Assembly: GCA_028714675.1 (NCBI GenBank)
Contig: JAQTLV010000004.1
Coordinates: 1-64,000, forward strand
Length of the DNA stretch: 64,000 nucleotides
Direction: 5' to 3'
Origin: Sulfurovaceae bacterium
GTDB lineage: Bacteria > Campylobacterota > Campylobacteria > Campylobacterales > Sulfurovaceae
Part shown: positions 1 to 64,000 of the stretch, piece by piece
Layout of the letters: each line of letters opens with the position of its first letter
How positions within the stretch are numbered: position 1 is the stretch's first letter
Notes under the pieces: model-generated
The model's input: the letters and a program-made list of their open reading frames with translations, nothing else
Database searches by the model: none
Told to the model about the DNA's origin: nothing
Translations under genes and position numbers: made by a program

Positions 1-77
1 TCCGAACCTGGAAGTTAAGCCTCCCATCGCCGATGATACTATACCTGTCTGGTATGGGAAAGTAGGTCGCTGCCACA
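1..77 (+). rRNA. rrf: 5S ribosomal RNA, 3' part
   Basis: The window opens inside a 5S rRNA. The stretch beginning CCGAACCTGGAAGTTAAGC is the conserved loop B/helix III region, and GGTATGGGAAAGTAGGTCGC followed by TGCCA is the conserved 3' end. The 5' part and the rest of the rRNA operon lie before base 1. The exact 3' end is uncertain by a few bases. A T-rich stretch follows directly and probably terminates the operon. A degraded copy of this 3' end recurs at 1639-1672. Confidence 0.93.
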
Positions 78-310
78 TTGAGAATTACTTCTTTTTTATT
101 AATTCCCATATTTTTTTATTATTGTTATTGTTTATATTTTTTTATTTATATCAATATAAAATGATAGGCTATTGTAAATACACCTTAGCAGTCCAACATT
201 TATTGGTATATACGTATTTAATCTATGTTATTTCTTGATTTTTAGACTATCTTATATATAATGCAGGTTGAATAAATTGTAAGATTTATTATCAACATAG
301 GAGATGTATC

Positions 311-664
311 ATGGCAATGTATTCGTTTGAACTTACATCGGGTAATCGTACTGGATTATTAAATATGAGGATTGAAGCCGATCCAAATATTTCACATTTT
401 AATGACACCGTTTGGCGCTGTACTCCAGACAACTTTCTTGGAGCAGCAAAGGGAACAATTGCTTGGAAAGGCATGGAGATTGGCCTGTTTTCTGATGATG
501 CTTTGGAGATTCCTGCTGGTGCTCATTATCCTCAAGTGAAGCCGGGTTATCAAGCTTATGCTATTCTTGAAATTCCAGAAGAAGGGCTTGATGAAGTTAT
601 AATCGGCACGACTGGCGTTATGCGTGTGGTTGACGGAACATGGAAACTTACTTCACGTAAATGA
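311..664 (+). CDS. Hypothetical protein, 117 aa
   Basis: I do not recognise this protein. It is small, soluble-looking and acidic, with no signal peptide or membrane segment; tryptophans occur in the VWRC, IAWKG and GTWKL stretches and a Gly/Thr-rich turn precedes the C-terminus. An AGGAG-type ribosome binding site about 10 bases upstream supports the ATG. It is the first gene after the rRNA operon, lies in a segment slightly richer in G+C than its surroundings, and is followed in the same direction by a second unknown gene. Position and composition suggest acquired DNA, which is inference. Confidence 0.6.
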   Translation: MAMYSFELTSGNRTGLLNMRIEADPNISHFNDTVWRCTPDNFLGAAKGTIAWKGMEIGLFSDDALEIPAGAHYPQVKPGYQAYAILEIPEEGLDEVIIGTTGVMRVVDGTWKLTSRK

Positions 665-793
665 TTTGAAAATACTGAGTGAAATAGAACATCAAAAAGC
701 ATTTAAAAAGAAAGCTACTAGCAAATCAGTGGAGCTAATACATTGTCTTGTGGGCAATTTATTGGCGCATTTCAGATGTTAGGCAACACAATC

Positions 794-1423
794 ATGAAAA
801 GACAAATAAAAATTGATATGACACTTGCACCGTGCATTGATCGGGCACATATGTTTATAATACTTGACGAAGATCTGCGTCAAAGACTCACCCTATTGCC
901 AATTTTTCTAGACAAGCTAGAAAATTCAATTAAATTTGCACAAATGATTGGGTTAAAGCAAAAAAATAGTTTCAGAAGTGCTCTCGTTCGTGCTTCAACT
1001 ACAGAATTGGTCACCATTGAAGATATACAACAATCTAGTAAGCTGAATAAATCCATTTTACGGATGAATGATACGAATAATCCATTGCTTTGCGTAATTC
1101 GTGAACTTAGAAACGTCGATATTCATTTGAGTACGTCTCAAATATCTTCTGTAGATCGAAACTTTATATGGGGTCATCCAGACAAACCTTCAGAAGCAAA
1201 ACAAATTTCCATGTCTCTTTATTGGATTGACAATCTTAATTTCGATGTTTTTTCAAAATTACGGTCATTTGACCAAAAATATAACAAAGATGAATTCAAA
1301 GAGGCATTAAATTGGTTTGATACTGTCCAGCGTGAGTGGGGTATTACTGAACTTCTACTACGCACAGCACATTTATATGGTGAAAAGTTGGCAGATCACT
1401 ACGAGCTACATGGGACTTTATAA
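794..1423 (+). CDS. Hypothetical protein, 209 aa
   Basis: Unrecognised soluble protein. I chose the ATG at 794 (MKRQIKIDM) over upstream TTG and ATG codons at 743 and 776 because the residues before it look unlike coding sequence; no strong ribosome binding site decides the matter. It is mostly helical in appearance, with no membrane segment, signal or catalytic motif that I can name. A GTTAGGC heptamer lies 9 bases before the ATG and GTCTAAC lies 25 bases after the stop. This arrangement recalls an integron gene cassette, but no complete attC site is evident (see findings). Confidence 0.6.
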   Translation: MKRQIKIDMTLAPCIDRAHMFIILDEDLRQRLTLLPIFLDKLENSIKFAQMIGLKQKNSFRSALVRASTTELVTIEDIQQSSKLNKSILRMNDTNNPLLCVIRELRNVDIHLSTSQISSVDRNFIWGHPDKPSEAKQISMSLYWIDNLNFDVFSKLRSFDQKYNKDEFKEALNWFDTVQREWGITELLLRTAHLYGEKLADHYELHGTL

Positions 1424-1468
1424 TATGAACATCAGCAAAACATATTTGTCTAACAAATCAAAGAAGGC

Positions 1469-1500
1469 CAATCAAAAACCCACGGGCGGCTTTTTGATTG
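1469..1500 (+). terminator. Hairpin after the 794-1423 gene
   Basis: A perfect 10-bp inverted repeat (CAATCAAAAA at 1469-1478, TTTTTGATTG at 1491-1500) encloses a 12-base G+C-rich loop that can itself pair (CCC with GGG). It sits 46 bases after the stop codon and probably ends transcription of the two hypothetical genes, although no long T run follows. Confidence 0.5.
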
Positions 1501-1524
1501 CTCATTTTAAATGTTTGAAAAACA

Positions 1525-1557
1525 AGTATTCGTTCCCGTTGAGATGATGGGAACGAG
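1525..1557 (+). repeat. Dispersed palindromic repeat, copy 1
   Basis: An imperfect hairpin: CGTTCCC (1531-1537) pairs with GGGAACG (1549-1555), and the stem can extend by three further pairs through G-T wobbles around the loop GAGAT. 26 of 33 bases match the element at 44895-44927. The GTTCCC...GAGA...GGGAACGAG pattern resembles a palindrome scattered through many bacterial genomes; that link is from memory. Confidence 0.6.
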
Positions 1558-1638
1558 GAGATGAGAGGTGTGCTTAAAATCGATTTTATTATTATTTGGC
1601 TACTTTTTTCATTATAAAAAACATAAATATTTTTTTGC

Positions 1639-1672
1639 GGAAAGTAGGTTGCTAGTGCATTTAGAATTTACT
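1639..1672 (+). repeat. Degraded copy of the 5S rRNA 3' end and its flank
   Basis: Bases 1639-1653 match 57-71 (end of the 5S rRNA) at 14 of 15 positions, starting with GGAAAGTAGGT. The match continues with small gaps through CATT, AGAATT and ACT, which correspond to 76-89 just past the 5S. Together the two copies bracket the segment with the two hypothetical genes. The rest of 1424-1775 holds the hairpin and palindrome above and the cbpA promoter; I see no further gene there. Confidence 0.6.
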
Positions 1673-1713
1673 AAAAATAATCAAATATCTTTTTTTAATT
1701 TCTTTAAAGTTGA

Positions 1714-1743
1714 TTGACAAAGACTAAACTATTTTGATATAAT
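1714..1743 (+). promoter_or_regulatory. Sigma-70 promoter of the cbpA-hspR operon
   Basis: TTGACA (1714-1719), an 18-base spacer and TATAAT (1738-1743) form a near-consensus housekeeping promoter 32 bases before the cbpA start. A short inverted repeat, AGTT (1708-1711) and AACT (1727-1730), straddles the -35 box where HspR would be expected to bind, but it is far from the HAIR consensus known in other bacteria, so the operator is only a candidate. Confidence 0.65.
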
Positions 1744-1775
1744 GAATAAAAATATTATTAAGTTAAGGTTTAAAA

Positions 1776-2633
1776 ATGGCTAAAAGTTTATATGAAACTT
1801 TAGGCGTGAATGAGAATGCTACACCAGAAGAGATTAAAAAAGCATATAGGAAATTGGCTCGTAAATATCATCCAGATATAAATAAAGAAGCAGAGGCTCA
1901 AGAAAAATTCAAAGAAATAAATGCAGCGTATGAAGTATTGAGTGATGCTGAAAAAAAAGCACAATATGATCAATACGGTGATCAGATGTTCGGCGGTCAG
2001 AATTTCCATGATTTTGCAAGAGGACAAAGTGCAAATATTGACTTAGAAGAGTTGCTTAGAAGTATGTTTGGTGGCGGTGGTGGAAGATCTTCTTCTGGAT
2101 TTAATGGTTTTTCAGGATTTGGCGGATTTGCCAATCAAGTCGATTTAGATTTGCAAACCAAAATTACTATCCCATTTGTTGTTTCTATTTTGGGCGGAAA
2201 ACACAGCCTAAATATAAATGGCTCAAGTTTTGATGTTAAAATTCCAGCTGGCATTAAAACAGGCGAAACATTGAGAGTCAAAGGAAAAGGCAAAAAATAT
2301 AATGGACAAGTTGGAGATTTGCTGATAAAGGTTGAAGTTGCTAATTCTGCTGATTATGAGAGAAAAGGTGATGATTTATATAAAACCATTAATATTCCAC
2401 TAAAAACAGCACTTTTTGGAGGAACCGTTGAAGTTGAAACGCCAGAAAAGAGTGTATCCTTGAAGATTCCAAAGAACACAAAAAATTCTCAAAAGTTTAG
2501 ACTAAAAGCAAAAGGTGTTATGAATCGAAAAACTATGCTTAGCGGAGATTTGTATCTGATCGCTAATATTATTTTGCCTGATGTTGACTCTATGCCTTCG
2601 GATTTAGTTAAATTGTGTGAAGAAAAATTATAA
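1776..2633 (+). CDS. cbpA: CbpA/DnaJ-type co-chaperone
   Basis: A J-domain co-chaperone that stimulates DnaK ATP hydrolysis and delivers unfolded clients. The J domain occupies about residues 4-70 with the essential HPD at 32-34 in helix II-III (YHPDIN). A Gly/Phe-rich linker (about 88-118) follows, then two beta-rich client-binding domains. The zinc-binding CxxCxGxG repeats of DnaJ are absent, which makes it the CbpA (type II) class; 285 aa is normal for that class. It has a strong promoter, and hspR begins 9 bases after its stop. Helicobacter and Campylobacter carry the same cbpA-hspR pair under HspR autoregulation, so heat-inducible repression by its neighbour is likely. Confidence 0.92.
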
Positions 2634-2642
2634 GGAAAAAAC

Positions 2643-3014
2643 ATGCATAGTTATGAAGAGCCAGTTTATCTTATATCAGTTGTTTCAAATATTTTAAATA
2701 TTCATCCGCAAACTCTTAGACAGTATGAAAGAGAAGGACTGCTTGAGCCTTCTAGAACAGTTGGGAGAATGAGACTTTATTCTAGAAAAGATATTGATAG
2801 AATGAAGTTAATCCTTAGGCTTACTCGTCAAATGGGTGTTAATTTAGCCGGAGTTGATATTATTTTGCAATTAAAAGAACAAATAGACACAGCAAAAGAA
2901 GAGATTAAACAACTTAGAGATGAATTAAGCAAAGTAAATAGGCAAGGTTCTGTTCATGCGAGCAAAGCCTTGGTTCCTAAAAATATCTATGATATTATAA
3001 TCTTTGAGGATTGA
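2643..3014 (+). CDS. hspR: HspR, MerR-family heat-shock repressor
   Basis: A 123-aa DNA-binding repressor of chaperone genes. The N-terminal winged helix-turn-helix is typical of MerR/HspR: YLISVVSNILNIHPQTLRQY, then the EREGLLEPSRT wing with RLYSRKDID, ending at about residue 75. A coiled-coil dimerisation helix follows (LKEQIDTAKEEIKQLRDEL). Unlike metal-sensing MerR proteins it has no C-terminal cysteines. It is co-transcribed with cbpA and preceded by an AAGGA ribosome binding site. In related bacteria HspR uses a chaperone as co-repressor and also controls groESL and dnaK operons; control of its own operon here is inferred. Confidence 0.92.
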   Translation: MHSYEEPVYLISVVSNILNIHPQTLRQYEREGLLEPSRTVGRMRLYSRKDIDRMKLILRLTRQMGVNLAGVDIILQLKEQIDTAKEEIKQLRDELSKVNRQGSVHASKALVPKNIYDIIIFED

Positions 3015-3100
3015 AATCTAATTTTGTAGTTGAATATTTTAAATAAATTTACTATTTATAGCTGTTTGGATAAAATATATAAATTTTTAATGGGGCTATA

Positions 3101-4285
3101 ATGCAGAATTTATCACTATTGGCGCAAGTTGCATTTTTAATTGTATTGGCACCAATATTTTCAAGAATAAGTAAAATACCAGTTGCTGTTGTTGAAATAC
3201 TTATAGGAATGGTAGCCGTATGGATTGGTTATGTTGATGGCGATAGTAATACATTTAAAATTATTGCAAAAATAGGTTTTTTTTATCTTATGTTTCTTGC
3301 CGGTCTTGAGATAGATATAAAAAAATTTATAAGTATTAAAGACAAGCTATTTAAAAAAGTTATTTTGTACTTTTTTATTTTATATGGCACAGCTTTTATT
3401 TTATATATTATTTTTGATTTAAATCCCGTTTATATCGTTGCTTTACCTGTTGTTTCAATAGGCATGATAGTAATCTTGGTAAATGAATATGATAAAAATG
3501 AACGATGGCTTGATATGACATTGACAATCGGTGTTATCGGAGAGATTATTAGTATCACAGCTCTTGTTATTTATGATGCAGTAATTGTTTATGGTTTTGG
3601 TATAGAATTGTATCAAAATATGATAACCTTGATACTTATATTTATAGCTTCTTATTTTTTATATAAAATATTTGATTTTATATTATGGTGGTTTCCTAAA
3701 TTAAAAAAAATAATTATGCCCGAAAATGATAATATAGGACAAGATATAAGAGTGTCTATGGCTTTGTTTTTTGTTCTTATTGGTATTATGCAGTATTATG
3801 GCATAGATATGGTGCTAGGAGCTTTTATAGCTGGTGTTTTTGTTGCTAATTTTTTCAAATTCAAAGTAGAATTGCGTGGCAAGTTAAATGCATTTGGCTT
3901 TGGTTTTTTGGTTCCAATATTTTTTGTGTATGTTGGCACAACTGTTGAGTTGGATTCATTATTTAAGCAAGAAGTTGTTATGAAGTCAATTTTGATTATC
4001 ATAGCAATGGTAGGCATTAGGCTTTTAGGTTCTTTTGTGTCCTACTATAAAATTTTAGGTTTTAGAGATACTGTGTTGTTTGGACTTGGTAGTTCTATGC
4101 CACTTACATTTTTGATAGCTATAGCTACATTAGCACATTCTGAGCATGTAATAGGTATGTATGAATACTACTCTTTCGTTTTGGCAGCCATAATAGAAAG
4201 TATAGGCATCATGGTTCTTGTAAAAGTAATATTACATTTTACGGGAAAATCACAAAAAGAAAAGGCTCTAAGCAAGAGCGCTTAA
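3101..4285 (+). CDS. Kef/CPA2-type cation:proton antiporter
   Basis: An integral membrane antiporter (Na+/H+ exchanger domain) that swaps a monovalent cation for protons across the inner membrane. About 12 hydrophobic segments fill the 394 residues. The CPA2 signature is visible as MFLAGLEID in an early helix and VLGAFIAGVFVANF in the second half, with the SSMPLTFLIAIATLA segment near the end. No TrkA-N or RCK domain is attached, so it resembles the short Kef-like transporters rather than full KefB/KefC. Campylobacter jejuni has an antiporter gene in the same place after hspR. The last 18 bases overlap the 3' end of valS on the other strand. Confidence 0.85.
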   Translation: MQNLSLLAQVAFLIVLAPIFSRISKIPVAVVEILIGMVAVWIGYVDGDSNTFKIIAKIGFFYLMFLAGLEIDIKKFISIKDKLFKKVILYFFILYGTAFILYIIFDLNPVYIVALPVVSIGMIVILVNEYDKNERWLDMTLTIGVIGEIISITALVIYDAVIVYGFGIELYQNMITLILIFIASYFLYKIFDFILWWFPKLKKIIMPENDNIGQDIRVSMALFFVLIGIMQYYGIDMVLGAFIAGVFVANFFKFKVELRGKLNAFGFGFLVPIFFVYVGTTVELDSLFKQEVVMKSILIIIAMVGIRLLGSFVSYYKILGFRDTVLFGLGSSMPLTFLIAIATLAHSEHVIGMYEYYSFVLAAIIESIGIMVLVKVILHFTGKSQKEKALSKSA

Positions 4286-6898
4286 CTCTTGTTCTACTTT
4301 TTCTAATTTTATTTGAGCTTCATTTAGTGCATTTTTATTTTCTTCTATAACATTCGCAGGCGCATTTGCAACAAATCTTTCATTACTTAGCATAGATGAG
4401 AGTTTTTCTATCTCTTTTTGTAATTTTTCTTTTTGTTTTTCCAGTTTCGATATGATAGCACTCATGTCTATAGAGTCTGTCGCTATCATAACTTCAAGTG
4501 TATCAGAAACATCAGTTACGCATTTGTCTAACTTTTGTGTTACAAAGCTTATATTTTCAACTTTTGCTAATTTTTCCACAAAAGTTTTCATAAGCTCTTC
4601 GTTTGCTGGAGAATTTAATTTGATAGAAGCAGTTGCGATTTTTTGATTGCCTTGATCTATAAGAGTTTTACATCTTCTAACAGATACAATTGCTTCGATA
4701 ATTCTATCAAACTCTTTAGTATTTGCTTCATTTTGATAGTCTAGGTTTGGATATGATTTAATCATTATAGATTCGCTATTTGCAACTTCACTATTATTTA
4801 GTCTATGATATAGATATTCTGTAATAAATGGCATAAATGGATGAAGTAGTTTTAGTGATTCTTTGAATATTGATCCAAGTTCGCCAATGCTGTCTTTGCT
4901 TGCTTTGCTAAGTTCTATACCCCAGTCGCAAAACTCACCCCATAAGAAACGATAAAGCGTAGTTGCCGCGTCATTAAATCTATAATTTTCCAAAAATTCT
5001 CTAGTCTCAGTTGATGCAATAGTAAGCCTTGAAAGCATATATTGTCCAAGGGGAGTTTTTATATTGTTAATATTCAAGTCTTCAAAACTTTCAACATTTA
5101 ATTGCAAGAAATTTGCAGCATTAAAAAGCTTATTTGTAAAATTACGACTAAGTTCAAGTTTCTCTTCGCTAAGTTTGATATCCCTACCTTGAACGGCGAG
5201 TATAGCCAATGTAAATCTAAGTGCATCGGTTGAATATTTTTCAATCATAACAAGAGGATCTATAACATTTCCTTTTGACTTGCTCATCTTTTCACCATTT
5301 TCATCTTTTACAAGAGCATGAAGATATATGTCATTAAAAGGTAGTTTGCCAGTTAGATTTTCTCCCATCATAAGCATCCTAGCAACCCAGAAAAATAAAA
5401 TATCAAAACCAGTAATAAGTAGTGAGTTAGGATAAAAATCTTTCATATCACTCTCAGCCCACTTGATGCCTTTGTATATATCATCATTGCCCCATCCAAG
5501 AGTTGAAAAAGGCCAAAGACCAGAACTGAACCATGTATCAAGCACATCTGGGTCTTGATGTATATTTTTGCTGTCACAATGAGGGCAAGATGTTGGCATG
5601 TCGCCATCAAAAACACTCTCCTTTCCACACTCATCACAGTAAATTACTGGTATCTGGTGTCCCCACCAAAGTTGTCTAGATATACACCAGTCTCTAAGTT
5701 CGCTCATCCAAGCATTGTAACTATTTATCCAATGGCTTGGAAAGAATTTAGCTTCGCCGTTGTTAACTTTTTCTATCGCACTTTTGGCAAACTCTTTTTT
5801 CACAAACCACTGTTTTGAGATATAAGGCTCAACTACATTTTTACATCTATAACAATGACCAACTTGATGAATATGTTCTTCTATTTTTTCTATAAAGCCT
5901 TCATTTTCAAGCTTTGAAACTATTTTTTCTCTTGCATCAAGTCTCTCAAGTCCTGCAAACTCTCCACAATAGTCATTTAGTATTCCATTTTCATCAAAGA
6001 TAGTAATAAACTCTAAGTCATGTCTTTTGCCTACTTCATAGTCGTTTGGATCATGGGCTGGAGTTACTTTAACAACTCCTGTTCCAAACGAGATATCAAC
6101 ATGTTCATCAGATATTATTTTGATTTTTTTACCAATAAGTGGAAGTGTTACTTCTTTTCCAATGAGATTTTTGTATCTTTCATCATCTGGATGTACCATA
6201 ACAGCAGTGTCGCCAAAATATGTTTCAGGTCTTGTAGTGGCAACTACTAAAATACCGTTGCCATCACTTAGTGGATAACGGATATGGTATAGCTTGCCAT
6301 TGTGTTCTTCGTATTCAACTTCTATGTCGGATAATGCGCCATCGTGTGTACACCAGTTTATCATATAGTTGCCTCGAACTATAAATCCATTATCATACAT
6401 CTGTTTGAAAGATTTTTTAACAGCATGAGCCAAGCCTTCATCCATGGTAAATCTTTCTCTGCTCCAAGCAGGGCTAACTCCTAGAAATCTCAACTGATTT
6501 GTAATGGCATTGTTTGAATTTTCTTTTTGTTTCCAACAAAGCTTCAAAAACTCATCTCTACCTATCTCTTCTTTAGTTTTGCCTGTAGCTAAGAGTTGTT
6601 TTTCTACAACATTTTGTGTTGCGATTCCTGCGTGGTCAACACCAGGTTGCCAGAGTGTTTTATATCCATCCATTCTTTTATATCGAACAATGATGTCTTG
6701 TAGAGTAAAAGTGAGAGCATGACCGATATGTAGACTTCCAGTTACATTTGGAGGTGGCATCATTATGCAGAAGTTCTTACCATCTTTTTGTATAGACTTA
6801 TTGCCATCTACTTCAAAATAGCCTCTATCTTCCCATATCTTGTAGTACGAAGATTCTATCTCTTTTGGATTGTATACTTTTTTTGTATTTTCGCTCAT
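4268..6898 (-). CDS. valS: Valyl-tRNA synthetase
   Basis: Class I aminoacyl-tRNA synthetase that charges tRNA-Val. The ATP-binding HIGH motif is at residues 57-60 (NVTGSLHIGHALT), the editing domain contains ATTRPETYFGDTAV and GTGVVKVTPAHDPND, and the KMSKS loop (GEKMSKSKGN) lies near residue 535. The anticodon-binding domain and a C-terminal coiled coil (KLEKQKEKLQKEIEKL) complete the 876-aa protein, the normal length. The ATG is preceded on the minus strand by a purine-rich stretch (AGTGAAAAA). It is convergent with the antiporter gene and overlaps its end by 18 bases. Confidence 0.97.
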   Translation of the reverse strand: MSENTKKVYNPKEIESSYYKIWEDRGYFEVDGNKSIQKDGKNFCIMMPPPNVTGSLHIGHALTFTLQDIIVRYKRMDGYKTLWQPGVDHAGIATQNVVEKQLLATGKTKEEIGRDEFLKLCWKQKENSNNAITNQLRFLGVSPAWSRERFTMDEGLAHAVKKSFKQMYDNGFIVRGNYMINWCTHDGALSDIEVEYEEHNGKLYHIRYPLSDGNGILVVATTRPETYFGDTAVMVHPDDERYKNLIGKEVTLPLIGKKIKIISDEHVDISFGTGVVKVTPAHDPNDYEVGKRHDLEFITIFDENGILNDYCGEFAGLERLDAREKIVSKLENEGFIEKIEEHIHQVGHCYRCKNVVEPYISKQWFVKKEFAKSAIEKVNNGEAKFFPSHWINSYNAWMSELRDWCISRQLWWGHQIPVIYCDECGKESVFDGDMPTSCPHCDSKNIHQDPDVLDTWFSSGLWPFSTLGWGNDDIYKGIKWAESDMKDFYPNSLLITGFDILFFWVARMLMMGENLTGKLPFNDIYLHALVKDENGEKMSKSKGNVIDPLVMIEKYSTDALRFTLAILAVQGRDIKLSEEKLELSRNFTNKLFNAANFLQLNVESFEDLNINNIKTPLGQYMLSRLTIASTETREFLENYRFNDAATTLYRFLWGEFCDWGIELSKASKDSIGELGSIFKESLKLLHPFMPFITEYLYHRLNNSEVANSESIMIKSYPNLDYQNEANTKEFDRIIEAIVSVRRCKTLIDQGNQKIATASIKLNSPANEELMKTFVEKLAKVENISFVTQKLDKCVTDVSDTLEVMIATDSIDMSAIISKLEKQKEKLQKEIEKLSSMLSNERFVANAPANVIEENKNALNEAQIKLEKVEQELSALA

Positions 6899-6972
6899 TT
6901 TTTCACTCTAGTTTTTATTTCGCGTATTATATCTAAATGGTGCTTATAGCCTTAAATATGCTACAATTTGTT

Positions 6973-7392
6973 ATGAAATACATTGATTGGCATAGAGAAC
7001 ACTCGCTTAAACATAAAGCCATTATCGAGCATATAAAAGATAAAAGTAAAGACGAGATAATCGAATATTTTTATTATGACAATATGAGACAAAAACATCC
7101 TAATTTTTGCCAATTGTATGCTCAAAACTCCAAATGCCACGATATGAAAAATCTAAATTGCTATATGTGTGGATGTCCATATTTTAGATTTAAGGATGAT
7201 GGCATCGAAATTAAGGGGAATAGGGTAGTTTATAGTTATTGTACACAAAATCTTGGCGATGAGTTTATAAGTGATAACGCCATACATCACGACTGTTCAG
7301 AATGCACTTTGCCACATAGTAAAAAATTTATAAGTGATAATTTTGATTTGGATTGGAATGTGATTATGGGAGATGTTGTATTGGAAAAATAA
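6973..7392 (+). CDS. Cysteine-rich protein of unknown function
   Basis: A 139-aa cytoplasmic protein with eight cysteines and several histidines in the last two thirds, spaced as FCQLY, KCH, NCYMCGCPYF, YCT and HHDCSEC. This pattern suggests a zinc or iron-sulfur site, though I cannot name the family. I set the start at ATG 6973 (MKYIDW); an ATG at 6937 would add 12 residues, but TACAAT (6962-6967) looks like a -10 box within that stretch, leaving little or no leader before 6973. It lies between valS (divergent) and sdhE (convergent, 10 bases apart). Homologues appear to be widespread in Campylobacterota, from memory only. Confidence 0.7.
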   Translation: MKYIDWHREHSLKHKAIIEHIKDKSKDEIIEYFYYDNMRQKHPNFCQLYAQNSKCHDMKNLNCYMCGCPYFRFKDDGIEIKGNRVVYSYCTQNLGDEFISDNAIHHDCSECTLPHSKKFISDNFDLDWNVIMGDVVLEK

Positions 7393-7401
7393 GCAAAAAG
7401 C

Positions 7402-8289
7402 TTACGCACCTTTTAGGTGAGTAGCTTTGCTTACATGGAATTTTAGTCCTATCTCTTTTGCTGTGCATCCAAGTGCAAGAGCAACCATTTGTGGCATATG
7501 AAGTATAGGTATATTTATATCTCTGCCAGCCTGTTTACCAGCACTTTTTTGTTTAATATCCATATTTAGATGACAAAGCGGGCAAGGAGTTACAACAACA
7601 TCCGCATTGTTATCTATGGCATCAAGGAGTGCAGTTCCAGTAAGTGCATTACTTGTATGAGGAGCTTGCAAGTCTACATGGAAGCCACAGCATTTGTTTT
7701 TACTTGCATAATCTACTGCGTTACCTTCGAGTGCCTCTATGAGTCTATCTAAGCTTGTTGGATTGTATGGGTTTTCGCCACCATTGCTTGTGTTTTGAAG
7801 TTCTGACGGTCTTATATTATGGCATCCATAAAATGGCGCTATGTTGAAATGACTTAAAGGAACTTCAACTTTTGCAGAAATATTCTCTAATCCATATTCA
7901 TCGATAAGAGCGTACAAGAAATGTTTTATTTTTACATTCCCTTTATATTCTAGCCCAACTTCTGCTAATTTTTCATTTACTTTGGCTCTATAATCATTAT
8001 CATGGTCAAGTTTTTCTTTTGTCATAGCTAGATTTATTTGACAAGTATTACATAGTGTTACCATTGTAAGACCAAGTTTTTCAGCATAACATATATTTCT
8101 AGCATTTAGTACATGAGAAAGAAATGGATCAAAGTCCTGAAGATGACTTGCTCCACAACAGCTCGCCTCTTCCAAAATTGTTAATTCGATACCTAATTTA
8201 TCAGCAACTGCCAATGTAGAAGAAAGTAGTTCTGGAGTTGATTCTTTTGCTGTACATCCAGTGTAAAGTGCATATTTTAATTTACTCAT
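7402..8289 (-). CDS. sdhE: Succinate dehydrogenase/fumarate reductase cysteine-rich subunit (SdhE/MfrE type)
   Basis: The CCG-domain subunit that takes the place of the haem-containing membrane anchor in E-type succinate:quinone oxidoreductases and methylmenaquinol:fumarate reductases. Two cysteine-rich domains are visible: GCTAKES, CCGASH (residues 44-46) and CNTCQINL in the first; YGCHN, CCGFH (near 200) and CPLCHLN in the second. The same domains bind noncubane iron-sulfur clusters in heterodisulfide reductase HdrB. The 295-aa length fits. It is the third gene of sdhA-sdhB-sdhE, 13 bases after sdhB, and presumably carries electrons between SdhB and the quinone pool. Confidence 0.9.
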   Translation of the reverse strand: MSKLKYALYTGCTAKESTPELLSSTLAVADKLGIELTILEEASCCGASHLQDFDPFLSHVLNARNICYAEKLGLTMVTLCNTCQINLAMTKEKLDHDNDYRAKVNEKLAEVGLEYKGNVKIKHFLYALIDEYGLENISAKVEVPLSHFNIAPFYGCHNIRPSELQNTSNGGENPYNPTSLDRLIEALEGNAVDYASKNKCCGFHVDLQAPHTSNALTGTALLDAIDNNADVVVTPCPLCHLNMDIKQKSAGKQAGRDINIPILHMPQMVALALGCTAKEIGLKFHVSKATHLKGA

Positions 8290-8302
8290 TTATCCTTCCT
8301 TC

Positions 8303-9292
8303 TTATAATTTATTTGTTTGAGAGATTTTTATAAGTTTTTGAATCTCATCAAGATTTTTTGATTTTGGCATATTACCCATAAATGGAATTTGATCCGTTA
8401 TATGTATCTTTCCTGCTTTCATCATTTTAAGTGCATCGCCCATATGTTTTAGTACACCTATTGGACCCTCACTATATTTTACGATATCAGCTTCATCCAA
8501 AAATCCATGCTTTTTGATACTTCTAACAAAGCCTTCAGCATGTTTTGTTGCAACATTTCTTGAGGCAACTCCTTTTTCAAATTGTAAGTTATGAAGTTTC
8601 GTAATTTTCTCTATCGGGTTAATATCTTTCGGACAAGCCTCAGCACACTCAAAACATTTAACACAATCCCAAACCCCAGCCCCAAGATTTGCTGTCATTT
8701 CGAGTCTATCTTTGGCTGCATTATCTCTAGGGTCTGCTGTAAATCTATAAGCTGCTACAAATGCTGCTGGACCAAAGTAATCTTCATTTACTTCAAGTGC
8801 AGGACATGCATAGTGACAACTTCCACATTGAATACAATAATCTGCATCAAGTATATTTTCAACTTCTTCTTGGCTCATTTGTGTCTCATGTGTTGGATGC
8901 TCGTCTATATCAGCAACTACATATGGTTTTACTTCGGCATGTTTTTCCCAGAAATCGCCTTTATCGATAATCATATCTTTGACAACTCTTTTTTTACTTT
9001 GAGGTTCAAAAATAAGTTCATTCCCAAAAAGTTCTACAAGCTCTAAAGCATTTTGTTTACATGAAAGAACCGCTTTTCCGTTTACTTTTATCCCACAAGC
9101 TCCGCAAATACCATGTCTGCAAGATCTTCTATAAGAAAAAGAACCATCATGTTCCCATTTTATTCTATTTAAAAGGTCCAGAACAAGCTCATCTTTGCCC
9201 ACTTCCATTTCATAGGATTTATAATATGGCAAATAATCAGTCTCAGCATTGAATCTAAAGGCTTTAATGTTTACTTTTGTTGTATCACTCAT
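8303..9292 (-). CDS. sdhB: Succinate dehydrogenase/fumarate reductase iron-sulfur subunit
   Basis: Electron-transfer subunit between the flavoprotein and SdhE. The N-terminal plant-type ferredoxin domain has C58, C63, C66 and C78 for [2Fe-2S]; the C-terminal domain has CIQCGSCHYACP (C153-C163) and CVKCFECAEACP (C210-C220) for the [4Fe-4S] and [3Fe-4S] clusters. At 329 aa it is longer than classical SdhB (about 240) because of a C-terminal extension, as is usual for the E-type/Mfr group. It starts 9 bases after the sdhA stop and belongs to the same operon. Confidence 0.94.
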   Translation of the reverse strand: MSDTTKVNIKAFRFNAETDYLPYYKSYEMEVGKDELVLDLLNRIKWEHDGSFSYRRSCRHGICGACGIKVNGKAVLSCKQNALELVELFGNELIFEPQSKKRVVKDMIIDKGDFWEKHAEVKPYVVADIDEHPTHETQMSQEEVENILDADYCIQCGSCHYACPALEVNEDYFGPAAFVAAYRFTADPRDNAAKDRLEMTANLGAGVWDCVKCFECAEACPKDINPIEKITKLHNLQFEKGVASRNVATKHAEGFVRSIKKHGFLDEADIVKYSEGPIGVLKHMGDALKMMKAGKIHITDQIPFMGNMPKSKNLDEIQKLIKISQTNKL

Positions 9293-9301
9293 AACTTCTC
9301 C

Positions 9302-11014
9302 TTAATAACTTCTTTCTTTGACTTCAAATTTCCCCAATACAACATCAGCATACTCTTGAGTGATGTTATAATCTTTATCCATATAAGCATATGTGTGCTT
9401 TAAAAACTTTTTATCATCTCTTTTTGGAAAATCTTCACGGAAATGTGCTCCACGACTCTCTTTTCTAGCCAATGCACCTTCAACTATAAATAATGAATAT
9501 TCTAACATATGACCAAGTTCAATCGCTTCTTGTAATTCAGTATTGAAAGTGCTTGTTTTATCATCAATTCTGATATTTTTATATCTTTTGAGAAGTTCTT
9601 TGATTTTTTTGATTTGTTTTTTTAATGATTCGGCTGTTCTAAAAACACCAGCATTGTCTGTCATGCTCTCTTGAAGTTCATTTCTAAGTGCAGGTACTCT
9701 TTCATTTCCATTATTTGTTTTTGCCCAAGTTAGCTCATTTATAGCAGTTTGAGCATCTTCTACACTAGCAGGTCTAAGTTTTAAGTCATCGATATCTCTA
9801 ACTATACTTTCACCAGCATGTCTGCCAAAAAGAAGAGCTTCTAGAACAGAGTTTGCACCAAGTCTATTTGCACCATGTACGCTTACACAGCTACATTCTC
9901 CAGCAGCATAAAATCCTTCAATTAGTTCATTTGGACTCTTTTTAACGTGACAGTTTATATCAACTGGGATACCACCCATTGAATAGTGAGCAGTTGCAGC
10001 TATATATATAGGTTCTTTTAGCATATCTTGACCTAGGAATGTAATTGCGAGTTCTCTAAGTTCTGGAAGTTTTGTTAATATTATTTGTGGGTCTAAGTGG
10101 GTAAGATCAATATAAACAGAGTCTTTGTTTGGACCAACGCCTCTTCCTTCTCTTATCTCTTGTTGAATAGCACGGCTAACAACATCTCTTGAAGCAAGTT
10201 CAAGCGCATTTGGAGCATATTTCTCCATAAATCTCTCGCCTTTAGAGTTCAAAAGTTTTCCACCTTCTCCTCTAGCTGCTTCTGAGATTAAAATACCACT
10301 TCCGCCAATTCCACTTGGATGAAATTGTACAAATTCCATATCTTCAAGAGGCAATCCATGTCTTGCTACAATCGAGAGTGCATCACCAGTATTTGCATGA
10401 GCATTTGAATTAATCTTGTAAGCTCTTCCATATCCACCAGTTGCAAACATTGTTGCTTTTGAGTTAAAAATTGCCATTTCCCCATTTCTGATATTAAACG
10501 CAACAACGCCAGAAACTTTGTCATCTTTATATATTAAATCTGAGCAATACCATTCATCAAAAACTTCTATACCAGATCTAAAAGCTTGCTCATACATAGT
10601 TTGAAGCAAAGTTAGCCCAGTTCTATCTTTTGCATAACAAGCCCTTGGTTTGCTTTGCCCACCAAAAGGACGAATTGCGATATCACCTTTCTCATCTCTA
10701 CTAAATACTGCACCCATATGCTCAGCCCATCTAATAGTCTCTGGGGCTTTTTCGCACATTAATTGAACACAATCTTGGTCTGCAAGATAATCGCTTCCCT
10801 TTATGGTATCAAAAGCGTGTAAATCCGTCGAGTCTTCTGCTCCAAGAGCTGCATTAATTCCACCTTGAGCGGCACCTGAGTGACTTCTAAGTGGGTGAAG
10901 TTTTGTTATAACAGCTGTTTTTTTGCCAGCAACAGTTGTTTCTCTAGCAGCTGCTAGTCCAGCTAGTCCAGCTCCTACTATAACTACATCATATTCAAAG
11001 ATTTTTACATCCAT
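9302..11014 (-). CDS. sdhA: Succinate dehydrogenase/fumarate reductase flavoprotein subunit
   Basis: Catalytic subunit that interconverts succinate and fumarate. Features are the FAD-binding GAGLAG near the N-terminus, [10 protein letters not shown] with the histidine that normally bears covalent FAD (about residue 45), the substrate-loop QFHPSG, and [19 protein letters not shown] with the catalytic arginine region. I placed the start at ATG 11014 (MDVKIFEYD), which has AAGGA 10 bases upstream; an upstream start at 11062 would add 16 residues. Neither start gives a twin-arginine signal peptide, so the enzyme should face the cytoplasm, unlike the periplasmic MfrA of Wolinella. It is the first gene of sdhABE. 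Confidence 0.95.
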
Positions 11015-11144
11015 AGTAAAGATATCCTTTTTAGCAATTTTAAAGTTATTATACACTCTCATATATACAACTATAATTAAAATGTATATTTTAAAGACGT
11101 ATTGCTATGCAAATGTGTTACAATTTTACATTAAAAAAAAGCAT

Positions 11145-11978
11145 ATGGAATTTATTGTGGCAGATTTAGAATCTTTTATTATATCAAAGTTTAGTTCATC
11201 TTATATTGGTGATGATGCAGCCTGTATTGATGGTTATTGTTATAGTATGGATAGTTTTTTTGAAGATGTTCATTTCAGACAAGAATGGATGAATATGAAT
11301 CAAATTGGAAGAAAATCAATGCTAATCAATATATCAGATGCAATCGCCATGAATGCAAAACCTCATTTTGCACTTGTTTCCTTGTCGCTTCCTAAAAACA
11401 TAACAAAAGAAGATATCGAAGATTTGTCCACATCTATGCAAATATGTGCTAAAGAGTTTGGATGTGAGATAATAGGCGGAGATACTATATGCAGCGATAA
11501 GATTACAATTTCTATTACTATTATTTCAAAAAGCGATAATCCTCTTTTTAGAGCAGGGTTAAAAGATGGTTATTTGTTAGCATATACTGGTATTTTAGGT
11601 GAAAGTAAAAAAGATTTGGACAGATTATTTAAGGGTGAGAAAATAGAGTCAAGTTCAAAATTTTATGAACCAATATTAAGAAGCGATTTTATATATAAAT
11701 CAAGGGAATTTTTGGCTTGTGGAATGGATATAAGCGATGGTCTTTTTTGTGATACAAATAAACTTTTGGACATAAACAATTGTGGATTAGAGTTAATCTC
11801 GGATATTTCTAATGAAGTTGGTATGAGTGGAGAAGAATATGAGATGCTTATAGGATTTGATAAAACCAATTTATCCAAAGTGGAGGAAATTGCCAAAGAG
11901 ACAAATACTCCGCTTGTTGTTTTTGGAATCGCATCAAATAATGACTTTAGATTTTCATGTAAGCCGCACCACTTTTAA
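11145..11978 (+). CDS. thiL: Thiamine-monophosphate kinase
   Basis: Makes the active cofactor thiamine diphosphate from thiamine monophosphate and ATP. The PurM/ThiL fold is recognisable from IGDDAACID (about residues 19-27), YSMDSFFEDVHF with the metal-binding acidic residues, IGGDT and GMDISDGL. The 277-aa protein is shorter than the usual 310-330 but covers the family from end to end, as in other Campylobacterota. The start is ATG 11145 (MEFIVADLE); the open frame runs upstream without features. TTACAAT at about 11118 could be its -10 box. It is divergent from sdhA, and its stop overlaps the next gene by 4 bases. Confidence 0.88.
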   Translation: MEFIVADLESFIISKFSSSYIGDDAACIDGYCYSMDSFFEDVHFRQEWMNMNQIGRKSMLINISDAIAMNAKPHFALVSLSLPKNITKEDIEDLSTSMQICAKEFGCEIIGGDTICSDKITISITIISKSDNPLFRAGLKDGYLLAYTGILGESKKDLDRLFKGEKIESSSKFYEPILRSDFIYKSREFLACGMDISDGLFCDTNKLLDINNCGLELISDISNEVGMSGEEYEMLIGFDKTNLSKVEEIAKETNTPLVVFGIASNNDFRFSCKPHHF

Positions 11979-12841
11979 TCGCTCTGTTTGCTTTTACTCA
12001 AATAAATAAAAATCGATAGAGCTACGATAATTATAGAAACACCGCTAATTAGATAAAACGCATTGATGAGTTCTCTATAATTTGATATGGTAATTTTAAA
12101 TACTACCATAAGTGCTTCAATCAAAAGAGCAATAATAATCGTAATTATAAACTTTATAAGTAACCTATATTCATTTTTTGTATCTTTTGAGTAACTTTTG
12201 AAAAATACCTCTTGTTCCAATATGGTTTTTGCCAAATCAAAAATAGCAAGTCCGAGTGTAATTGCAATTACAGGTTTGAAAATAGCTTCGATAGAAAAAT
12301 TTGCTTCAAAAAATAGCGTGTGAAAAAAACTAATTAGTGCATAGCCGATAGTAAAAACAGCAAGTATTACCATAGAAAAACCAGATGCTGTATAAAAACT
12401 TTTATTTAGAATATTTAATTTACTATGAAGTTCTAAAAAGCCTAATCTTTGCAGTATCATTGATAAATCAAAATCCATAAATATCATCTGATCATTTTCT
12501 TGTTTAATAGCAGTGATACATGTGTTTTTTGTTGCACTACTAACATATGGCTTAGTGAAAGCCATATCGTTGTTCTTGAAAGATACAGTTTTTACAAGAT
12601 ACTTCCTGTCCCTACCGATAGGAGTTTGCGAGGTTTTATTTCTATATATATTTGGTGATGTTTGAATATACTTTTCAATGTCTGATTCATAAATAAGCTC
12701 TAATGATGGAAAAATTTCAAATAATTTTTTATAGTTATTTTTTTTGTGTCTTTCTAGATTACCGACATTTTCAAGTGTTTCATATATAAATTGCTCTATT
12801 TCATCGGTATTTTGTCTATATATATCGATAAATTCTTTCAT
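11975..12841 (-). CDS. PDC/Cache-domain membrane protein of unknown function
   Basis: A 288-aa protein in two parts. Residues 1 to about 140 look like a PDC (double Cache) sensor fold: FPSLELIYESD, the SPNIYRNK turn, GRDRKYLVK, KPYVSSAT and the TCITAI strand. Four hydrophobic helices follow (from about 152 to the end). No histidine kinase, GGDEF or methyl-accepting domain is attached. Cache domains normally face the periplasm behind a first transmembrane helix, which is missing here. The start is ATG 12841, seven bases after AGGAG; a GTG two codons earlier is too close to it. It converges with thiL by 4 bases and lies 46 bases after apt on the same strand. Confidence 0.75.
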   Translation of the reverse strand: MKEFIDIYRQNTDEIEQFIYETLENVGNLERHKKNNYKKLFEIFPSLELIYESDIEKYIQTSPNIYRNKTSQTPIGRDRKYLVKTVSFKNNDMAFTKPYVSSATKNTCITAIKQENDQMIFMDFDLSMILQRLGFLELHSKLNILNKSFYTASGFSMVILAVFTIGYALISFFHTLFFEANFSIEAIFKPVIAITLGLAIFDLAKTILEQEVFFKSYSKDTKNEYRLLIKFIITIIIALLIEALMVVFKITISNYRELINAFYLISGVSIIIVALSIFIYLSKSKQSD

Positions 12842-12893
12842 TTTCACTCTCCTAATGGTGAAATGATAACTTAAGTTTCGAGATAGTTAGTGT

Positions 12894-13439
12894 TTAAAAT
12901 TTAATCACACTATAAACTTCTTGACCTTCGAACTTTTCTCTACCATTTAAAAACTCGAGCTCTATAACAAAACAACACTCAACACATTTGGCACCAACTT
13001 TTTCAATGAGTGCACATGCGGCTTTTGCTGTTCCACCTGTCGCTATAAGGTCATCTATGAGAACAACTTTTGCACCATCTTTGCCAAAAGCATCGATATG
13101 AACTTCGACTTCGTCAAAACCATATTCGAGAGAGTATTTTTCTGCTACTGTTGTATAAGGAAGCTTGCCTTTTTTTCTTATAGGTACAAAACCAACTCCT
13201 AGTCTATCTGCTAAAATGCTCCCAAAAATAAATCCTCTTGCATCTATTCCAGCTATAAAGTCAAGTTCAAATCCAAGATATCTATTTGTCAAATGATCCA
13301 TTAATATATTAAATGCTTCTGGAGACCCTAAAAGTGGAGTTATGTCTTTAAATATAATATCAGGTTTTGGAAAATCAGGAACATCTCTAATGCTATCTAG
13401 AAGTATATTTTTTTCTTGGATTGTTAGTTCACTACTCAT
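12894..13439 (-). CDS. apt: Adenine phosphoribosyltransferase
   Basis: Purine salvage enzyme that joins adenine and PRPP to give AMP. The 181-aa length is standard. The PRPP-binding motif [14 protein letters not shown] is near residues 122-135, with the N-terminal [19 protein letters not shown] and [10 protein letters not shown] typical of Apt. It starts 12 bases after rpiB, so it is the distal part of the folD-lepB-protease-rpiB-apt run. Confidence 0.96.
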
Positions 13440-13451
13440 GTTTGACTCCTT

Positions 13452-13901
13452 TTAGTCTATTTTGCCTGTTTGGCACCCTTCGATTTTATTTACTCTGTCT
13501 TTGTGCCTTCCACCTTCAAAAGATGTATCACAAAAAGCATCTATCATGCTTTCAATTACACCTTTGCCTACAACTCTTTCACCAAAACAGAGAATGTTTG
13601 CGTCATTGTGTGCTCTTGACATACTTGCTGTGTATGCATCATGACAAAGGGCAGCTCTGATTCCACTCACTTTATTGGCTGATACAGATATGCCTATGCC
13701 AGTTCCACATATAAGTATGCCAAAACTTCCATCGTCTTCGACTACTTTCAAAGCACACTTTTTTGCAAAATCAGGATAATCAACCCTGAAATCATCACCT
13801 GGACCTAAATCTACAACTTCATGTCCTCTGGTTTCAAGTAAATCTATAACATATGATTTTAATGCAAAACCAGCATGGTCTGTTGCTATATAAAATTTCA
13901 T
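13452..13901 (-). CDS. rpiB: Ribose-5-phosphate isomerase B
   Basis: Interconverts ribose 5-phosphate and ribulose 5-phosphate in the pentose phosphate pathway, supplying ribose for PRPP used by the neighbouring apt product. RpiB/LacAB fold of 149 aa: N-terminal ATDHAGFALK, DYPDFAKK, and ICGTGIGISVSANKV with the catalytic cysteine. The C-terminus (QTGKID) is conventional. It lies 10 bases from the M50 peptidase gene upstream. Confidence 0.95.
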   Translation of the reverse strand: MKFYIATDHAGFALKSYVIDLLETRGHEVVDLGPGDDFRVDYPDFAKKCALKVVEDDGSFGILICGTGIGISVSANKVSGIRAALCHDAYTASMSRAHNDANILCFGERVVGKGVIESMIDAFCDTSFEGGRHKDRVNKIEGCQTGKID

Positions 13902-13911
13902 ATTTATTCCT

Positions 13912-14562
13912 TTAATATAGTATCTTTGAAATTAACCAATAAATAGGCTTAAAAAGATAATTTGAAATCGGCGTAGCGATAATTGCCATAAGTATAAAAA
14001 ACCCATATGGAGCAAGTTTATTTGTCCAAACAACAAGACTATACCATTTGTGCTTCATAGCAAAGTACTTTAATGCTTGTGAGCCATCAAGAGGCGGTAT
14101 AGGCCACAGGTTAAAAAAGCCCAAAATAGCATTTATAATGATACTGTATGCCACGAAAATATTGAAAAAACTTTCAACAATGTTTGATGGAGAGCTTAAA
14201 AATAGATATATAAAAGAAAATATAGCAACTAGTAAAAAGTTAAATGTTACACCAGCAAGAGCTACTTTGATAGCTCCATTTTCTCCACCATTTTGCATGA
14301 CAGTGTGCATATTTATAGGCACTGGTTTTGCCCAGCCAAATATGAAAGGAGCGCCTATGGCAAAAAGTACCCCAGGAACCAAAAGAGAACCAATCGGATC
14401 TATATGCTTGATAGGGTTGATACTAAGTCTTCCTAATGCTTTTGCTGTATTGTCACCAAGTTTATAAGCAGCGTAACCATGCATGATTTCATGTCCGACA
14501 ATAGCTATTATGAATGCTAAAGCTATGGCAATAATTTTTATAATATCAAAATCTGTATTCAT
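13912..14562 (-). CDS. Site-2 protease family (M50) membrane peptidase
   Basis: A 216-aa intramembrane zinc metalloprotease. HEIMH near residue 24 is the HExxH zinc motif, and the third ligand is in NLWPIPPLDGSQ with the family NPDG-like signature. GWAKPVPIN is typical of the short FtsH-like S2P branch. About five to six transmembrane helices, with no PDZ domain. Substrate unknown. Its first bases overlap the lepB stop by 4, so the two are translationally coupled. Confidence 0.9.
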   Translation of the reverse strand: MNTDFDIIKIIAIALAFIIAIVGHEIMHGYAAYKLGDNTAKALGRLSINPIKHIDPIGSLLVPGVLFAIGAPFIFGWAKPVPINMHTVMQNGGENGAIKVALAGVTFNFLLVAIFSFIYLFLSSPSNIVESFFNIFVAYSIIINAILGFFNLWPIPPLDGSQALKYFAMKHKWYSLVVWTNKLAPYGFFILMAIIATPISNYLFKPIYWLISKILY

Positions 14563-15518
14563 TCTATTGGAGCCTCTAACTCAAGTGATTCTATGTTTCT
14601 TCCTACGCGATCCCATCTGATTCTAAATCTTTCTCTATCCCATATGTCTTTACACTCTTTGGAAGCTATATCTATATTACCACAAGCTCTTTTGAGAACT
14701 GCATGGTCTTTTCCTCCATCTTGGGAGCCCAAAAGAGTCTCATAGCTTTGAAATTCCATACTAAAATAGATTACCATAGGTTTACCAACTATGTTTGCAT
14801 AAGGTACTGGACCCCAAAATCTACTATCATTTGAGTTTTCTCTATTATCACCCATCATGTAATAGTTGTCTTTTGGTACTTTGGTGTATAGTGCATTAAT
14901 ATCAATATTGTCATTTGTATATATTGGTGAGTTTAATTCTTCTACAAAAATTGGCTTCATGTCAACATCATTAGACCTTTGAAGAAGAATTTCAAATATT
15001 GATGTATCCATCTCTGGATTGTAACCAACTCCAGGATATTTACCAATATATGGGTCTCTTACCCAAAGTTTTCCTTGAAGTGTTATTAGTTGTTCCGGTT
15101 TATAATTTTGCTTGATAAAAGCATCGCCTTCATGTGGTCTTATAAAAAGTGCTTTATCGATATATATTATCTCATCCCCACCAGTAGCTACACATCTTTT
15201 TACATAGTGTATTTTTGGATCTTTTGGATATCTAAAAATGACAATATCACCTCTTTGTGGACCATCGCCTGTAATCAAATGTCCATTATCATTAAAATCA
15301 GGTAATAATGGAAGCTCAACCCATGGAAGATGTGGTATTGGAATACCATAGCTATATTTTTTTGCAAATAAAAAATCTCCTATCAAAAGAGTTCTTTTCA
15401 TGGATCCACTAGGGATTACAAAAGATTGCAAAACAAAAAATATCAAAAATAAAACTATTACAATAGTTCCAGTCCATGTACTTGAAAATCTATAAAATGA
15501 GGTTATGGCTTTTTTCAT
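14559..15518 (-). CDS. lepB: Signal peptidase I
   Basis: Cleaves signal peptides from secreted proteins on the outer face of the inner membrane. One N-terminal transmembrane helix (about residues 17-34) precedes the catalytic serine in IPSGSMKRTL (Ser39); the catalytic lysine is in IHYVKRCVATGGDE (Lys107). The third conserved box is MMGDNRENSNDSRFWGPV. 319 aa is long for a one-helix LepB because of an insertion in the middle (roughly 135-205), as in other Campylobacterota. Its start overlaps the folD stop by a single base. Confidence 0.95.
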   Translation of the reverse strand: MKKAITSFYRFSSTWTGTIVIVLFLIFFVLQSFVIPSGSMKRTLLIGDFLFAKKYSYGIPIPHLPWVELPLLPDFNDNGHLITGDGPQRGDIVIFRYPKDPKIHYVKRCVATGGDEIIYIDKALFIRPHEGDAFIKQNYKPEQLITLQGKLWVRDPYIGKYPGVGYNPEMDTSIFEILLQRSNDVDMKPIFVEELNSPIYTNDNIDINALYTKVPKDNYYMMGDNRENSNDSRFWGPVPYANIVGKPMVIYFSMEFQSYETLLGSQDGGKDHAVLKRACGNIDIASKECKDIWDRERFRIRWDRVGRNIESLELEAPIE

Positions 15519-16366
15519 TATAGACCTCTACTTTTTGCTGATTTGAGAGTGTTTACAAGAAGCATAGCGATAGTCATAGGACCAACACCACCAGGAACAG
15601 GGGTAATGAATGAGCATTTTGGAGCAACTCCATCAAAATCAACATCACCAACTAATTTCCCACTATCAAGTTTATTTATACCTATATCAATTACGATTGC
15701 TCCATCTTTAACCATATCTTTTTTAATCAGATTTGGCACACCAGCTCCTACAATAACAATATCTGCTTTGCTTGTATGTGATGCTAAGTCTTTTGTATAT
15801 ATATGGGTTGTAGTAACTGTTGCATTTGCATTGACAAGCAAATTTGCCATAGGTTTTCCAACTATATTGCTAGCGCCCACCACACAGATATCTTTGCCTT
15901 GTAATTCTATATTGTATTCTTTGAACATTTCCATAACGCCAAGTGGAGTGCAAGCTACAAAACTATCAAGTCCAGTTACCATTCTTCCTACATTGTATGG
16001 ATGAAATCCATCTACATCTTTTTTAGGATCTACAACTTCCAAAATTTTAGTAGTATCTATATGTTTTGGAAGTGGAAGCTGAACTAAAATACCATCAATT
16101 CTAGGATTATTATTCATCATTTCTATAGTGGCTATAATTTCATCTTGTGTAATAGATTCTGGCATCTCATGAACTATGCTATAAAATCCGACTTCCTTAC
16201 AGGCTTTTGCTTTCATTTTTACATATGCTTGACTTGCTGGATTGTCGCCTACTAATATCACAGCAAGACCTGGAGTAATATTTTTTTCGCTTTTTAAAGT
16301 TTCTACTTCTTTTGCTACTTTTGCATGAATCTTATTTGCTAGTTTTTTCCCATCTATAAGTTGCAT
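15518..16366 (-). CDS. folD: Bifunctional methylenetetrahydrofolate dehydrogenase/cyclohydrolase
   Basis: Interconverts methylene-, methenyl- and formyl-tetrahydrofolate in one-carbon metabolism. FolD signatures: YVKMKAKACKEVGF with the catalytic lysine, GILVQLPLPKH, the NADP-binding VGASNIVGKPMA, and PVPGGVGPMTIAMLL near the C-terminus. 282 aa is the standard length. It is the first gene of the folD-lepB-M50-rpiB-apt run; the divergent cytochrome gene starts 58 bases away. Confidence 0.96.
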   Translation of the reverse strand: MQLIDGKKLANKIHAKVAKEVETLKSEKNITPGLAVILVGDNPASQAYVKMKAKACKEVGFYSIVHEMPESITQDEIIATIEMMNNNPRIDGILVQLPLPKHIDTTKILEVVDPKKDVDGFHPYNVGRMVTGLDSFVACTPLGVMEMFKEYNIELQGKDICVVGASNIVGKPMANLLVNANATVTTTHIYTKDLASHTSKADIVIVGAGVPNLIKKDMVKDGAIVIDIGINKLDSGKLVGDVDFDGVAPKCSFITPVPGGVGPMTIAMLLVNTLKSAKSRGL

Positions 16367-16423
16367 TAAACTCTCTTTACGTTTTTTTGGTATTATATCG
16401 AAAATTTATTATGGGAGTTGGAT

Positions 16424-16777
16424 TTGAAAAAAATACAACTTTTGTTTTTGCCTATTTTGGCACTAAGTGCAGAAGATTTTATGTCAAATTATGAATATGG
16501 ACAAATGCTATACAATAACCCTAGAGGCATAAGTTGTGCAAAGTGTCATGGTGAAAAAGGCGAGGGTAAGTTTATTGGTCAATATTATAAAAAAGACAAA
16601 AAATTAAAAAAAATAGTTTTGCAAGAGATACACAGCTCAAATATAAATACAAAAACAATAGAACAGATAAAAGTTAGTGTTTCAAAAACACACGATGTTA
16701 TGCCCACATATTCACTTACAGACAAAGAGGTGCAGGCGATATATGAGTATCTTCAAAAGATTAAAAACAAAAAATAA
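16424..16777 (+). CDS. Periplasmic c-type cytochrome, small
   Basis: A monohaem cytochrome c of 117 aa. A short signal peptide (MKKIQLLFLPILALS, cut before AED) is followed by the haem-binding CAKCH at about residues 36-40 and a C-terminal methionine ligand candidate in DVMPTYSLTDKEVQAIYEYL. The start is TTG 16424, with GGAG seven bases upstream; a TTG six bases earlier overlaps the ribosome binding site. It stands alone between divergent folD and convergent nadE. An electron carrier role in respiration is likely; the partner is unknown. Confidence 0.88.
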   Translation: MKKIQLLFLPILALSAEDFMSNYEYGQMLYNNPRGISCAKCHGEKGEGKFIGQYYKKDKKLKKIVLQEIHSSNINTKTIEQIKVSVSKTHDVMPTYSLTDKEVQAIYEYLQKIKNKK

Positions 16778-16784
16778 AAAGTCT

Positions 16785-18674
16785 CTATCTTATCTCTTTT
16801 AACCACTCTTCAAGATCAGCATCACTAGGCATTCGCCAGTCTGCTCTTGGATTTAGACTTATAGTTCCTACTTTTGGGCCATTTGGAACCACATCTCTTT
16901 TGAATTGTTGTGTAAAAAATCTTTTTATAAAAATACTCAGCCATTTTTTGATAGTTTCATTATCATAAGTATCTCCAAAGGTATGGTTAGCCAAAAAGAG
17001 TATCTTTTGAGGAGTTGCTCCGTATTTGAGCATATGATACAAGAAAAAGTCATGAAGTTCATATGGTCCTATAATCTTTTCTGTCTCTTGCGTTATCTCA
17101 TCATTACTTACAGGTAAGAGTTCGGGTGAGACAGGTGTATTTAAAATCTCGTTCAATATTTTTTCTAAAGTTTCTTTTTCTTTGAAAAACTCTATTAGTG
17201 ACTTTATAAGTGTTTTTGGTATGCCGCTATTTAGAGAGTACATACTCATATGATCTCCATTATAAGTATTCCACCCAAGGGCTATTTCGCTCATATCTCC
17301 AGTACCGATGACAAGTCCACCAACTTTATTTGCCATATTCATTAGTACCATTGTTCTGTTTCTAGCTTGAACATTTTCAAAGGTTACATCATGACAATCT
17401 TTGTCTTGTTCTATAGCTTCAAAACCTTCTAATGATAGCTCTTCTATAGATATAATTTTAGGTTTTGTACTCAAAGCATTACATAGCTCTATAGCACTAT
17501 TTTTTGTTTTTGTCGTTGTTCCAAACCCTGGCATTGTGATAGCCACAATATCATTTTTATCCCAGTTTTGAAGTTCAAAAGCATGATTTATAACTAAAAG
17601 TGCAAAAGTTGAATCAAGTCCACCAGAAACACCGATAACCGCCTTTTTGATATTTGCTCTTTGCATTCTTTGTATAAGTGAATGACTGAGAATATCTATT
17701 ATTTCACTACATCTAATATGCTTGGTGTGTTCATCAAATGGAACAAAAGGGAATTTTTCAAATATTCTGTTTATGTTTGACAACTTAGGTGTATCAAAGC
17801 ACTCTATTGCCCTATGTGTAGTTATTGGTTCGTCTCCAAAAGATGATTCACTCATTCTTAGGTTTGCTAATTTTTGCAAGTCAACATCACTATTTATTAT
17901 CTGTTCTTCAAAAGAAAATCTTTCTGTTCTTGCCAATAACGAACCATATTCGGCTATCATGCCATCTCCGCCAAATATGGTTTCGCTTGTTGATTCACCC
18001 ATACCACTAGAAGAATAAGCATAAGCACACATAGCTCTAGCACTTTGGCTTACAACAAGGTCTTTTCTGTATTCTGATTTACCAATCAACTCATTGCTAG
18101 CAGACAAGTTTAGTATCAATGTAGCACCATTAATGGCTAATTGGTTACTTGGAGGGTTTATCGTCCATAAATCCTCACATATCTCTATACCAAAAGATAA
18201 ATATTCTTTATCCTTAAATATCAAATCTACACCAAATGGCACATTTTGGTCACATAAATTAATGTAACGATTTTTTATATCTTTTCCACTAACAAAATGT
18301 CTTTTTTCGTAAAATTCTTTTTTGTTTGGTAAATATGTTTTTGGAACAACCCCTAAGATTTTAGTATCTTGAATAACTATGGCACAGTTATAAAGCCTAT
18401 TTGTTTCAACTATCGCCATACCTACAACTACAATGGTTTGATTGTTTTTAGTAGCATTGAGTATTTCTTTTAGAGCCACAATTTGATTGTCTAGTAGCGT
18501 TTGGTTAAAAAACAGATCCCCAGCACTATATCCGCTAAGGCATAGTTCAGGAAAGAGTAGAACAGAGCTATCTTTAGCAGTGTTTATGAGATTTATGATG
18601 CTTGAAGCATTTTTTGATGTATTGCCAAGGTGCAACTGAGGAACGGCAACTGATACACGGTAAAAACCAAACAT
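16785..18674 (-). CDS. nadE: Glutamine-dependent NAD+ synthetase
   Basis: Last step of NAD+ synthesis: amidates deamido-NAD using glutamine. The N-terminal nitrilase-type glutaminase has the catalytic triad Glu (LLFPELCLSGY), Lys (VPKTYLPNKKEFYE) and Cys (GIEICEDLW). The C-terminal ligase has the PP-loop GVSGGLDSTFALL near residue 350 and IGTGDMSEIALGW. The 629-aa two-domain form is the long NadE. I prefer the second ATG (18674), which is six bases from AAAGGA; the first (18677) is only three away. Confidence 0.95.
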   Translation of the reverse strand: MFGFYRVSVAVPQLHLGNTSKNASSIINLINTAKDSSVLLFPELCLSGYSAGDLFFNQTLLDNQIVALKEILNATKNNQTIVVVGMAIVETNRLYNCAIVIQDTKILGVVPKTYLPNKKEFYEKRHFVSGKDIKNRYINLCDQNVPFGVDLIFKDKEYLSFGIEICEDLWTINPPSNQLAINGATLILNLSASNELIGKSEYRKDLVVSQSARAMCAYAYSSSGMGESTSETIFGGDGMIAEYGSLLARTERFSFEEQIINSDVDLQKLANLRMSESSFGDEPITTHRAIECFDTPKLSNINRIFEKFPFVPFDEHTKHIRCSEIIDILSHSLIQRMQRANIKKAVIGVSGGLDSTFALLVINHAFELQNWDKNDIVAITMPGFGTTTKTKNSAIELCNALSTKPKIISIEELSLEGFEAIEQDKDCHDVTFENVQARNRTMVLMNMANKVGGLVIGTGDMSEIALGWNTYNGDHMSMYSLNSGIPKTLIKSLIEFFKEKETLEKILNEILNTPVSPELLPVSNDEITQETEKIIGPYELHDFFLYHMLKYGATPQKILFLANHTFGDTYDNETIKKWLSIFIKRFFTQQFKRDVVPNGPKVGTISLNPRADWRMPSDADLEEWLKEIR

Positions 18675-18688
18675 CATAAATCCTTTAA

Positions 18689-19216
18689 TTAATCTCTTGA
18701 TTCAAAAATTTCTATTTTTTCGATTGTGTCATTTTGAGCAATGCTATCTAATGTCATAAAACTATCAACATCTTCATCTTCAATAGCGCCAAAAACAGTA
18801 TGAACACCATCAAGATGAGGAGTTGGTACAAAAGTGATGAAAAATTGGCTTCCGCCTGTGTTTTTGCCAGCATGAGCCATCGATAATGCACCTTTTGTAT
18901 GTTTATGTTTTGCTGTATCTGTTTCACATTTGATAGCCCAGCCTGGACCGCCAGTGCCTGCAAGTTGTCTCATGCCATCTGGAGCTGAGTGAGGACATCC
19001 ACCTTGAGCCATGAAACCAGCAATTACTCTATGGAATTTTAAATTATCATAAAAGCCATCATTTGCCAAATGAGCAAAATTTGCTACAGTTATAGGAGTT
19101 TCATCAGGAAATAATTTTGTCCATATAACTCCTTTACTTGTAGTTATTTTTGCATATTGTAATTTAGCAAGCTCATCATTTGATAAGTTGTATTCTTTTA
19201 GTTTTTTTCCAAACAT
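18689..19216 (-). CDS. Cyclophilin-type peptidyl-prolyl isomerase
   Basis: Cytoplasmic prolyl isomerase (no signal peptide). The 175-aa protein carries the cyclophilin core: FHRVIAGFMAQGGCP with the catalytic arginine, GALSMAHAG, NTGGSQFFITF and HLDGVHTVFG. The start at 19216 (MFGKKLKEY) is set by AAAGGG eight bases upstream; an ATG seven codons earlier would place that ribosome binding site inside the gene. It lies 14 bases before the end of nadE's start region on the same strand and is divergent from pyrF. Confidence 0.93.
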   Translation of the reverse strand: MFGKKLKEYNLSNDELAKLQYAKITTSKGVIWTKLFPDETPITVANFAHLANDGFYDNLKFHRVIAGFMAQGGCPHSAPDGMRQLAGTGGPGWAIKCETDTAKHKHTKGALSMAHAGKNTGGSQFFITFVPTPHLDGVHTVFGAIEDEDVDSFMTLDSIAQNDTIEKIEIFESRD

Positions 19217-19282
19217 ATTTTGGTACCCTTTAGTCATTTTTAGTTATTATTATATCCTATTTAAACATAAAAGGGTATGTAA

Positions 19283-19981
19283 ATGCAGTTGTGTATAGCT
19301 TTAGACCTGCCAACCATGGAAGAGAATTTGGAATTGATTAAAAAAATTGGCGATGTCCCAGTATGGTTAAAAGTTGGTTTTAGAAGCTATATTAGAGATG
19401 GTAAAGAATTTTTAGAAAAGATAAAAAACATAAATCCTCAAGCAAAGATATTTTTAGATTTGAAGCTATATGATATCCCCAACACTATGGCAGATGCTGC
19501 CGAGGAGATAGCACTTTTGGGCATTGATATGTTCAATATCCATGCAAGCGCTGGTAAAAAAGCTATGCAAGAAGTTATGAATAGATTAAATAAATTTACT
19601 AAAAGACCTTTGGTTCTTGCAGTAACTGCACTTACGTCTTTTGATGATAAAGAATTTGAGAATATTTACGAAAAAGGCATAAAAGAAAAAGCTATACAAT
19701 TTGCAAAGATGAGCTATGAAAATGGTCTTGATGGTGTGGTTTGTAGTGCATTTGAGAGCAAGATGATAAAAGATGCAACATCTGCAAGTTTTCTAACACT
19801 TTGTCCTGCTATTCGTCCATTTGGTGAAGATGCTAGTGATCAGAGTAGGGTGGCTACACTTGAAGTTGCTAGAGATGAAATGGTGGATTTTCCAGTAGTG
19901 GGTAGACCGATATATAAAGACGATAATCCTGCCTTGAAAGTAGAAAAAATACTAGAAGTTATAAAAACATTTCACTCTTAG
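19283..19981 (+). CDS. pyrF: Orotidine 5'-phosphate decarboxylase
   Basis: Final step of de novo UMP synthesis. The TIM-barrel active-site signature is FLDLKLYDIPNTMADA (about residues 59-74) with the Asp-Lys-Asp catalytic array; the phosphate site is near PAIRPFG and VVGRPIY. 232 aa is normal. AAGGGTATG precedes the ATG. The stop overlaps the end of a small convergent gene by 4 bases. Confidence 0.95.
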   Translation: MQLCIALDLPTMEENLELIKKIGDVPVWLKVGFRSYIRDGKEFLEKIKNINPQAKIFLDLKLYDIPNTMADAAEEIALLGIDMFNIHASAGKKAMQEVMNRLNKFTKRPLVLAVTALTSFDDKEFENIYEKGIKEKAIQFAKMSYENGLDGVVCSAFESKMIKDATSASFLTLCPAIRPFGEDASDQSRVATLEVARDEMVDFPVVGRPIYKDDNPALKVEKILEVIKTFHS

Positions 19982-20100
19982 TGGTCTGTTTGTTCGCTTT
20001 TTGGCTTTGACATATTTATGGCGTTATCCATGCCTTTTCCCATGAAATAAAATGCAACTGCAAATATGATAAGAATAATGATGGGCGTGTATTTTTGCAT
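19978..20100 (-). CDS. Small single-span membrane protein, 40 aa
   Basis: A short open frame starting with ATG (complement of 20098-20100), preceded on its strand by AAGG seven bases away. It encodes MQKYTP, a hydrophobic helix (about residues 6-20, IIILIIFAVAFYF), then a polar tail rich in Asn, Lys and Ser ending EQTDH. The sense of the charges suggests the tail lies outside or at the membrane surface. Its stop codon overlaps that of pyrF. Function unknown; it could be a chance frame, but the clear ribosome binding site and membrane helix favour a real gene. Confidence 0.55.
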   Translation of the reverse strand: MQKYTPIIILIIFAVAFYFMGKGMDNAINMSKPKSEQTDH

Positions 20101-20190
20101 AGCTTGACCTTGTTTGATTTTTTGTAATCATACACTATTTTATTTTTTTTGTCCACAGATTAATTTAACTTTTATTTAAGGCTAAACTTG

Positions 20191-20196
20191 TATAAT
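20191..20196 (+). promoter_or_regulatory. -10 box of tRNA-Ser
   Basis: TATAAT 19 bases before the mature tRNA, preceded by an AT-rich stretch without a clear -35 box, as is common for Campylobacterota promoters. Confidence 0.5.
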
Positions 20197-20214
20197 CTCA
20201 TCCACAAAACACAC

Positions 20215-20305
20215 GGACAGTTGGGTGAGTTGGCTGAAACCACATCCCTGCTAAGGATGCGTACGGGAAACTGTACCGAGGGTTCGAATCCCTCACTGTC
20301 CGCCA
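20215..20305 (+). tRNA. tRNA-Ser (anticodon GCU)
   Basis: A 91-base class II tRNA. The acceptor stem GGACAGT pairs with ACTGTCC, followed by G and an encoded CCA. The anticodon stem CATCC/GGATG holds the loop CTGCTAA, anticodon GCT (reads AGC and AGU). The long variable arm (CGTACGGGAAACTGTACC) is typical of tRNA-Ser. T-loop GTTCGAATC is intact. Confidence 0.97.
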
Positions 20306-20471
20306 CCTACTATTTTAATCTCCCATTTTAACCATCCAATGTTTAATTCTGTCAAAAATATACATCATTCCAACAATGGCTAATTGCTTTAAATAATACA
20401 GTATTTTGACAATATAACAGTGTTCAAACCAATTATGCTATACTAGCCACATAAAAATTAAAAGGGTATTT

Positions 20472-20675
20472 ATGAAAAAAATTATCATCTTTGTTATTGT
20501 AATTTTATTTGGTATTTTTTTATTTAAAACAAGCGAAAAACATACACAAGAAAATCCAGTAAATACTTATTTGGATAATCGTGTTGATACGATCGAATTG
20601 GCAAAGAAATCGGTCAATGAGAGTAATAATCAAACAGAAGAACAAAATAAGGTCATAGAGGCTATAAAAAAGTAA
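20472..20675 (+). CDS. Small membrane-anchored protein, 67 aa
   Basis: Unrecognised. An N-terminal hydrophobic helix (about residues 3-18, KIIIFVIVILFGIFLF) is followed by a charged tail of about 48 residues, largely helical (DTIELAKKSVNESNNQ). AAAGGG lies eight bases before the ATG and TATACT at about 20440 could be the -10 box. It could be an uncleaved signal anchor. It stands alone between tRNA-Ser and the convergent mdaB gene. Confidence 0.6.
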   Translation: MKKIIIFVIVILFGIFLFKTSEKHTQENPVNTYLDNRVDTIELAKKSVNESNNQTEEQNKVIEAIKK

Positions 20676-20753
20676 ATTTATAAAAAAATACCTCAATCAG
20701 CCTATTTTTTATAATATAAATGAGTTGTCATTGTTACCTGACTCCCTTTTTCC

Positions 20754-21344
20754 TTACTTGCAGTTTTCTCTCAAATGTGCCAAGAATCTTACTTTTTCAT
20801 CTTCTATATTTAGGTCACCCTTGAAAACATCATGAACAGAGAATGTTTTTAGTGGAGTTGCACCACAAAATTGAAATGTTTTATGTGTTGCAATATTGGC
20901 TTCATCAAGGCTTAACCCATCAAAAAACCCATCTTTGTTGTCAAACTCAGAAATTGGACAATTGTAAGTAAGGGAGAGCATATAGTGTTTGCCTTGCATC
21001 AAGCCACCACTTCCATATTTTTTAGAAGCATCACTTCTACTTCTTCCATCGCTTGTGTATGTAACAGTATCTTTTCCAGCTGAGAAAATCTCATCGATAT
21101 ACTTTTTGGTAATCCATGGTACACCCATCCAGTAAACTGGATATTGAAATATTATAACATTTGCCCAAGCAAATTTTTCAAGCTCTTCTTTGATATCATA
21201 AGCACTTTCGATTATAGAGTTTTTGACGATAAAGCTATTTTTTGTAAAAAATTCATTTGCTGTATCGATATAAAACTGTGTCAATTTCCCCTCTGCAATA
21301 TTGGCATAGTGCTGATGACCATTGATAATAAGTATATTTTTCAT
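20754..21344 (-). CDS. mdaB: NAD(P)H:quinone oxidoreductase, MdaB family
   Basis: Flavodoxin-fold two-electron quinone reductase that protects against quinones and oxidative stress. The 196-aa protein has the N-terminal ILIINGH phosphate-binding stretch, IIFQYPVYWMGVPWITKKYID (FMN/FAD-binding core, conserved in MdaB and the NQO family), DGRSRSDASKKYGSGG and the LSLTYNCPISEF segment. AAAGGA six bases before the ATG sets the start. No nearby regulator. Called with confidence at family level; the physiological substrate is inferred. Confidence 0.88.
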   Translation of the reverse strand: MKNILIINGHQHYANIAEGKLTQFYIDTANEFFTKNSFIVKNSIIESAYDIKEELEKFAWANVIIFQYPVYWMGVPWITKKYIDEIFSAGKDTVTYTSDGRSRSDASKKYGSGGLMQGKHYMLSLTYNCPISEFDNKDGFFDGLSLDEANIATHKTFQFCGATPLKTFSVHDVFKGDLNIEDEKVRFLAHLRENCK

Positions 21345-21732
21345 TATTTATCCTTTGTGTTTGGCTTAAAAGATTATAGGCGTAATGTTCTTAATTTATC
21401 TTTTATTGCCTTGAGTATTAATTAAATTAAAATCAGAAACTTTTACATAAAGAAGAAAAATATTTTTTACCATTCACAAAAAGGTTATTTTTTGTGGGAA
21501 GACACGATTTAGCAACAATTGTTGATATTAAATAAAAAATAAGCCTATATTGGAGTATTATGTTCAAGGCTATTCTTAACATATCATTGCTAAAATATTG
21601 GAGCTTAATCAAGTAGCAGCATACGGGGATAATTAAAAGAAAATGAAACATAGAGCATTGAAGCATATTCTTGTGCTATACCCTCCTAGTTAGCCAAGAA
21701 GGGCTATGCTAGTTTCAAATAAGGAGAGATAA
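21345..21732 (+). other. AT-rich intergenic region without a convincing gene
   Basis: I see no supported gene in these 388 bases. A 77-codon frame on the minus strand (21433-21666) lacks a ribosome binding site and has a Cys/Leu/Phe-rich composition typical of chance frames. Near the end, TAGCC (21691-21695) and GGCTA (21702-21706) can form a short hairpin just before the ribosome binding site of the next gene, and CTATACC upstream may be its -10 region. Confidence 0.5.
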
Positions 21733-22059
21733 ATGGATGGTGGGATTTTGATATCATACAAAGTGTTATGTGAAGGAGACTTCTATAGTTCTATAACGAT
21801 AGAAGAGTTATTGAAAAATGAAAAAGTACTCAGGCTTATAAAAAGTGAATTTGCCACAGGGCATAGAAATGTCGACATAAGTTTCGATAAGAGCAATACG
21901 ACTATTAAGCTAGCTACACAAAAAGATATTCAAACATTTGAAGCACATAAAGATGATTATGCAGATGTTTTGGTTTTAGCAGAAGAAGATGCAACAGCCA
22001 AAAAGCTATTTAAAAAAGATTGTTCAGGGGTTGAGCTGGTTGATATTGAGACTTTTTAG
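21733..22059 (+). CDS. Hypothetical protein, 108 aa
   Basis: Unrecognised small acidic soluble protein with no signal or membrane segment. It ends in LVLAEEDATAKKLFKKDCSG and has a single cysteine near the C-terminus. AAGGAG six bases before the ATG is a strong ribosome binding site. It is convergent with the SulP gene, whose stop is 43 bases away. Confidence 0.65.
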   Translation: MDGGILISYKVLCEGDFYSSITIEELLKNEKVLRLIKSEFATGHRNVDISFDKSNTTIKLATQKDIQTFEAHKDDYADVLVLAEEDATAKKLFKKDCSGVELVDIETF

Positions 22060-22102
22060 TTTCCTTAAAGCAGTTATAATTATTAAGGGTACAATCCAAA
22101 TC

Positions 22103-23686
22103 TTAAATATTTACCACCACCTTATAGGTTGGATCATCCTCTTCATAGGTACAAAATGGTCCAGCACTCTTGAGCACTTTTTTACAGTCTGCTGAGAGGT
22201 GTCTGAGTGTAAGCTTTTTGCCTGCATTTTCGTATTTTTCTGTCAAAGCATCGATAGCTTCCGTACCCGAACTATCCATAACGCGTGCATTTTTAAAATC
22301 GATGATGACCTCTTGAGGGTCATTTTCTATGTCAAACTGTTCATTAAAAGAGGTAATTGAGGCAAAAAAGAGCGGTCCATCGAGCATGTAAATCTTTTTG
22401 CCATCTTCATCAAGTGAAGTTTTTGTAGAGATTTTTGCGTGTTTCCATGCAAAGACAAGTGCCGAGATGATGATTCCTGCGATAACGGCAACAGCAAGGT
22501 CTTCAAAGATCGTGATGATTGTTACAACTATCAAGACAAATGCATCGGAGCGTGGCATATATTTTAGACGCATGAGCGATGAGAACTCAAAAGTCCCGAT
22601 ACTCACCATAAACATGATGCCGACAAGTACGGCGATAGGGATGATGCTGATGATGCCAGAGAAGTTCACTACAAGCACTATGAGTAGCACGGCAGCCGTG
22701 AAGGATGAGAGTCGTCCGAGTCCACCGGAAGTGAAGTTGATAACACTCTGACCAATCATCGCACATCCTGCCATGCCACCAAAGAGACCTGAGCTCATAT
22801 TGCCGATGCCTAGTGCAATACACTCTTGATTACCTGATCCGCGTTCGCCACCCATCTCATCAAGCACCGAGAGTGTTAGAAGCGACTCTATGAGCCCTAC
22901 AAGTGCTACGATAATAGCCGAAGGGAGGATGATGGAGAGAGACTCCAAGTTAAAAAGTGAAAGATCAGGCATTACAAAAGAGGGCAGAGGGACATCAATA
23001 AGGTTTGCCATATCGCCTACGACTTTGGTGTTGATACCTATGAAATAAACGACAACCGTTATCGTGATGATAGCAACAAGCCCTGCTGGCACTGCTTTGG
23101 TGATCTTGGGTAGTACATACATCGTCACCATTGTGATAAATATAATGATATACATCACATAATTTTCACTTAAACTCGCAAACACTATATCTACCCAACT
23201 ATCATAACCTTGGGGATTTTTTGGAGCTAAAAATTTGAGCTGCGCTAAAGCGATAACGATAGCCAAACCATTAACAAAGCCAAAGAGAGCAGGTTGAGGT
23301 ACGAGGCGGATAAATTTCCCAAGTTTTAGCATCCCTATAATCATCTGAATTAAACCTGCGACGATAGAGGTGATGAGGATGTAGTGCAAGAGCAGCATGG
23401 AAAATGACTCTTTATCAAGATCGGGATAGAGTCCTCTAAGAGCGAGACCAAGAGAGACAAATACCACAGCCACGGAACCAGTCGCACCAGATATCATCCC
23501 TGGCTTTCCACCCAAGAGAGAGGTGATGAACCCTATAATAAAGGCGCCATAGAGTCCAACAACCGGTGAGACTCCTGCTATAAATGAAAAGGCAATCGCT
23601 TCGGGTACGAGTGCAACGGCTACAAGTGCACCAGAGAGGATATCATTTTTTATATTATGTGTTGAATAGTTTTGTAAATTAAACAA
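22103..23686 (-). CDS. SulP/SLC26-family anion transporter with STAS domain
   Basis: Inner-membrane transporter for sulfate, bicarbonate or another anion. N-terminal region of about 10-14 hydrophobic helices begins with DILSGALVAVALVPEAIAFS, the SulP signature, and includes GATGSVAVVFVSLG. The C-terminal STAS domain (about 420-527) has VIIDFKNARVMDSSGTEAID, where the serine can be phosphorylated in anti-sigma antagonists. 527 aa is typical. Its base composition is clearly richer in G+C than the neighbours, with many GTG, CTC and GCG codons, which suggests transfer from another lineage. In marine relatives SulP proteins of this branch often import bicarbonate; the substrate here is not decided by the sequence. 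Confidence 0.92.
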   Translation of the reverse strand: MFNLQNYSTHNIKNDILSGALVAVALVPEAIAFSFIAGVSPVVGLYGAFIIGFITSLLGGKPGMISGATGSVAVVFVSLGLALRGLYPDLDKESFSMLLLHYILITSIVAGLIQMIIGMLKLGKFIRLVPQPALFGFVNGLAIVIALAQLKFLAPKNPQGYDSWVDIVFASLSENYVMYIIIFITMVTMYVLPKITKAVPAGLVAIITITVVVYFIGINTKVVGDMANLIDVPLPSFVMPDLSLFNLESLSIILPSAIIVALVGLIESLLTLSVLDEMGGERGSGNQECIALGIGNMSSGLFGGMAGCAMIGQSVINFTSGGLGRLSSFTAAVLLIVLVVNFSGIISIIPIAVLVGIMFMVSIGTFEFSSLMRLKYMPRSDAFVLIVVTIITIFEDLAVAVIAGIIISALVFAWKHAKISTKTSLDEDGKKIYMLDGPLFFASITSFNEQFDIENDPQEVIIDFKNARVMDSSGTEAIDALTEKYENAGKKLTLRHLSADCKKVLKSAGPFCTYEEDDPTYKVVVNI

Positions 23687-23928
23687 AAGTTGTTCCTTTT
23701 GTGGTTTATTGCGCGAATTTTAGCATAATAGTTTTAGAAGAGTAAACGGTTTGTTATGAGTATTGTTTTTAAGATCTATGACATTTTTAAAATCACTCAT
23801 TGCCTGTCATCTGCCACTTAAAAACACAATTACATATTTTTTTATCCAAAAGTAGACAATTTTTACCAGCTTTGTTGTAAATTTTTGAGATATAATTAGT
23901 TATTATAATTTCACAAAAGGATGAGTTA

Positions 23929-24435
23929 ATGAAAAGAAAAATATCATTTTTAATAGCATTATCAGCTTCCATGGTATTTATTTTGTCAGGATGTGATAAA
24001 AAGACCACAGATGAAAACATATCAAAAAAAGATGCAGGGACCATTATTCAAAATGAAGAAGCTGTAATAGCAAGTGATTCTCAAACTCATTTGATGTGGC
24101 AAGATCAATTATATAATAGCACTAATACAAATGATTCTGACGAAAAAATAGGCAATTGGAAATATGCAAAAGATTATTGTGAAAAACTTAGCCTAAAGGG
24201 ATATGATGACTGGCGTTTACCAAGTGTTGACGAGCTTAAATCGATTATAGATAAAAAAAATAAGCCTGCATTCAAATCTATATTTAAAAATGCCACAAAT
24301 AAGCGTTATTGGTCAAGTTCACCTTATATGTCAGATCCAAAATATGCATGGCTTGTTGATTTTGACATTACTGATTCTTTTGGCGGTCATGTAAATAATA
24401 AAAATTTTATTCGTTGTGTGAGAAACGAGAAATAA
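23929..24435 (+). CDS. DUF1566 (Lcl C-terminal) lipoprotein
   Basis: A 168-aa secreted lipoprotein. Signal peptide with lipobox ILSGC, cysteine at about residue 22, then a low-complexity linker. The DUF1566 domain covers about residues 50-166: [58 protein letters not shown] and the closing FIRCVRN. The fold resembles C-type-lectin/formylglycine-like domains; the function is not known. AAAGGATG precedes the ATG. The gene shares its terminator with the convergent GlsB-like gene. Confidence 0.9.
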
Positions 24436-24443
24436 TAATTTAT

Positions 24444-24473
24444 AAGCCTAAAGATAAAATTATCTTTAGGCTT
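24444..24473. terminator. Bidirectional terminator
   Basis: A perfect 13-bp inverted repeat (24444-24456 and 24461-24473, AAGCCTAAAGATA/TATCTTTAGGCTT) with a 4-base loop, followed by a T run on the plus strand. It ends the DUF1566 gene and overlaps the last codons of the convergent GlsB-like gene. Confidence 0.9.
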
Positions 24474-24711
24474 TTTTTATCAAGCCTATAATAAACAGTA
24501 AGATTACAGCACCAATTGTTGCTGTAGCGATTGAAGCCAATATCCCACCACCTAGAGAAATTCCAACAGCAGGTAAAATATATCCACCTAAAAAAGCACC
24601 AACAATACCAACTATGATGTCACCGATAAGACCAAACCCTCGACCTTTCATGATGAGACCAGCAAGCCAACCTGCAACTGCGCCAATGATTAAAAATATA
24701 ATGATTCCCAT
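24466..24711 (-). CDS. GlsB/YeaQ/YmgE-family stress membrane protein
   Basis: An 81-aa protein of the transglycosylase-associated (GlsB/YeaQ) family: three hydrophobic helices with many glycines, starting IIIFLIIGAVAGWLAGLIM, then KGRGFGLIGDIIVGIVGAFLGG, and a third ending IIGLIKKA. The family is induced by general stress in several bacteria; the molecular role is unknown. An AAGGAG site lies before the ATG on the minus strand. Confidence 0.92.
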   Translation of the reverse strand: MGIIIFLIIGAVAGWLAGLIMKGRGFGLIGDIIVGIVGAFLGGYILPAVGISLGGGILASIATATIGAVILLFIIGLIKKA

Positions 24712-24803
24712 TTTGTACTCCTTTGATGTTTGTACAGTCTAAATCTACTCCAATTACCCTTAATTAATAATAAAAATAGAACTATAAATAATTGAGTACA
24801 TTT

Positions 24804-24876
24804 CATTTACTTTTCATTAATTTTTTTAAATATTTTGTTATACTTGTGGTTATTAAAAATAAAGAAAGGGATATAA
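24804..24876 (+). repeat. Duplicated porin upstream region, copy 1
   Basis: 73 bases directly before the first porin gene, differing from 26155-26227 at one position (A to G at 24867). It includes TATACT (24839-24844), a probable -10 box, and the ribosome binding site. The duplication continues into the signal-peptide coding region, so both genes share promoter and start signals. Confidence 0.9.
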
Positions 24877-26082
24877 ATGAAAAAAGCATTATTGCTATCT
24901 GTGATAGCTTCAACAATGATTATGGCAGGTGGAGATATTGCTCCAGTTGAACCAGAAGTGGTTGCACCAGCTCCAGTAGCTGAAAGTGGTTGGAAATTTA
25001 GTGGTCAAGGTGTGCTTTATTATGAAACCAATGATGATTGGAATAGTAATAGCAGAAGTTTTTTTGACCAAGAATCATCTCGTGCAAATGCTGGTATTCA
25101 ATTAACAGCTACAAATGATAACCTAATAAGTGGTGTTGGTTTTGGTGTTCAACTCAATGGTATTGGAACACTTGGGTTAGAAGAAAATGTAGTAAGTGGT
25201 GTAATGCAAAGTGCTGATAGCAATCTTAATGGTGGATATGTTTCACAACTTTATCTAACTTATGGCATTAATAATACTAGTTTCAAAGTAGGTCGTCAAG
25301 AGCTTCCAAAAGCACTTTCGCCATTTGCGTATTCAGAAGATTGGAATGTGTTTAAAAATACATTTGACGCAGCACTTGTTGTAAATACAGACATACCAAA
25401 TACTACGTTTGTAGGTGCATGGGTAAGAGATGCTAACTATAATGGTTATGGTGCCAATATGAACGATTTTAATAAGCTAAATGGCAATGATGGTGTTTGG
25501 ATGCTTACGGCTCAAAATAAATCTATTGAGAATTTGATACTAACTGGATCTTTGTACTATGCCAATGATTATGCAAATATTCTTTGGGTTGATGCTGGTT
25601 ATGATGCTGATATTATGAACATAGGTTTACAAGGTGGTTTTATAGATCCTGATGCTTCTAATCGTGATAATACTCTCATATTTGGAGCTAAAATAGAAAG
25701 TAAGTTTAATATTGTTAATGCATCTTTGGCATTTTCTCATATAAATGATGGATATACTTCTATGTTGAATTTTGGCGGAAGAACATCCGTACTTTATACA
25801 GATATGATTGCAGATCAAAGTAGTAATTATCGTATTGATAACAATAAATATGTAATTAGAGCCAATGCTGATGTGCTTGGAGGTAATCTAGAGGGGGCAT
25901 ATGGATATACTAATTTTCAAAATTCTAGACCAGCATTTAAGGAGTTTGATCTTACATATAAAGCCAGCATAACTGAAAATGCAAATATAGCAATAAATTA
26001 CTTCTATAAAAATGACGGTTGTACTTATTGTGCAGATGAAGCAGAAAATGCTATACGTTTTATAGGAAGATATAATTTCTAA
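24877..26082 (+). CDS. Opr-family outer membrane porin, first of tandem pair
   Basis: A 401-aa outer membrane beta-barrel. Signal peptide of about 17 residues (MKKALLLSVIASTMIMAGG) is followed by a Pro/Val-rich stretch and WKFSGQ. Recurrent amphipathic strands, YLTYGI, FKVGRQELPKALSPFAYSEDW and the terminal aromatic RYNF are typical of the Campylobacterota Opr porins. It forms a water-filled channel for small solutes; selectivity is unknown. A short cysteine pair (CTYC) occurs near the C-terminus and is absent from the second copy. It has its own hairpin terminator. N-terminal 40 residues and upstream region are near identical to the next gene. Confidence 0.9.
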   Translation: MKKALLLSVIASTMIMAGGDIAPVEPEVVAPAPVAESGWKFSGQGVLYYETNDDWNSNSRSFFDQESSRANAGIQLTATNDNLISGVGFGVQLNGIGTLGLEENVVSGVMQSADSNLNGGYVSQLYLTYGINNTSFKVGRQELPKALSPFAYSEDWNVFKNTFDAALVVNTDIPNTTFVGAWVRDANYNGYGANMNDFNKLNGNDGVWMLTAQNKSIENLILTGSLYYANDYANILWVDAGYDADIMNIGLQGGFIDPDASNRDNTLIFGAKIESKFNIVNASLAFSHINDGYTSMLNFGGRTSVLYTDMIADQSSNYRIDNNKYVIRANADVLGGNLEGAYGYTNFQNSRPAFKEFDLTYKASITENANIAINYFYKNDGCTYCADEAENAIRFIGRYNF

Positions 26083-26090
26083 TAACTTTT

Positions 26091-26122
26091 AACTCAAAGC
26101 TTTTATGCTTTGAGTTGGGTAT
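26091..26122 (+). terminator. Terminator of the first porin gene
   Basis: A 10-bp inverted repeat (AACTCAAAGC at 26091-26100, GCTTTGAGTT at 26107-26116) with a 6-base loop, followed by GGGTATTTTT. Located 8 bases after the stop. Confidence 0.85.
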
Positions 26123-26154
26123 TTTTAACTCATTTTTCCAATTCCCAATCTTTC

Positions 26155-26227
26155 CATTTACTTTTCATTAATTTTTTTAAATATTTTGTTATACTTGTGG
26201 TTATTAAAAATAAAGAAGGGGATATAA
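26155..26227 (+). repeat. Duplicated porin upstream region, copy 2
   Basis: Second copy of the 73-base segment described at 24804-24876, exactly 1351 bases downstream, containing the same TATACT -10 box (26190-26195) and ribosome binding site. Confidence 0.9.
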
Positions 26228-27481
26228 ATGAAAAAAGCATTATTGCTATCAATGATAGCTTCAACAATGATCATGGCAGGTGGAGACATCGCTCCAGTAG
26301 AGTCAGCAGCAGTTACACCAGCTCCAGTAGCCGAAAGTGGTTGGAAGTTTAGTGGTCAAGCGGTAGGTTATTATCAAGCACTTGGATTAGACATTGCTAA
26401 TGTTGATCTATTTGATCAAGAGCTTGCTTCAGCAAATGCTGGACTCCAATTGACAGCTACTAATGATAATTTAATCGGTGGTGTTGGTTTTGGTGTTCAG
26501 CTAAATGGTCTTGGAACACTTGGGTTAGAAGAAGATGTTGTTGCATATCCAATGCAACAAGGAAATTCTCTTAATAGTGCATATATTTCACAGCTTTATC
26601 TAACTTATGGCATAGGTAATACAAGCTTAAAAGTTGGTCGCCAAGAGCTTCCAAAAGCACTTTCGCCATTTGCATTTTCTGAAGATTGGAATGTGTTTAA
26701 AAATACATTTGATGCAGCATTGGTTGTAAATAATGATATTCCAAATACTACTGTTGCTCTTGCATGGGTAAAAAGAGCGAATTATAATGATTCAGCTGTT
26801 ATGGCAGATAATTATAATGGTTTTAGCGGCATAACAGGCATGAATGAGTTTAATTCTATTAATGATAATGATGGCGCGTTTATGTTAACGGCTCAAAATA
26901 AGTCTATAGATAATGTTATTTTGACAGGTTCTTATTATAATGTTAGCACAAATACTAATGGAGATTATATCCTTTGGGCTGATGCACAAATAAATGTTGG
27001 AAATTTAAATATAGGACTTCAAGGCGGTAAGGCTGAAGAGGGTGCAAATGCCTATGGAGCAAAAGTTGCAACTACAATCTCTGATGTAAATCTAGCTCTA
27101 GCATACTCTAATGTTGGTGGACATGGTGGTTTCAAACAATTGGGTGGAACAACCTCACCACTCTATACAGATATGGCTGGAGATCAATTGCTTGGCTCAT
27201 ATGATTTGCGTTATGCAACTTCCGAAAAAGATGCTAAAAAATGGATGATATCTGCAAATAAAGATATATTTGGCGGAAATCTTTCTGCAGTGTATGGCAT
27301 GATTGATGCATATTATGCAGATTCATATAAAGAATTCGATATCGCTTATTCTAAAAACATTAGTGATAATTTAAATCTAAGTGCAGCTTATGTGCATGCG
27401 GATGCTGATTATTTGGATGGATTTCCTACAAATAATCCAACCATTGATGTTGTAAGAGTTATAGGAAGATATAACTTCTAA
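26228..27481 (+). CDS. Opr-family outer membrane porin, second of tandem pair
   Basis: A 417-aa paralogue of the preceding porin. The signal peptide (MKKALLLSMIASTMIMAGG) and VAESGWKFSGQ are nearly the same, and QELPKALSPFAFSEDWNVF is shared, but surface-loop regions differ in length and sequence (for example VKRANYNDSAVMADN and KQLGGTTSPLYTDMAG). The C-terminus RYNF is the expected last beta-strand. Divergence in loops with conserved strands points to altered pore selectivity or phage/immune escape; that is inference. An inverted repeat at 27500-27527 follows and may terminate it. Confidence 0.9.
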   Translation: MKKALLLSMIASTMIMAGGDIAPVESAAVTPAPVAESGWKFSGQAVGYYQALGLDIANVDLFDQELASANAGLQLTATNDNLIGGVGFGVQLNGLGTLGLEEDVVAYPMQQGNSLNSAYISQLYLTYGIGNTSLKVGRQELPKALSPFAFSEDWNVFKNTFDAALVVNNDIPNTTVALAWVKRANYNDSAVMADNYNGFSGITGMNEFNSINDNDGAFMLTAQNKSIDNVILTGSYYNVSTNTNGDYILWADAQINVGNLNIGLQGGKAEEGANAYGAKVATTISDVNLALAYSNVGGHGGFKQLGGTTSPLYTDMAGDQLLGSYDLRYATSEKDAKKWMISANKDIFGGNLSAVYGMIDAYYADSYKEFDIAYSKNISDNLNLSAAYVHADADYLDGFPTNNPTIDVVRVIGRYNF

Positions 27482-27499
27482 AATTATAAAAAATATTTT

Positions 27500-27527
27500 A
27501 TATTCAAGGCGTATGCGTCTTGAATAT
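27500..27527 (+). terminator. Probable terminator of the second porin gene
   Basis: ATATTCAAG (27500-27508) pairs with CTTGAATAT (27519-27527) and the stem extends inward through GCG/CGT around TATG. No long T run follows. Confidence 0.55.
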
Positions 27528-27605
27528 CTCCATTAACTCATTTTTTCTATCTTTTTGTTATTATTGCATAAAACTACCACTAAATATTATATTAAAGAGA
27601 AATGA

Positions 27606-28376
27606 ATGATTATAGATACACATTGCCACTTGGATGATGATAGATACAGAGATGATCTTGATGAAGTTATAAATAGAGCTGTTAAAAATAGTGTAGAGAT
27701 GTTTATAATACCAGCGGGAGACCCAGATACACTCAAAAGAGCCATAGAGATAAGTGAATCTTATGTGAATGTTTATTTTGCGGTAGGCACACATCCTTAT
27801 GATGCTATAAAGTATAGCAGAGATTTTATAGAAGAGTTTATATCTCATCCAAAATGTGTGGCAGTTGGTGAGTGTGGGCTTGATTATTATAGGTTGCCTG
27901 ATGACAAGAATGAGATAGAAAAAGAAAAAAAAATCCAAAAAGAGGTTTTTGTAGATCAGATAGAACTTGCAAATAAGTATAATAAACCACTCATTGTGCA
28001 TATCAGAGATGCATCACATGACTCTTTGGAGATTTTAGAACATTATGCAGGAGAGCAAGGAGGAGTTTTGCACTGTTATAATGCAGACCATGAGCTTTTA
28101 AAATTGGCGAAAAAAGGATTTTACTATGGTATAGGAGGTGTAATCACATTTGCTAATGCCAGGAAGCTTGTGGAAGTTTATTCTCGCATACCATCAGATA
28201 GATTACTTATAGAAACTGATGCTCCATATCTCACTCCACATCCTTATCGTGGACAAAGAAATGAGCCATCATATTGTACTTTTGTGGCACAAAAAATGGC
28301 AGAACTTAGTGGAATAAGTAGTGATGAGATATCTGAAATAACAACACAAAATGCAAAAAGACTTTTTGGTATTTGA
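27606..28376 (+). CDS. tatD: TatD-family metal-dependent hydrolase/DNase
   Basis: A 256-aa TIM-barrel hydrolase. Metal ligands: DTHCHLDD at the N-terminus, GECGLDYYR, HIRDAS and ETDAPYLTPHPYRG. Members are 3'-5' exonucleases acting on DNA and RNA in repair or apoptosis-like degradation. In Campylobacter the gene also precedes a lytic transglycosylase/RlpA-type gene, as it does here (63 bases). Confidence 0.94.
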   Translation: MIIDTHCHLDDDRYRDDLDEVINRAVKNSVEMFIIPAGDPDTLKRAIEISESYVNVYFAVGTHPYDAIKYSRDFIEEFISHPKCVAVGECGLDYYRLPDDKNEIEKEKKIQKEVFVDQIELANKYNKPLIVHIRDASHDSLEILEHYAGEQGGVLHCYNADHELLKLAKKGFYYGIGGVITFANARKLVEVYSRIPSDRLLIETDAPYLTPHPYRGQRNEPSYCTFVAQKMAELSGISSDEISEITTQNAKRLFGI

Positions 28377-28438
28377 GAAAGCCAAACTAAAGTCAAATAA
28401 AGAGATAATCATAGATATTTTTAATCTAAAGGGTAAAA

Positions 28439-29248
28439 TTGATAAATAAGGTATTTATTTTATTTTTTGTGTTAGCAAATATGCTGTGGTTTAGTGGATG
28501 TTCACAAACAACAATAGCATCAATCAAAAAAAAGAAAACAACTACAATTACAAGCCAATCAACCCACAAAGCAACTATGAAACCTTATTGTGTTTTGGGT
28601 AAAAATTATACTCCAGAGTATATAGAATTAGGCGATACAATGAGTGGAATTGCTAGCTGGTATGGACCTAATTTTCATGGTAAATATACAAGTAATGGCG
28701 AAATTTATGATATGAATGATTTTACAGCAGCTCACAAGACATGGCCTATGGATACGCTTGTAAAAGTAACAAATCTTGATAATGGCAAAACACAAATTGT
28801 ACGAATAAATGATAGAGGTCCTTTTAAGGATGGCAGAATTATAGATTGTAGTTATGCTGCTGGTAAAAACCTAGGTTTAGATAAAAGTGGATTGGCAAAA
28901 GTAAAGATAGAGGCAATAGGGTTTAATAGCAAGCCCATAAAGCCAACTATTTTGAATGATAATGTTTATGTGGCACAAAATACTAAAACAAGTAGTGATA
29001 CAAAAAAAATATTATTAAATAATTTTGGTATACAAGTAGGTGCTTTTAAATTTAAAGATGGCGCAGATACAACAAAGTCGCAGTATGCTTCGTTAGATAA
29101 AAGATATACTGCAGAGATTAAAAAGTTTTCCTTGGATGATGGAAGTGAAATATATAGAGTTTTTGTAATGGGATTTGCAACAGAACAAGAGGCAAAAGAT
29201 TATATGTCATGTTATGGTATTTCTAATGCCATTATAATTAGAGGATAA
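28439..29248 (+). CDS. rlpA: RlpA-family septal ring lytic transglycosylase lipoprotein
   Basis: A 269-aa outer membrane lipoprotein. Signal peptide ending in lipobox WFSGC (Cys about 21). The double-psi beta-barrel domain is GIASWYGPNFHGKYTSNGE, MNDFTAAHKTWPMDT, VRINDRGPF and IIDCSYAAGKNLGL. A C-terminal SPOR domain (about 195-268, FGIQVGAFKF to EAKDYMS) binds denuded glycan at the division site. The start codon is TTG with AAAGGG five bases before it. It follows tatD and precedes hisB by 9 bases. Confidence 0.92.
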   Translation: MINKVFILFFVLANMLWFSGCSQTTIASIKKKKTTTITSQSTHKATMKPYCVLGKNYTPEYIELGDTMSGIASWYGPNFHGKYTSNGEIYDMNDFTAAHKTWPMDTLVKVTNLDNGKTQIVRINDRGPFKDGRIIDCSYAAGKNLGLDKSGLAKVKIEAIGFNSKPIKPTILNDNVYVAQNTKTSSDTKKILLNNFGIQVGAFKFKDGADTTKSQYASLDKRYTAEIKKFSLDDGSEIYRVFVMGFATEQEAKDYMSCYGISNAIIIRG

Positions 29249-29257
29249 GGAGAAAAA

Positions 29258-29833
29258 GTGATTTATGAAGAGAGTAGAACTACCAAAGAGACTGATATAC
29301 AAGTAAAATTAGAGCTTTACGGTAGGGGTGAAACAAAAATCTCTACAGGTGTTGACTTTTTGGATCATATGCTTGATGCATTTGGAAGACATTCAAATAT
29401 AAATCTTGAAGTTAGTTGCAAAGGCGATGTACACATAGATGATCATCATAGTGTTGAAGATGTCGCGATAGTGCTTGCCAAGGCACTACATAAAGCTGTA
29501 TATCCTGTAAAAAATATAGAGAGATATGGAAATGCAACTGTGGTTATGGACGAAGCAAGCGTGAGTTGTGATATAGATATATCCAATCGAGGATTTTTAG
29601 TTTTTGATCTCCCAATTGGTGGTAAAGTAGGTGATTTTGATGTAGAGCTTGTTGAAGAGTTTTTTAGGGCTTTTGCTATGAATTTTCCTATAACTTTGCA
29701 CCTTATTTATAATAGAGGAACAAATAAACATCATATTGTAGAAGCAGCATTCAAGGCACTTGCAGTTGCCCTTAGAAGAGCATTGACTGTAAATGAAAAT
29801 GCTGGAATTCCAAGTACGAAAGGTGTGCTATGA
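29258..29833 (+). CDS. hisB: Imidazoleglycerol-phosphate dehydratase
   Basis: Sixth step of histidine biosynthesis. 191 aa, single-domain HisB with the two metal-binding repeats FLDHMLDAFGRHS and DDHHSVEDVAIVLAKAL, then NKHHIVEAAFKALA. The start is GTG with AAGGAG five bases upstream. Its stop overlaps the kdsC ATG by 4 bases, linking a histidine gene to an LPS operon, an arrangement common in Campylobacterota. Confidence 0.96.
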   Translation: MIYEESRTTKETDIQVKLELYGRGETKISTGVDFLDHMLDAFGRHSNINLEVSCKGDVHIDDHHSVEDVAIVLAKALHKAVYPVKNIERYGNATVVMDEASVSCDIDISNRGFLVFDLPIGGKVGDFDVELVEEFFRAFAMNFPITLHLIYNRGTNKHHIVEAAFKALAVALRRALTVNENAGIPSTKGVL

Positions 29834-30327
29834 GTATAGAGTTGATAGTTCTTGATGTTGATGGAACTCTAACAGATGGAACGATAACTTATAGTTCAAG
29901 CGGAGACGATATAAAATCTTTTAATGTCAAAGATGGACTTGGAATTGATGGTTGGGTAAATATTGGTAAAGAAGTTGCCATCATAACAGGTCGTCATTCA
30001 GCAGTAATTGCCAGAAGAGCAAAAGAGTTAAAAATAAAATATTTTTATGAAGGCGTTAAAAACAAAAAAGAAGTTTTGCAAAATCTTATGGATGAACTCT
30101 CTTTGTCAAAAGAGCAAGTTGCTTGCATAGGTGATGATTTGAATGATTTGAGTATGTTTGAAATATCGGGGCTTACTTTCGCTCCAAATGATGCTTGTGA
30201 GTACGTTAGAAAAAACATAGATGTTGTTTTGGATACAAAAGGCGGGCATGGTGCGGTTAGGGAGATGATAGAGTATATAATCAAAAGAGATAATACACAG
30301 GAGCAGTTTTTAAAACTATGGCAGTAA
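29830..30327 (+). CDS. kdsC: KDO 8-phosphate phosphatase
   Basis: Removes phosphate from 3-deoxy-D-manno-octulosonate 8-phosphate to give Kdo for LPS. HAD type C0, 165 aa: LDVDGTLTDG with the nucleophilic aspartate, IITGRHS, and GDDLNDLSMF for Mg2+ binding. It overlaps both hisB and lptC and is functionally tied to the following LPS-export genes. Confidence 0.94.
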   Translation: MSIELIVLDVDGTLTDGTITYSSSGDDIKSFNVKDGLGIDGWVNIGKEVAIITGRHSAVIARRAKELKIKYFYEGVKNKKEVLQNLMDELSLSKEQVACIGDDLNDLSMFEISGLTFAPNDACEYVRKNIDVVLDTKGGHGAVREMIEYIIKRDNTQEQFLKLWQ

Positions 30328-30827
30328 AAATTCAATGGGTCTTAATCTTTTTTATTGTTATAACCTTAATGTTATCTTTTAGTTTGAGGTTTGATAATAA
30401 TTCACATGAATCTGGAATAACAAAAGAATTAAATTTTAAAAATACGATTTTTACAGAAGTTGATACAAATGGAGTTGTTAGTTATGCAAATGTCAAAAAT
30501 GGCGAACAAACAGATGGAGTTTTGACCATGCATGATATTAGTTTTGACAAGATAAATGACACAAAAGTTGTTGCGGATAAAGCCATATATCAAAAAGACG
30601 AGATTATATTATCTGGTAATGTAAAAATAAACCAAAAAAATGGTTTTGCGTTCAACTCACAAAAGGCTGTATACAATACAAGAAGTGGAAAAATAACATC
30701 CAAAGATAAATATAATGCTACACTAAATGGAAATATACTCACTGGTAATAATTTTAGTTATGATACAAAAAAATCAAATGCAACATCTGGCAATATACAC
30801 GCAACACTTTATACGCAGGATAAATAA
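30318..30827 (+). CDS. lptC: LptC, LPS export protein
   Basis: Bitopic inner-membrane protein that passes LPS from LptBFG to the LptA bridge. One N-terminal transmembrane helix (about residues 5-22) precedes a periplasmic beta-jellyroll (DGVLTMHDISFDKI, QKAVYNTRSGKI). 169 aa is short to normal for epsilonproteobacterial LptC; sequence identity in the family is low, so position between kdsC and lptA supports the call. Its start lies within the end of kdsC. Confidence 0.82.
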   Translation: MAVKIQWVLIFFIVITLMLSFSLRFDNNSHESGITKELNFKNTIFTEVDTNGVVSYANVKNGEQTDGVLTMHDISFDKINDTKVVADKAIYQKDEIILSGNVKINQKNGFAFNSQKAVYNTRSGKITSKDKYNATLNGNILTGNNFSYDTKKSNATSGNIHATLYTQDK

Positions 30828-30889
30828 TCATAAGTCTATTTTAGAAGATTGATGTGATATAATATTGAAATTCATTTATGGTTGTTTTG

Positions 30890-31348
30890 ATGCGCATAGT
30901 TTTTTTTATTTTTATTTTTACATCCCTTATATTTTCTCAAAAGATAGAAGTAACCTCCGATTTTGTTGAAGCAAATAGCGGTAGCAAGCAAGTTAAATTT
31001 GTGGGAAGTGTTCATATCTGGCAAGACTCATCTAATTGGATGAAAGCTGATGAAGCAACTGTATATTTTGATGATGTAAACCAAACAAAACAATACGAAG
31101 CAGTTGGTAATGCTAGTTTTGAAATGAAAGACAAAGATGGACACTATAAAGGGAAAGCCAATAGCTTTAAACATTTTGTAAAAGAGTCTATATATATAAT
31201 GCAAGGTAATGCCGAAGTAAGTGATTTGCTAAATAAGAGATTTTTGAGCGGTGATACAATCAATGTAAATATGAAAACAGGCATAGCAAATGTTAAAAGC
31301 CAAACTAAAAAGCCAGTAAAATTTATATTTGAACTTAAGAAAAAATAG
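30890..31348 (+). CDS. lptA: LptA, periplasmic LPS bridge protein
   Basis: OstA-like periplasmic protein forming the LPS conduit to the outer membrane. Signal peptide MRIVFFIFIFTSLIFS is followed by the jellyroll core: KIEVTSDFVEANSGSKQVKF, KADEATVYFDDVN, QGNAEVSDLLNKRF and SGDTINVNMKTG. 152 aa from ATG 30890; an ATG at 30878 would add four residues and neither has a clear ribosome binding site. Follows lptC by 62 bases with a possible TATAAT box in between. Confidence 0.88.
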   Translation: MRIVFFIFIFTSLIFSQKIEVTSDFVEANSGSKQVKFVGSVHIWQDSSNWMKADEATVYFDDVNQTKQYEAVGNASFEMKDKDGHYKGKANSFKHFVKESIYIMQGNAEVSDLLNKRFLSGDTINVNMKTGIANVKSQTKKPVKFIFELKKK

Positions 31349-31356
31349 GTGCATTG

Positions 31357-31965
31357 ATGAGTTTCCCAAAAATACACAGAGCAGAATTTATAAAATCAGC
31401 ACAAGGCGTGAAAGATAGTTTACCAGAAGATAGAAGTGAAGTTGTTTTTATGGGACGCTCCAATGTTGGTAAAAGTTCAACTATAAATACTTTGACAAAT
31501 AGAAAAAATTTAGCCAAAAGTTCATCTACACCAGGGAAAACACAGCTTATTAATTTTTTTGACATTATTTATAAAGATGAAAATCAAGAATATCCTATAA
31601 GACTTGTTGATTTGCCTGGTTTTGGTTATGCAAAAGTTTCAAAAACACTAAAAGAAGCATGGCAATATAATTTGTTAGAGTTTATAAAAAATCGTGTATC
31701 AATTAGACTTTTTATTCATTTAAGAGATGCTAGACATCCACATACAGAGATAGATGAAGATGTTTTTAATAATCTTCAAAAAATAGTAAGACCAGATCAG
31801 AGAATTTTAACTGTGTTTACAAAGATTGATAAATTAAATCAAAAAGAGCGTGCAGCTCTCAAAAAAGAGTTTCCAGATTCTATAACATTTTCCAATCTTA
31901 AAAATCATACTATTGACCCAGTCCATAAAGAGATACTTTTTACAGTGTTTGGAGTTACGCAATGA
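31357..31965 (+). CDS. engB: EngB/YsxC ribosome-biogenesis GTPase
   Basis: TRAFAC GTPase required for 50S subunit assembly. G1 GRSNVGKSS, G3 DLPGFGYAK, G4 TKID are all present in 202 aa. I use ATG 31357; a TTG immediately before it (31354) is an alternative. The gene lies 8 bases after lptA and its stop overlaps the next ATG (ATGA). Confidence 0.95.
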   Translation: MSFPKIHRAEFIKSAQGVKDSLPEDRSEVVFMGRSNVGKSSTINTLTNRKNLAKSSSTPGKTQLINFFDIIYKDENQEYPIRLVDLPGFGYAKVSKTLKEAWQYNLLEFIKNRVSIRLFIHLRDARHPHTEIDEDVFNNLQKIVRPDQRILTVFTKIDKLNQKERAALKKEFPDSITFSNLKNHTIDPVHKEILFTVFGVTQ

Positions 31966-32429
31966 TAAAACTTTCTAAAGCTAAAATCAGCGATATTGCC
32001 GATATGCAAACACTCGTAGCAGACGAGGTTGAAAAAGGTGTAATTTTATATAGAAGTGAAGATGAAATTGCAACCAATATAAGATCATATATACTTGCCA
32101 AAGATGAAAACAAACTTGTTGGCTATATGGCTTTACATATACATTCTAAAAAATTAGCAGAAGTAAGAAGTCTTGTAGTTAATGTAGACTATAGAGATAA
32201 AGGCATAGGTGCAGATATGGTTAGGTTTGCTATTCTTGAGGCTAAAGAATTAGGTATAGAAGAAAATATACTTTCTCTTACCTATGTACCAGATTTTTTT
32301 ATAAAATTAGGTTTTAAAGAAATCAATAAAGAGTCAATTCCAGATCATAAAATATGGGCTGATTGTATTAAATGTATACACTTTCCAGTTTGCAACGAAG
32401 TTGCTTTGGTATATTCTATGAAAGAATAA
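31962..32429 (+). CDS. GNAT acetyltransferase, probable short N-acetylglutamate synthase
   Basis: A 155-aa single-domain GNAT protein. Acetyl-CoA pyrophosphate-binding stretch is VRSLVVNVDYRDKGIGADMV; the later LTYVPDFFIKLGFKEI and IPDHKIWADCIKC match the short N-acetylglutamate synthases (the ArgA-type GNAT of Mycobacterium and relatives), which lack the amino-acid kinase domain. If so it makes N-acetylglutamate, the first intermediate of arginine synthesis. The three C-terminal cysteines (CIKCIHFPVC) may bind metal. Overlaps engB by 4 bases. Confidence 0.75.
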   Translation: MIKLSKAKISDIADMQTLVADEVEKGVILYRSEDEIATNIRSYILAKDENKLVGYMALHIHSKKLAEVRSLVVNVDYRDKGIGADMVRFAILEAKELGIEENILSLTYVPDFFIKLGFKEINKESIPDHKIWADCIKCIHFPVCNEVALVYSMKE

Positions 32430-32431
32430 AC

Positions 32432-32908
32432 ATGATAGTAACAAGAGTAAATAGAATAAAACAGAAAAATATAGGACCAATACAGTTAACAATGCTTAGT
32501 ATATTGGCATTTTTTTATCCAGTCTTTGTTTCTATGTATAGCTTTTTCCCTATTTTTTTTGGATTATGTGCATATTTACTAATACTAGCAATCAAAAGAC
32601 AAAATATTCCAATGATAATAATTTGTGTAATTTATTCTATATCGCTTGAAGTAAATTTTTCTATGCCACTATTTAATATTATTATTTCTGTTTTGATATT
32701 TTATGTGCTAGGTTACAATAGGGTAAGACTATGGACAACATGCAAACCATGCATTGCTGCTACAAGTATTATTTCTATCTATTTTATATATTTTATAACA
32801 GTTTTTTTAGATGATATAGCATTTTCTACAACAAATCACTCTATAGATTTTAACTGGTTGCTTGTATTTAATATTTTTATAGATATCTTTTTGGCGGCTA
32901 TGTTGTAA
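32432..32908 (+). CDS. MreD-like integral membrane protein
   Basis: A 158-aa protein with about five hydrophobic helices (LSILAFFYPVFVSMYSFFP onwards). Directly before the PBP2 gene mrdA, whose ATG overlaps its TAA. This is where mreD stands in other rod-shape clusters; sequence similarity in MreD is weak, so the assignment rests on size, topology and position. I chose ATG 32432, just after the acetyltransferase stop; no clear ribosome binding site is visible. Confidence 0.65.
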   Translation: MIVTRVNRIKQKNIGPIQLTMLSILAFFYPVFVSMYSFFPIFFGLCAYLLILAIKRQNIPMIIICVIYSISLEVNFSMPLFNIIISVLIFYVLGYNRVRLWTTCKPCIAATSIISIYFIYFITVFLDDIAFSTTNHSIDFNWLLVFNIFIDIFLAAML

Positions 32909-34782
32909 TGTTTAATGGAATTAATAGATTTAAAATTACAATATTCTTGTTTGTTACTATATGGTTTGTTATGTTTATACGATTGTATTATTTAAGTATA
33001 AAATCAAATGTATTTTATGAGGAATTAGCAAAATCAAATGCTCAAAAGTCTTATTATATAAAACCAGCTCGTGGTGAAATTTTTGACAACAAAGGAAGAC
33101 TACTTGCTGTTAATGATGTAGGCTTTTCTATATCTATAGTTCCAAAGCTTGATACAAAAGGCAAAGAGTTTAAAAATCTTTTAAAAGATTTAAAAAGAGA
33201 TATACCAGATATTAATGTCACAAGAATAGAAAAAGTTTATAAAAATGAGAGCTCATCATACAACCACAAGTATATAAGGGTTATTGAGTTCATACCGTTT
33301 GGAAAAATGCTAAATTTATATCCAAGACTTAGTTTAAATGAACTTGTAAATATAGAAGTAGAAACAAAAAGAATTTATCCTTTTGCTCAGTATGGAGCAC
33401 ATGTTATAGGCTATATTGGCAAATCAAATGATAAAGAAAATAAAAAAGATGAAACAGTAAAAATTATAGGCAAAGTAGGAAAAGGTGGTGTTGAAAAATA
33501 TTACAATAATTTTTTACAAGGTGAACCAGGTGCTATCATAAGCAAAGTAACTGCTACGAATGAAGAAGTAAATATTATCAAAAAAATACCACCAAAAGAA
33601 AATAGAAATTTGACACTCAATTTGGATATAGAACTACAAAAAATGATATATGATAAGTTTGGCTCACAAGCAGGAGCTGCTATAGTTATGCGTCCTAACG
33701 GTGAAGTAATAGCGGCTGTTAGTACACCTAGCTATAATCCAAATCTATTTGTTGGAGGAATAAGCAAAGAGGAGTGGGAAGTTTTGCAAAATAACTTTGA
33801 CCATCCATTTACTAATAAATTTTTAAATGGTGTGTATCCTCCAGGATCAACCATAAAAATGGGTATGGCATTGGCTATTGGAGAAGCTAACGTTGGAACG
33901 CTAGATAAACTCGAAACATGTCCAGGTGCGATAAAAGTCGGAAGAGGCGGTCAAATCTTTAGAGATTGGGCTAAAAATGGACATGGTATAGTTGATCTTA
34001 GAAAAGCAATTAGAGAGAGTGTGGATGTTTATTTTTATAAAAAAAGCTTAGCTACTGGGATAGATAGGTTTGCACCAAATCTAAAAAAATTCGGTTTTGG
34101 TATACCGACTGGTGTTGATATATATGGAGAGTCATCAGGTCTTGTACCAAATAGTAGTTGGAAGAGAAAAAGATTTAAAGAGATGTGGTATCCTGGCGAT
34201 ACTGTAAATACTTCCATAGGACAAGGATATATGCTAGTTACCCCAATGCAATTAGCAAGATATACAGCCACTATCGCAACTTCTTATTTGCCTCAACCTA
34301 TGTTTGTGAGTAAAGTTGGATCCAAAAAATTAAAACCAAAGTTACAATTTGTTAATTTGGACCAAAAGCATTTAAATCAAATAAGACTTGGCATGTTTGA
34401 TGTTTGTAATACTCCTGGCGGTACAGCACTTTCATCTTTTGGAAGAAATGTTCCTATCCATGTTGCTGGTAAAACTGGTACATCTCAAGTTACAGGAATT
34501 TCTAGAAGCGAAAAAGTAAGGATGAAAGAGAGCCAAATGGAGTATTACCAACGTTCTCACGCATGGATTACGACATATGCTCCTTTTGAAAAGCCAGAGT
34601 TCATAGTTACTGTTTTAGTTGAGCATGGAGGACATGGTGGAACAGCATCTGGACCAATTGCCGCTGAAATATATAGATGGTTGTATAGAAATGGATATTT
34701 TAAAGGTGTGGCAAAGCAAAATATAGTAGTAAATACTACATCTTCTATCGCTCCAGTTGCAAATCAAGGAGTAGGAGATTAG
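32908..34782 (+). CDS. mrdA: Penicillin-binding protein 2
   Basis: Transpeptidase of the elongasome that cross-links peptidoglycan during rod growth. One N-terminal membrane anchor (about 10-28), a PBP dimerisation domain starting IKPARGEIFDNKGRLLA, then the transpeptidase domain with PPGSTIKMGMAL (SxxK, serine nucleophile), SVDVYF in place of SxN, and AGKTGTSQV (KTG). 624 aa is normal. Its end overlaps the convergent ybeY gene by 4 bases. Confidence 0.95.
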   Translation: MFNGINRFKITIFLFVTIWFVMFIRLYYLSIKSNVFYEELAKSNAQKSYYIKPARGEIFDNKGRLLAVNDVGFSISIVPKLDTKGKEFKNLLKDLKRDIPDINVTRIEKVYKNESSSYNHKYIRVIEFIPFGKMLNLYPRLSLNELVNIEVETKRIYPFAQYGAHVIGYIGKSNDKENKKDETVKIIGKVGKGGVEKYYNNFLQGEPGAIISKVTATNEEVNIIKKIPPKENRNLTLNLDIELQKMIYDKFGSQAGAAIVMRPNGEVIAAVSTPSYNPNLFVGGISKEEWEVLQNNFDHPFTNKFLNGVYPPGSTIKMGMALAIGEANVGTLDKLETCPGAIKVGRGGQIFRDWAKNGHGIVDLRKAIRESVDVYFYKKSLATGIDRFAPNLKKFGFGIPTGVDIYGESSGLVPNSSWKRKRFKEMWYPGDTVNTSIGQGYMLVTPMQLARYTATIATSYLPQPMFVSKVGSKKLKPKLQFVNLDQKHLNQIRLGMFDVCNTPGGTALSSFGRNVPIHVAGKTGTSQVTGISRSEKVRMKESQMEYYQRSHAWITTYAPFEKPEFIVTVLVEHGGHGGTASGPIAAEIYRWLYRNGYFKGVAKQNIVVNTTSSIAPVANQGVGD

Positions 34783-35201
34783 TTTTGGGTCCTAACAATA
34801 AGGCTTTTTGGGAGCCTGAATTCTTTTATCCAATACTCTTCTTTGTCTCTCATCTCACCATTATCGATTTCATGATCATATCCAGATAAGTGAAGAAGAC
34901 CATGTATGAGTAATAGTGCTACCTCCTCATCAAGTGAATGTCCTAGCTCATCTGATATATTTTTAGCATATTCTAACGATATAATTACTGTTCCAGCGGG
35001 CTCATACCCCGTTATATTTTCAATAGGAAAGCTTAGAACATCAGTTGGCTTATCAATATCTCTATATTGCCTATTATAGCCTTGTATTGTGCTATTGTCT
35101 GTTAAGATTATCTCTACGTCTTGTGAAATGATTGAATTTACAATATTTTCAAGTAAAGTATAATTTATTTGTGTGTCAGTTTCATTTTCTATATCTATCA
35201 T
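34779..35201 (-). CDS. ybeY: YbeY endoribonuclease/rRNA maturation factor
   Basis: Single-strand endoribonuclease for 16S rRNA 3' processing and ribosome quality control. The zinc site HGLLHLSGYDHE (about residues 108-119) is the UPF0054 signature, and DKPTDVLSFP is conserved. 140 aa is typical. Divergent from queC. Confidence 0.93.
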   Translation of the reverse strand: MIDIENETDTQINYTLLENIVNSIISQDVEIILTDNSTIQGYNRQYRDIDKPTDVLSFPIENITGYEPAGTVIISLEYAKNISDELGHSLDEEVALLLIHGLLHLSGYDHEIDNGEMRDKEEYWIKEFRLPKSLIVRTQN

Positions 35202-35263
35202 ATTGGGATTTTATCCAAAATATTGGTAGAATTACACATAAATCTATAAAATTAGAGATTTAT

Positions 35264-35326
35264 AGAGCAACTATGTTGCGAGAGCTGTCTGTTGAAGACC
35301 CAGTTTGGGGCTTTGCTCTAAACTGG
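35264..35326 (+). promoter_or_regulatory. Structured leader upstream of queC (possible riboswitch)
   Basis: AGAGCAA (35264-35270) can pair with TTGCTCT (35313-35319), and CCAGTTT (35300-35306) can pair with AAACTGG (35320-35326). The second helix straddles the 3' arm of the first, so together they make an H-type pseudoknot. The inner GCAAC/GTTGC hairpin (35267-35279) competes with the first helix. It ends 25 bases before the queC start. I cannot match it to the preQ1 classes I know; a regulatory RNA is inference. Confidence 0.45.
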
Positions 35327-35351
35327 AATATTAAATGTGAAGGATTCAAAT

Positions 35352-36017
35352 TTGGTTAAAAAAGCAGTTTGTGTAATTTCTGGAGGTATGGATAGCACGC
35401 TAAGTGCAAAAATAGCTCAAAATGATGGATATGAAGTCATAGGAGTACACTATAACTATTTGCAAAGAACAGAACAAAAAGAGCTTGAAGCCTTTAGAAA
35501 TGTTGTGGATGCGTTGGGCATAAAAACAAAATATGAGATAGATTTGCCATTTTTTGCTGACATTGGTGCTTCGGCTTTGACAGATAAAAGTATAGAAGTG
35601 CCAGTTTCGGGATTGAGTGATGGCGTACCAGTTACTTATGTGCCTTTTAGAAATGGTATATTTTTATCCATTGCTGCTTCCATAGCAGAAAAAGAGGGGG
35701 CAAAAGCTATTTATATAGGTGTGGTTGAAGAAGATAGCAGTGGATATCCTGATTGCAGAGATGAGTATATAAAACAGATGCAACATGCTATCAATCTAGG
35801 CACAAAAGATGAAACAAAAATAGAGATAATAACTCCACTTGTAAATTTATCAAAAAAAGATATAGTTTTAAAAGCTATCGAACTCGATGTGCCACTACAA
35901 TTTACTTGGAGCTGTTATAAAAATAGCGACAAAGCTTGTGGTGTTTGTGATAGTTGTCGCTTGAGACTAAGAGGATTTGAGAGAGCAGGGGTCAAAGACC
36001 CGATAGAGTATGCCTAG
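35352..36017 (+). CDS. queC: 7-cyano-7-deazaguanine synthase
   Basis: Converts 7-carboxy-7-deazaguanine to preQ0, a precursor of queuosine in tRNA. PP-loop ISGGMDSTLSAKIA near the N-terminus; C-terminal zinc motif CGVCDSCRLRLRGF. 221 aa. The start is TTG 35352, seven bases after AAGGA; a GTG at 35337 would put that site inside the gene. A structured leader precedes it (35264-35326). Confidence 0.93.
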   Translation: MVKKAVCVISGGMDSTLSAKIAQNDGYEVIGVHYNYLQRTEQKELEAFRNVVDALGIKTKYEIDLPFFADIGASALTDKSIEVPVSGLSDGVPVTYVPFRNGIFLSIAASIAEKEGAKAIYIGVVEEDSSGYPDCRDEYIKQMQHAINLGTKDETKIEIITPLVNLSKKDIVLKAIELDVPLQFTWSCYKNSDKACGVCDSCRLRLRGFERAGVKDPIEYA

Positions 36018-36751
36018 TTTATATAATAATCTAGCGTATAGCGTAAATCTTCGTCAAGCTCTAGATTTTTTCTCATCCATTCTAGATATTTAAAATCCTC
36101 TTTTACTATATCTTTAACCATTCTATCTTTATATTTACCAAACTTAAAAGCTTTTATAAGTACAGGTTCTTGTGTAAGACGAGCTAAAACTTCCATTATC
36201 TCTTTTTTGCCATGAATATTGGTCGCAGCTTCTACAAGTTTAGATAACAATAGTTTCATTACAAGAACATCGCCTATGGCATCGTGAGCTTTTATGGTAA
36301 TATTTAGTTTATTTGCCTCTTCAAGTTCTGTTTTGTATAGCTCAAGAGAATATCTAAGATATTGCAAAGCGTGAGATTTTTCATCTGCTAGTAGATGTTT
36401 TGCACATCTTAGGGTATCTATGATTGTGTAATTGTTTTCAAATCCCTCTTTTTTAACCATTTCCAAATCAAAAGATATGTTATGAGCTATGAGAAAATTT
36501 TCATTTGAATTATATTTTTGAAGCTCTTTATAAAAGCTACTCTCAATAAATTTTGGTTTTCCTTCTATGATATCAGGTGTTATGTGATGAACAGCCATAG
36601 CATCTATGCTGATAGGAACTTCACAACTGCAAAGCTCGTCAAAAACTTCTATTTTATTTTTATCATGAACGATTAGACCACCTATTTGTATAATCCTATC
36701 ATTTTCTTGATTTCCAGTAGTTTCTGTATCAAAAAGTATATATTTTGCCAT
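36014..36751 (-). CDS. DnaQ/ExoX-like 3'-5' exonuclease
   Basis: A 245-aa DEDDh exonuclease. Motif Exo I FDTETTGNQ, Exo II LIAHNISFDLEM, Exo III AHDAIGDVLV contain the four acidic ligands and histidine. A C-terminal extension (about 190-245, FKFGKYKDRMVKDI to YLEWMRKNL) matches the small domain often attached to ExoX-type nucleases. It is not the polymerase III epsilon subunit proper, which lacks this tail; likely a repair or RNA-processing nuclease. Convergent with queC (4-base overlap). Confidence 0.85.
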   Translation of the reverse strand: MAKYILFDTETTGNQENDRIIQIGGLIVHDKNKIEVFDELCSCEVPISIDAMAVHHITPDIIEGKPKFIESSFYKELQKYNSNENFLIAHNISFDLEMVKKEGFENNYTIIDTLRCAKHLLADEKSHALQYLRYSLELYKTELEEANKLNITIKAHDAIGDVLVMKLLLSKLVEAATNIHGKKEIMEVLARLTQEPVLIKAFKFGKYKDRMVKDIVKEDFKYLEWMRKNLELDEDLRYTLDYYIN

Positions 36752-36844
36752 TTTTTATCCTTGGCAAAAATTATACCCAAAAATGATAATGAGAAAATTT
36801 AGTCTAAATTAGTATAATCATATATAATAAATGAGGTGATATAT

Positions 36845-37282
36845 ATGGACAATATGCTAATAGAACACATGATGAATCCACAAAATTATGGAGTTTTAGA
36901 AGATAGTAATAGCGAGGGAATAGGTAAAAATCCTCACAATGGGGAAAAGGTAATAATATTTTTGAAAGTCAAAGATGAGATAATAGAAGACATTAGTTTT
37001 CAAGCCATTGGCTGCATGACAACAGTTTTGGCAGGCTCTTTGATTACGACTGAAGCAAAAGATTCTAGTTTAGATAGAGCCGAGAAGCTAGTGGGCGCAA
37101 CGCTAGGAATGTTGGACAATATACCACCAGAAGAGGCCGCATGTTCGGAAATGGTTGCCCTTGCACTTCAAGCATCCATAGATACATACAAAGCTAGACA
37201 AAAAGACAAAGACTTTCCTATGATTACATACAAGATAGAACAAACTTGTGTACCACAAAATGAGGAGATGACAAATGAATAA
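36845..37282 (+). CDS. NifU/IscU-like protein lacking the first ligand cysteine
   Basis: An IscU-fold protein of 145 aa. The usual CGD motif near residue 32 reads NGE (GKNPHNGEKV): asparagine replaces the first cysteine and glutamate the conserved aspartate. The second and third cysteines remain (IGCMTTVLAG, Cys57; ACSEMVALALQAS, Cys100). Without the first ligand, ordinary scaffold function is doubtful; it might bind a cluster differently or serve regulation. The ATG at 36845 has GAGGTGA six bases upstream. It overlaps the ferritin-like gene by 8 bases. Confidence 0.85.
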   Translation: MDNMLIEHMMNPQNYGVLEDSNSEGIGKNPHNGEKVIIFLKVKDEIIEDISFQAIGCMTTVLAGSLITTEAKDSSLDRAEKLVGATLGMLDNIPPEEAACSEMVALALQASIDTYKARQKDKDFPMITYKIEQTCVPQNEEMTNE

Positions 37283-38111
37283 GATATTGATTTTGATTCA
37301 TGAAATTTGGCTAGAAACATTGATGGCAGCATTTATGAGTAAAGAGCAAGCTACAAAACAAAAATTATTTGATTTTTCAGATATGTTTTTTAGACACTTT
37401 ACTTGGGTTGAAAATGATCTTATAAAGCAAAATATCAATTATGATTACAATAGAAATACGATACCTATAAAAGTTGATAGCTTGCAAGTTATAATCGGAG
37501 ATATTATCAGAAGGTTAAATACACTAGAACTTATTTTAGTTGATTGCCAAGATAAAGCACTAACACAAAGAATAGAAACAGATATAAAATATATCAAATT
37601 TACACTTGCTAAAATTCCAGATGAAGCAGTAAGCTCTTTTGATATGGCTAGAGTTTTAGATGATATTCCACTTAGCGAAGAAGCAACTGATGCTTTGACT
37701 CTATTTTTGTTTGAGGAGAGCTATAAAGAGTATGAGCTTATAATGATATATAATTATCTAAAAGCACATAGCAAGGAACAAAATCTAATTAGAATTTTTC
37801 AAATTCTAATTGATGAGAGTTTTTATCATCTTAAACAATTTGGTCAAATGATGAGCGATATGGGTATACTTGGAGTTCCACGAATCATAGCAAAAGAACT
37901 CTATCAAGTTGAAAGTGTTACTGAGTTTTTAGAAAATGGTATCGATGAAGAGTTAAATGCAAAAGAAGAGTGCAAAAAACTTTCAAATGCTGTAGCAAGT
38001 GAAAATGCCTCATTAGCTAAATTTTTTGATTTTATAAATTATCAAGAAAATTACCATATAGAGCTCATGAAAGAAGCTCTCGCTCAGTACAAAAAGGAAA
38101 TAAATGACTAA
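37275..38111 (+). CDS. Ferritin-like helical protein
   Basis: A 278-aa all-helical cytoplasmic protein. The C-terminal half has spacing typical of a diiron four-helix bundle: LFEESYKEYELI, DESFYHLKQFGQMM (ExxH-type) and NYQENYHIELMKEAL (ExxH). The N-terminal half (FSDMFFRHFTWVENDLI) may be a second, degenerate bundle. Member of the ferritin-like superfamily, exact family not identified. It overlaps the NifU-like gene (8 bases) and psd (8 bases), so the four genes form one operon. Confidence 0.7.
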   Translation: MNKILILIHEIWLETLMAAFMSKEQATKQKLFDFSDMFFRHFTWVENDLIKQNINYDYNRNTIPIKVDSLQVIIGDIIRRLNTLELILVDCQDKALTQRIETDIKYIKFTLAKIPDEAVSSFDMARVLDDIPLSEEATDALTLFLFEESYKEYELIMIYNYLKAHSKEQNLIRIFQILIDESFYHLKQFGQMMSDMGILGVPRIIAKELYQVESVTEFLENGIDEELNAKEECKKLSNAVASENASLAKFFDFINYQENYHIELMKEALAQYKKEIND

Positions 38112-38925
38112 AAAGCATTATACATCATTAGCGTCTTCTCTTTTTGGCAAATTTGCAAATAGAGAAAATCCAACACCTTTACAAAATATCATAAATCGAA
38201 CATATGTAAAATCTATGGGGCTTGATATGAGCAGATTTGATACTCCAGAGAGCTATAAAAGTCTAAATAAGCTTTTTACAAGAGCATTAAAACAGATGCC
38301 CAAGTTCGATAAAAAAATTGGTGTTATCATCTCTCCAGTTGACGCTTTGATAACTGATTTTGGACAGATAAAAGAAGGTAAGGCTTATCAGATAAAAGGA
38401 ATGAGTTACAATATAGACTACTTACTCGGAAGTAATTACTCGCAAGATTTAAAGCTATTAAATGGCGGTAATTTCGTAAATTTTTATCTATCCCCAAAGG
38501 ATTATCATAGATATCATATACCTCTTGACTTACAAGTTTTGAGTGCTACTCATATACCAGGGAAACTTTATCCTGTAAATATGCCGCTTTTAAAAAATAA
38601 ACTCAATCTTTTTATCGAAAACGAAAGAGTGGTGCTTGAATGCATAACAAAAAATGGCAAAAAACTTTTTATGGTTTTAGTAGGTGCGTTAAATGTAGGA
38701 AAAATGGTATTAACATTTGATGATAGAATACAAACAAATGCTTGTGCTTCAGAGGTAACTCATTACAAATATGATGATTTGAAGTTTAAAAAAGGTGATT
38801 TGTTTGGTTGGTTTGAGATGGGCTCAACTATTGTTATTTTTACAGAAGAAGGTTTGGCAACATTTGATGATTTGCAAATCAATCAAAAAGTAACTTTTGG
38901 CGATACCATAGGCAAGGTTCTATGA
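38104..38925 (+). CDS. psd: Phosphatidylserine decarboxylase proenzyme
   Basis: Makes phosphatidylethanolamine. The proenzyme cleaves itself before the serine of the GST motif to form the pyruvoyl cofactor; here the motif is MGSTIV (near residue 238) where LGST is usual. Other conserved segments: FYLSPKDYHRYHIP and ISPVDALI. 273 aa. Overlaps its neighbours on both sides. Its grouping with iron-related genes is odd but known clusters of this kind exist in the phylum. Confidence 0.92.
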   Translation: MTKKHYTSLASSLFGKFANRENPTPLQNIINRTYVKSMGLDMSRFDTPESYKSLNKLFTRALKQMPKFDKKIGVIISPVDALITDFGQIKEGKAYQIKGMSYNIDYLLGSNYSQDLKLLNGGNFVNFYLSPKDYHRYHIPLDLQVLSATHIPGKLYPVNMPLLKNKLNLFIENERVVLECITKNGKKLFMVLVGALNVGKMVLTFDDRIQTNACASEVTHYKYDDLKFKKGDLFGWFEMGSTIVIFTEEGLATFDDLQINQKVTFGDTIGKVL

Positions 38926-39557
38926 AAAAGAAAAGTGTAATCTTTGATATGGATGGCACATTGGTAAATAGTTCAGTAACACTTGCCAATGCCATAAACT
39001 ATGTTAGAGAACAACTTTACTTGCCAAGACTAAAGAGCGAAGATATTTTATCAAGAGTAAATGATCATAGTATAAATCCAGCAGAGTATTTTTATAAGTC
39101 AAAAATTTTTTTACCAATTCATGAAAAATTCTTTTCAGAATACTATAGCGCACATCATGATAAGGAGCTTGAGCTTTATGATGGCATAATGGATATGATA
39201 TTGGAGCTCAAAAAAAGAGAATTTAAAATCGCTATCGCTACAAATGCTTATAGAAAATCAGCACTTGAGTCATTATCTCATCTAGGCATCATAGAGCATT
39301 TTGATAGTGTTGTTTGTTTTGATGATGTAGGTAGAGGAAAACCAGAGCCAGATATGTTGCATAAGATATTAGAGGATTTTAATATAGCCACGCATGAAGC
39401 TATATTTGTAGGCGATGGTGAGCGTGATAAGATGGCAGCAGATAATGCAAATATAGACTTCATAATGGTAAATTGGGGATTTACCGATCATGAAGATGCT
39501 GTTAGTTGTGTAGATCATTTAAAAAAGTTATTATTTAAATTTCAGAATGACGGATGA
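38922..39557 (+). CDS. HAD-superfamily phosphatase, phosphoglycolate phosphatase-like
   Basis: A 211-aa HAD hydrolase subfamily I. FDMDGTLVNSS carries the nucleophilic aspartate, IATNAYRKS is motif II, and FVGDGERDKMAADNA is motif III/IV. Likely phosphoglycolate phosphatase or a related small-metabolite phosphatase; the substrate is not decided by sequence. Last gene of the operon starting at 36845, overlapping psd by 4 bases. Confidence 0.85.
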   Translation: MKKKSVIFDMDGTLVNSSVTLANAINYVREQLYLPRLKSEDILSRVNDHSINPAEYFYKSKIFLPIHEKFFSEYYSAHHDKELELYDGIMDMILELKKREFKIAIATNAYRKSALESLSHLGIIEHFDSVVCFDDVGRGKPEPDMLHKILEDFNIATHEAIFVGDGERDKMAADNANIDFIMVNWGFTDHEDAVSCVDHLKKLLFKFQNDG

Positions 39558-39571
39558 TTGCCAAAAAATTA

Positions 39572-40030
39572 TTATTTCAAAGAGTTATCAACTGCTTTTT
39601 TTATAGCAATTGTTGTTTTATCTATAAGGTTTAGACAGTTTTTATCTTTGATATTATGAGTAAGCGACCAGTATTCTGGATTGATATATTCTACACTTAC
39701 TTTCCCCTCATAACTTTGCCATACTACGATTTTAAAAGGCACTTCCATGCCCATAGTAGGGTTGCAAGCTATTAGAGTTGAAGCAACTTTTGGTTCTGTA
39801 AAGGTTATGACTTTTTGTGGCTGTATGGTTATCTTGTTTTCATCTGCTATTTTTTTATGCTCAATTGTATCAAGCACTTCAAAATCTTGATTTTGTAGAG
39901 CTTTTTTAAGTGCTACTGTTGTTTCTTCAAGACCTTTTGTTGATGTATTTTGTATGATAAATTTTCCTTTATCGCCACCACATCCAGCAAGTAAAAAAAT
40001 CGACAATACCGCAAATACTAATCCTCTCAT
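39572..40030 (-). CDS. DUF302 lipoprotein
   Basis: A 152-aa lipoprotein with signal and lipobox LLAGC (Cys17). The DUF302 domain (about residues 30-130) contains ALKKALQNQDFEVL, IACNPTMGMEVPFKIVVW and the YINPEYW stretch. DUF302 proteins occur across proteobacteria with sulfur oxidation genes and elsewhere; function unknown. It follows ychF by 19 bases on the same strand. Confidence 0.88.
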   Translation of the reverse strand: MRGLVFAVLSIFLLAGCGGDKGKFIIQNTSTKGLEETTVALKKALQNQDFEVLDTIEHKKIADENKITIQPQKVITFTEPKVASTLIACNPTMGMEVPFKIVVWQSYEGKVSVEYINPEYWSLTHNIKDKNCLNLIDKTTIAIKKAVDNSLK

Positions 40031-40049
40031 AATTCCCCCCTTGTTTTAT

Positions 40050-41153
40050 TTATACATTAAACCTAAAGTGCATAACGTCTCCGTCTTGGACTATGTACTC
40101 TTTGCCTTCTAGTCTCATTTTACCAGCTTCTTTTGCTCCAGCTTCGCCTTTATTTGCTATAAAGTCTTCATAAGCTATAACTTCAGCACGAATAAAGCCT
40201 TTTTCAAAGTCATTGTGGATAACTGCAGCTGCTTTTGGTGCTGTTGTATTTTGTCTGATAGTCCAAGCACGAACTTCTTTTACACCTGCTGTAAAATAAC
40301 TCATAAGACCAAGCTTTGCAAATCCTTTTTTGATGATTTGATCTAGTCCAGATGCTTCAACACCCAAAGATGTGAGCATTTCAGCCTTTTCTTCCTCGTC
40401 AAAATCAACCATATCTTCTTCTACTTTTGAGCATAGTTTTATAACTTCTCTGCCATATTTATTGGCATATTCTTTTAGTTTTTTTACAAAGTCACTATCT
40501 TCGCTTAGCCCATCTTCATCTACATTGGCACCATATATGATTTCTTTACCAGTGAGCAGTCTAAGGTCACGATTTAGTGCGATAAATGATTCATCATCTT
40601 TTTTGTCAAATGAAGCGACTGGATTGCCTTGATTGATATATGCCATAAGTTCTTCGGCTATCTCAAGTTGAGCTTTTGCTTCTCTATCGTTGCCTTTGGC
40701 TCTTTTGTTTAGTGCATCGATTCTTTTTTGCAAACTCTCGATATCTGCTAGTAGCAACTCTTCTTCTATAATCTCTACATCACGGAGCGGGTCTATCGAG
40801 CCTTCCACATGAACTATGTTGCTATCTTCAAAACATCTAACTATATGCAATATAACTTCTGTTTCTCTAATGTTTGATAGAAATTTATTGCCAAGCCCTT
40901 CGCCTCTGCTAGCACCCTTTACAAGTCCAGCGATATCTACAAAGTCTAGCGTTGAGTATTGGATTCTCTCTGGGTTTACAATCTTTGCCAACTCTTCAAG
41001 TCTCTCATCAGGAACAGGAACAACAGCCTTGTTTGGCTCGATTGTGCAAAAAGGATAGTTTGCACTTTGTGCGTTCTGTGCCTTTGTGAGTGCGTTGAAT
41101 GTTGTTGATTTTCCTACATTTGGCAATCCTACCAAACCAATACCTAATCCCAT
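40050..41153 (-). CDS. ychF: YchF/Ola1 redox-regulated ATPase
   Basis: P-loop protein that binds ribosomes and prefers ATP over GTP. N-terminal MGLGIGLVGLPNVGKSTTFN (G1), VDIAGLVKGASRGEGLG (G3), then a coiled-coil insertion (about 125-195), and a C-terminal TGS domain ending YIVQDGDVMHFRFNV. The start is ATG 41153 giving 367 aa, the family length; an upstream ATG (41234) would add 27 residues with no family counterpart. Confidence 0.95.
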   Translation of the reverse strand: MGLGIGLVGLPNVGKSTTFNALTKAQNAQSANYPFCTIEPNKAVVPVPDERLEELAKIVNPERIQYSTLDFVDIAGLVKGASRGEGLGNKFLSNIRETEVILHIVRCFEDSNIVHVEGSIDPLRDVEIIEEELLLADIESLQKRIDALNKRAKGNDREAKAQLEIAEELMAYINQGNPVASFDKKDDESFIALNRDLRLLTGKEIIYGANVDEDGLSEDSDFVKKLKEYANKYGREVIKLCSKVEEDMVDFDEEEKAEMLTSLGVEASGLDQIIKKGFAKLGLMSYFTAGVKEVRAWTIRQNTTAPKAAAVIHNDFEKGFIRAEVIAYEDFIANKGEAGAKEAGKMRLEGKEYIVQDGDVMHFRFNV

Positions 41154-41259
41154 ATATATCCTTGTGAGTAATAATAATTTAAATTTTTTGTATTGTATCA
41201 AAAGTTCACTCAAGGTATGGTATAATCCACTCAATTAACACTTGGATAAAGGAGCTAAA

Positions 41260-41574
41260 ATGGCAAAAGAAACCAAGAAAGATACAAATATGCTATCAGA
41301 TATAGGCATAGAAGTCAGTAACGATAAAATCGCCATAGATACCGCTAAAACAAAAGAGTTTTTTGGCAATATCCAACAACATATTCAAGATACAGCTCAA
41401 AATATCGGTGAACATATAGAAAAAGGTACCCAAAATGCAGGTATCAAGGTTGATGATGAACATATAGAAGTTGATTTGCAACAAACCAAAAATTTTATAG
41501 AAGAGATGGGTGAAAAGATAGAGCATTTTCTCGCTCACTTGGAACATAGTGTAGATAAATTATCCAAAAAATAG
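41260..41574 (+). CDS. Two-repeat helical protein of unknown function
   Basis: A 104-aa cytoplasmic protein built from two similar halves: GIEVSNDKIAIDTAKTKEF and GIKVDDEHIEVDLQQTKNF, each followed by an amphipathic helix. The spacing suggests an internally duplicated unit that could dimerise or bind a ligand at the repeat interface. AAAGGAG six bases before the ATG. Its stop is 3 bases before the radical SAM gene, so the two are probably co-expressed. Confidence 0.7.
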   Translation: MAKETKKDTNMLSDIGIEVSNDKIAIDTAKTKEFFGNIQQHIQDTAQNIGEHIEKGTQNAGIKVDDEHIEVDLQQTKNFIEEMGEKIEHFLAHLEHSVDKLSKK

Positions 41575-41577
41575 TCT

Positions 41578-42438
41578 ATGAGGCTTAAGAGAGTATATGT
41601 AGAACTAACAAATATTTGTGGGCTTAATTGTACATTTTGCCCTGACAAAAATACTCTTCCCAAAATTATCGATTTAGTCTTTTTTGAAAAAATAGTAAAA
41701 CAAGTATCACGATACACAAACGAGATAGTTTGCCATGTCATGGGAGATCCACTCACACTTTCAAATATCCAAGAGTATCTTGAGATTATCAAACATCACG
41801 ATATGAAAGCTATGATAACCACAAGCGGATTTTATATAGACAAGCATAGCTCAAATACACTTTTACACCCAGTAGTTAGGCAACTAAACATCTCACTCAA
41901 CAGCTTCAACAAAAACAACACTAAACTTACTCTTGATGAGTATTTGAAGCCTATATTTGCACTTTGTAAAGAGAAGATAGAACACTATCCAGATATTTTT
42001 ATCAATCTGCGACTTTGGAATATAGACGATGGCAAAAGCGAAGATGAGTTTAATATCCAAGTTTTTGATAAATTATCTGAGTTTTTTGGCGTAAAAGTGG
42101 ATTATACTAGTAATAAAAAAGGGCTTAGACTAGCTTCAAAGGTATTACTTCATTTTGATAATTATTTTGAATGGCCCTCTTTATCCAATCCTACTTACGG
42201 CGATGGATACTGTGGCGGACTTGACTCTCATATCGCCATACTTAGTGATGGCACAGTAGTGCCTTGTTGTTTAGACTATCAAGGCATCATAGAACTTGGA
42301 AACCTACAAAAACAAAGTCTCGATGAGATACTAGGCTCAAGCAGAACTTGTGCTATAAAAGATGGTTTCAAACAAAATATGGCAGTTGAAGAGCTATGCC
42401 AAAGATGTAGCTATAAAAGCAGGTTTGAAGAAGCTTAG
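41578..42438 (+). CDS. Radical SAM protein with SPASM-like C-terminus
   Basis: A 286-aa radical SAM enzyme. CGLNCTFC (about residues 14-21) binds the [4Fe-4S] cluster that cleaves S-adenosylmethionine. A C-terminal cysteine set (CGG, CCLDY, CQRC) resembles a SPASM domain that holds auxiliary clusters. Substrate unknown; SPASM enzymes often modify peptides or proteins, and the small two-repeat protein upstream could be a partner, though no peptide substrate gene is evident. Confidence 0.85.
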   Translation: MRLKRVYVELTNICGLNCTFCPDKNTLPKIIDLVFFEKIVKQVSRYTNEIVCHVMGDPLTLSNIQEYLEIIKHHDMKAMITTSGFYIDKHSSNTLLHPVVRQLNISLNSFNKNNTKLTLDEYLKPIFALCKEKIEHYPDIFINLRLWNIDDGKSEDEFNIQVFDKLSEFFGVKVDYTSNKKGLRLASKVLLHFDNYFEWPSLSNPTYGDGYCGGLDSHIAILSDGTVVPCCLDYQGIIELGNLQKQSLDEILGSSRTCAIKDGFKQNMAVEELCQRCSYKSRFEEA

Positions 42439-42457
42439 TAAAAAATCTATGTAGTTT

Positions 42458-42528
42458 TTAGAGTTTTTACTCTAAAAACTATTGACAATCCTCATAAAAA
42501 TCCGCTATTATTAGAGTAATTACTCTAA
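42458..42528 (+). promoter_or_regulatory. Promoter between two TTAGAGT-N4-ACTCTAA operators
   Basis: Two operator sites share the form TTAGAGT-N4-ACTCTAA: 42458-42475 (N4 = TTTT) and 42511-42528 (N4 = AATT, an 18-base perfect palindrome). Their centres are 53 bases apart. Between them lie TTGACA (42482-42487), an 18-base spacer and TATTAT (42506-42511), so the second operator covers the -10 box. The first site also forms a longer 12-bp hairpin (42453-42480) that may end the radical SAM transcript. The likely binder is the TetR-type protein two genes on (inference). Confidence 0.8.
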
Positions 42529-42542
42529 AAAAGGATAGCATT

Positions 42543-43676
42543 ATGGACACAAGAATATTAATCGTTGGTGGTGGTGTTGCTGGTCTTATGACAAAAAATA
42601 GGTTAGAGGCTTTAGGGTACGCCCCCACACTTGTTGAGAAAGCCGATGCTTTGCGTACAAGCGGAACAGGGATACTCCTTGGGGCAAATGTGTTGCGAAT
42701 ATTTAGAGAGTGTGGGCTTGAAGAGGCACTTTTGGCAAAATCGCAAAAGCTTAGAGAGATACGTTCGCTTGACTATCTTGGAGAGCCAATAGGTGGATTT
42801 GACCTAGCCAAAATAGAGCGAGACACATCATATGCTACTGTTGCAATCCATAGGCACGATCTTCATGAAATCCTCTCAAATTCAGTTGATCAAGATACGA
42901 TAAAGCTTGGGTATCAACTCACTCAAATCAAATATAACGGTACTACATATAGTGTGAGTTTTGAGAATGGTGAAGAGGGAGAGTATGATTATATTATCGG
43001 TGCTGATGGTCTCTATTCACAAGTGCGTGAAGAGTTGTTTGGGCATATTGGGTTGCGTGATTCGCATCAAGGGTGCTGGAGGTTTGTCATAGATATACCA
43101 AAAGATATTGATATCACAAGCTCTTGCGAGATGTGGGGTGACAAAAAAAGAGTAGGAATATTTCCGATTGGACAAGGGAAAGTCTACTGCTTTTTGGTCG
43201 TGACCTGTCATGGAGAAGAGGAGAATATGGACCTTGATATGGTGCTAGATACATTTAAAGGGTTTTGTGGAGATTGGCAAAGTATAGCCCATGATGTTGC
43301 CAGCATAAAACCAGAGCTTATCTATGGAAAGCTCGCTGATCTCGACTCTATAATATTACACAAAGATAGAGCGATACTTATCGGCGATGCTGGTCATGCC
43401 ACCACCCCAAACCTTGGGCAAGGTGCAGCTATGGGAATAGAGGGGGCGTATCTTTTTGGAGAGTTGCTTAAAGAGCATAGTATTGATAAAGCTATGGAGC
43501 TTTATGCTCAAAAACGGTACAATCGTGTCAATAACATTCGTGAACGTTCACGAATGTTGGGTAAAATAGCACATATTAGCAGCCCATTTTTACAAGGAGT
43601 GAGAAACTTTGTGATGAGGATGACCCCATCAAGTATAGGGCAAAAACAGTTTGAGAACACGATTATTGATTGGTAA
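42543..43676 (+). CDS. FAD-dependent monooxygenase
   Basis: A 377-aa class A flavoprotein monooxygenase (UbiH/PHBH fold). GGGVAGL at the N-terminus binds the FAD adenylate, YDYIIGADGLYSQVR is the DG motif, and GDAGHATTPNLGQGAAMGIE is the FAD ribityl motif. Similar enzymes hydroxylate aromatic compounds or inactivate antibiotics (TetX-like). It is followed by a TetR-family gene and preceded by the paired operators, so substrate-induced expression is likely. Base composition is richer in G+C than the flanks, suggesting acquisition. Confidence 0.88.
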   Translation: MDTRILIVGGGVAGLMTKNRLEALGYAPTLVEKADALRTSGTGILLGANVLRIFRECGLEEALLAKSQKLREIRSLDYLGEPIGGFDLAKIERDTSYATVAIHRHDLHEILSNSVDQDTIKLGYQLTQIKYNGTTYSVSFENGEEGEYDYIIGADGLYSQVREELFGHIGLRDSHQGCWRFVIDIPKDIDITSSCEMWGDKKRVGIFPIGQGKVYCFLVVTCHGEEENMDLDMVLDTFKGFCGDWQSIAHDVASIKPELIYGKLADLDSIILHKDRAILIGDAGHATTPNLGQGAAMGIEGAYLFGELLKEHSIDKAMELYAQKRYNRVNNIRERSRMLGKIAHISSPFLQGVRNFVMRMTPSSIGQKQFENTIIDW

Positions 43677-43684
43677 AGGTTTAT

Positions 43685-44260
43685 ATGGCAAACGCAAAAG
43701 AGAAGATTTTAGAGACTGCATTATATCTATTTAACACACAAGGGAGCAGGCTAGCCACCACCAACCATATAGCAAAAGCATGTGGGATAAGCCCTGGCAA
43801 TCTCTACTATCACTATAAGAACAAAGAAGAGATAATACGAGCACTTTTTGTTCAAATGGGGGGCGAATGGGAACTGAAAATTGAAGATGTAACAGAGGTG
43901 AATTTTGCACTCTTTGAGGAGATCAAACAGCTCTCGCATCACTTAACAAAAAAATACCACTTCATCCACGCTGAGCTATACGCTCTTTGTCAAAACGACC
44001 CAGAACTCACACGCCTCAATCAAGAAACGATAACCAAACGAAAAGCCCAAACTAAAGCACTTTTGGAGATGCTGATTCTTCATGAAGACTTGGTACCACT
44101 TGGCACTGAAGAGATGGAGTTTTTGGTCGATTCTATATGGCTCTATGCAATATTTTGGCAACCATATAATGAGCTTGTTAATCCTGAGCGGTTAGAGTCC
44201 GTGAGTATCGCTAGTACGGATATATTGCTTGGAAAATTTTTGGTTAAAAAAGATAAGTAA
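43685..44260 (+). CDS. TetR-family transcriptional regulator
   Basis: A 191-aa repressor. The N-terminal helix-turn-helix (about residues 5-50) is ILETALYLFNTQGSRLATTN, HIAKACGISPGNLYYHYKNK; the rest is a helical ligand-binding and dimer domain. The start is ATG 43685, five bases after AAAGG; a TTG at 43670 overlaps the monooxygenase stop. It probably represses its own operon through the TTAGAGT operators at 42458-42528 and is released by the monooxygenase substrate. Confidence 0.88.
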   Translation: MANAKEKILETALYLFNTQGSRLATTNHIAKACGISPGNLYYHYKNKEEIIRALFVQMGGEWELKIEDVTEVNFALFEEIKQLSHHLTKKYHFIHAELYALCQNDPELTRLNQETITKRKAQTKALLEMLILHEDLVPLGTEEMEFLVDSIWLYAIFWQPYNELVNPERLESVSIASTDILLGKFLVKKDK

Positions 44261-44286
44261 ATTCTTCCCCGGCATCTAGAACAATC

Positions 44287-44312
44287 GTCATTCTCGCGAA
44301 TATAAGAATCCA
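44287..44312 (+). repeat. REP-like palindrome
   Basis: GTCATTCTCGCGAATATAAG followed by AATCCA. ATTCT (44290-44294) and AGAAT (44305-44309) can pair. It looks like a degraded form of the common dispersed palindrome GTCATTCCCGCGAA...GGGAATCCA (from memory). It lies 88 bases before the PemK-type gene. Confidence 0.5.
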
Positions 44313-44399
44313 TAAAAATCGTATCCAAATATGTCATTTTGTCATATTTTAAAACACACTCTATTTTTTGCGTTAAGATTTGATAATCGGAGGCAAAAA

Positions 44400-44843
44400 A
44401 TGGGCAAAAGGTACGATGATTGGAATGAGGTCAAAAAGCATACGGAAAATGCAGAGAACTATTTACAATTTAAATCTCGCGAGATATACAATGCTAAAAT
44501 CGGAGAAAACATAGGTTTTGAACAAAACGGCAAGGGCGATGAGTTTGTTCGCCCTGTGTTAATCTTAAAACGGCTGACAAAAGATATGTTTTTCGGAATA
44601 CCACTTTCCACGATTCATAGAGATGGAAGTTTTTTCTATAATTTTGAATTTATCGAAGGAGTGCAAAGTACGGCCTTATTGGTACAAGCAAGACTTTTTA
44701 GCCCCAAAAGATTGCTTAATAAAATTGGAATGATAAACAAAGAAAATTTTTTAAATTTGCGAAAAAAATTAAATGATTTGATGTTTGATGGAGATTTTAC
44801 CCTGCCAAAAGATATTGACAGGTCGTCCCGAAGGAAATTATAA
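44400..44843 (+). CDS. PemK/MazF-family toxin, no adjacent antitoxin
   Basis: A 147-aa protein of the PemK/MazF fold, whose members are sequence-specific ribonucleases. Recognisable: VRPVLILKRLTKDMFFGIPL (the strand-loop core), TALLVQARLFSPKRLLNKIG and FLNLRKKLNDLM. It carries an N-terminal extension of about 35 residues before the fold. ATG 44400 is six bases after GGAGG. I find no antitoxin frame in the 140 bases upstream or 220 bases downstream, so it is solitary, as some PemK-like proteins are. Palindromic repeats lie on both sides (44287-44312 and 44895-44927). Confidence 0.82.
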   Translation: MGKRYDDWNEVKKHTENAENYLQFKSREIYNAKIGENIGFEQNGKGDEFVRPVLILKRLTKDMFFGIPLSTIHRDGSFFYNFEFIEGVQSTALLVQARLFSPKRLLNKIGMINKENFLNLRKKLNDLMFDGDFTLPKDIDRSSRRKL

Positions 44844-44894
44844 AAGCATTATATCATTATTGGTTGTGATTGTCAAATTTAATTGGCGATGATA

Positions 44895-44927
44895 GGTATG
44901 CATTCCCATCGAGACGATTGGAACGAG
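44895..44927 (+). repeat. Dispersed palindromic repeat, copy 2
   Basis: Second copy of the element at 1525-1557 (26 of 33 identical). ATTCCCATCGAGACGATTGG with GAACGAG at the end; the hairpin is imperfect here. It lies 52 bases after the PemK-type stop. Confidence 0.6.
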
Positions 44928-45066
44928 CAATAACTATGTTGAATATTTGGTCTGGTAATTCCTAATTAAATATTTTTGATATAATCTAATAGACAAAATT
45001 CGTTTCATATTTTAATTACAGATGTTATTGTGAAGTAAGATAAAATAGTGACTATAGGGGAAAGTA

Positions 45067-45831
45067 ATGCCAATAAAATATGATAACAAGATTGTGGTAT
45101 TTGTAGATATTTTGGGGTTTAGAAAAATTATTGATTCAACTGTCAAAGATTGTACAAAATTAGAAGTTTTGAATTCAATTTTTAATGAAATACATGAAAA
45201 TATTAATAGAATTATGGAAGAAAAATCTAATTCTAATTTGCCTATGACAATTACTGAAGATGTTTTAGTAAAACCTGTTTTGCCTCTGTATTTAGGAAAT
45301 TTTGAAATTACAATGGTATCTGATTCTATTTTTATTTCTTGTGGATTAGGTTTTTTAGAAGAGCTGTTGGAACTACTTTATAAATTGCAGTTCAAATTGA
45401 GCGTACAGCAACAATTGCAATGTTTTTTAAGGGGAGGGATAACTTTTGGGAAAGTTATCCATAATGAAAATAAAATTTTTGGTCCAGCCGTAAATGAAGT
45501 TGTTAAATTAGAGCAAAGTCATGCAAATTATCCAAGAATTATCATTGAGCCATCTATGAAGAAGAAAATGTATCTACTAAATAAGATGATAATCAATGGA
45601 TTTAAATTTGATGAAAGTAAGATTGAAAAAACTCTAAAAGAAGATATTGACGGATATTTTTATATCGATTATATAACACCATATATTGAGCACAAAAAAA
45701 TTTTAAAAAATGCAATAGAAATAAATTTAAATGAGACGAAAGACTCAAAAGTGATACGGAAAATGAAATGGATTGAAGAAAAAATAAGCATCATTAGCTA
45801 TCCAAGATGTAAAAACATCGTCAAAAAATAA
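45067..45831 (+). CDS. Nucleotidyl-cyclase-like protein
   Basis: A 254-aa soluble protein with the outline of a class III nucleotidyl cyclase: FVDILGF (metal Asp14), MVSDSIFIS (second Asp86), FLRGGITFGKV (Arg122) and KIFGPAVNEVVKLEQ, then YPRIIIEP. The canonical substrate-specifying Lys/Asp pair is not apparent, and the C-terminal third is unrecognised. Proteins of this outline occur in diverse genomes, often in accessory regions, and I am not aware of a settled function. No effector gene of a cyclic-nucleotide defence system lies beside it. GGGGAAAG lies before the ATG. Confidence 0.65.
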   Translation: MPIKYDNKIVVFVDILGFRKIIDSTVKDCTKLEVLNSIFNEIHENINRIMEEKSNSNLPMTITEDVLVKPVLPLYLGNFEITMVSDSIFISCGLGFLEELLELLYKLQFKLSVQQQLQCFLRGGITFGKVIHNENKIFGPAVNEVVKLEQSHANYPRIIIEPSMKKKMYLLNKMIINGFKFDESKIEKTLKEDIDGYFYIDYITPYIEHKKILKNAIEINLNETKDSKVIRKMKWIEEKISIISYPRCKNIVKK

Positions 45832-45848
45832 TTAATGCAAATTATTTT

Positions 45849-46583
45849 TTATTCTTCAAATGTTTTGTTGTGATCATCCAATATCCACTTAATCTTTTTC
45901 CTAATCGCTTTTGGCAATAAATTCGAGTTTGTATCATACTCGATAGTATACACATCTTCATCATTTCCAGCAGGATATAGCGCAGTTGCTTTGGATTTGA
46001 ACATCGTATCGTGATCATCATAAGTGTATGTGATGACTTTAAATGGTTTAGCATCAAGCCCATCGCTTGCACCAAAATAACTTACATAAAATTCTGGAAT
46101 CCCATTTTTGTCGGCATCATCAACCAAACAATATTTATATTGAAATTCTGGCCAATATACTTCATTGCCAAAATCTTTAAATACTGCCTCTTTATGATAG
46201 CCACCATGATCTTGCAATAGCACATAAGCATGTAAGTTTTTTTGTGTCAAGACATACGGTTCGTTGTATTCTTTTCTTACTACGCCATATTTTCCATCTT
46301 TTTTTATACCATATACATCGCTATAGTTACCACCAAATTTTTCTTCTTTGATTATCTTTTCCGTGAAGATAAAATCATAATACCCCATCTTTGGCGCATA
46401 TACATTTATCACTTTTGTTATATTGCCAGTATCTGGATACAAATCAGCAATTGCCAAAAGTTTGCTTTTGCAATACTCTTTTTCCGTTTTGTTTTTATTG
46501 CATTCATGGTTAGTGATACTTATATCACCAGCACAATAGCCAAATAGAGAAAGTCCAGCAAGTAGTATCGTTATTTTTTTCAA
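45849..46583 (-). CDS. Secreted protein with calcium-loop-like motif
   Basis: A 244-aa protein with an N-terminal signal peptide (about 1-17, LAGLSLFGYCAG). VDDADKNGIPEFYVSYFGAS resembles an FG-GAP/XAC2610-type D-x-D-x-N-G loop. KKDGKYGVV precedes it. Cysteines at the N-terminus (HECNKNKTEKEYC) may form a disulfide. Family membership is tentative. The convergent cyclase-like gene ends 17 bases away. A related but broken protein lies at 63472-64000. Confidence 0.65.
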   Translation of the reverse strand: MKKITILLAGLSLFGYCAGDISITNHECNKNKTEKEYCKSKLLAIADLYPDTGNITKVINVYAPKMGYYDFIFTEKIIKEEKFGGNYSDVYGIKKDGKYGVVRKEYNEPYVLTQKNLHAYVLLQDHGGYHKEAVFKDFGNEVYWPEFQYKYCLVDDADKNGIPEFYVSYFGASDGLDAKPFKVITYTYDDHDTMFKSKATALYPAGNDEDVYTIEYDTNSNLLPKAIRKKIKWILDDHNKTFEE

Positions 46584-46733
46584 AGTATTTCTTTATGTGA
46601 GATATCAAACTCAAATATTGCGTTGAGTATAAAAATTTTAACCACTTTATCTTAAAAACAGAAAATGAAGAAAAGCTAACCATTTTCCTTATTTTTTGAG
46701 TAAAATTATTATAATAAAACCAAAAGGACTCTG

Positions 46734-47393
46734 ATGCCTAAAATACTCCTTGCTTTAATAATTCTCTTAAACATTGCTCTTTATGCGGAGGAAGTGCCAT
46801 ACAAAATCGATATTATTCGTAATGGCAAGGCGCATCATCAAGTAGCCTATAATTTTTGGAGTGGAGAATACCCAAGCCCTGTTATAAATGTCCATGCAGG
46901 AAAAAATGGAAAAACAACCATAGAAGGCTACGTCTCCATGAGAGATAAAAAAGAGCGTAAAATATGTACGATAAAAAATGGACTCTATCATCCATGGTCA
47001 AAAGATAAAAATTCATATATAAATTTTTATACCATCGTTCCAGTCGAGAGTTATGAGGTAATATCAACTCCTGCAAATGATTTAGCAGAAAAGAGCTTGA
47101 AGACAGGAGATAAAATCATAAATATTGTTTATTTGGGGGAGGGAGAATCGCAAGGTATTTTACAATCAAACTCCAATGAAGACACACTCATATATTTTCA
47201 ATCGCAGATATTTGAAAACAATCCAAAAATATTTAAAAGTATAGAAAACATAAGTACTTATAATAATGATGAGCAATGGTTGTATCTAAAGTGTGACGAG
47301 AGATATAATGTATTTGTAGAAGATAAAGACATACTTTCTCAAAAGGGGATAAAAAAGGGGCAGATAACTAGCTATGGTGAAATATCAAAATAG
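46734..47393 (+). CDS. Secreted protein of unknown function, 219 aa
   Basis: Unrecognised. Signal peptide MPKILLALIILLNIALYA (cut before EEV), then a beta-rich periplasmic protein with two cysteines (KICTIKNG and LKCDERY) that could form a disulfide. AAAGGA seven bases before the ATG. It shares a bidirectional terminator with yccF. Confidence 0.65.
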   Translation: MPKILLALIILLNIALYAEEVPYKIDIIRNGKAHHQVAYNFWSGEYPSPVINVHAGKNGKTTIEGYVSMRDKKERKICTIKNGLYHPWSKDKNSYINFYTIVPVESYEVISTPANDLAEKSLKTGDKIINIVYLGEGESQGILQSNSNEDTLIYFQSQIFENNPKIFKSIENISTYNNDEQWLYLKCDERYNVFVEDKDILSQKGIKKGQITSYGEISK

Positions 47394-47408
47394 CCAAAAT
47401 GGCTATTT
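47388..47408. terminator. Bidirectional terminator
   Basis: AAATAGCC (47388-47395) pairs with GGCTATTT (47401-47408) around a 5-base loop, overlapping the stop codons of the two convergent genes at 46734-47393 and 47403-47861. Confidence 0.7.
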
Positions 47409-47861
47409 AGTATATTTGTCTATCTCGTCTTGAGCCTTTTTTCTATCAAGTTCTTCGACTACTATTACAGGAACACACACTTTGCCCACTGGGTTCAGAT
47501 AAGTTCCAAGTGATTTTATGACGACTATCGCCACAGGGATGCCAACTATAGTGCATGCCAAGCTGATAGCTTGAAAAAACCCTACGATAGCCAATATCAG
47601 ACCAATTGGAAGATAAATAATCATAACAAGGATAGAGTAACTCTGCCATAATATATTTTGATCCATATTTAGATCTGATTTACTCACCATAGAGTAGCTA
47701 AATGGAGCAAAGAGAAATTTACCATACTCCATAAGTCCTAGCCCAATAGGTGCGGCTACAACTGTAATTGTCAGCAAAAGACCAAGTAAATAACTCGCAA
47801 TTGCATTCAAAAAGCCTAAAAAGGGAATATGCCAAAGAATATTTCCTAATAATCTCATCAT
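47403..47861 (-). CDS. yccF: YccF-domain inner membrane protein
   Basis: A 152-aa membrane protein with duplicated YccF units: NILWHIPFLGFLNAIASYLL followed by PIGLGLMEYGKFLFAPFSYS in the first, and a second pair of helices (VMIIYLPIGLILAIVGFFQA, IVGIPVAIVVIKSL). Four transmembrane helices. Function unknown. A C-terminal cytoplasmic charged tail (RKKAQDEIDKYTK). Confidence 0.88.
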   Translation of the reverse strand: MMRLLGNILWHIPFLGFLNAIASYLLGLLLTITVVAAPIGLGLMEYGKFLFAPFSYSMVSKSDLNMDQNILWQSYSILVMIIYLPIGLILAIVGFFQAISLACTIVGIPVAIVVIKSLGTYLNPVGKVCVPVIVVEELDRKKAQDEIDKYTK

Positions 47862-47889
47862 AACTCCTTGAGTTTATATGTGGTATATT

Positions 47890-48399
47890 TTAGTTGTTCC
47901 ACATTCTATCATATTGGTGTTTTTTAAATTCTCTTTGTGTTATTACACCATCATGGTTTGTATCAATACTTCTAAATGATGGAGCATTTCCTGCATTTTT
48001 CATCATTCTGCCTTGTTTTGAATTTTTCATCATACGCAAATTACGCGCTTTTGTAAACTCTTTTTTGGTGATATATCCATTGTGATTTAGGTCAAACTCA
48101 CTAAATTTAGGCATATTCATCATACGGTTTTTACCCATTCCGTTTCCAGAATTCATTCCCATGCCATTGCCATTTCCAGAATTCATTCCCATTCCCATAC
48201 CATTACCAGAATTCATATAATTCTGTCTTTGAGCAGGAGTCATACTTTGCATACGTTTTTGCATCTCTTGTTGAAAAGCAGGACGCTCATCCACATTTAC
48301 TTTTCCACGCATATTCATAAGTTCCTCAGTACTCATGTGTGAAAAATTTGTACCCCACGCCATACAAGCCAAAGCTGTAATCATTAATATTTTTTTCAT
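47890..48399 (-). CDS. EF-hand protein with Met/Asn/Gly repeats
   Basis: A 169-aa secreted protein. Signal peptide MKKILMITALACMAWG. A low-complexity stretch (about 64-90) repeats MNSGNGMGM. Two EF-hand loops follow, DLNHNGYITKKE (about 107-118) and DTNHDGVITQRE (about 145-156), each with the acidic ligand pattern for calcium. Homologous small EF-hand proteins occur in Campylobacterota periplasm. The methionine repeats could bind soft metals such as copper (inference). Confidence 0.85.
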   Translation of the reverse strand: MKKILMITALACMAWGTNFSHMSTEELMNMRGKVNVDERPAFQQEMQKRMQSMTPAQRQNYMNSGNGMGMGMNSGNGNGMGMNSGNGMGKNRMMNMPKFSEFDLNHNGYITKKEFTKARNLRMMKNSKQGRMMKNAGNAPSFRSIDTNHDGVITQREFKKHQYDRMWNN

Positions 48400-48565
48400 T
48401 TTCTTTCCTTTGAAAAGTGTTACGTTGTCTTATTAGTGGCAACCGAACCTATTATATCCAATGTTTGTGAACTAGTTGTGTAATTTTTAATTTAGCTTAC
48501 AATAAGGCTTTTTAATACAATTTTTAATACAATAAAACTATATTAATATACACAAAGGGAAAAAT

Positions 48566-49552
48566 TTGAGATTTTTTAGACTGTTTTTAATCATCATTTC
48601 TTTAGGGTGTTTTTTATTTGCGAACGATGATGCACCGCCAGTAGAGTATGATTATCTCTCTAAAAAAGAGGTGCAATATTTTATAGATATGATGGTCAAA
48701 AAACATCATTTTGAGCGGAATTATCTAGAATCTGTTTTGAAAAATGCTAAATTTGATACCGATACACTAAAAAGATATACAGGAAAATATGTAGCAGGTA
48801 GTACAAATGGACCTTGGGAGCGTTACAAAGCTCATGTACTTGATCCCGTCTCTCTTCAAAAAGCAAAAGATTTTAAAAAAAACTACGCTACAACTCTTGA
48901 GCGTGCAAGCAAAGATTATGATGTGCCAGTAGAATATATAGTAGGATTTATCGGTGTTGAGAGTAAGTTTGGAGAATATACAGGGGATTATCGCATCTTA
49001 GACGCACTTGCTACTTTGGCATTTCATCCAAATAGAATGCAGAAATTTTTTAAAAATGAATTTGAGCAACTATTTTTGATGTCAAGAGAGCAGGGGTATG
49101 ATATAACTAAACTACAAGGCTCATTCGCAGGTGCTATGGGATGCGTACAGCAAGTTCCTTCTGTTTATAGAAAGTTTGGTATGGATTATAACAATGATGG
49201 TGTCAAAAATCCATGGGATTTAGAAGACTGTATAGGTATCATTGCTAGATTTATGCACCAAAATGGTTGGCGTAATGGCATGAGTGTAGCAGTTAAGACT
49301 AATTTTGCAGATAATCGATACAGGGGAATCACGCCTACTCATAAAAGTACATATACTATAGAAACATTAAATGCAAACGGCATCTATGCTACCGAAGAGT
49401 TTCAAGAGCCTAGAGCCTATTTGCTCCGCTTGAGGAACGATACACATGATGATCTTTGGCTTGGTGGGAGTAATTTTCGCATACTAACAAGATACAATAA
49501 TGCTACCACTTATGGCATGGCAATTCACCTCATAGCCCAATCAGTAAAGTAG
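48566..49552 (+). CDS. mltB: MltB-family lytic murein transglycosylase
   Basis: Cleaves peptidoglycan glycan strands with formation of 1,6-anhydro ends. Signal peptide 1-19, catalytic Glu in IVGFIGVESKFG (about residue 138), GDYRILDALATLAF, and GCVQQVPSVYRKFG typical of MltB. 328 aa. The start is TTG with AAAGGGA eight bases upstream. No lipobox, so it is periplasmic. Confidence 0.93.
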   Translation: MRFFRLFLIIISLGCFLFANDDAPPVEYDYLSKKEVQYFIDMMVKKHHFERNYLESVLKNAKFDTDTLKRYTGKYVAGSTNGPWERYKAHVLDPVSLQKAKDFKKNYATTLERASKDYDVPVEYIVGFIGVESKFGEYTGDYRILDALATLAFHPNRMQKFFKNEFEQLFLMSREQGYDITKLQGSFAGAMGCVQQVPSVYRKFGMDYNNDGVKNPWDLEDCIGIIARFMHQNGWRNGMSVAVKTNFADNRYRGITPTHKSTYTIETLNANGIYATEEFQEPRAYLLRLRNDTHDDLWLGGSNFRILTRYNNATTYGMAIHLIAQSVK

Positions 49553-49600
49553 TTAAAATTACAAATAAAAATAATACTTGCTATTATAAAGTATTTCAGT

Positions 49601-49606
49601 TATAAT
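49601..49606 (+). promoter_or_regulatory. -10 box of the cold-shock gene
   Basis: TATAAT; a transcript starting about 7 bases downstream would carry a leader of roughly 150 bases before the cold-shock start at 49762, like the long regulatory leaders of cspA mRNAs. Confidence 0.5.
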
Positions 49607-49761
49607 TCTAGTATTGAAAGATGATTTAGAGTTTCATCTTCGGTTTGTTTTTTATTTATAACCTTTCGTTTATGTAGAACTACCTAGCTTGTAAGAATAC
49701 TCTCCAATTTATATTTTCAGTCGCTTCATAGAAGTGTTATCAACAAACAAAAGGAACAACA

Positions 49762-49980
49762 ATGGCAGATCAAATGACAGGAACCGTAAAATGGTTTAAT
49801 AGCGAAAAAGGTTTTGGATTTATCCAACCAGAAGATGGAAGTAAAGATTTATTTGTACATTATCGTCAAGTAAACAGCAATGGTTACGGTCGTGTAGAAT
49901 TGAATGAAAACCAAAGAGTTTCTTTCACAGTTGGACAAGGTCAAAAAGGTCCACAAGCTGAAAACGTTACAATCCTGTAA
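49762..49980 (+). CDS. Cold-shock protein, CspA family
   Basis: A 72-aa single-strand nucleic acid chaperone. [17 protein letters not shown] carries RNP1 (KGFGFI) and DLFVHY carries RNP2. AAAGGA lies nine bases before the ATG. A long leader and a strong downstream hairpin suggest a single-gene transcript. Confidence 0.95.
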
Positions 49981-49990
49981 CTTTTCTAGT

Positions 49991-50013
49991 TAAGCAGAGA
50001 TATTCTCTGCTTA
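49991..50013 (+). terminator. Terminator of the cold-shock gene
   Basis: TAAGCAGAGA (49991-50000) pairs perfectly with TCTCTGCTTA (50004-50013), loop TAT, 10 bases after the stop. Confidence 0.8.
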
Positions 50014-50064
50014 AAATACTTCTTATAATTTTTCCCCATATTTTTTAACTCAAAATTGATTTTA

Positions 50065-50811
50065 TTACCATTTTGCTTTTTCTATTTTTACCTCTTTAAT
50101 CAATGCGATTACAAGAATAACCAAGAAAAAAAGTGATGCACCGATAGTCCCTAAGTTTAGACCGCCATTTTCTATAGGTTTTGTAAGTAAATCTCCAAAA
50201 GTCGCTCCAAAAGGTCGTGTTAAAACAAATGCAATCCAAAAAAGTAATATCCAAGATAGCTTAGTGTAGTAGTGTAAAAGGGCTGTGATGATTAGCAAAC
50301 TACTAATAATCGATGCACTTACCATAAATCCAAGATTGAGATCATCAGCCAAAAAATCTCCAGCAGCAGTACCTAGTGTATTTGCTACTAAAAATGCAAT
50401 CCAGTAAAATATTTCAGCCGAAGATGTAGTTATACTCTCAACGGATAATGATTTTTCTTTGATGTACCAAAGCGCAAGTATGACAAATAAAATTGCTACC
50501 AATATCAATGAGCCTGCCAAATAGCCAAGTTCTAAAGTTCTATCTATATAATCAGATATAGCTGTGCCAAGTATGGCACTTGCGGTAAATGTGAGCCAAT
50601 ATACGATAGGTTCATATCTTTTTAGACTTAATTTGACAAACAAAAATAGTAAAAACATAATAGTAAAAATAACTATAGTTGTTCCATATCCTAAATCAAA
50701 AGTCATAGAGAACATATCGGCACCCGTTTCACCAAGCGTGGTTGCTGCTATTTTTATAACCCAATATAAAAACAAGATATGTGGAACGCGGTTTATTATT
50801 GAACTATTCAT
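50065..50811 (-). CDS. COG4705-type repeat membrane protein
   Basis: A 248-aa integral membrane protein made of four similar two-helix units, each with a conserved polar turn: GETGADMFS, LGTAISDYID, LGTAAGDFLA and FGATFGDLLT, followed by LGY/LGF/LNLG stretches. About eight transmembrane helices. The repeated Gly/Thr/Asp turns could line a pore or ligand site. Function unknown. Confidence 0.82.
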   Translation of the reverse strand: MNSSIINRVPHILFLYWVIKIAATTLGETGADMFSMTFDLGYGTTIVIFTIMFLLFLFVKLSLKRYEPIVYWLTFTASAILGTAISDYIDRTLELGYLAGSLILVAILFVILALWYIKEKSLSVESITTSSAEIFYWIAFLVANTLGTAAGDFLADDLNLGFMVSASIISSLLIITALLHYYTKLSWILLFWIAFVLTRPFGATFGDLLTKPIENGGLNLGTIGASLFFLVILVIALIKEVKIEKAKW

Positions 50812-51026
50812 ATTGTGTTTGAGTCCTATCAGAAAAAGATATATTTATAATAAATGATTATGACACAAAAAGGTAAATAAAGGTTTAATAATATTTTATA
50901 TTATTAATATATTTTCTTTATAATTTATTAATATTATAAGGAGTACAATGAATATAACAATTAGTATTCATATGGTCGCAAGATCTTAATTTATTATACG
51001 CCAATTTATGGCAAAAGGAGAATAAA

Positions 51027-51173
51027 ATGCTCGAAACTATAGCAGTTATTTTGGTTATACTTTGGATTCTAGGTTTGGTTAGTTCATATACTATGGGTGG
51101 ATTGATTCACATTCTATTGGTTATCGCAATAATTATAGTTTTGGTTCGTGTTATTCAAGGGCGACGCATATAG
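51027..51173 (+). CDS. Small membrane protein, lmo0937/DUF5670-like
   Basis: A 48-aa protein of two hydrophobic helices separated by SYTMGGLIH: AVILVILWILGLVSSYTMGG then HILLVIAIIIVLVRVIQG, ending RRI. The pattern matches the lmo0937 family of stress-linked two-helix proteins. A strong AAAAGGAG lies six bases before the ATG. A 13-codon open frame (50948-50989) precedes it on what is probably the same transcript. Confidence 0.8.
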   Translation: MLETIAVILVILWILGLVSSYTMGGLIHILLVIAIIIVLVRVIQGRRI

Positions 51174-51229
51174 GTTGTAGCCTGATTAGAGTTGTAGTTT
51201 AAAAGTTATTTAATGCAAAGAGAGATAAA

Positions 51230-51451
51230 ATGAAAACTGTCAAGATTTTAGGGATTGTATTGATTATTGCTGGTATCTTAGGAGCGGTTTTTGGCGGTTT
51301 TAATTATACTAAAGAGACACAAGAAGTCAAAATGGGACCAATAGAAATGACTGTAAAAGATAGACAGACAGTTGATATTCCTATATGGGCTAGTATAAGT
51401 GTGATGGTGCTTGGTGGGGTACTTCTTTTTTTGGAAAGCAAAAAGAATTAG
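51230..51451 (+). CDS. Small two-helix membrane protein, 73 aa
   Basis: Two hydrophobic segments (about 6-24 and 51-68) flank a polar loop of about 25 residues containing KETQEVKMGPIEMTVKDR. Resembles the DUF3185-type small membrane proteins seen in Campylobacterota and gammaproteobacteria; family membership is tentative. It lies 56 bases after the DUF5670-like gene and could be co-transcribed with it. Confidence 0.75.
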   Translation: MKTVKILGIVLIIAGILGAVFGGFNYTKETQEVKMGPIEMTVKDRQTVDIPIWASISVMVLGGVLLFLESKKN

Positions 51452-51547
51452 CCACCACACTTTTCAAATATACAGTATATGACTTTTATTAATATTATCA
51501 TCCATATAAATATAAACTAGATATAATTATCTAAAAATAGGTGCATA

Positions 51548-52130
51548 ATGACAATTTATAAAATTATAATAGCGTTTATTGTCATCTCTACAATGGGAAT
51601 GTCCGTTGAGCCAAGTTATGATAATGATATTACAAATACAATAAGAACGAGACCAATTGCATGGGCTCAGCCTGTTTTGGGTAGCAGTTTAGGCAATCTT
51701 TACAAGATAGATGATGAATTATATAGATCAAAACAACCAACAAGCAAAGATTTAGGTATTATAAAAAAATTGGGTATCAAATCCATACTCTCTTTTAGGG
51801 AATATCACGATGATAGTGATATTTTTAAAAAAGAAGACAATATAACACTATATAAAGTTGAAATTAGAACATCAAAAATGTCCGTAGATGAAATAAAACA
51901 ATCATTGGAAATAATAAAAAATGCTCCAAAACCCATACTTATACATTGCTGGCATGGAAGCGATAGAACTGGTGTGGTCACAGCATCAATATAGGATAGT
52001 TAAACAAAAATGGAGCAAAAAAGATGCCATAGATGAGTTTAAAAATGGCGGATATGGCTATCATGCAACAATCTATCCAAAGCTAGAGCAACTTTTATGG
52101 GGATTGGATGAAAATTTGTTAAAGTTTTAA
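51548..52130 (+). pseudogene. Dual-specificity phosphatase gene, frameshifted
   Basis: Signal peptide (about 1-20), then a cysteine phosphatase core with the HCx5R loop HCWHGSDRTG (Cys134, Arg140), LYRSKQPTSKDL and ILSFREYHDD. The first frame ends 8 codons after the loop (51992-51994), but the expected continuation, YRIVKQKWSKKDAIDEF and GGYGYHATIYPKLEQLL, follows at once in the next frame to 52130. One extra base around 51980-51993 would explain it. Either a real frameshift, a programmed shift, or an assembly error. The catalytic loop itself is intact. Confidence 0.8.
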
Positions 52131-52229
52131 TCATTTTTTCTTTTTAAATGTCAATTTGACATATTTTTTAAATCTATAAATTCAAATCAGATATAATAAG
52201 ACTAATAAAATATATACAAAGGATATGTC

Positions 52230-53582
52230 ATAAATCAGTCATATTTTATAGTTATTATCGTTTTGCTTGTAGTTGCAATTTTGATATTTGTATGGTTATG
52301 GATGAAAGCAAAATATGAATTATCATCATTGGAAATTTTAGCTAAACAGCTTCAAGAGAATTTAACAAGAGAACAAGATAATATTTTTTCGACAGATAAA
52401 ATGCTTCAAGAGCAAGAGAAAGCGTATTATAGTTTGGAAAAAGAGTTTGTGATATTACAAACCAAGTTTGAAGATGACAAACGAGCTTTCGAAGAAAAAA
52501 TAAAACTACTAGATGAAACAAAATCACAAATGAAGACAGAATTTGCACATTTGGCATCACAAATATTTGAACAAAAGTCAAAAACATTTGACGAAACACA
52601 TAAACAAGGCATAGATACGCTTTTAAAACCATTTAGAGACCAAATAGAGGCATTTTCTAAACAGAGTCGCGATATGTTCGTGCATGATGTAAAAGAGAGA
52701 CAGAGCATCAAAGATGAGCTTGTAAATTTAAAAACACTTAATGAAAGACTTAGTCAAGACGCCCTAAATCTTACTCAAGCACTAAAGGGCGAAAATAAAA
52801 CTCAAGGAAACTGGGGAGAGATAGTGCTGGAGCGAGTTTTAGAAGAATCTGGCTTGAGAGAAGGACATGAGTACGTTATACAAAATACATTAAAAGGCGA
52901 AAATGAAAAAGTATATCGCCCAGATGTGATAGTAAATCTACCTCACAAAAAACATATTGTTATAGATTCTAAAGTTTCCCTTGTAGCATATGATAATTTT
53001 ATAAAAGCCGAAAATGAAATAGATAAAGCTTCAGCCCTAAAAGCACATATAGCCTCAATAAATGCACATGTAAAAGGATTGAGCCAAAAGAAATATGAAG
53101 AGTTAGGGGGTTTAAAATCTCTTGACTTTGTACTTCTATTTATGCCAATAGAGGGTGCATTTTTGCTTGCACTTGAATCAGATAATGGATTTTTTAAAAA
53201 TGCATATGAGCAAAATATAATTATAGTTTCGCCTTCAACACTTTTGGTTACTCTTCGAACAATAGAGCATATATGGAGAAGAGAATACCAAGAGCAAAAT
53301 GCAATTAGTATAGCCAAATCAGCCGAAGCTCTTTATGACAAGTTCGCATTATTTGTTGAGGACATGGAGCGTATTGGTAAAAACATACAAACAACACAAA
53401 CAAGCTATGAAAGTGCTATGAATAAACTCTCATCTGGTAAAGGAAATTTAATAAATAGGGTTGAAGGCATGAGAAAATTGGGGCTTAAGCCTAAAAAACT
53501 TCTTTCTCTTTCGTCAAAAGAGGATGAAGATATACATATAATAAATAATGAAGATTATGTTGATATCGAAAATAAGGAGTAA
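52230..53582 (+). CDS. rmuC: DNA recombination protein RmuC
   Basis: Inner-membrane-anchored nuclease-like protein that limits inversions at repeats. One N-terminal transmembrane helix, a long coiled coil (about 40-160), then the RmuC domain: NWGEIVLERVLEESGLREGH, YRPDVIVNLPHKKHIVIDSK and VSPSTLLVTLRTIEHIWRRE. The first standard in-frame start is TTG 52263, which would truncate the membrane helix. An in-frame ATA at 52230, six bases after AAAGGA, would restore the whole helix (NQSYFIVIIVLLVVAILIF). I therefore set the start at 52230 but flag it as unusual. Confidence 0.8.
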   Translation: MNQSYFIVIIVLLVVAILIFVWLWMKAKYELSSLEILAKQLQENLTREQDNIFSTDKMLQEQEKAYYSLEKEFVILQTKFEDDKRAFEEKIKLLDETKSQMKTEFAHLASQIFEQKSKTFDETHKQGIDTLLKPFRDQIEAFSKQSRDMFVHDVKERQSIKDELVNLKTLNERLSQDALNLTQALKGENKTQGNWGEIVLERVLEESGLREGHEYVIQNTLKGENEKVYRPDVIVNLPHKKHIVIDSKVSLVAYDNFIKAENEIDKASALKAHIASINAHVKGLSQKKYEELGGLKSLDFVLLFMPIEGAFLLALESDNGFFKNAYEQNIIIVSPSTLLVTLRTIEHIWRREYQEQNAISIAKSAEALYDKFALFVEDMERIGKNIQTTQTSYESAMNKLSSGKGNLINRVEGMRKLGLKPKKLLSLSSKEDEDIHIINNEDYVDIENKE

Positions 53583-53594
53583 ATAATAACTAAA

Positions 53595-54152
53595 ATGAGT
53601 AAAATATTTTTTGTTATAGCAGGTATGTCTGTATTTTTTACTGGGTGTTTTGATGATGATTCTGCAAAATCAAAAGATGAGACCATAAATCATAGTGATA
53701 ATTCTGCAAAAGTATATGATCCATGCGAAATGTTAACATCAAAAGATATCCAAGAGATATTTCCAGGGGCAAATATAAAAATAACTACACATGATAAAGA
53801 AGCAGCAAATCCACTTGGCATGAGAAGATGTTATTGGGAAGCTAGCGAAGGTGATATGAAATTTGTACAACTTACCGTCTCATCTGATGCCGAAAGTAAA
53901 GCCATGAAAGTAGATAAGCAGTTTGAAAATAATAGACAATATATACAAAATGTCAAATCTGTATCAGAAATAGGTGATGGTGCATATTATGGCGGAAGTG
54001 GACTAAAGCTTGGTGCAGGACTTCATGTATTGGTAAAAAATAAAGGAGTATTGCTCGGTGTACAGGTAGGACTTGGTTTTGGTAATAGCGATGAGCAAAA
54101 ACATTTAGAAATTGAAAAATCTTTAGCGGAGAAAGTAGTCCAAAGATTATAA
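53595..54152 (+). CDS. Lipoprotein of unknown function, 185 aa
   Basis: Signal peptide with lipobox FFTGC (Cys18), acidic linker, then a folded domain beginning YDPCEMLTSKDIQEIFPGA and containing MRRCYWEA. Two cysteines may form a disulfide. The outline recalls DUF3558-like lipoproteins, tentatively. It lies 12 bases after rmuC and ends in a bidirectional terminator. Confidence 0.75.
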   Translation: MSKIFFVIAGMSVFFTGCFDDDSAKSKDETINHSDNSAKVYDPCEMLTSKDIQEIFPGANIKITTHDKEAANPLGMRRCYWEASEGDMKFVQLTVSSDAESKAMKVDKQFENNRQYIQNVKSVSEIGDGAYYGGSGLKLGAGLHVLVKNKGVLLGVQVGLGFGNSDEQKHLEIEKSLAEKVVQRL

Positions 54153-54174
54153 TTTTTAAGTAATAAAAAGCGTT

Positions 54175-54197
54175 AAAGAGGATAAAAAATCCTCTTT
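54175..54197. terminator. Bidirectional terminator
   Basis: AAAGAGGAT (54175-54183) pairs with ATCCTCTTT (54189-54197) around AAAAA, placed between two convergent genes. Confidence 0.75.
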
Positions 54198-54200
54198 CGT

Positions 54201-54734
54201 TTATCTAGCAATAGGAGCTATTTTGCTTCCATCTATAGCTATACCGCCCATCAATCCTGTTTCGTCAAATACAAAAGCAATAGCATCGCTTTCAAAGCTG
54301 ACAGTGCTTAAATCTTTGCTTGCACCCCACAATCCAACATTTATACCACCATCTACGCCAACAGTTAATCCATTGCTCTCTAGAAATTTATCTAATGCTC
54401 TTTGTGAAATAAATGCGATTAATATAGCTCTTTTTTGAGCCCCAATTTGATAGCCGATAGATCCTGAAGTTAGACTGTAATAACCTTTGTTTTCTCCATC
54501 ATATCTAAGAACACCTTCTCCATATTCACCACCTATAATAAATCCAGCCTTGTAAACTGCAGGGAATACAACATAGCCTTTAACTTTGCCTAAAAAGTCT
54601 TCGCCACCTTTTACATTTTTATAGAATTTTTGAACAGCAATATCTGCTTGTGCATTAATTATGACTGCATCTTCAGCAAAAATGGCTGTACTGCAAGCAA
54701 AAAATAAAATAAGAATAGAAAATATTTTTTTCAT
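54201..54734 (-). CDS. SYLF/YSC84-domain secreted protein
   Basis: A 177-aa protein with signal peptide (MKKIFSILILFFACSTAIFA) and a SYLF lipid-binding domain: GYVVFPAVYKAGFIIGGEYG, YSLTSGSIGYQIGAQKRAIL and FVFDETGLMGGIAIDG. Bacterial SYLF proteins are envelope-associated; the eukaryotic counterparts bind phosphoinositides. Function here unknown. Confidence 0.88.
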   Translation of the reverse strand: MKKIFSILILFFACSTAIFAEDAVIINAQADIAVQKFYKNVKGGEDFLGKVKGYVVFPAVYKAGFIIGGEYGEGVLRYDGENKGYYSLTSGSIGYQIGAQKRAILIAFISQRALDKFLESNGLTVGVDGGINVGLWGASKDLSTVSFESDAIAFVFDETGLMGGIAIDGSKIAPIAR

Positions 54735-54832
54735 TGTAAAACCTTTGATAAATTTTTATACATTTTATCAAAAAAAGATGAATTTATTGTGGAATTTTTA
54801 AGACCTCTAAAATTTAGTGGTCTTGGGAGTAT

Positions 54833-55417
54833 TTAAATTTTGCTTTGAACGAAAGCATCCATATTGTTTACAATTTCTTCTATTGTACCTTCACCATCAA
54901 TCACTTTTAAAAGATCTTTAGCACTATAGAATTCTTGTATATCTGCAAGAGGATCAGTATATACTTTCATTCTATTATAAAATACTTCTACATTATCATC
55001 ATCTCTAACTACTTCAGATTCTGCCGCACGACCCAAAATTCTTGTTTTTGCAGTCTCTTCGCTAACTCTAACTTCCATAACCGATGTTAGCTCCACATCT
55101 TTTTCGTTAGTTAGGTATTTGTCAAGTTCTACCATTTGCTCAACACTTCTAGGATAACCATCAATTACGATAACAGGAGTTGGAGCTTTTTTGATAGCCT
55201 CTACAATAGTTTCTATAACTATACCGATAGGCACTAAATTGCCTTTACTAACATAGCTATCTATAGTTTTTCCTCTCTCGCTTCCACTAGCTATTTCTGC
55301 ACGAAACATATCACCCGTTGAATAGTGAGTGATATTGTCATGTTTGGCTGCGATTAACTGTGCATCTGTAGTTTTTCCACTTCCTGGTGCTCCGATGATT
55401 AAAAATAGTTTTTTCAT
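54833..55417 (-). CDS. adk: Adenylate kinase
   Basis: Interconverts ATP+AMP and 2 ADP. P-loop GAPGSGKTTDAQLIA, YSTGDMFRAE, and the AMP site IDGYPRSVEQM. At 194 aa it is the short form without the zinc-type lid. Begins one base after the aspS stop; the two are co-transcribed. Confidence 0.94.
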   Translation of the reverse strand: MKKLFLIIGAPGSGKTTDAQLIAAKHDNITHYSTGDMFRAEIASGSERGKTIDSYVSKGNLVPIGIVIETIVEAIKKAPTPVIVIDGYPRSVEQMVELDKYLTNEKDVELTSVMEVRVSEETAKTRILGRAAESEVVRDDDNVEVFYNRMKVYTDPLADIQEFYSAKDLLKVIDGEGTIEEIVNNMDAFVQSKI

Positions 55418-57193
55418 TTATTGTCCTTTGTTTGTTTTTCTAATTCTAAGTGCTAGTTCATCAAGTTGTGCTTCATCAACAATACTAGGTGCATGTGTTA
55501 GAAGACATTGAGCTTTTTGTGTTTTAGGGAATGCTATAACATCTCTTATGCTAGAACTTCCTGTCATTATCATCACGAGTCTATCAAGCCCCAATGCAAA
55601 GCCACCATGTGGAGGTGCACCAAATTTTAATGCATCAAGCAAGAAACCAAATTTTTCTTTTGCTTCCTCTTCGCCAATTCCAAGAAGTTCAAAAACTTTT
55701 TGTTGAATTTCGTCTTTGTGGATACGAATAGAGCCACCACCTATCTCATAGCCATTTAATACTATATCATAAGCTATCGATTCTAATTCTTCTAGGTCAT
55801 CACATCCAACTTTGCCATTTTCATCAAGTTTAGGCATAGTGAATGGATGGTGAAGAGCTTTTATCTTTCCTTCTTCAACTTCAAACATTGGGAAGTCTAC
55901 AACCCATACAAATTCATATCTGTTTTCTGGAATGATATTCATTTCGTTTGCTAAGAATATTCTAAATCTACCCATGTAATCCCACACAAGTTTTTTATCC
56001 CCAGCTCCAAAGAATACAACATCACCTAGGCTTAGTTGGCATCTATCTATTATGGCTTTTAGGTCATCTTCACTAAAGAATTTAGTCAAAGGACCCTTTA
56101 ATCCATCTTCTTTCATTTGAAAATATCCAAGTCCACCAGCACCAAATTGTTTTACAAATGTTTCAAAGCCTTGCATTTGTCTTTTTGAAAATATATTATC
56201 ACCATTTGGTACTTTTAATGCTTTGATACGATTTTTCTTTGTATCGTTTGCGATATTGGCAAAAATTGCATTGTCACATCTAGCAAAAATATCAATCATA
56301 TCTACCATTGATAGGTCGTATCTCAAATCTGGTTTGTCTGAGCCATATTTTTCCATAGCTTCATTATATGTTATGCGGTTAAATGTTTGAGGAACTTCAA
56401 AGCCACAACCATTAAATACATCTGAAAGTAGTTTTTCTGCTATAGCGATAACATCTTCTTGGTTACAAAAACTCATTTCAACATCTATTTGAGTAAATTC
56501 TGGTTGTCTATCGGCTCTTAAATCTTCATCTCTGAAACATTTTGCGATTTGGAAATATTTATCAAATCCAGAAACCATCAAAAGCTGTTTAAATAATTGA
56601 GGAGATTGCGGAAGAGCATAAAATTCCCCATTATGAACACGGCTAGGAACTAGATAATCCCTAGCTCCCTCTGGTGTTGATTTGGTTAAAATTGGAGTTT
56701 CAACTTCCATAAAACCTAAGTTATCTAGTGTGTTTCTAGCTATGATAGAAACTTTACTTCTCAATTTAAATATTTTATGAGATTTCGGTGTTCTAAGATC
56801 AAGATATCTGTACTTTAGTTTGATCTCTTCGTTTACTCTGTCATCGCCCAGTTCAAATGGCATAGTTAGAGATTTATTTTCTATAATAATATTTGTTACA
56901 ACAATCTCTACTTTTCCAGTTTTGAGGTTTGGATTTTCCAAACCTTCGCCTCTAGCTCTAACAATACCAGTAGCAATGATTACGAACTGATCTCTTATCT
57001 CTTCAGCAATTTTGTGTGCTTCTACGCTGTCTGCTGGATCACAAACAAGTTGTAAAACTTCATCATTATCTCTAATATCAATAAAAATTACTCCACCATG
57101 GTCTCTTCTACTAGCCACCCAGCCAGCAACTGTTACTTGTTGCCCTATATGTTCTGTATTTACAGTTGAACAATAATGTGTTCTCACATGCAA
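55418..57193 (-). CDS. aspS: Aspartyl-tRNA synthetase
   Basis: Class II synthetase, bacterial type of 591 aa with the N-terminal OB-fold anticodon domain ([20 protein letters not shown]), motif 2 ([18 protein letters not shown]), the bacterial GAD insertion and motif 3 ([15 protein letters not shown]). Campylobacterota usually lack AsnRS, so this enzyme is likely non-discriminating and also charges tRNA-Asn for GatCAB amidation (known of the group, not shown here). Confidence 0.95.
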
Positions 57194-57327
57194 TCCTTAA
57201 CTAAATTTTGTCGCGATTATAACGAAAGTTTCATAAAGATTTCGATTTTTTGGATTTGTATATTTGCTTTAATTGCTTTTATGGTATTCTTATTTATAAA
57301 TAAATTTTACAGGATTTATACGACTTG

Positions 57328-58197
57328 ATGACAAAACTTTTAGAAAAAATAGATACTTTCGGATTCACTTTAAAGCCAAATGAACCAGAAATTGGAATGA
57401 TTTACAATAAGGTAAAAAAACTTTTTGAAAAACATGGATTTAAGGTCTTGTTGTCGAAAGAGGCTGGCGATATGATAGGTGAAGAAGGAATAGCATTTGA
57501 TGATATGTGTAAAGAGTCAGATGTGCTTGTTTCTCTAGGTGGAGATGGCACTTTGCTTTCATTAGTAAGAAGAAGTTATAAATTTAAAAAACCAGTTTTT
57601 GGTATAAATGCAGGCAGTTTGGGATTTTTGGCTGATGTGAGCTTGGATAATGTAGAAAATTTTATAAAAGATTTGATATCTCAAAACTATAGAATAGACG
57701 AACGCATGATGATAGAAGGTGTTATAAAATCAACAGATGGAAAGAAAAGCAGTTTTTTTGCATTTAATGATGTAGTATTGACTAGAAGTGCTATTTCTAA
57801 AATGGTAAAAGTGAATGCATCAATTGATGATAAATGGTTTAATACATATAGAGGTGATGGACTCATAGTATCAACTCCTACTGGCTCAACAGCATACAAC
57901 TTAGCAGTTGGTGGACCTGTTATGTATCCACTTACTCAAGCTTTTATTATGACTCCTATATCAGCACACTCACTTACTCAAAGACCACTTGTTGTTCCTG
58001 GGGATTTTACGATAGAGCTTACATCGCCTGATGAAAACAATATAGCAGTAATTGATGGACAAGATGATTATGAGCTTAAAGCAGATGATGTGCTTGTCAT
58101 CAAAGGTGCAAAAAGAGGAGCTAGACTCATTCATAGTTTAGAGAGAAACTATTTTGATGTATTGAGAGAAAAATTGCATTGGGGCGATAAACGATAA
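57328..58197 (+). CDS. nadK: NAD kinase
   Basis: Phosphorylates NAD to NADP. Contains the GGDGTLLSLVRR motif, NAGSLGFLADV, and STPTGSTAYNLAVGG. 289 aa from ATG 57328; a TTG directly before it is an alternative. It is divergent from aspS and adjacent to recN, a typical pairing. Confidence 0.94.
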   Translation: MTKLLEKIDTFGFTLKPNEPEIGMIYNKVKKLFEKHGFKVLLSKEAGDMIGEEGIAFDDMCKESDVLVSLGGDGTLLSLVRRSYKFKKPVFGINAGSLGFLADVSLDNVENFIKDLISQNYRIDERMMIEGVIKSTDGKKSSFFAFNDVVLTRSAISKMVKVNASIDDKWFNTYRGDGLIVSTPTGSTAYNLAVGGPVMYPLTQAFIMTPISAHSLTQRPLVVPGDFTIELTSPDENNIAVIDGQDDYELKADDVLVIKGAKRGARLIHSLERNYFDVLREKLHWGDKR

Positions 58198-58200
58198 TAT

Positions 58201-59733
58201 ATGGTAGAAAGTATTGTTTTAAAAGAACTTATTGATTTTGAAAATGAGAAAATAGATTTCAAACAAGGGCTAATTGTATTTACTGGCCCAAGTGGCGCTG
58301 GAAAATCTGTTTTGATGAGCGCAATATTGGGAAGTTTTGGGTTTAGTGTGCAAAATTATGCCTCTATGTGTGAGATATCTCTCTCTAAGCCAAGCGATAT
58401 GGATAGTGATTCTATTTTGCTTGAAGATGAGTTATATGTAAAAACTATTAAAAAAGACAAAGTAAGATTTCTTATAAATGATCAAAACATTTCAAAAAAA
58501 TCCTTGGAAGATATTTTTAATCCATATATCAAATATTTAAGTGTTAGAGATAAGGGAATACTTGATAGTCAAACATTGCTTGACTTAGTTGATGATTTTA
58601 TCGTTTCAAAAGATGAAAGTTATAAAAAAAAATTAGATGATTTTGCTTTTAAATTCAATGAACTTAAAAGTGCACAAAAAGAGTTAAATCTCATTATAGA
58701 AAAAGAGACAAAAATAAATGATTTGATAGAATTTGCAAAATTTGAAATCCAAAAAATAGATAGCATAAGCCCAAAGCTTAATGAATATGAAGATTTACTT
58801 GAAATTAAACAAAAATTATCAAAAATAGATAAAATCAAAGAGTCAATGAAAGCCATAGAAAATATATTTGATTATGAAAGCAAAATAGCTGAATTTTATA
58901 GGCTTTTAGATGTCGATGGTTCTGGTGTGTCTGATATGTTTAACAATATCAGAATTGATTTAGATGATGCTATGTCTAAAAATGTGGAATTAGAAGATAT
59001 GGATATAGAGGCTGTTTTAAATAGAATAGAGTCTCTGTCATCTTTAAAGAATAGATATGGTTCTATAGAAGAAGCTCTTGTTTTTAGAGATAAGAAAAAA
59101 GAGGAGTTAGAAAGTTTTAATCATATAATAGAAGATAAATCAAAGCTAGAAAATTTTATAAAAGAATATGCTTCTATACTTGATAAGTTGTCTAATGATA
59201 TGTCGTCCATTAGAAAAAATGAGTTTGATAATATTTTAAAAATATTAAATCCATTACTTAAAGATTTAAAGTTGCCAAAAGCTTCATTCGAAATTTCAAA
59301 AACCTCAATGTATGAACGAGGTGTAGATGAGATAGATATCAAACTAGGTGGCTCTAAAACATCAACTCTTAGTGGCGGGGAGTTCAACCGTCTAAGACTT
59401 GCTCTTTTGGTTTCAAGTACAATAAATGATGAAGGAAACTCAAAAGGCGTATTGATTTTTGATGAAATTGATGCTAATGTTAGTGGAGATGAATCAATAG
59501 CTATAGCAAATATGCTTTTAAAGCTTTCAAAAAATTACCAAATTTTTGCTATTTCTCATCAGCCGCATCTTGCATCAAAGGCAAATCAGCATATTTTGAT
59601 TACAAAAGATGAAAACAAGAGCAAAACGATAGTTTTAGATGATAATGGCAGAGTGGAAGAGATAGCTAGAATTATAAGTGGAGAGAGAAAAACACAAGAA
59701 GCTATCGATTTTGCTATGAAGCTTTTATCTTAA
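58201..59733 (+). CDS. recN: RecN-like DNA repair ATPase
   Basis: SMC-like ATPase for double-strand break repair. Walker A GPSGAGKSVLMSAI near residue 30; a coiled-coil region (about 145-360); C-terminal signature TLSGGEFNRLRLALL and Walker B GVLIFDEIDANVSGDES, then AISHQPHLASKA. 510 aa is shorter than E. coli RecN (553), as is usual in the phylum. Starts 3 bases after nadK. Confidence 0.92.
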   Translation: MVESIVLKELIDFENEKIDFKQGLIVFTGPSGAGKSVLMSAILGSFGFSVQNYASMCEISLSKPSDMDSDSILLEDELYVKTIKKDKVRFLINDQNISKKSLEDIFNPYIKYLSVRDKGILDSQTLLDLVDDFIVSKDESYKKKLDDFAFKFNELKSAQKELNLIIEKETKINDLIEFAKFEIQKIDSISPKLNEYEDLLEIKQKLSKIDKIKESMKAIENIFDYESKIAEFYRLLDVDGSGVSDMFNNIRIDLDDAMSKNVELEDMDIEAVLNRIESLSSLKNRYGSIEEALVFRDKKKEELESFNHIIEDKSKLENFIKEYASILDKLSNDMSSIRKNEFDNILKILNPLLKDLKLPKASFEISKTSMYERGVDEIDIKLGGSKTSTLSGGEFNRLRLALLVSSTINDEGNSKGVLIFDEIDANVSGDESIAIANMLLKLSKNYQIFAISHQPHLASKANQHILITKDENKSKTIVLDDNGRVEEIARIISGERKTQEAIDFAMKLLS

Positions 59734-59808
59734 CAAAGAAAATATTTTTTATGCTATAATAACGAAACTCTAAAATTAGAGAGTTAAATCTTAAGGATTA
59801 TTAATAAA

Positions 59809-59871
59809 ATGACTACAAATGATGTAGATTGTAGGTGCTTTAACCTGAATCTAAAAAAGGTGTCACAATGA
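59809..59871 (+). CDS. Possible 20-aa leader peptide overlapping the CNNM gene start
   Basis: ATG at 59809 opens a 20-codon frame (MTTNDVDCRCFNLNLKKVSQ) whose TGA stop overlaps the next gene's ATG (ATGA at 59868-59871). AAGGA lies 11 bases upstream. Such an arrangement could couple translation. It may also be a chance frame. Confidence 0.3.
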   Translation: MTTNDVDCRCFNLNLKKVSQ

Positions 59872-60947
59872 CACTACTCCTAACATACCTTTCCCTTGCT
59901 CTTTTTGTATCTTTTATGTGTTCAATGCTAGAAGCCGTACTTCTTTCTAGTACAAATTCTTACATAGAGACTCTTTCTAAAGAGACTCATGGAGATGCCG
60001 TTGATATTTTAAAAAAATTAAAAAAAAATATCAATAGACCAATCTCATCTATTTTAACCTTCAATACATTTGCAGCTACTATGGGTGCTACTGGTGTTGG
60101 AGCAGAAGCACAAAAATTATTTGGATCAGATATGCAAGCAGTAGTAGCTTTTGGGTTAACTCTTTTGTTGTTATATGTTTCCGAAATAATTCCTAAAACT
60201 ATAGGTGCAATATATTGGAAAAAATTGCTTGTACCAGCAGCATATTTGATAGACCTTTTAATGAAAATAACATTTCCTTTTGTATGGTTATCAACAATCA
60301 TTACAAACTTTATATCCAGAGGTAAAAAACATACAAGCTATTTTTCAAGAGATGAGATAATGGCAGTTGTTGCTATGGGGGAAAGAGAAGGAACTATAAA
60401 TCCAAAAGAAAGTAGCTTAATAGAAAATCTTTTAAAATTAAAAAATATTAAAGCAAAAGATATTATGACTCCTAGAAGCGTAGTTGTTGCTTTTCCTGGT
60501 GATATGATGATAGAAGAGGTTTTAGAAGACGATAGAATGTATATACACTCCCGTATCCCAATATATGGCGATTCTATTGATAATATTATAGGTGTTGTTT
60601 TAAATCAAGCTATTCTTGAAGAGAGTATTGAAGAGAGAGATGATACGAAGTTAAAAGATATAGTTATGGAAGCACATAGTGTTTCTGAAAATGTTCCAGT
60701 TTCGCTTCTCATAGATATGTTTATAAAAAGAAAAACACACTTGTTTATAGTGCATGATAACTATGGGCAAACAGAAGGTGTTGTTACACTTGAAGACGTT
60801 TTGGAAGTTATGCTAGGCGTTGAGATAGTAGATGAAATGGATGAAGTTGAAGATATGCAAGTCTTAGCAAAAAATAAAAGTAAAATGCAAAAAGATAAAC
60901 TACTTTTAGAGCAAAAGAGAAGAGCAAAATCTTCAAAACAAGGCTAA
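59868..60947 (+). CDS. CNNM/CBS-domain membrane protein
   Basis: A 359-aa protein with an N-terminal DUF21 (CNNM) membrane domain of four hydrophobic segments, the LLLYVSEIIPKTIGAIYWKK stretch, and a cytoplasmic pair of CBS domains (about 190-320: DIMTPRSVVVAFP, and LFIVHDNYGQTEGVVTLEDV). The CorC_HlyC C-terminal domain is absent. Members export magnesium or cobalt, or regulate transport. It is often annotated hemolysin. Followed directly by the next gene. Confidence 0.88.
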   Translation: MTLLLTYLSLALFVSFMCSMLEAVLLSSTNSYIETLSKETHGDAVDILKKLKKNINRPISSILTFNTFAATMGATGVGAEAQKLFGSDMQAVVAFGLTLLLLYVSEIIPKTIGAIYWKKLLVPAAYLIDLLMKITFPFVWLSTIITNFISRGKKHTSYFSRDEIMAVVAMGEREGTINPKESSLIENLLKLKNIKAKDIMTPRSVVVAFPGDMMIEEVLEDDRMYIHSRIPIYGDSIDNIIGVVLNQAILEESIEERDDTKLKDIVMEAHSVSENVPVSLLIDMFIKRKTHLFIVHDNYGQTEGVVTLEDVLEVMLGVEIVDEMDEVEDMQVLAKNKSKMQKDKLLLEQKRRAKSSKQG

Positions 60948-62459
60948 ATGAGCCGCATAGTTTTAACTACTTTAAATGCACGATATTCGCATACTTCGAT
61001 TGCTTTACGATATCTATATGCCAATTTGCATGAGATTAAGCTTCATGCAAAGATTGTGGATTTTACAATCAAAGAAGATCTCAATACAATATCTGAAAAA
61101 TTATTAGAAAATAATCCTGAAATTATTGGAATAGGTGTTTATATTTGGAATGCATCCAAGATAGAACAATTATTAAGAATATTAAAAGAGAAAGCTCCAG
61201 AAGTTATTATTGTACTAGGTGGTCCAGAGGTGAGTTATACTCCTTTTAGGATAAATATTGATAGTGCTGATTATATTGTTCAAGGAGAGGGTGAGGCGAC
61301 ATTTTATAATCTATGTAAGCACCTCTTAAACAAAGAATTACCAAAAGAGCGTATATATAAACCTATGCTTTTGGATGCTAAAAATATATTATTACCTTAT
61401 GATTATTATAGTGACGAAGATATAGCGAAGCGTCGTATTTATGTGGAGGCATCGAGGGGGTGTCCGTTTCGATGCGAGTTTTGTTTGTCATCTATAGATA
61501 AGAGTGTTAGATATTTTGATGAAGATAAATTTTTAGAAGCCATTGAGCAGTTGTGGAGTCGTGGAGCAAGAGATTTTCGCTTCATTGATCGTACATTCAA
61601 TCTAAATATATCATATGCAAACAAATTGTTAGATTTTTTTCTTGCCAAAACACCTCCTTATTTTGTTCATTTTGAAGTTATCCCAGAAGCTTTTCCTGAT
61701 TCTATTCGTGAGCGTTTAATGAAATTTCCTCCAGCATCACTGCAGTTAGAGATAGGAATACAAACTCTTGATAAAACAGTTGCAAAAAATATCAGCAGAC
61801 CTCTTAACTTTAAAAAAATAGTTGAAAACATTGCTTTTTTACAAAAGCATACAAAAGCACATTTGCACCTAGATCTCATAGTTGGGTTGCCAGGAGAAAG
61901 TTTAGAGCAATTTGGACGCAATCTGGATATGTTAATAAGTCTAAGTGACTCAGAGATACAAATAGGAATATTGAAGAAATTATCTGGTACACGCATAAAT
62001 AGACATGACGAAGAGTATAAAATGGTATATTCAAATATTCCACCATATGATATTATCTCAAATAATCTTTTAGACATTGAGACAATAAATGAGATGAAAA
62101 GATTTGCTAGGTATTGGGATTTGTGCTATAACAGCGGTAATTTTACCCATACAATAAAATTAATATGGGGCGATAAAAGTGTTTTTGAGAGTTTTAGAGA
62201 ATTTAGTATATGGTTATATGATTATAGTGGACAATCAACAGTATTTTATTTAGATACCTTAGCAGAATATATTTTTACATATCTAGCAAGCATTAAAAAA
62301 ATTGAATCCTTAGAAGTTGCCAATTTGATTGCACAAGATATAATGAAAATCGAGGGTAGGGTCTTGCCAAAATTTCTTCGCAATGCCGGAGTATATTATA
62401 TTACTAAAAAGACACTTAGGCAAAATGCATCACTTAAAAGACAACAAAAGCATATATAA
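60948..62459 (+). CDS. B12-binding-domain radical SAM protein (DUF4080)
   Basis: A 503-aa protein. N-terminal cobalamin-binding-type Rossmann domain (TLNARYSHTSIALRYL, IIVLGGPEVSYTP), then radical SAM core with CPFRCEFC (about residues 172-179), and a C-terminal DUF4080 region. The substrate is unknown. Starts right at the end of the CNNM gene and is probably co-transcribed. Confidence 0.9.
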   Translation: MSRIVLTTLNARYSHTSIALRYLYANLHEIKLHAKIVDFTIKEDLNTISEKLLENNPEIIGIGVYIWNASKIEQLLRILKEKAPEVIIVLGGPEVSYTPFRINIDSADYIVQGEGEATFYNLCKHLLNKELPKERIYKPMLLDAKNILLPYDYYSDEDIAKRRIYVEASRGCPFRCEFCLSSIDKSVRYFDEDKFLEAIEQLWSRGARDFRFIDRTFNLNISYANKLLDFFLAKTPPYFVHFEVIPEAFPDSIRERLMKFPPASLQLEIGIQTLDKTVAKNISRPLNFKKIVENIAFLQKHTKAHLHLDLIVGLPGESLEQFGRNLDMLISLSDSEIQIGILKKLSGTRINRHDEEYKMVYSNIPPYDIISNNLLDIETINEMKRFARYWDLCYNSGNFTHTIKLIWGDKSVFESFREFSIWLYDYSGQSTVFYLDTLAEYIFTYLASIKKIESLEVANLIAQDIMKIEGRVLPKFLRNAGVYYITKKTLRQNASLKRQQKHI

Positions 62460-62553
62460 TTATTTGAAACAAAGATGTCTTTCAAGTTGCAGATTAGAAC
62501 CCTGTAAGGCTTTATGAACCTAGTCTGGATTTAATTAAGAAGATTTTATAGCC

Positions 62554-63153
62554 TTAGGCAAGCTCTTTTTCCCAATAGTTTTTCCATACCATTGCGAGTT
62601 TTGAGCTCTCTATTGTTCTTAGTTTTTTTGGGAGGTTGTTTCTTATATTTTTTTCGATATGTTTTGTAAGCTTCTTATTTTTCATAATCGCATTGAAACC
62701 ACCAGCACCTTGTTGATGTGAGCCGTAAATAGTAAAGGCAGTGATTTTGATACCATTTTTTTTCAGTGCTTGAATATTGTCTTTAAGAATAGCTCTGAAT
62801 ATTCTATCTTGATTTTCAGGTATTTTCCATTTACCATAAGGAATGCCTAGTTTTTTTGTATAGAGCTTGGCCGTTTGTGGCATAATTTGGTAGCGTCCAT
62901 AGGCACCGCTTTTTTTATTTCTAGTATTATAATTACCAGTAGTAGATTCTATTTTGACAATCTTTTTGACAATCTTTTCAAATTTTTTATCATCCATTCC
63001 AGCATGTTTTGCTATTTGGCTGTAAGCAGCTTGAGCATTTGTAGCACCAAAAGATAATATGATAAGTAAAGTTAGTACCGGTCTAAATATGGTTGTTAAT
63101 TTTGATCTGATTGTTGTGTTGATAAAAAATGCAGTAGTTAAAATAATAATCAT
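62554..63153 (-). CDS. Lysozyme-like (SLT-type) secreted protein
   Basis: A 199-aa protein with an N-terminal hydrophobic stretch and a second (LLIILSFGATNAQA) that looks like a signal with an AQA cleavage site. The fold is that of a transglycosylase/lysozyme: KIVKIESTTGNYNTRNKKS (catalytic Glu candidate), GAYGRYQIMPQTAKLY, IYGSHQQGAGGF. Similar small proteins accompany secretion systems or act as standalone lysozymes; no such system lies here. Confidence 0.8.
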   Translation of the reverse strand: MIIILTTAFFINTTIRSKLTTIFRPVLTLLIILSFGATNAQAAYSQIAKHAGMDDKKFEKIVKKIVKIESTTGNYNTRNKKSGAYGRYQIMPQTAKLYTKKLGIPYGKWKIPENQDRIFRAILKDNIQALKKNGIKITAFTIYGSHQQGAGGFNAIMKNKKLTKHIEKNIRNNLPKKLRTIESSKLAMVWKNYWEKELA

Positions 63154-63471
63154 TATGTATAATAGTAATTCGATAGTTCTTTCCTCGCTTGTATAACTTT
63201 GATATTAATGTTTAAAAGAGACAAATATCCTCTTTTAAAAATTAATCGGCGAATTATAGTATAAAAAACTTACCTAATTATAAAATATTAAGACTATTTT
63301 GATTGAATTAAGGTTTTATTAAGGTTTTCGGATGTAATGATAAACCAAAAGTATTTCTTCTAGCAGAGTGCCTCTCGCTATTTTAATGATAGACCTATGA
63401 TATGTAATATAATAATATAAAAAAATAAAAAAGAGAAAATTTTGACAAAAAAGCATATCTATTGTGTTGTC
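63154..63471. other. Intergenic region with an inverted repeat
   Basis: No gene seen. TTTAAAAGAG (63211-63220) and CTCTTTTAAA (63230-63239) form a perfect 10-bp inverted repeat with a 9-base loop, upstream of the lysozyme-like gene; it could be an operator or the terminator of the gene at 63472. The rest is AT-rich without recognisable signals. Confidence 0.5.
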
Positions 63472-64000
63472 TTAAAACTCTTTATAGTGTTTTTCCCAGT
63501 AACTATCTATAAAACCAAATTTACCATCTTTGTATTTTCCTAGTATTTCGGTTGATATGGTTTTTGTATCTTTTTGCTTATTGTTTTTAGTTATCGAGAT
63601 TGTATTTAGCTCACATTCATCCCCATGAATATTTCCTAATAGTATCGCTTTGTTATCTTTTATATAAAAAAGGTCACTATCCCATAGCATATCCGCACAA
63701 CCGCTATGGTGATATGAGTAGTATTTGTTTGTTTTGTTTATATGTGTGGCATTTGGAAAATTTGAAAAATCTTCAATGAAATTAAATTGCTTTGTTTTTG
63801 GATTATACATTATTATATTTTGTGTGGTAGTAGTGTTATAATAAAGTCTTTGTATCCATCTTTGTTGAAATCTTCAAATTTCATAAATGCACAATCAATA
63901 TTTTTTGTAAATATATTTTTATTTTGTGAGTTTAAAATTGATACTTTTTCTTGGTTTTGACAAATGGAAGTATATATTTTGCCATCTATTTTAGTATTTA
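63472..64000 (-). pseudogene. XAC2610/VCBS-like protein gene, frameshifted and cut by the window edge
   Basis: Read on the minus strand, the frame from the edge gives NTKIDGKIYTSIC, then DCAFMKFEDFNKDGYKDF, a D-x-N-x-D-G calcium-loop motif. It stops at a TAA near 63811 in that frame. The natural continuation, QNIIMYNPKTKQFNFIEDF and SYHHSGCADMLWDSDLFY, is in the neighbouring frame to 63472. The shift lies within about 63818-63845. The protein resembles XAC2610-type secreted proteins. It may be a pseudogene or reflect a sequencing error; the 5' end is outside the window. Confidence 0.7.

Follow-up and report, generated by a model that had tools for sequence, protein, structure and literature searches.

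In Xanthomonas (PMC12444791), intI has been lost, the chromosomal dock of the integron is old, activity was lost progressively, and short arrays remain; in X. citri pv. citri, two cassettes are left without intI. Integrons have also been reported from Campylobacterota, a phylum listed in PMC8618304, and Sulfurovum sp. NBC37-1 is tabulated with CALINs in PMC10295459.

The locus described here opens a 119-kb contig (G000:C4). The genome, from a member of the Sulfurovaceae, measures 1.75 Mb; the whole stretch analyzed, 64,000 nucleotides, is called the window below. Positions ~127 to 1519 very likely constitute an integron cassette array without an integrase, holding two cassettes between an rRNA operon and cbpA. 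The kind of element is known; its dock is unusual, and its attI-like block seems to have been kept. As in a CALIN, two attC sites each come with a single ORF and no intI in the genome exceeds the cut-off, but the array appears to retain a Pc/attI-like leader, which is outside the CALIN definition, and it sits directly behind an rRNA operon. It resembles the Xanthomonas integrons in its old chromosomal dock, its progressive loss of activity, and its short intI-less array, whereas the dock is ilvD or secD there and 5S rRNA-cbpA here, and the attC models used here come from Campylobacterota-like genomes. The Campylobacterota integrons are of the same element class and of what we infer to be the same phylum, yet the accessible parts of those two sources mention neither an rRNA dock nor attI-led arrays that lack intI. 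A literature search yielded no paper treating attC sites, attI, and 5S rRNA together with integrons, and, judged by titles and abstract beginnings, the other papers listed include none on a 5S-cbpA dock.

RESULTS

Two genes of no recognized family lie between an rRNA operon and cbpA

The features of the locus, all on the plus strand, are as follows.

1..78, +: 5S rRNA gene, 3' part (RF00001, E 8.7e-6, 37.9 bits); the contig begins within the gene
79..126, +: conserved rRNA operon tail; copies diverge past ~126
212..279, +: probable attI-like site, the weakest part of the array; crossover ~279/280 by analogy
235..262, +: putative cassette promoter Pc, TTGATT-16-TATAAT (promoter scan, 10/12)
280..778, +: gene cassette 1, predicted borders (attI crossover to attC1 crossover)
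311..664, +: ORF1, 117 aa, no known family, inside cassette 1
716..784, +: attC1 (R2 56.7 bits, E 2.2e-11; R3 28.9 bits, E 4.6e-4)
779..1513, +: gene cassette 2, predicted borders (attC1 crossover to attC2 crossover)
794..1423, +: ORF2, 209 aa, RNxxxH HEPN-like motif, invariant in an alignment with two homologues
1448..1519, +: attC2 (R3 80.4 bits, E 1.3e-16; R2 E 4.9e-6)
1533..1557, +: dispersed palindrome, REP-like
1639..1672, +: probably a decayed copy of the 5S 3' end with the first tail bases (local alignment)
1776-2633, +: DnaJ-type gene (Pfam DnaJ, DnaJ_C), which we take to be cbpA
2643-3014, +: MerR-type regulator gene (Pfam MerR_1), presumably hspR

The 5S rRNA match falls just below the RF00001 gathering score of 38 because the gene is truncated by the contig start. 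Another contig of the genome, C7, terminates in the same 5S gene and tail, with 97% identity over window 1-145, which explains the contig break at this point. The extent of the tail was taken from an alignment of seven 5S tails from G000, G002, G003, G009, and G010. A search of plasmid DNA with window 1-2000 drew 33 records, and the 20 listed match the cbpA part only (1776-1982). The dispersed palindrome has similar copies in the right flanks of G002 and G008; a second copy in the window, at 44903-44927, has one mismatch to the searched word.

Both intergenic elements match attC models

A DNA comparison of the 11 genomes of the genus showed that window stretches 198-285, 719-782, and 1450-1515 recur several times in the congeners and on contig C3 of the same genome. 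The loci of recurrence hold other genes in a cassette layout, that is, an ORF followed by an imperfect palindrome running from near YAAC to near GTTA. Sites for attC models were taken from the congeners, from contig C3, and from 35 named stretches obtained by one pattern scan of public genomes; they were picked by eye for the alignments A2 (n = 14, including two sites from contig C3) and A3 (n = 26), to which hand-drawn structures were given. Two classes, A and B, were modelled apart because a mixed-class model gave no common structure. The alignments behind the resulting covariance models, R2 and R3, contain no window sequence, and that of R3 holds two sites from another contig of the same genome. 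The class B stem showed paired changes at 4 of its 20 pairs, a count reached in none of 500 shuffles, and the class A stem, the attC2 type, showed no covariation in 14 sites.

Both models found both attC sites, and at E 1 neither found a further one in the 64-kb window. R3 also matched the reverse strand of attC2, which is palindromic. The R-box consensus of attC sites is RYYYAAC / GTTRRRY, to which only one box of either site conforms: in attC1, the right box is GTTAGGC and the left departs from the canonical form (AGC for AAC), and in attC2, the left box is GTCTAAC and the right departs (GTTTGAA). When the sites were folded as single-stranded DNA, the bottom strand of attC2 surpassed all of 200 shuffles. 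The folding of attC1 turned out to be unremarkable on either strand, with 141 (bottom strand) and 70 of 200 shuffles as good. Each attC lies 3' of one short ORF in the same orientation (311-664/716-784 and 794-1423/1448-1519), and crossovers are predicted near 279/280, 778/779, and 1513/1514. The first-pass annotation had mentioned a hairpin and a dispersed palindrome without coordinates; the former is probably the center of attC2 (1448-1519), and the latter the palindrome at 1533-1557.

Since part of attC2 (1484-1503) is called terminator-like by a simple scan, one could read the segment as ordinary host genes with terminator-like hairpins. We regard this as extremely improbable, since both intergenic elements match attC models and such models also match beside integrases. 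Scanned with R2 alone, 6 of 20 integrase loci of other genera gave a match (L131, L136, L139, L140, L146, and L148), that in L136 reaching 92.3 bits; the IntI match is partial in L146 and L148. Moreover, at E 0.001 ORF1 has no relatives and ORF2 has one in the other 174 genomes of the family, the genes at the dock vary between species, and no conservation of ORF1-ORF2 behind 5S was found across the genus. Family-wide, R2 matched 80 of 175 genomes at E 0.001 under stricter filters; an IntI match at E 1e-30 was present in 39 of these and missing from the other 41, and 12 further genomes had such an IntI match and no R2 match.

The genome has a second attC cluster at L034 6180-10595 (G000:C3), behind a purH-like gene (by eye), with three R3 matches, one of them truncated, and no attI-like match nearby.

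A probable attI-like site precedes the first cassette

We examined the sequence upstream of intI in 19 of 20 integrase loci (L074-L093, with L083 omitted). In 10 of the 19, a block that ends in AATAAATA-GTT was found ~262-278 bases from where the intI match begins. A ten-site attI model was built from the loci with the anchor AATAAAT[AT] 255-285 bases upstream of intI; omitted from it were L084 and L089 (ATATAAATAGTT), L074, L085, L092, and L093, whose upstream sequence was too short, and L076, L082, and L087, which are without the anchor. A seven-site model was chosen from the ten by eye. The attI models were applied to the window and to 21 loci, 22 stretches in all. The seven-site model matched array heads in G002, G003 (two), G006, and G010. 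The ten-site model matched several of the same places, some more strongly and some more weakly, and additionally G002:C2 (L150, E 7e-7) and a further site of G010 (L036 14593-14670).

In the window, an HMM of four congener sites, with the window excluded, matched 212-277 at E 3.9e-10. The best match of the seven integrase-adjacent sites from other genera was weak (226-277, E 0.14), and the HMM of all ten did not match the window at E 10. The attI call thus rests on the congeners, as the strong match came only through their model; by this likeness, 212-279 is probably an attI-like site. The putative Pc lies within it. Taken alone, the promoter match is weak, because the scan of 1-1800 returned 11 sites against a shuffle mean of 8.4.

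In several of the loci L075-L091, palindromic GGACATTT / AAATGTCC-like words were seen by eye ~180-260 bases upstream of intI and are possibly a regulator site.

No integrase above the cut-off accompanies the array

Matches to TIGR02249 over the cut-off were found in none of the 11 genomes of the genus, two of which are incomplete (68% and 74%), versus 36 of 175 in the family. The same search also gives matches in 14 of 14 control genomes, and the below-cut-off matches in the genus are probably Xer-type and phage-type recombinases. At E 1, tblastn of family IntI proteins against the window returned nothing. No integrase remnant was found at the array, and the divergent intI that stands beside the array in a complete integron was not found. 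The one clear IntI remnant in the fetched loci of the genus, 34 aa with 91% identity, is in G010, between two attI-like sites; these sites (L041 6000-6540, G010:C5) are ~450 bases apart and lie behind tRNA-Ser.

The same dock holds other cassettes in two congeners and none in a third

G002 (L038) and G003 (L037) both show the order 23S, 5S, operon tail, attI-like site, attC cassettes, and then cbpA, with cassette genes that differ from the window ORFs. In the G002 array, no attC match follows the second ORF; by eye, this ORF has an RNxxxH word similar to that of ORF2. In G009, 5S is joined directly to cbpA, and neither an R2 match in the genome at E 0.01 nor an R3 match in the three stretches scanned was found. 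The sequence upstream of cbpA is a different one or out of sight in G004, G006, G007, G008, and G010. The history of the dock is not simple: judged by the cbpA region (82%), the nearest relatives are G007 and G008, neither of which has an R2 match, and the 129 bases and 1.6 kb visible upstream of cbpA in these two show no 5S.

Array heads of this kind are found at several places. Ten attI-like sites of uneven strength were counted in the fetched loci of 5 of the 11 genomes. The dock is behind 5S in three species and behind tRNA-Ser(GCU) in two; other sites adjoin a nifH-like gene or lie elsewhere. Those behind tRNA-Ser(GCU) are in G006 and G010, the latter with ~3.6 kb of attI-led cassettes. 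Window 20215-22059 has tRNA-Ser(GCU) at 20215 with, judged by eye, the same neighbors as in G010, namely, a pyrF-like gene, a 108-aa ORF, and a sulP-like gene, and no attC was found in this interval. A further solo attI-like site with a cassette and an attC, again without an integrase, is present in L042 7792-8570 (G003:C22).

The idea that RNA genes are the usual neighbors of complete integrons in the family was dropped as unsupported: of 20 integrase loci, whose flanks are short, one showed a tRNA, and an Rfam scan that covered 17 of the 20 found no rRNA.

The repeated 5S end is probably unconnected with the cassettes

The first-pass annotation had drawn attention to a direct repeat of the 5S 3' end on both sides of the segment and to two unrecognised genes between the copies. 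Both are there. Window 57-89 aligns with 1639-1672 on the same strand at 27 identities, 6 mismatches, and one 1-base gap, for a local score of 31. Among 2,000 dinucleotide-preserving shuffles of 146-1775, none reached 31 with positions 1-90 as the query (best, 29), and one did with the shorter query 57-89. Elsewhere, the query 1-90 scored at best 22 (within 1776-64000) and, on the opposite strand, 27 (reverse complement of 146-64000), so that the repeat stands out without being astronomically rare.

From this repeat it had been proposed that a mobile element inserted into the 5S end and duplicated its target. A significant direct repeat in the same orientation does bracket the segment, and G009 does carry an uninterrupted 5S-cbpA junction. 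We nevertheless consider such an event very unlikely. The left copy ends 190 bases before the first predicted crossover, that at attI, and the right one starts 126 bases after the last, that at attC2, so both lie outside the cassettes. Neither ORF matches a recombinase family, and, as stated above, tblastn at E 1 gave no IntI match in the window. The arrays at the dock of G002 and G003 have no right-hand copy, the best scores there being 16 and 21 (13 and 16 in G007 and G008, where it was not found either), which contradicts, in spirit, the reading of the repeat as an insertion footprint. It is therefore unlikely that the 5S repeat is a recombination site. What survives of the proposed site-specific insertion at the rRNA operon is that the genes look site-specifically acquired; the crossovers are predicted at attC and probably attI and not at the 5S end. 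Among the related rrn junctions, that of G009 joins 5S to cbpA without the genes.

Two explanations concern the repeat itself. The one we moderately favor was the second idea of the first-pass annotation, the stump of an older 5S gene: the right-hand copy would be the remainder of a former 5S gene, or of a former operon end, in front of cbpA, and the cassettes would belong to a separate event. The copy lies just upstream of cbpA, where G009 carries the 5S tail, and its start is 67 bases upstream of the shared cbpA promoter block; in G009 the distance is 106. This suits the right-hand copy better than an insertion, although only ~34 bases are left and the copy was not found in G002, G003, G007, and G008. 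The other explanation, a match by chance, is doubtful but deserves weight. A score of 27 does occur elsewhere, on the reverse strand of the window, and one shuffle attained 31 with the short query; the long query gave no such shuffle, and the copy is on the same strand and in the expected place. With the remnant as the preferred explanation, the right-hand piece would be a bystander, most likely derived from a 5S end that once stood directly before cbpA. Cut off from its operon, this older end would have decayed, and the left copy would have been kept uniform with the other rRNA operon copy.

ORF2 carries a HEPN-like motif

ORF1 and ORF2 (311-664 and 794-1423) gave no Pfam match at E 1 and no NCBIfam match over the cut-off (best, 0.085 for ORF2, which was queried minus its first two residues). 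No plasmid record matched ORF1, and no phage record matched ORF2. Three plasmid records of Xanthomonas citri matched ORF2, at 30.5% identity over 62% of its length. PHROGs matches were weak, 0.014 for ORF2 and 0.0096 for a homologue. The predicted structure of ORF1 (mean pLDDT, 35.6) was too poor for a fold search, as was that of ORF2, which is all-helical but has a mean pLDDT of 44.6.

A weak relative of ORF1 in the phylum (G467, E 5.8e-5) lies within a 258-aa ORF and was rejected as probably a chance match because this ORF, by eye, resembles a solute-binding protein. The single family relative of ORF2 occurs away from the dock in G002, where it adjoins a nifH-like gene (nifH by eye) and is flanked by an attI-like site and an attC. 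This locus, L150 (G002:C2) 1227-1984, has one attI-like site, one cassette with the ORF2 homologue, and one attC, with palindromes on both sides and without an integrase.

In ORF2 and two homologues, R106, N107, and H111 are invariant in all three aligned proteins, two of which are mutually close. PMC3710099 defines the HEPN motif as RX4-6H, in which R is typically followed by N, D, or H; ORF2 has this motif, and a polar residue follows its R. The same paper lists a HEPN family encoded in integron cassettes (PDB 3jrt), and, like it, ORF2 is a cassette-encoded RX4-6H protein; the difference is that the kinship of ORF2 is by motif alone, its alignment matching no PDB chain at E 1. Searches of Pfam and PADLOC likewise gave no HEPN match, and NCBIfam gave none over the cut-off. 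At the level of the motif, we propose that ORF2 probably belongs to the HEPN-type RNases, as a toxin or defense protein.

DISCUSSION

The course of events that we envisage starts with an integrase, IntI, that would once have inserted the cassettes by recombining attC with attI. The integrase gene would later have been lost from the genome, leaving the array frozen, and the putative Pc probably continues to drive transcription of the cassette genes. It is a more daring and rather improbable extension that mini-arrays led by a promoter and an attI and devoid of an integrase form a recurring unit in the genus, which may persist because the attI block is a working promoter expressing captured cassettes and may still exchange cassettes whenever an integrase is supplied in trans.

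The locus also illustrates that an insertion may have nothing to do with a conspicuous direct repeat that seems to bracket it. For the organism, two orphan genes become likely cassette cargo. For the family, its integrons gain attC models and provisional attI models, and the dock between the rRNA operon tail and cbpA can be compared among congeners in its filled, differently filled, and empty states.
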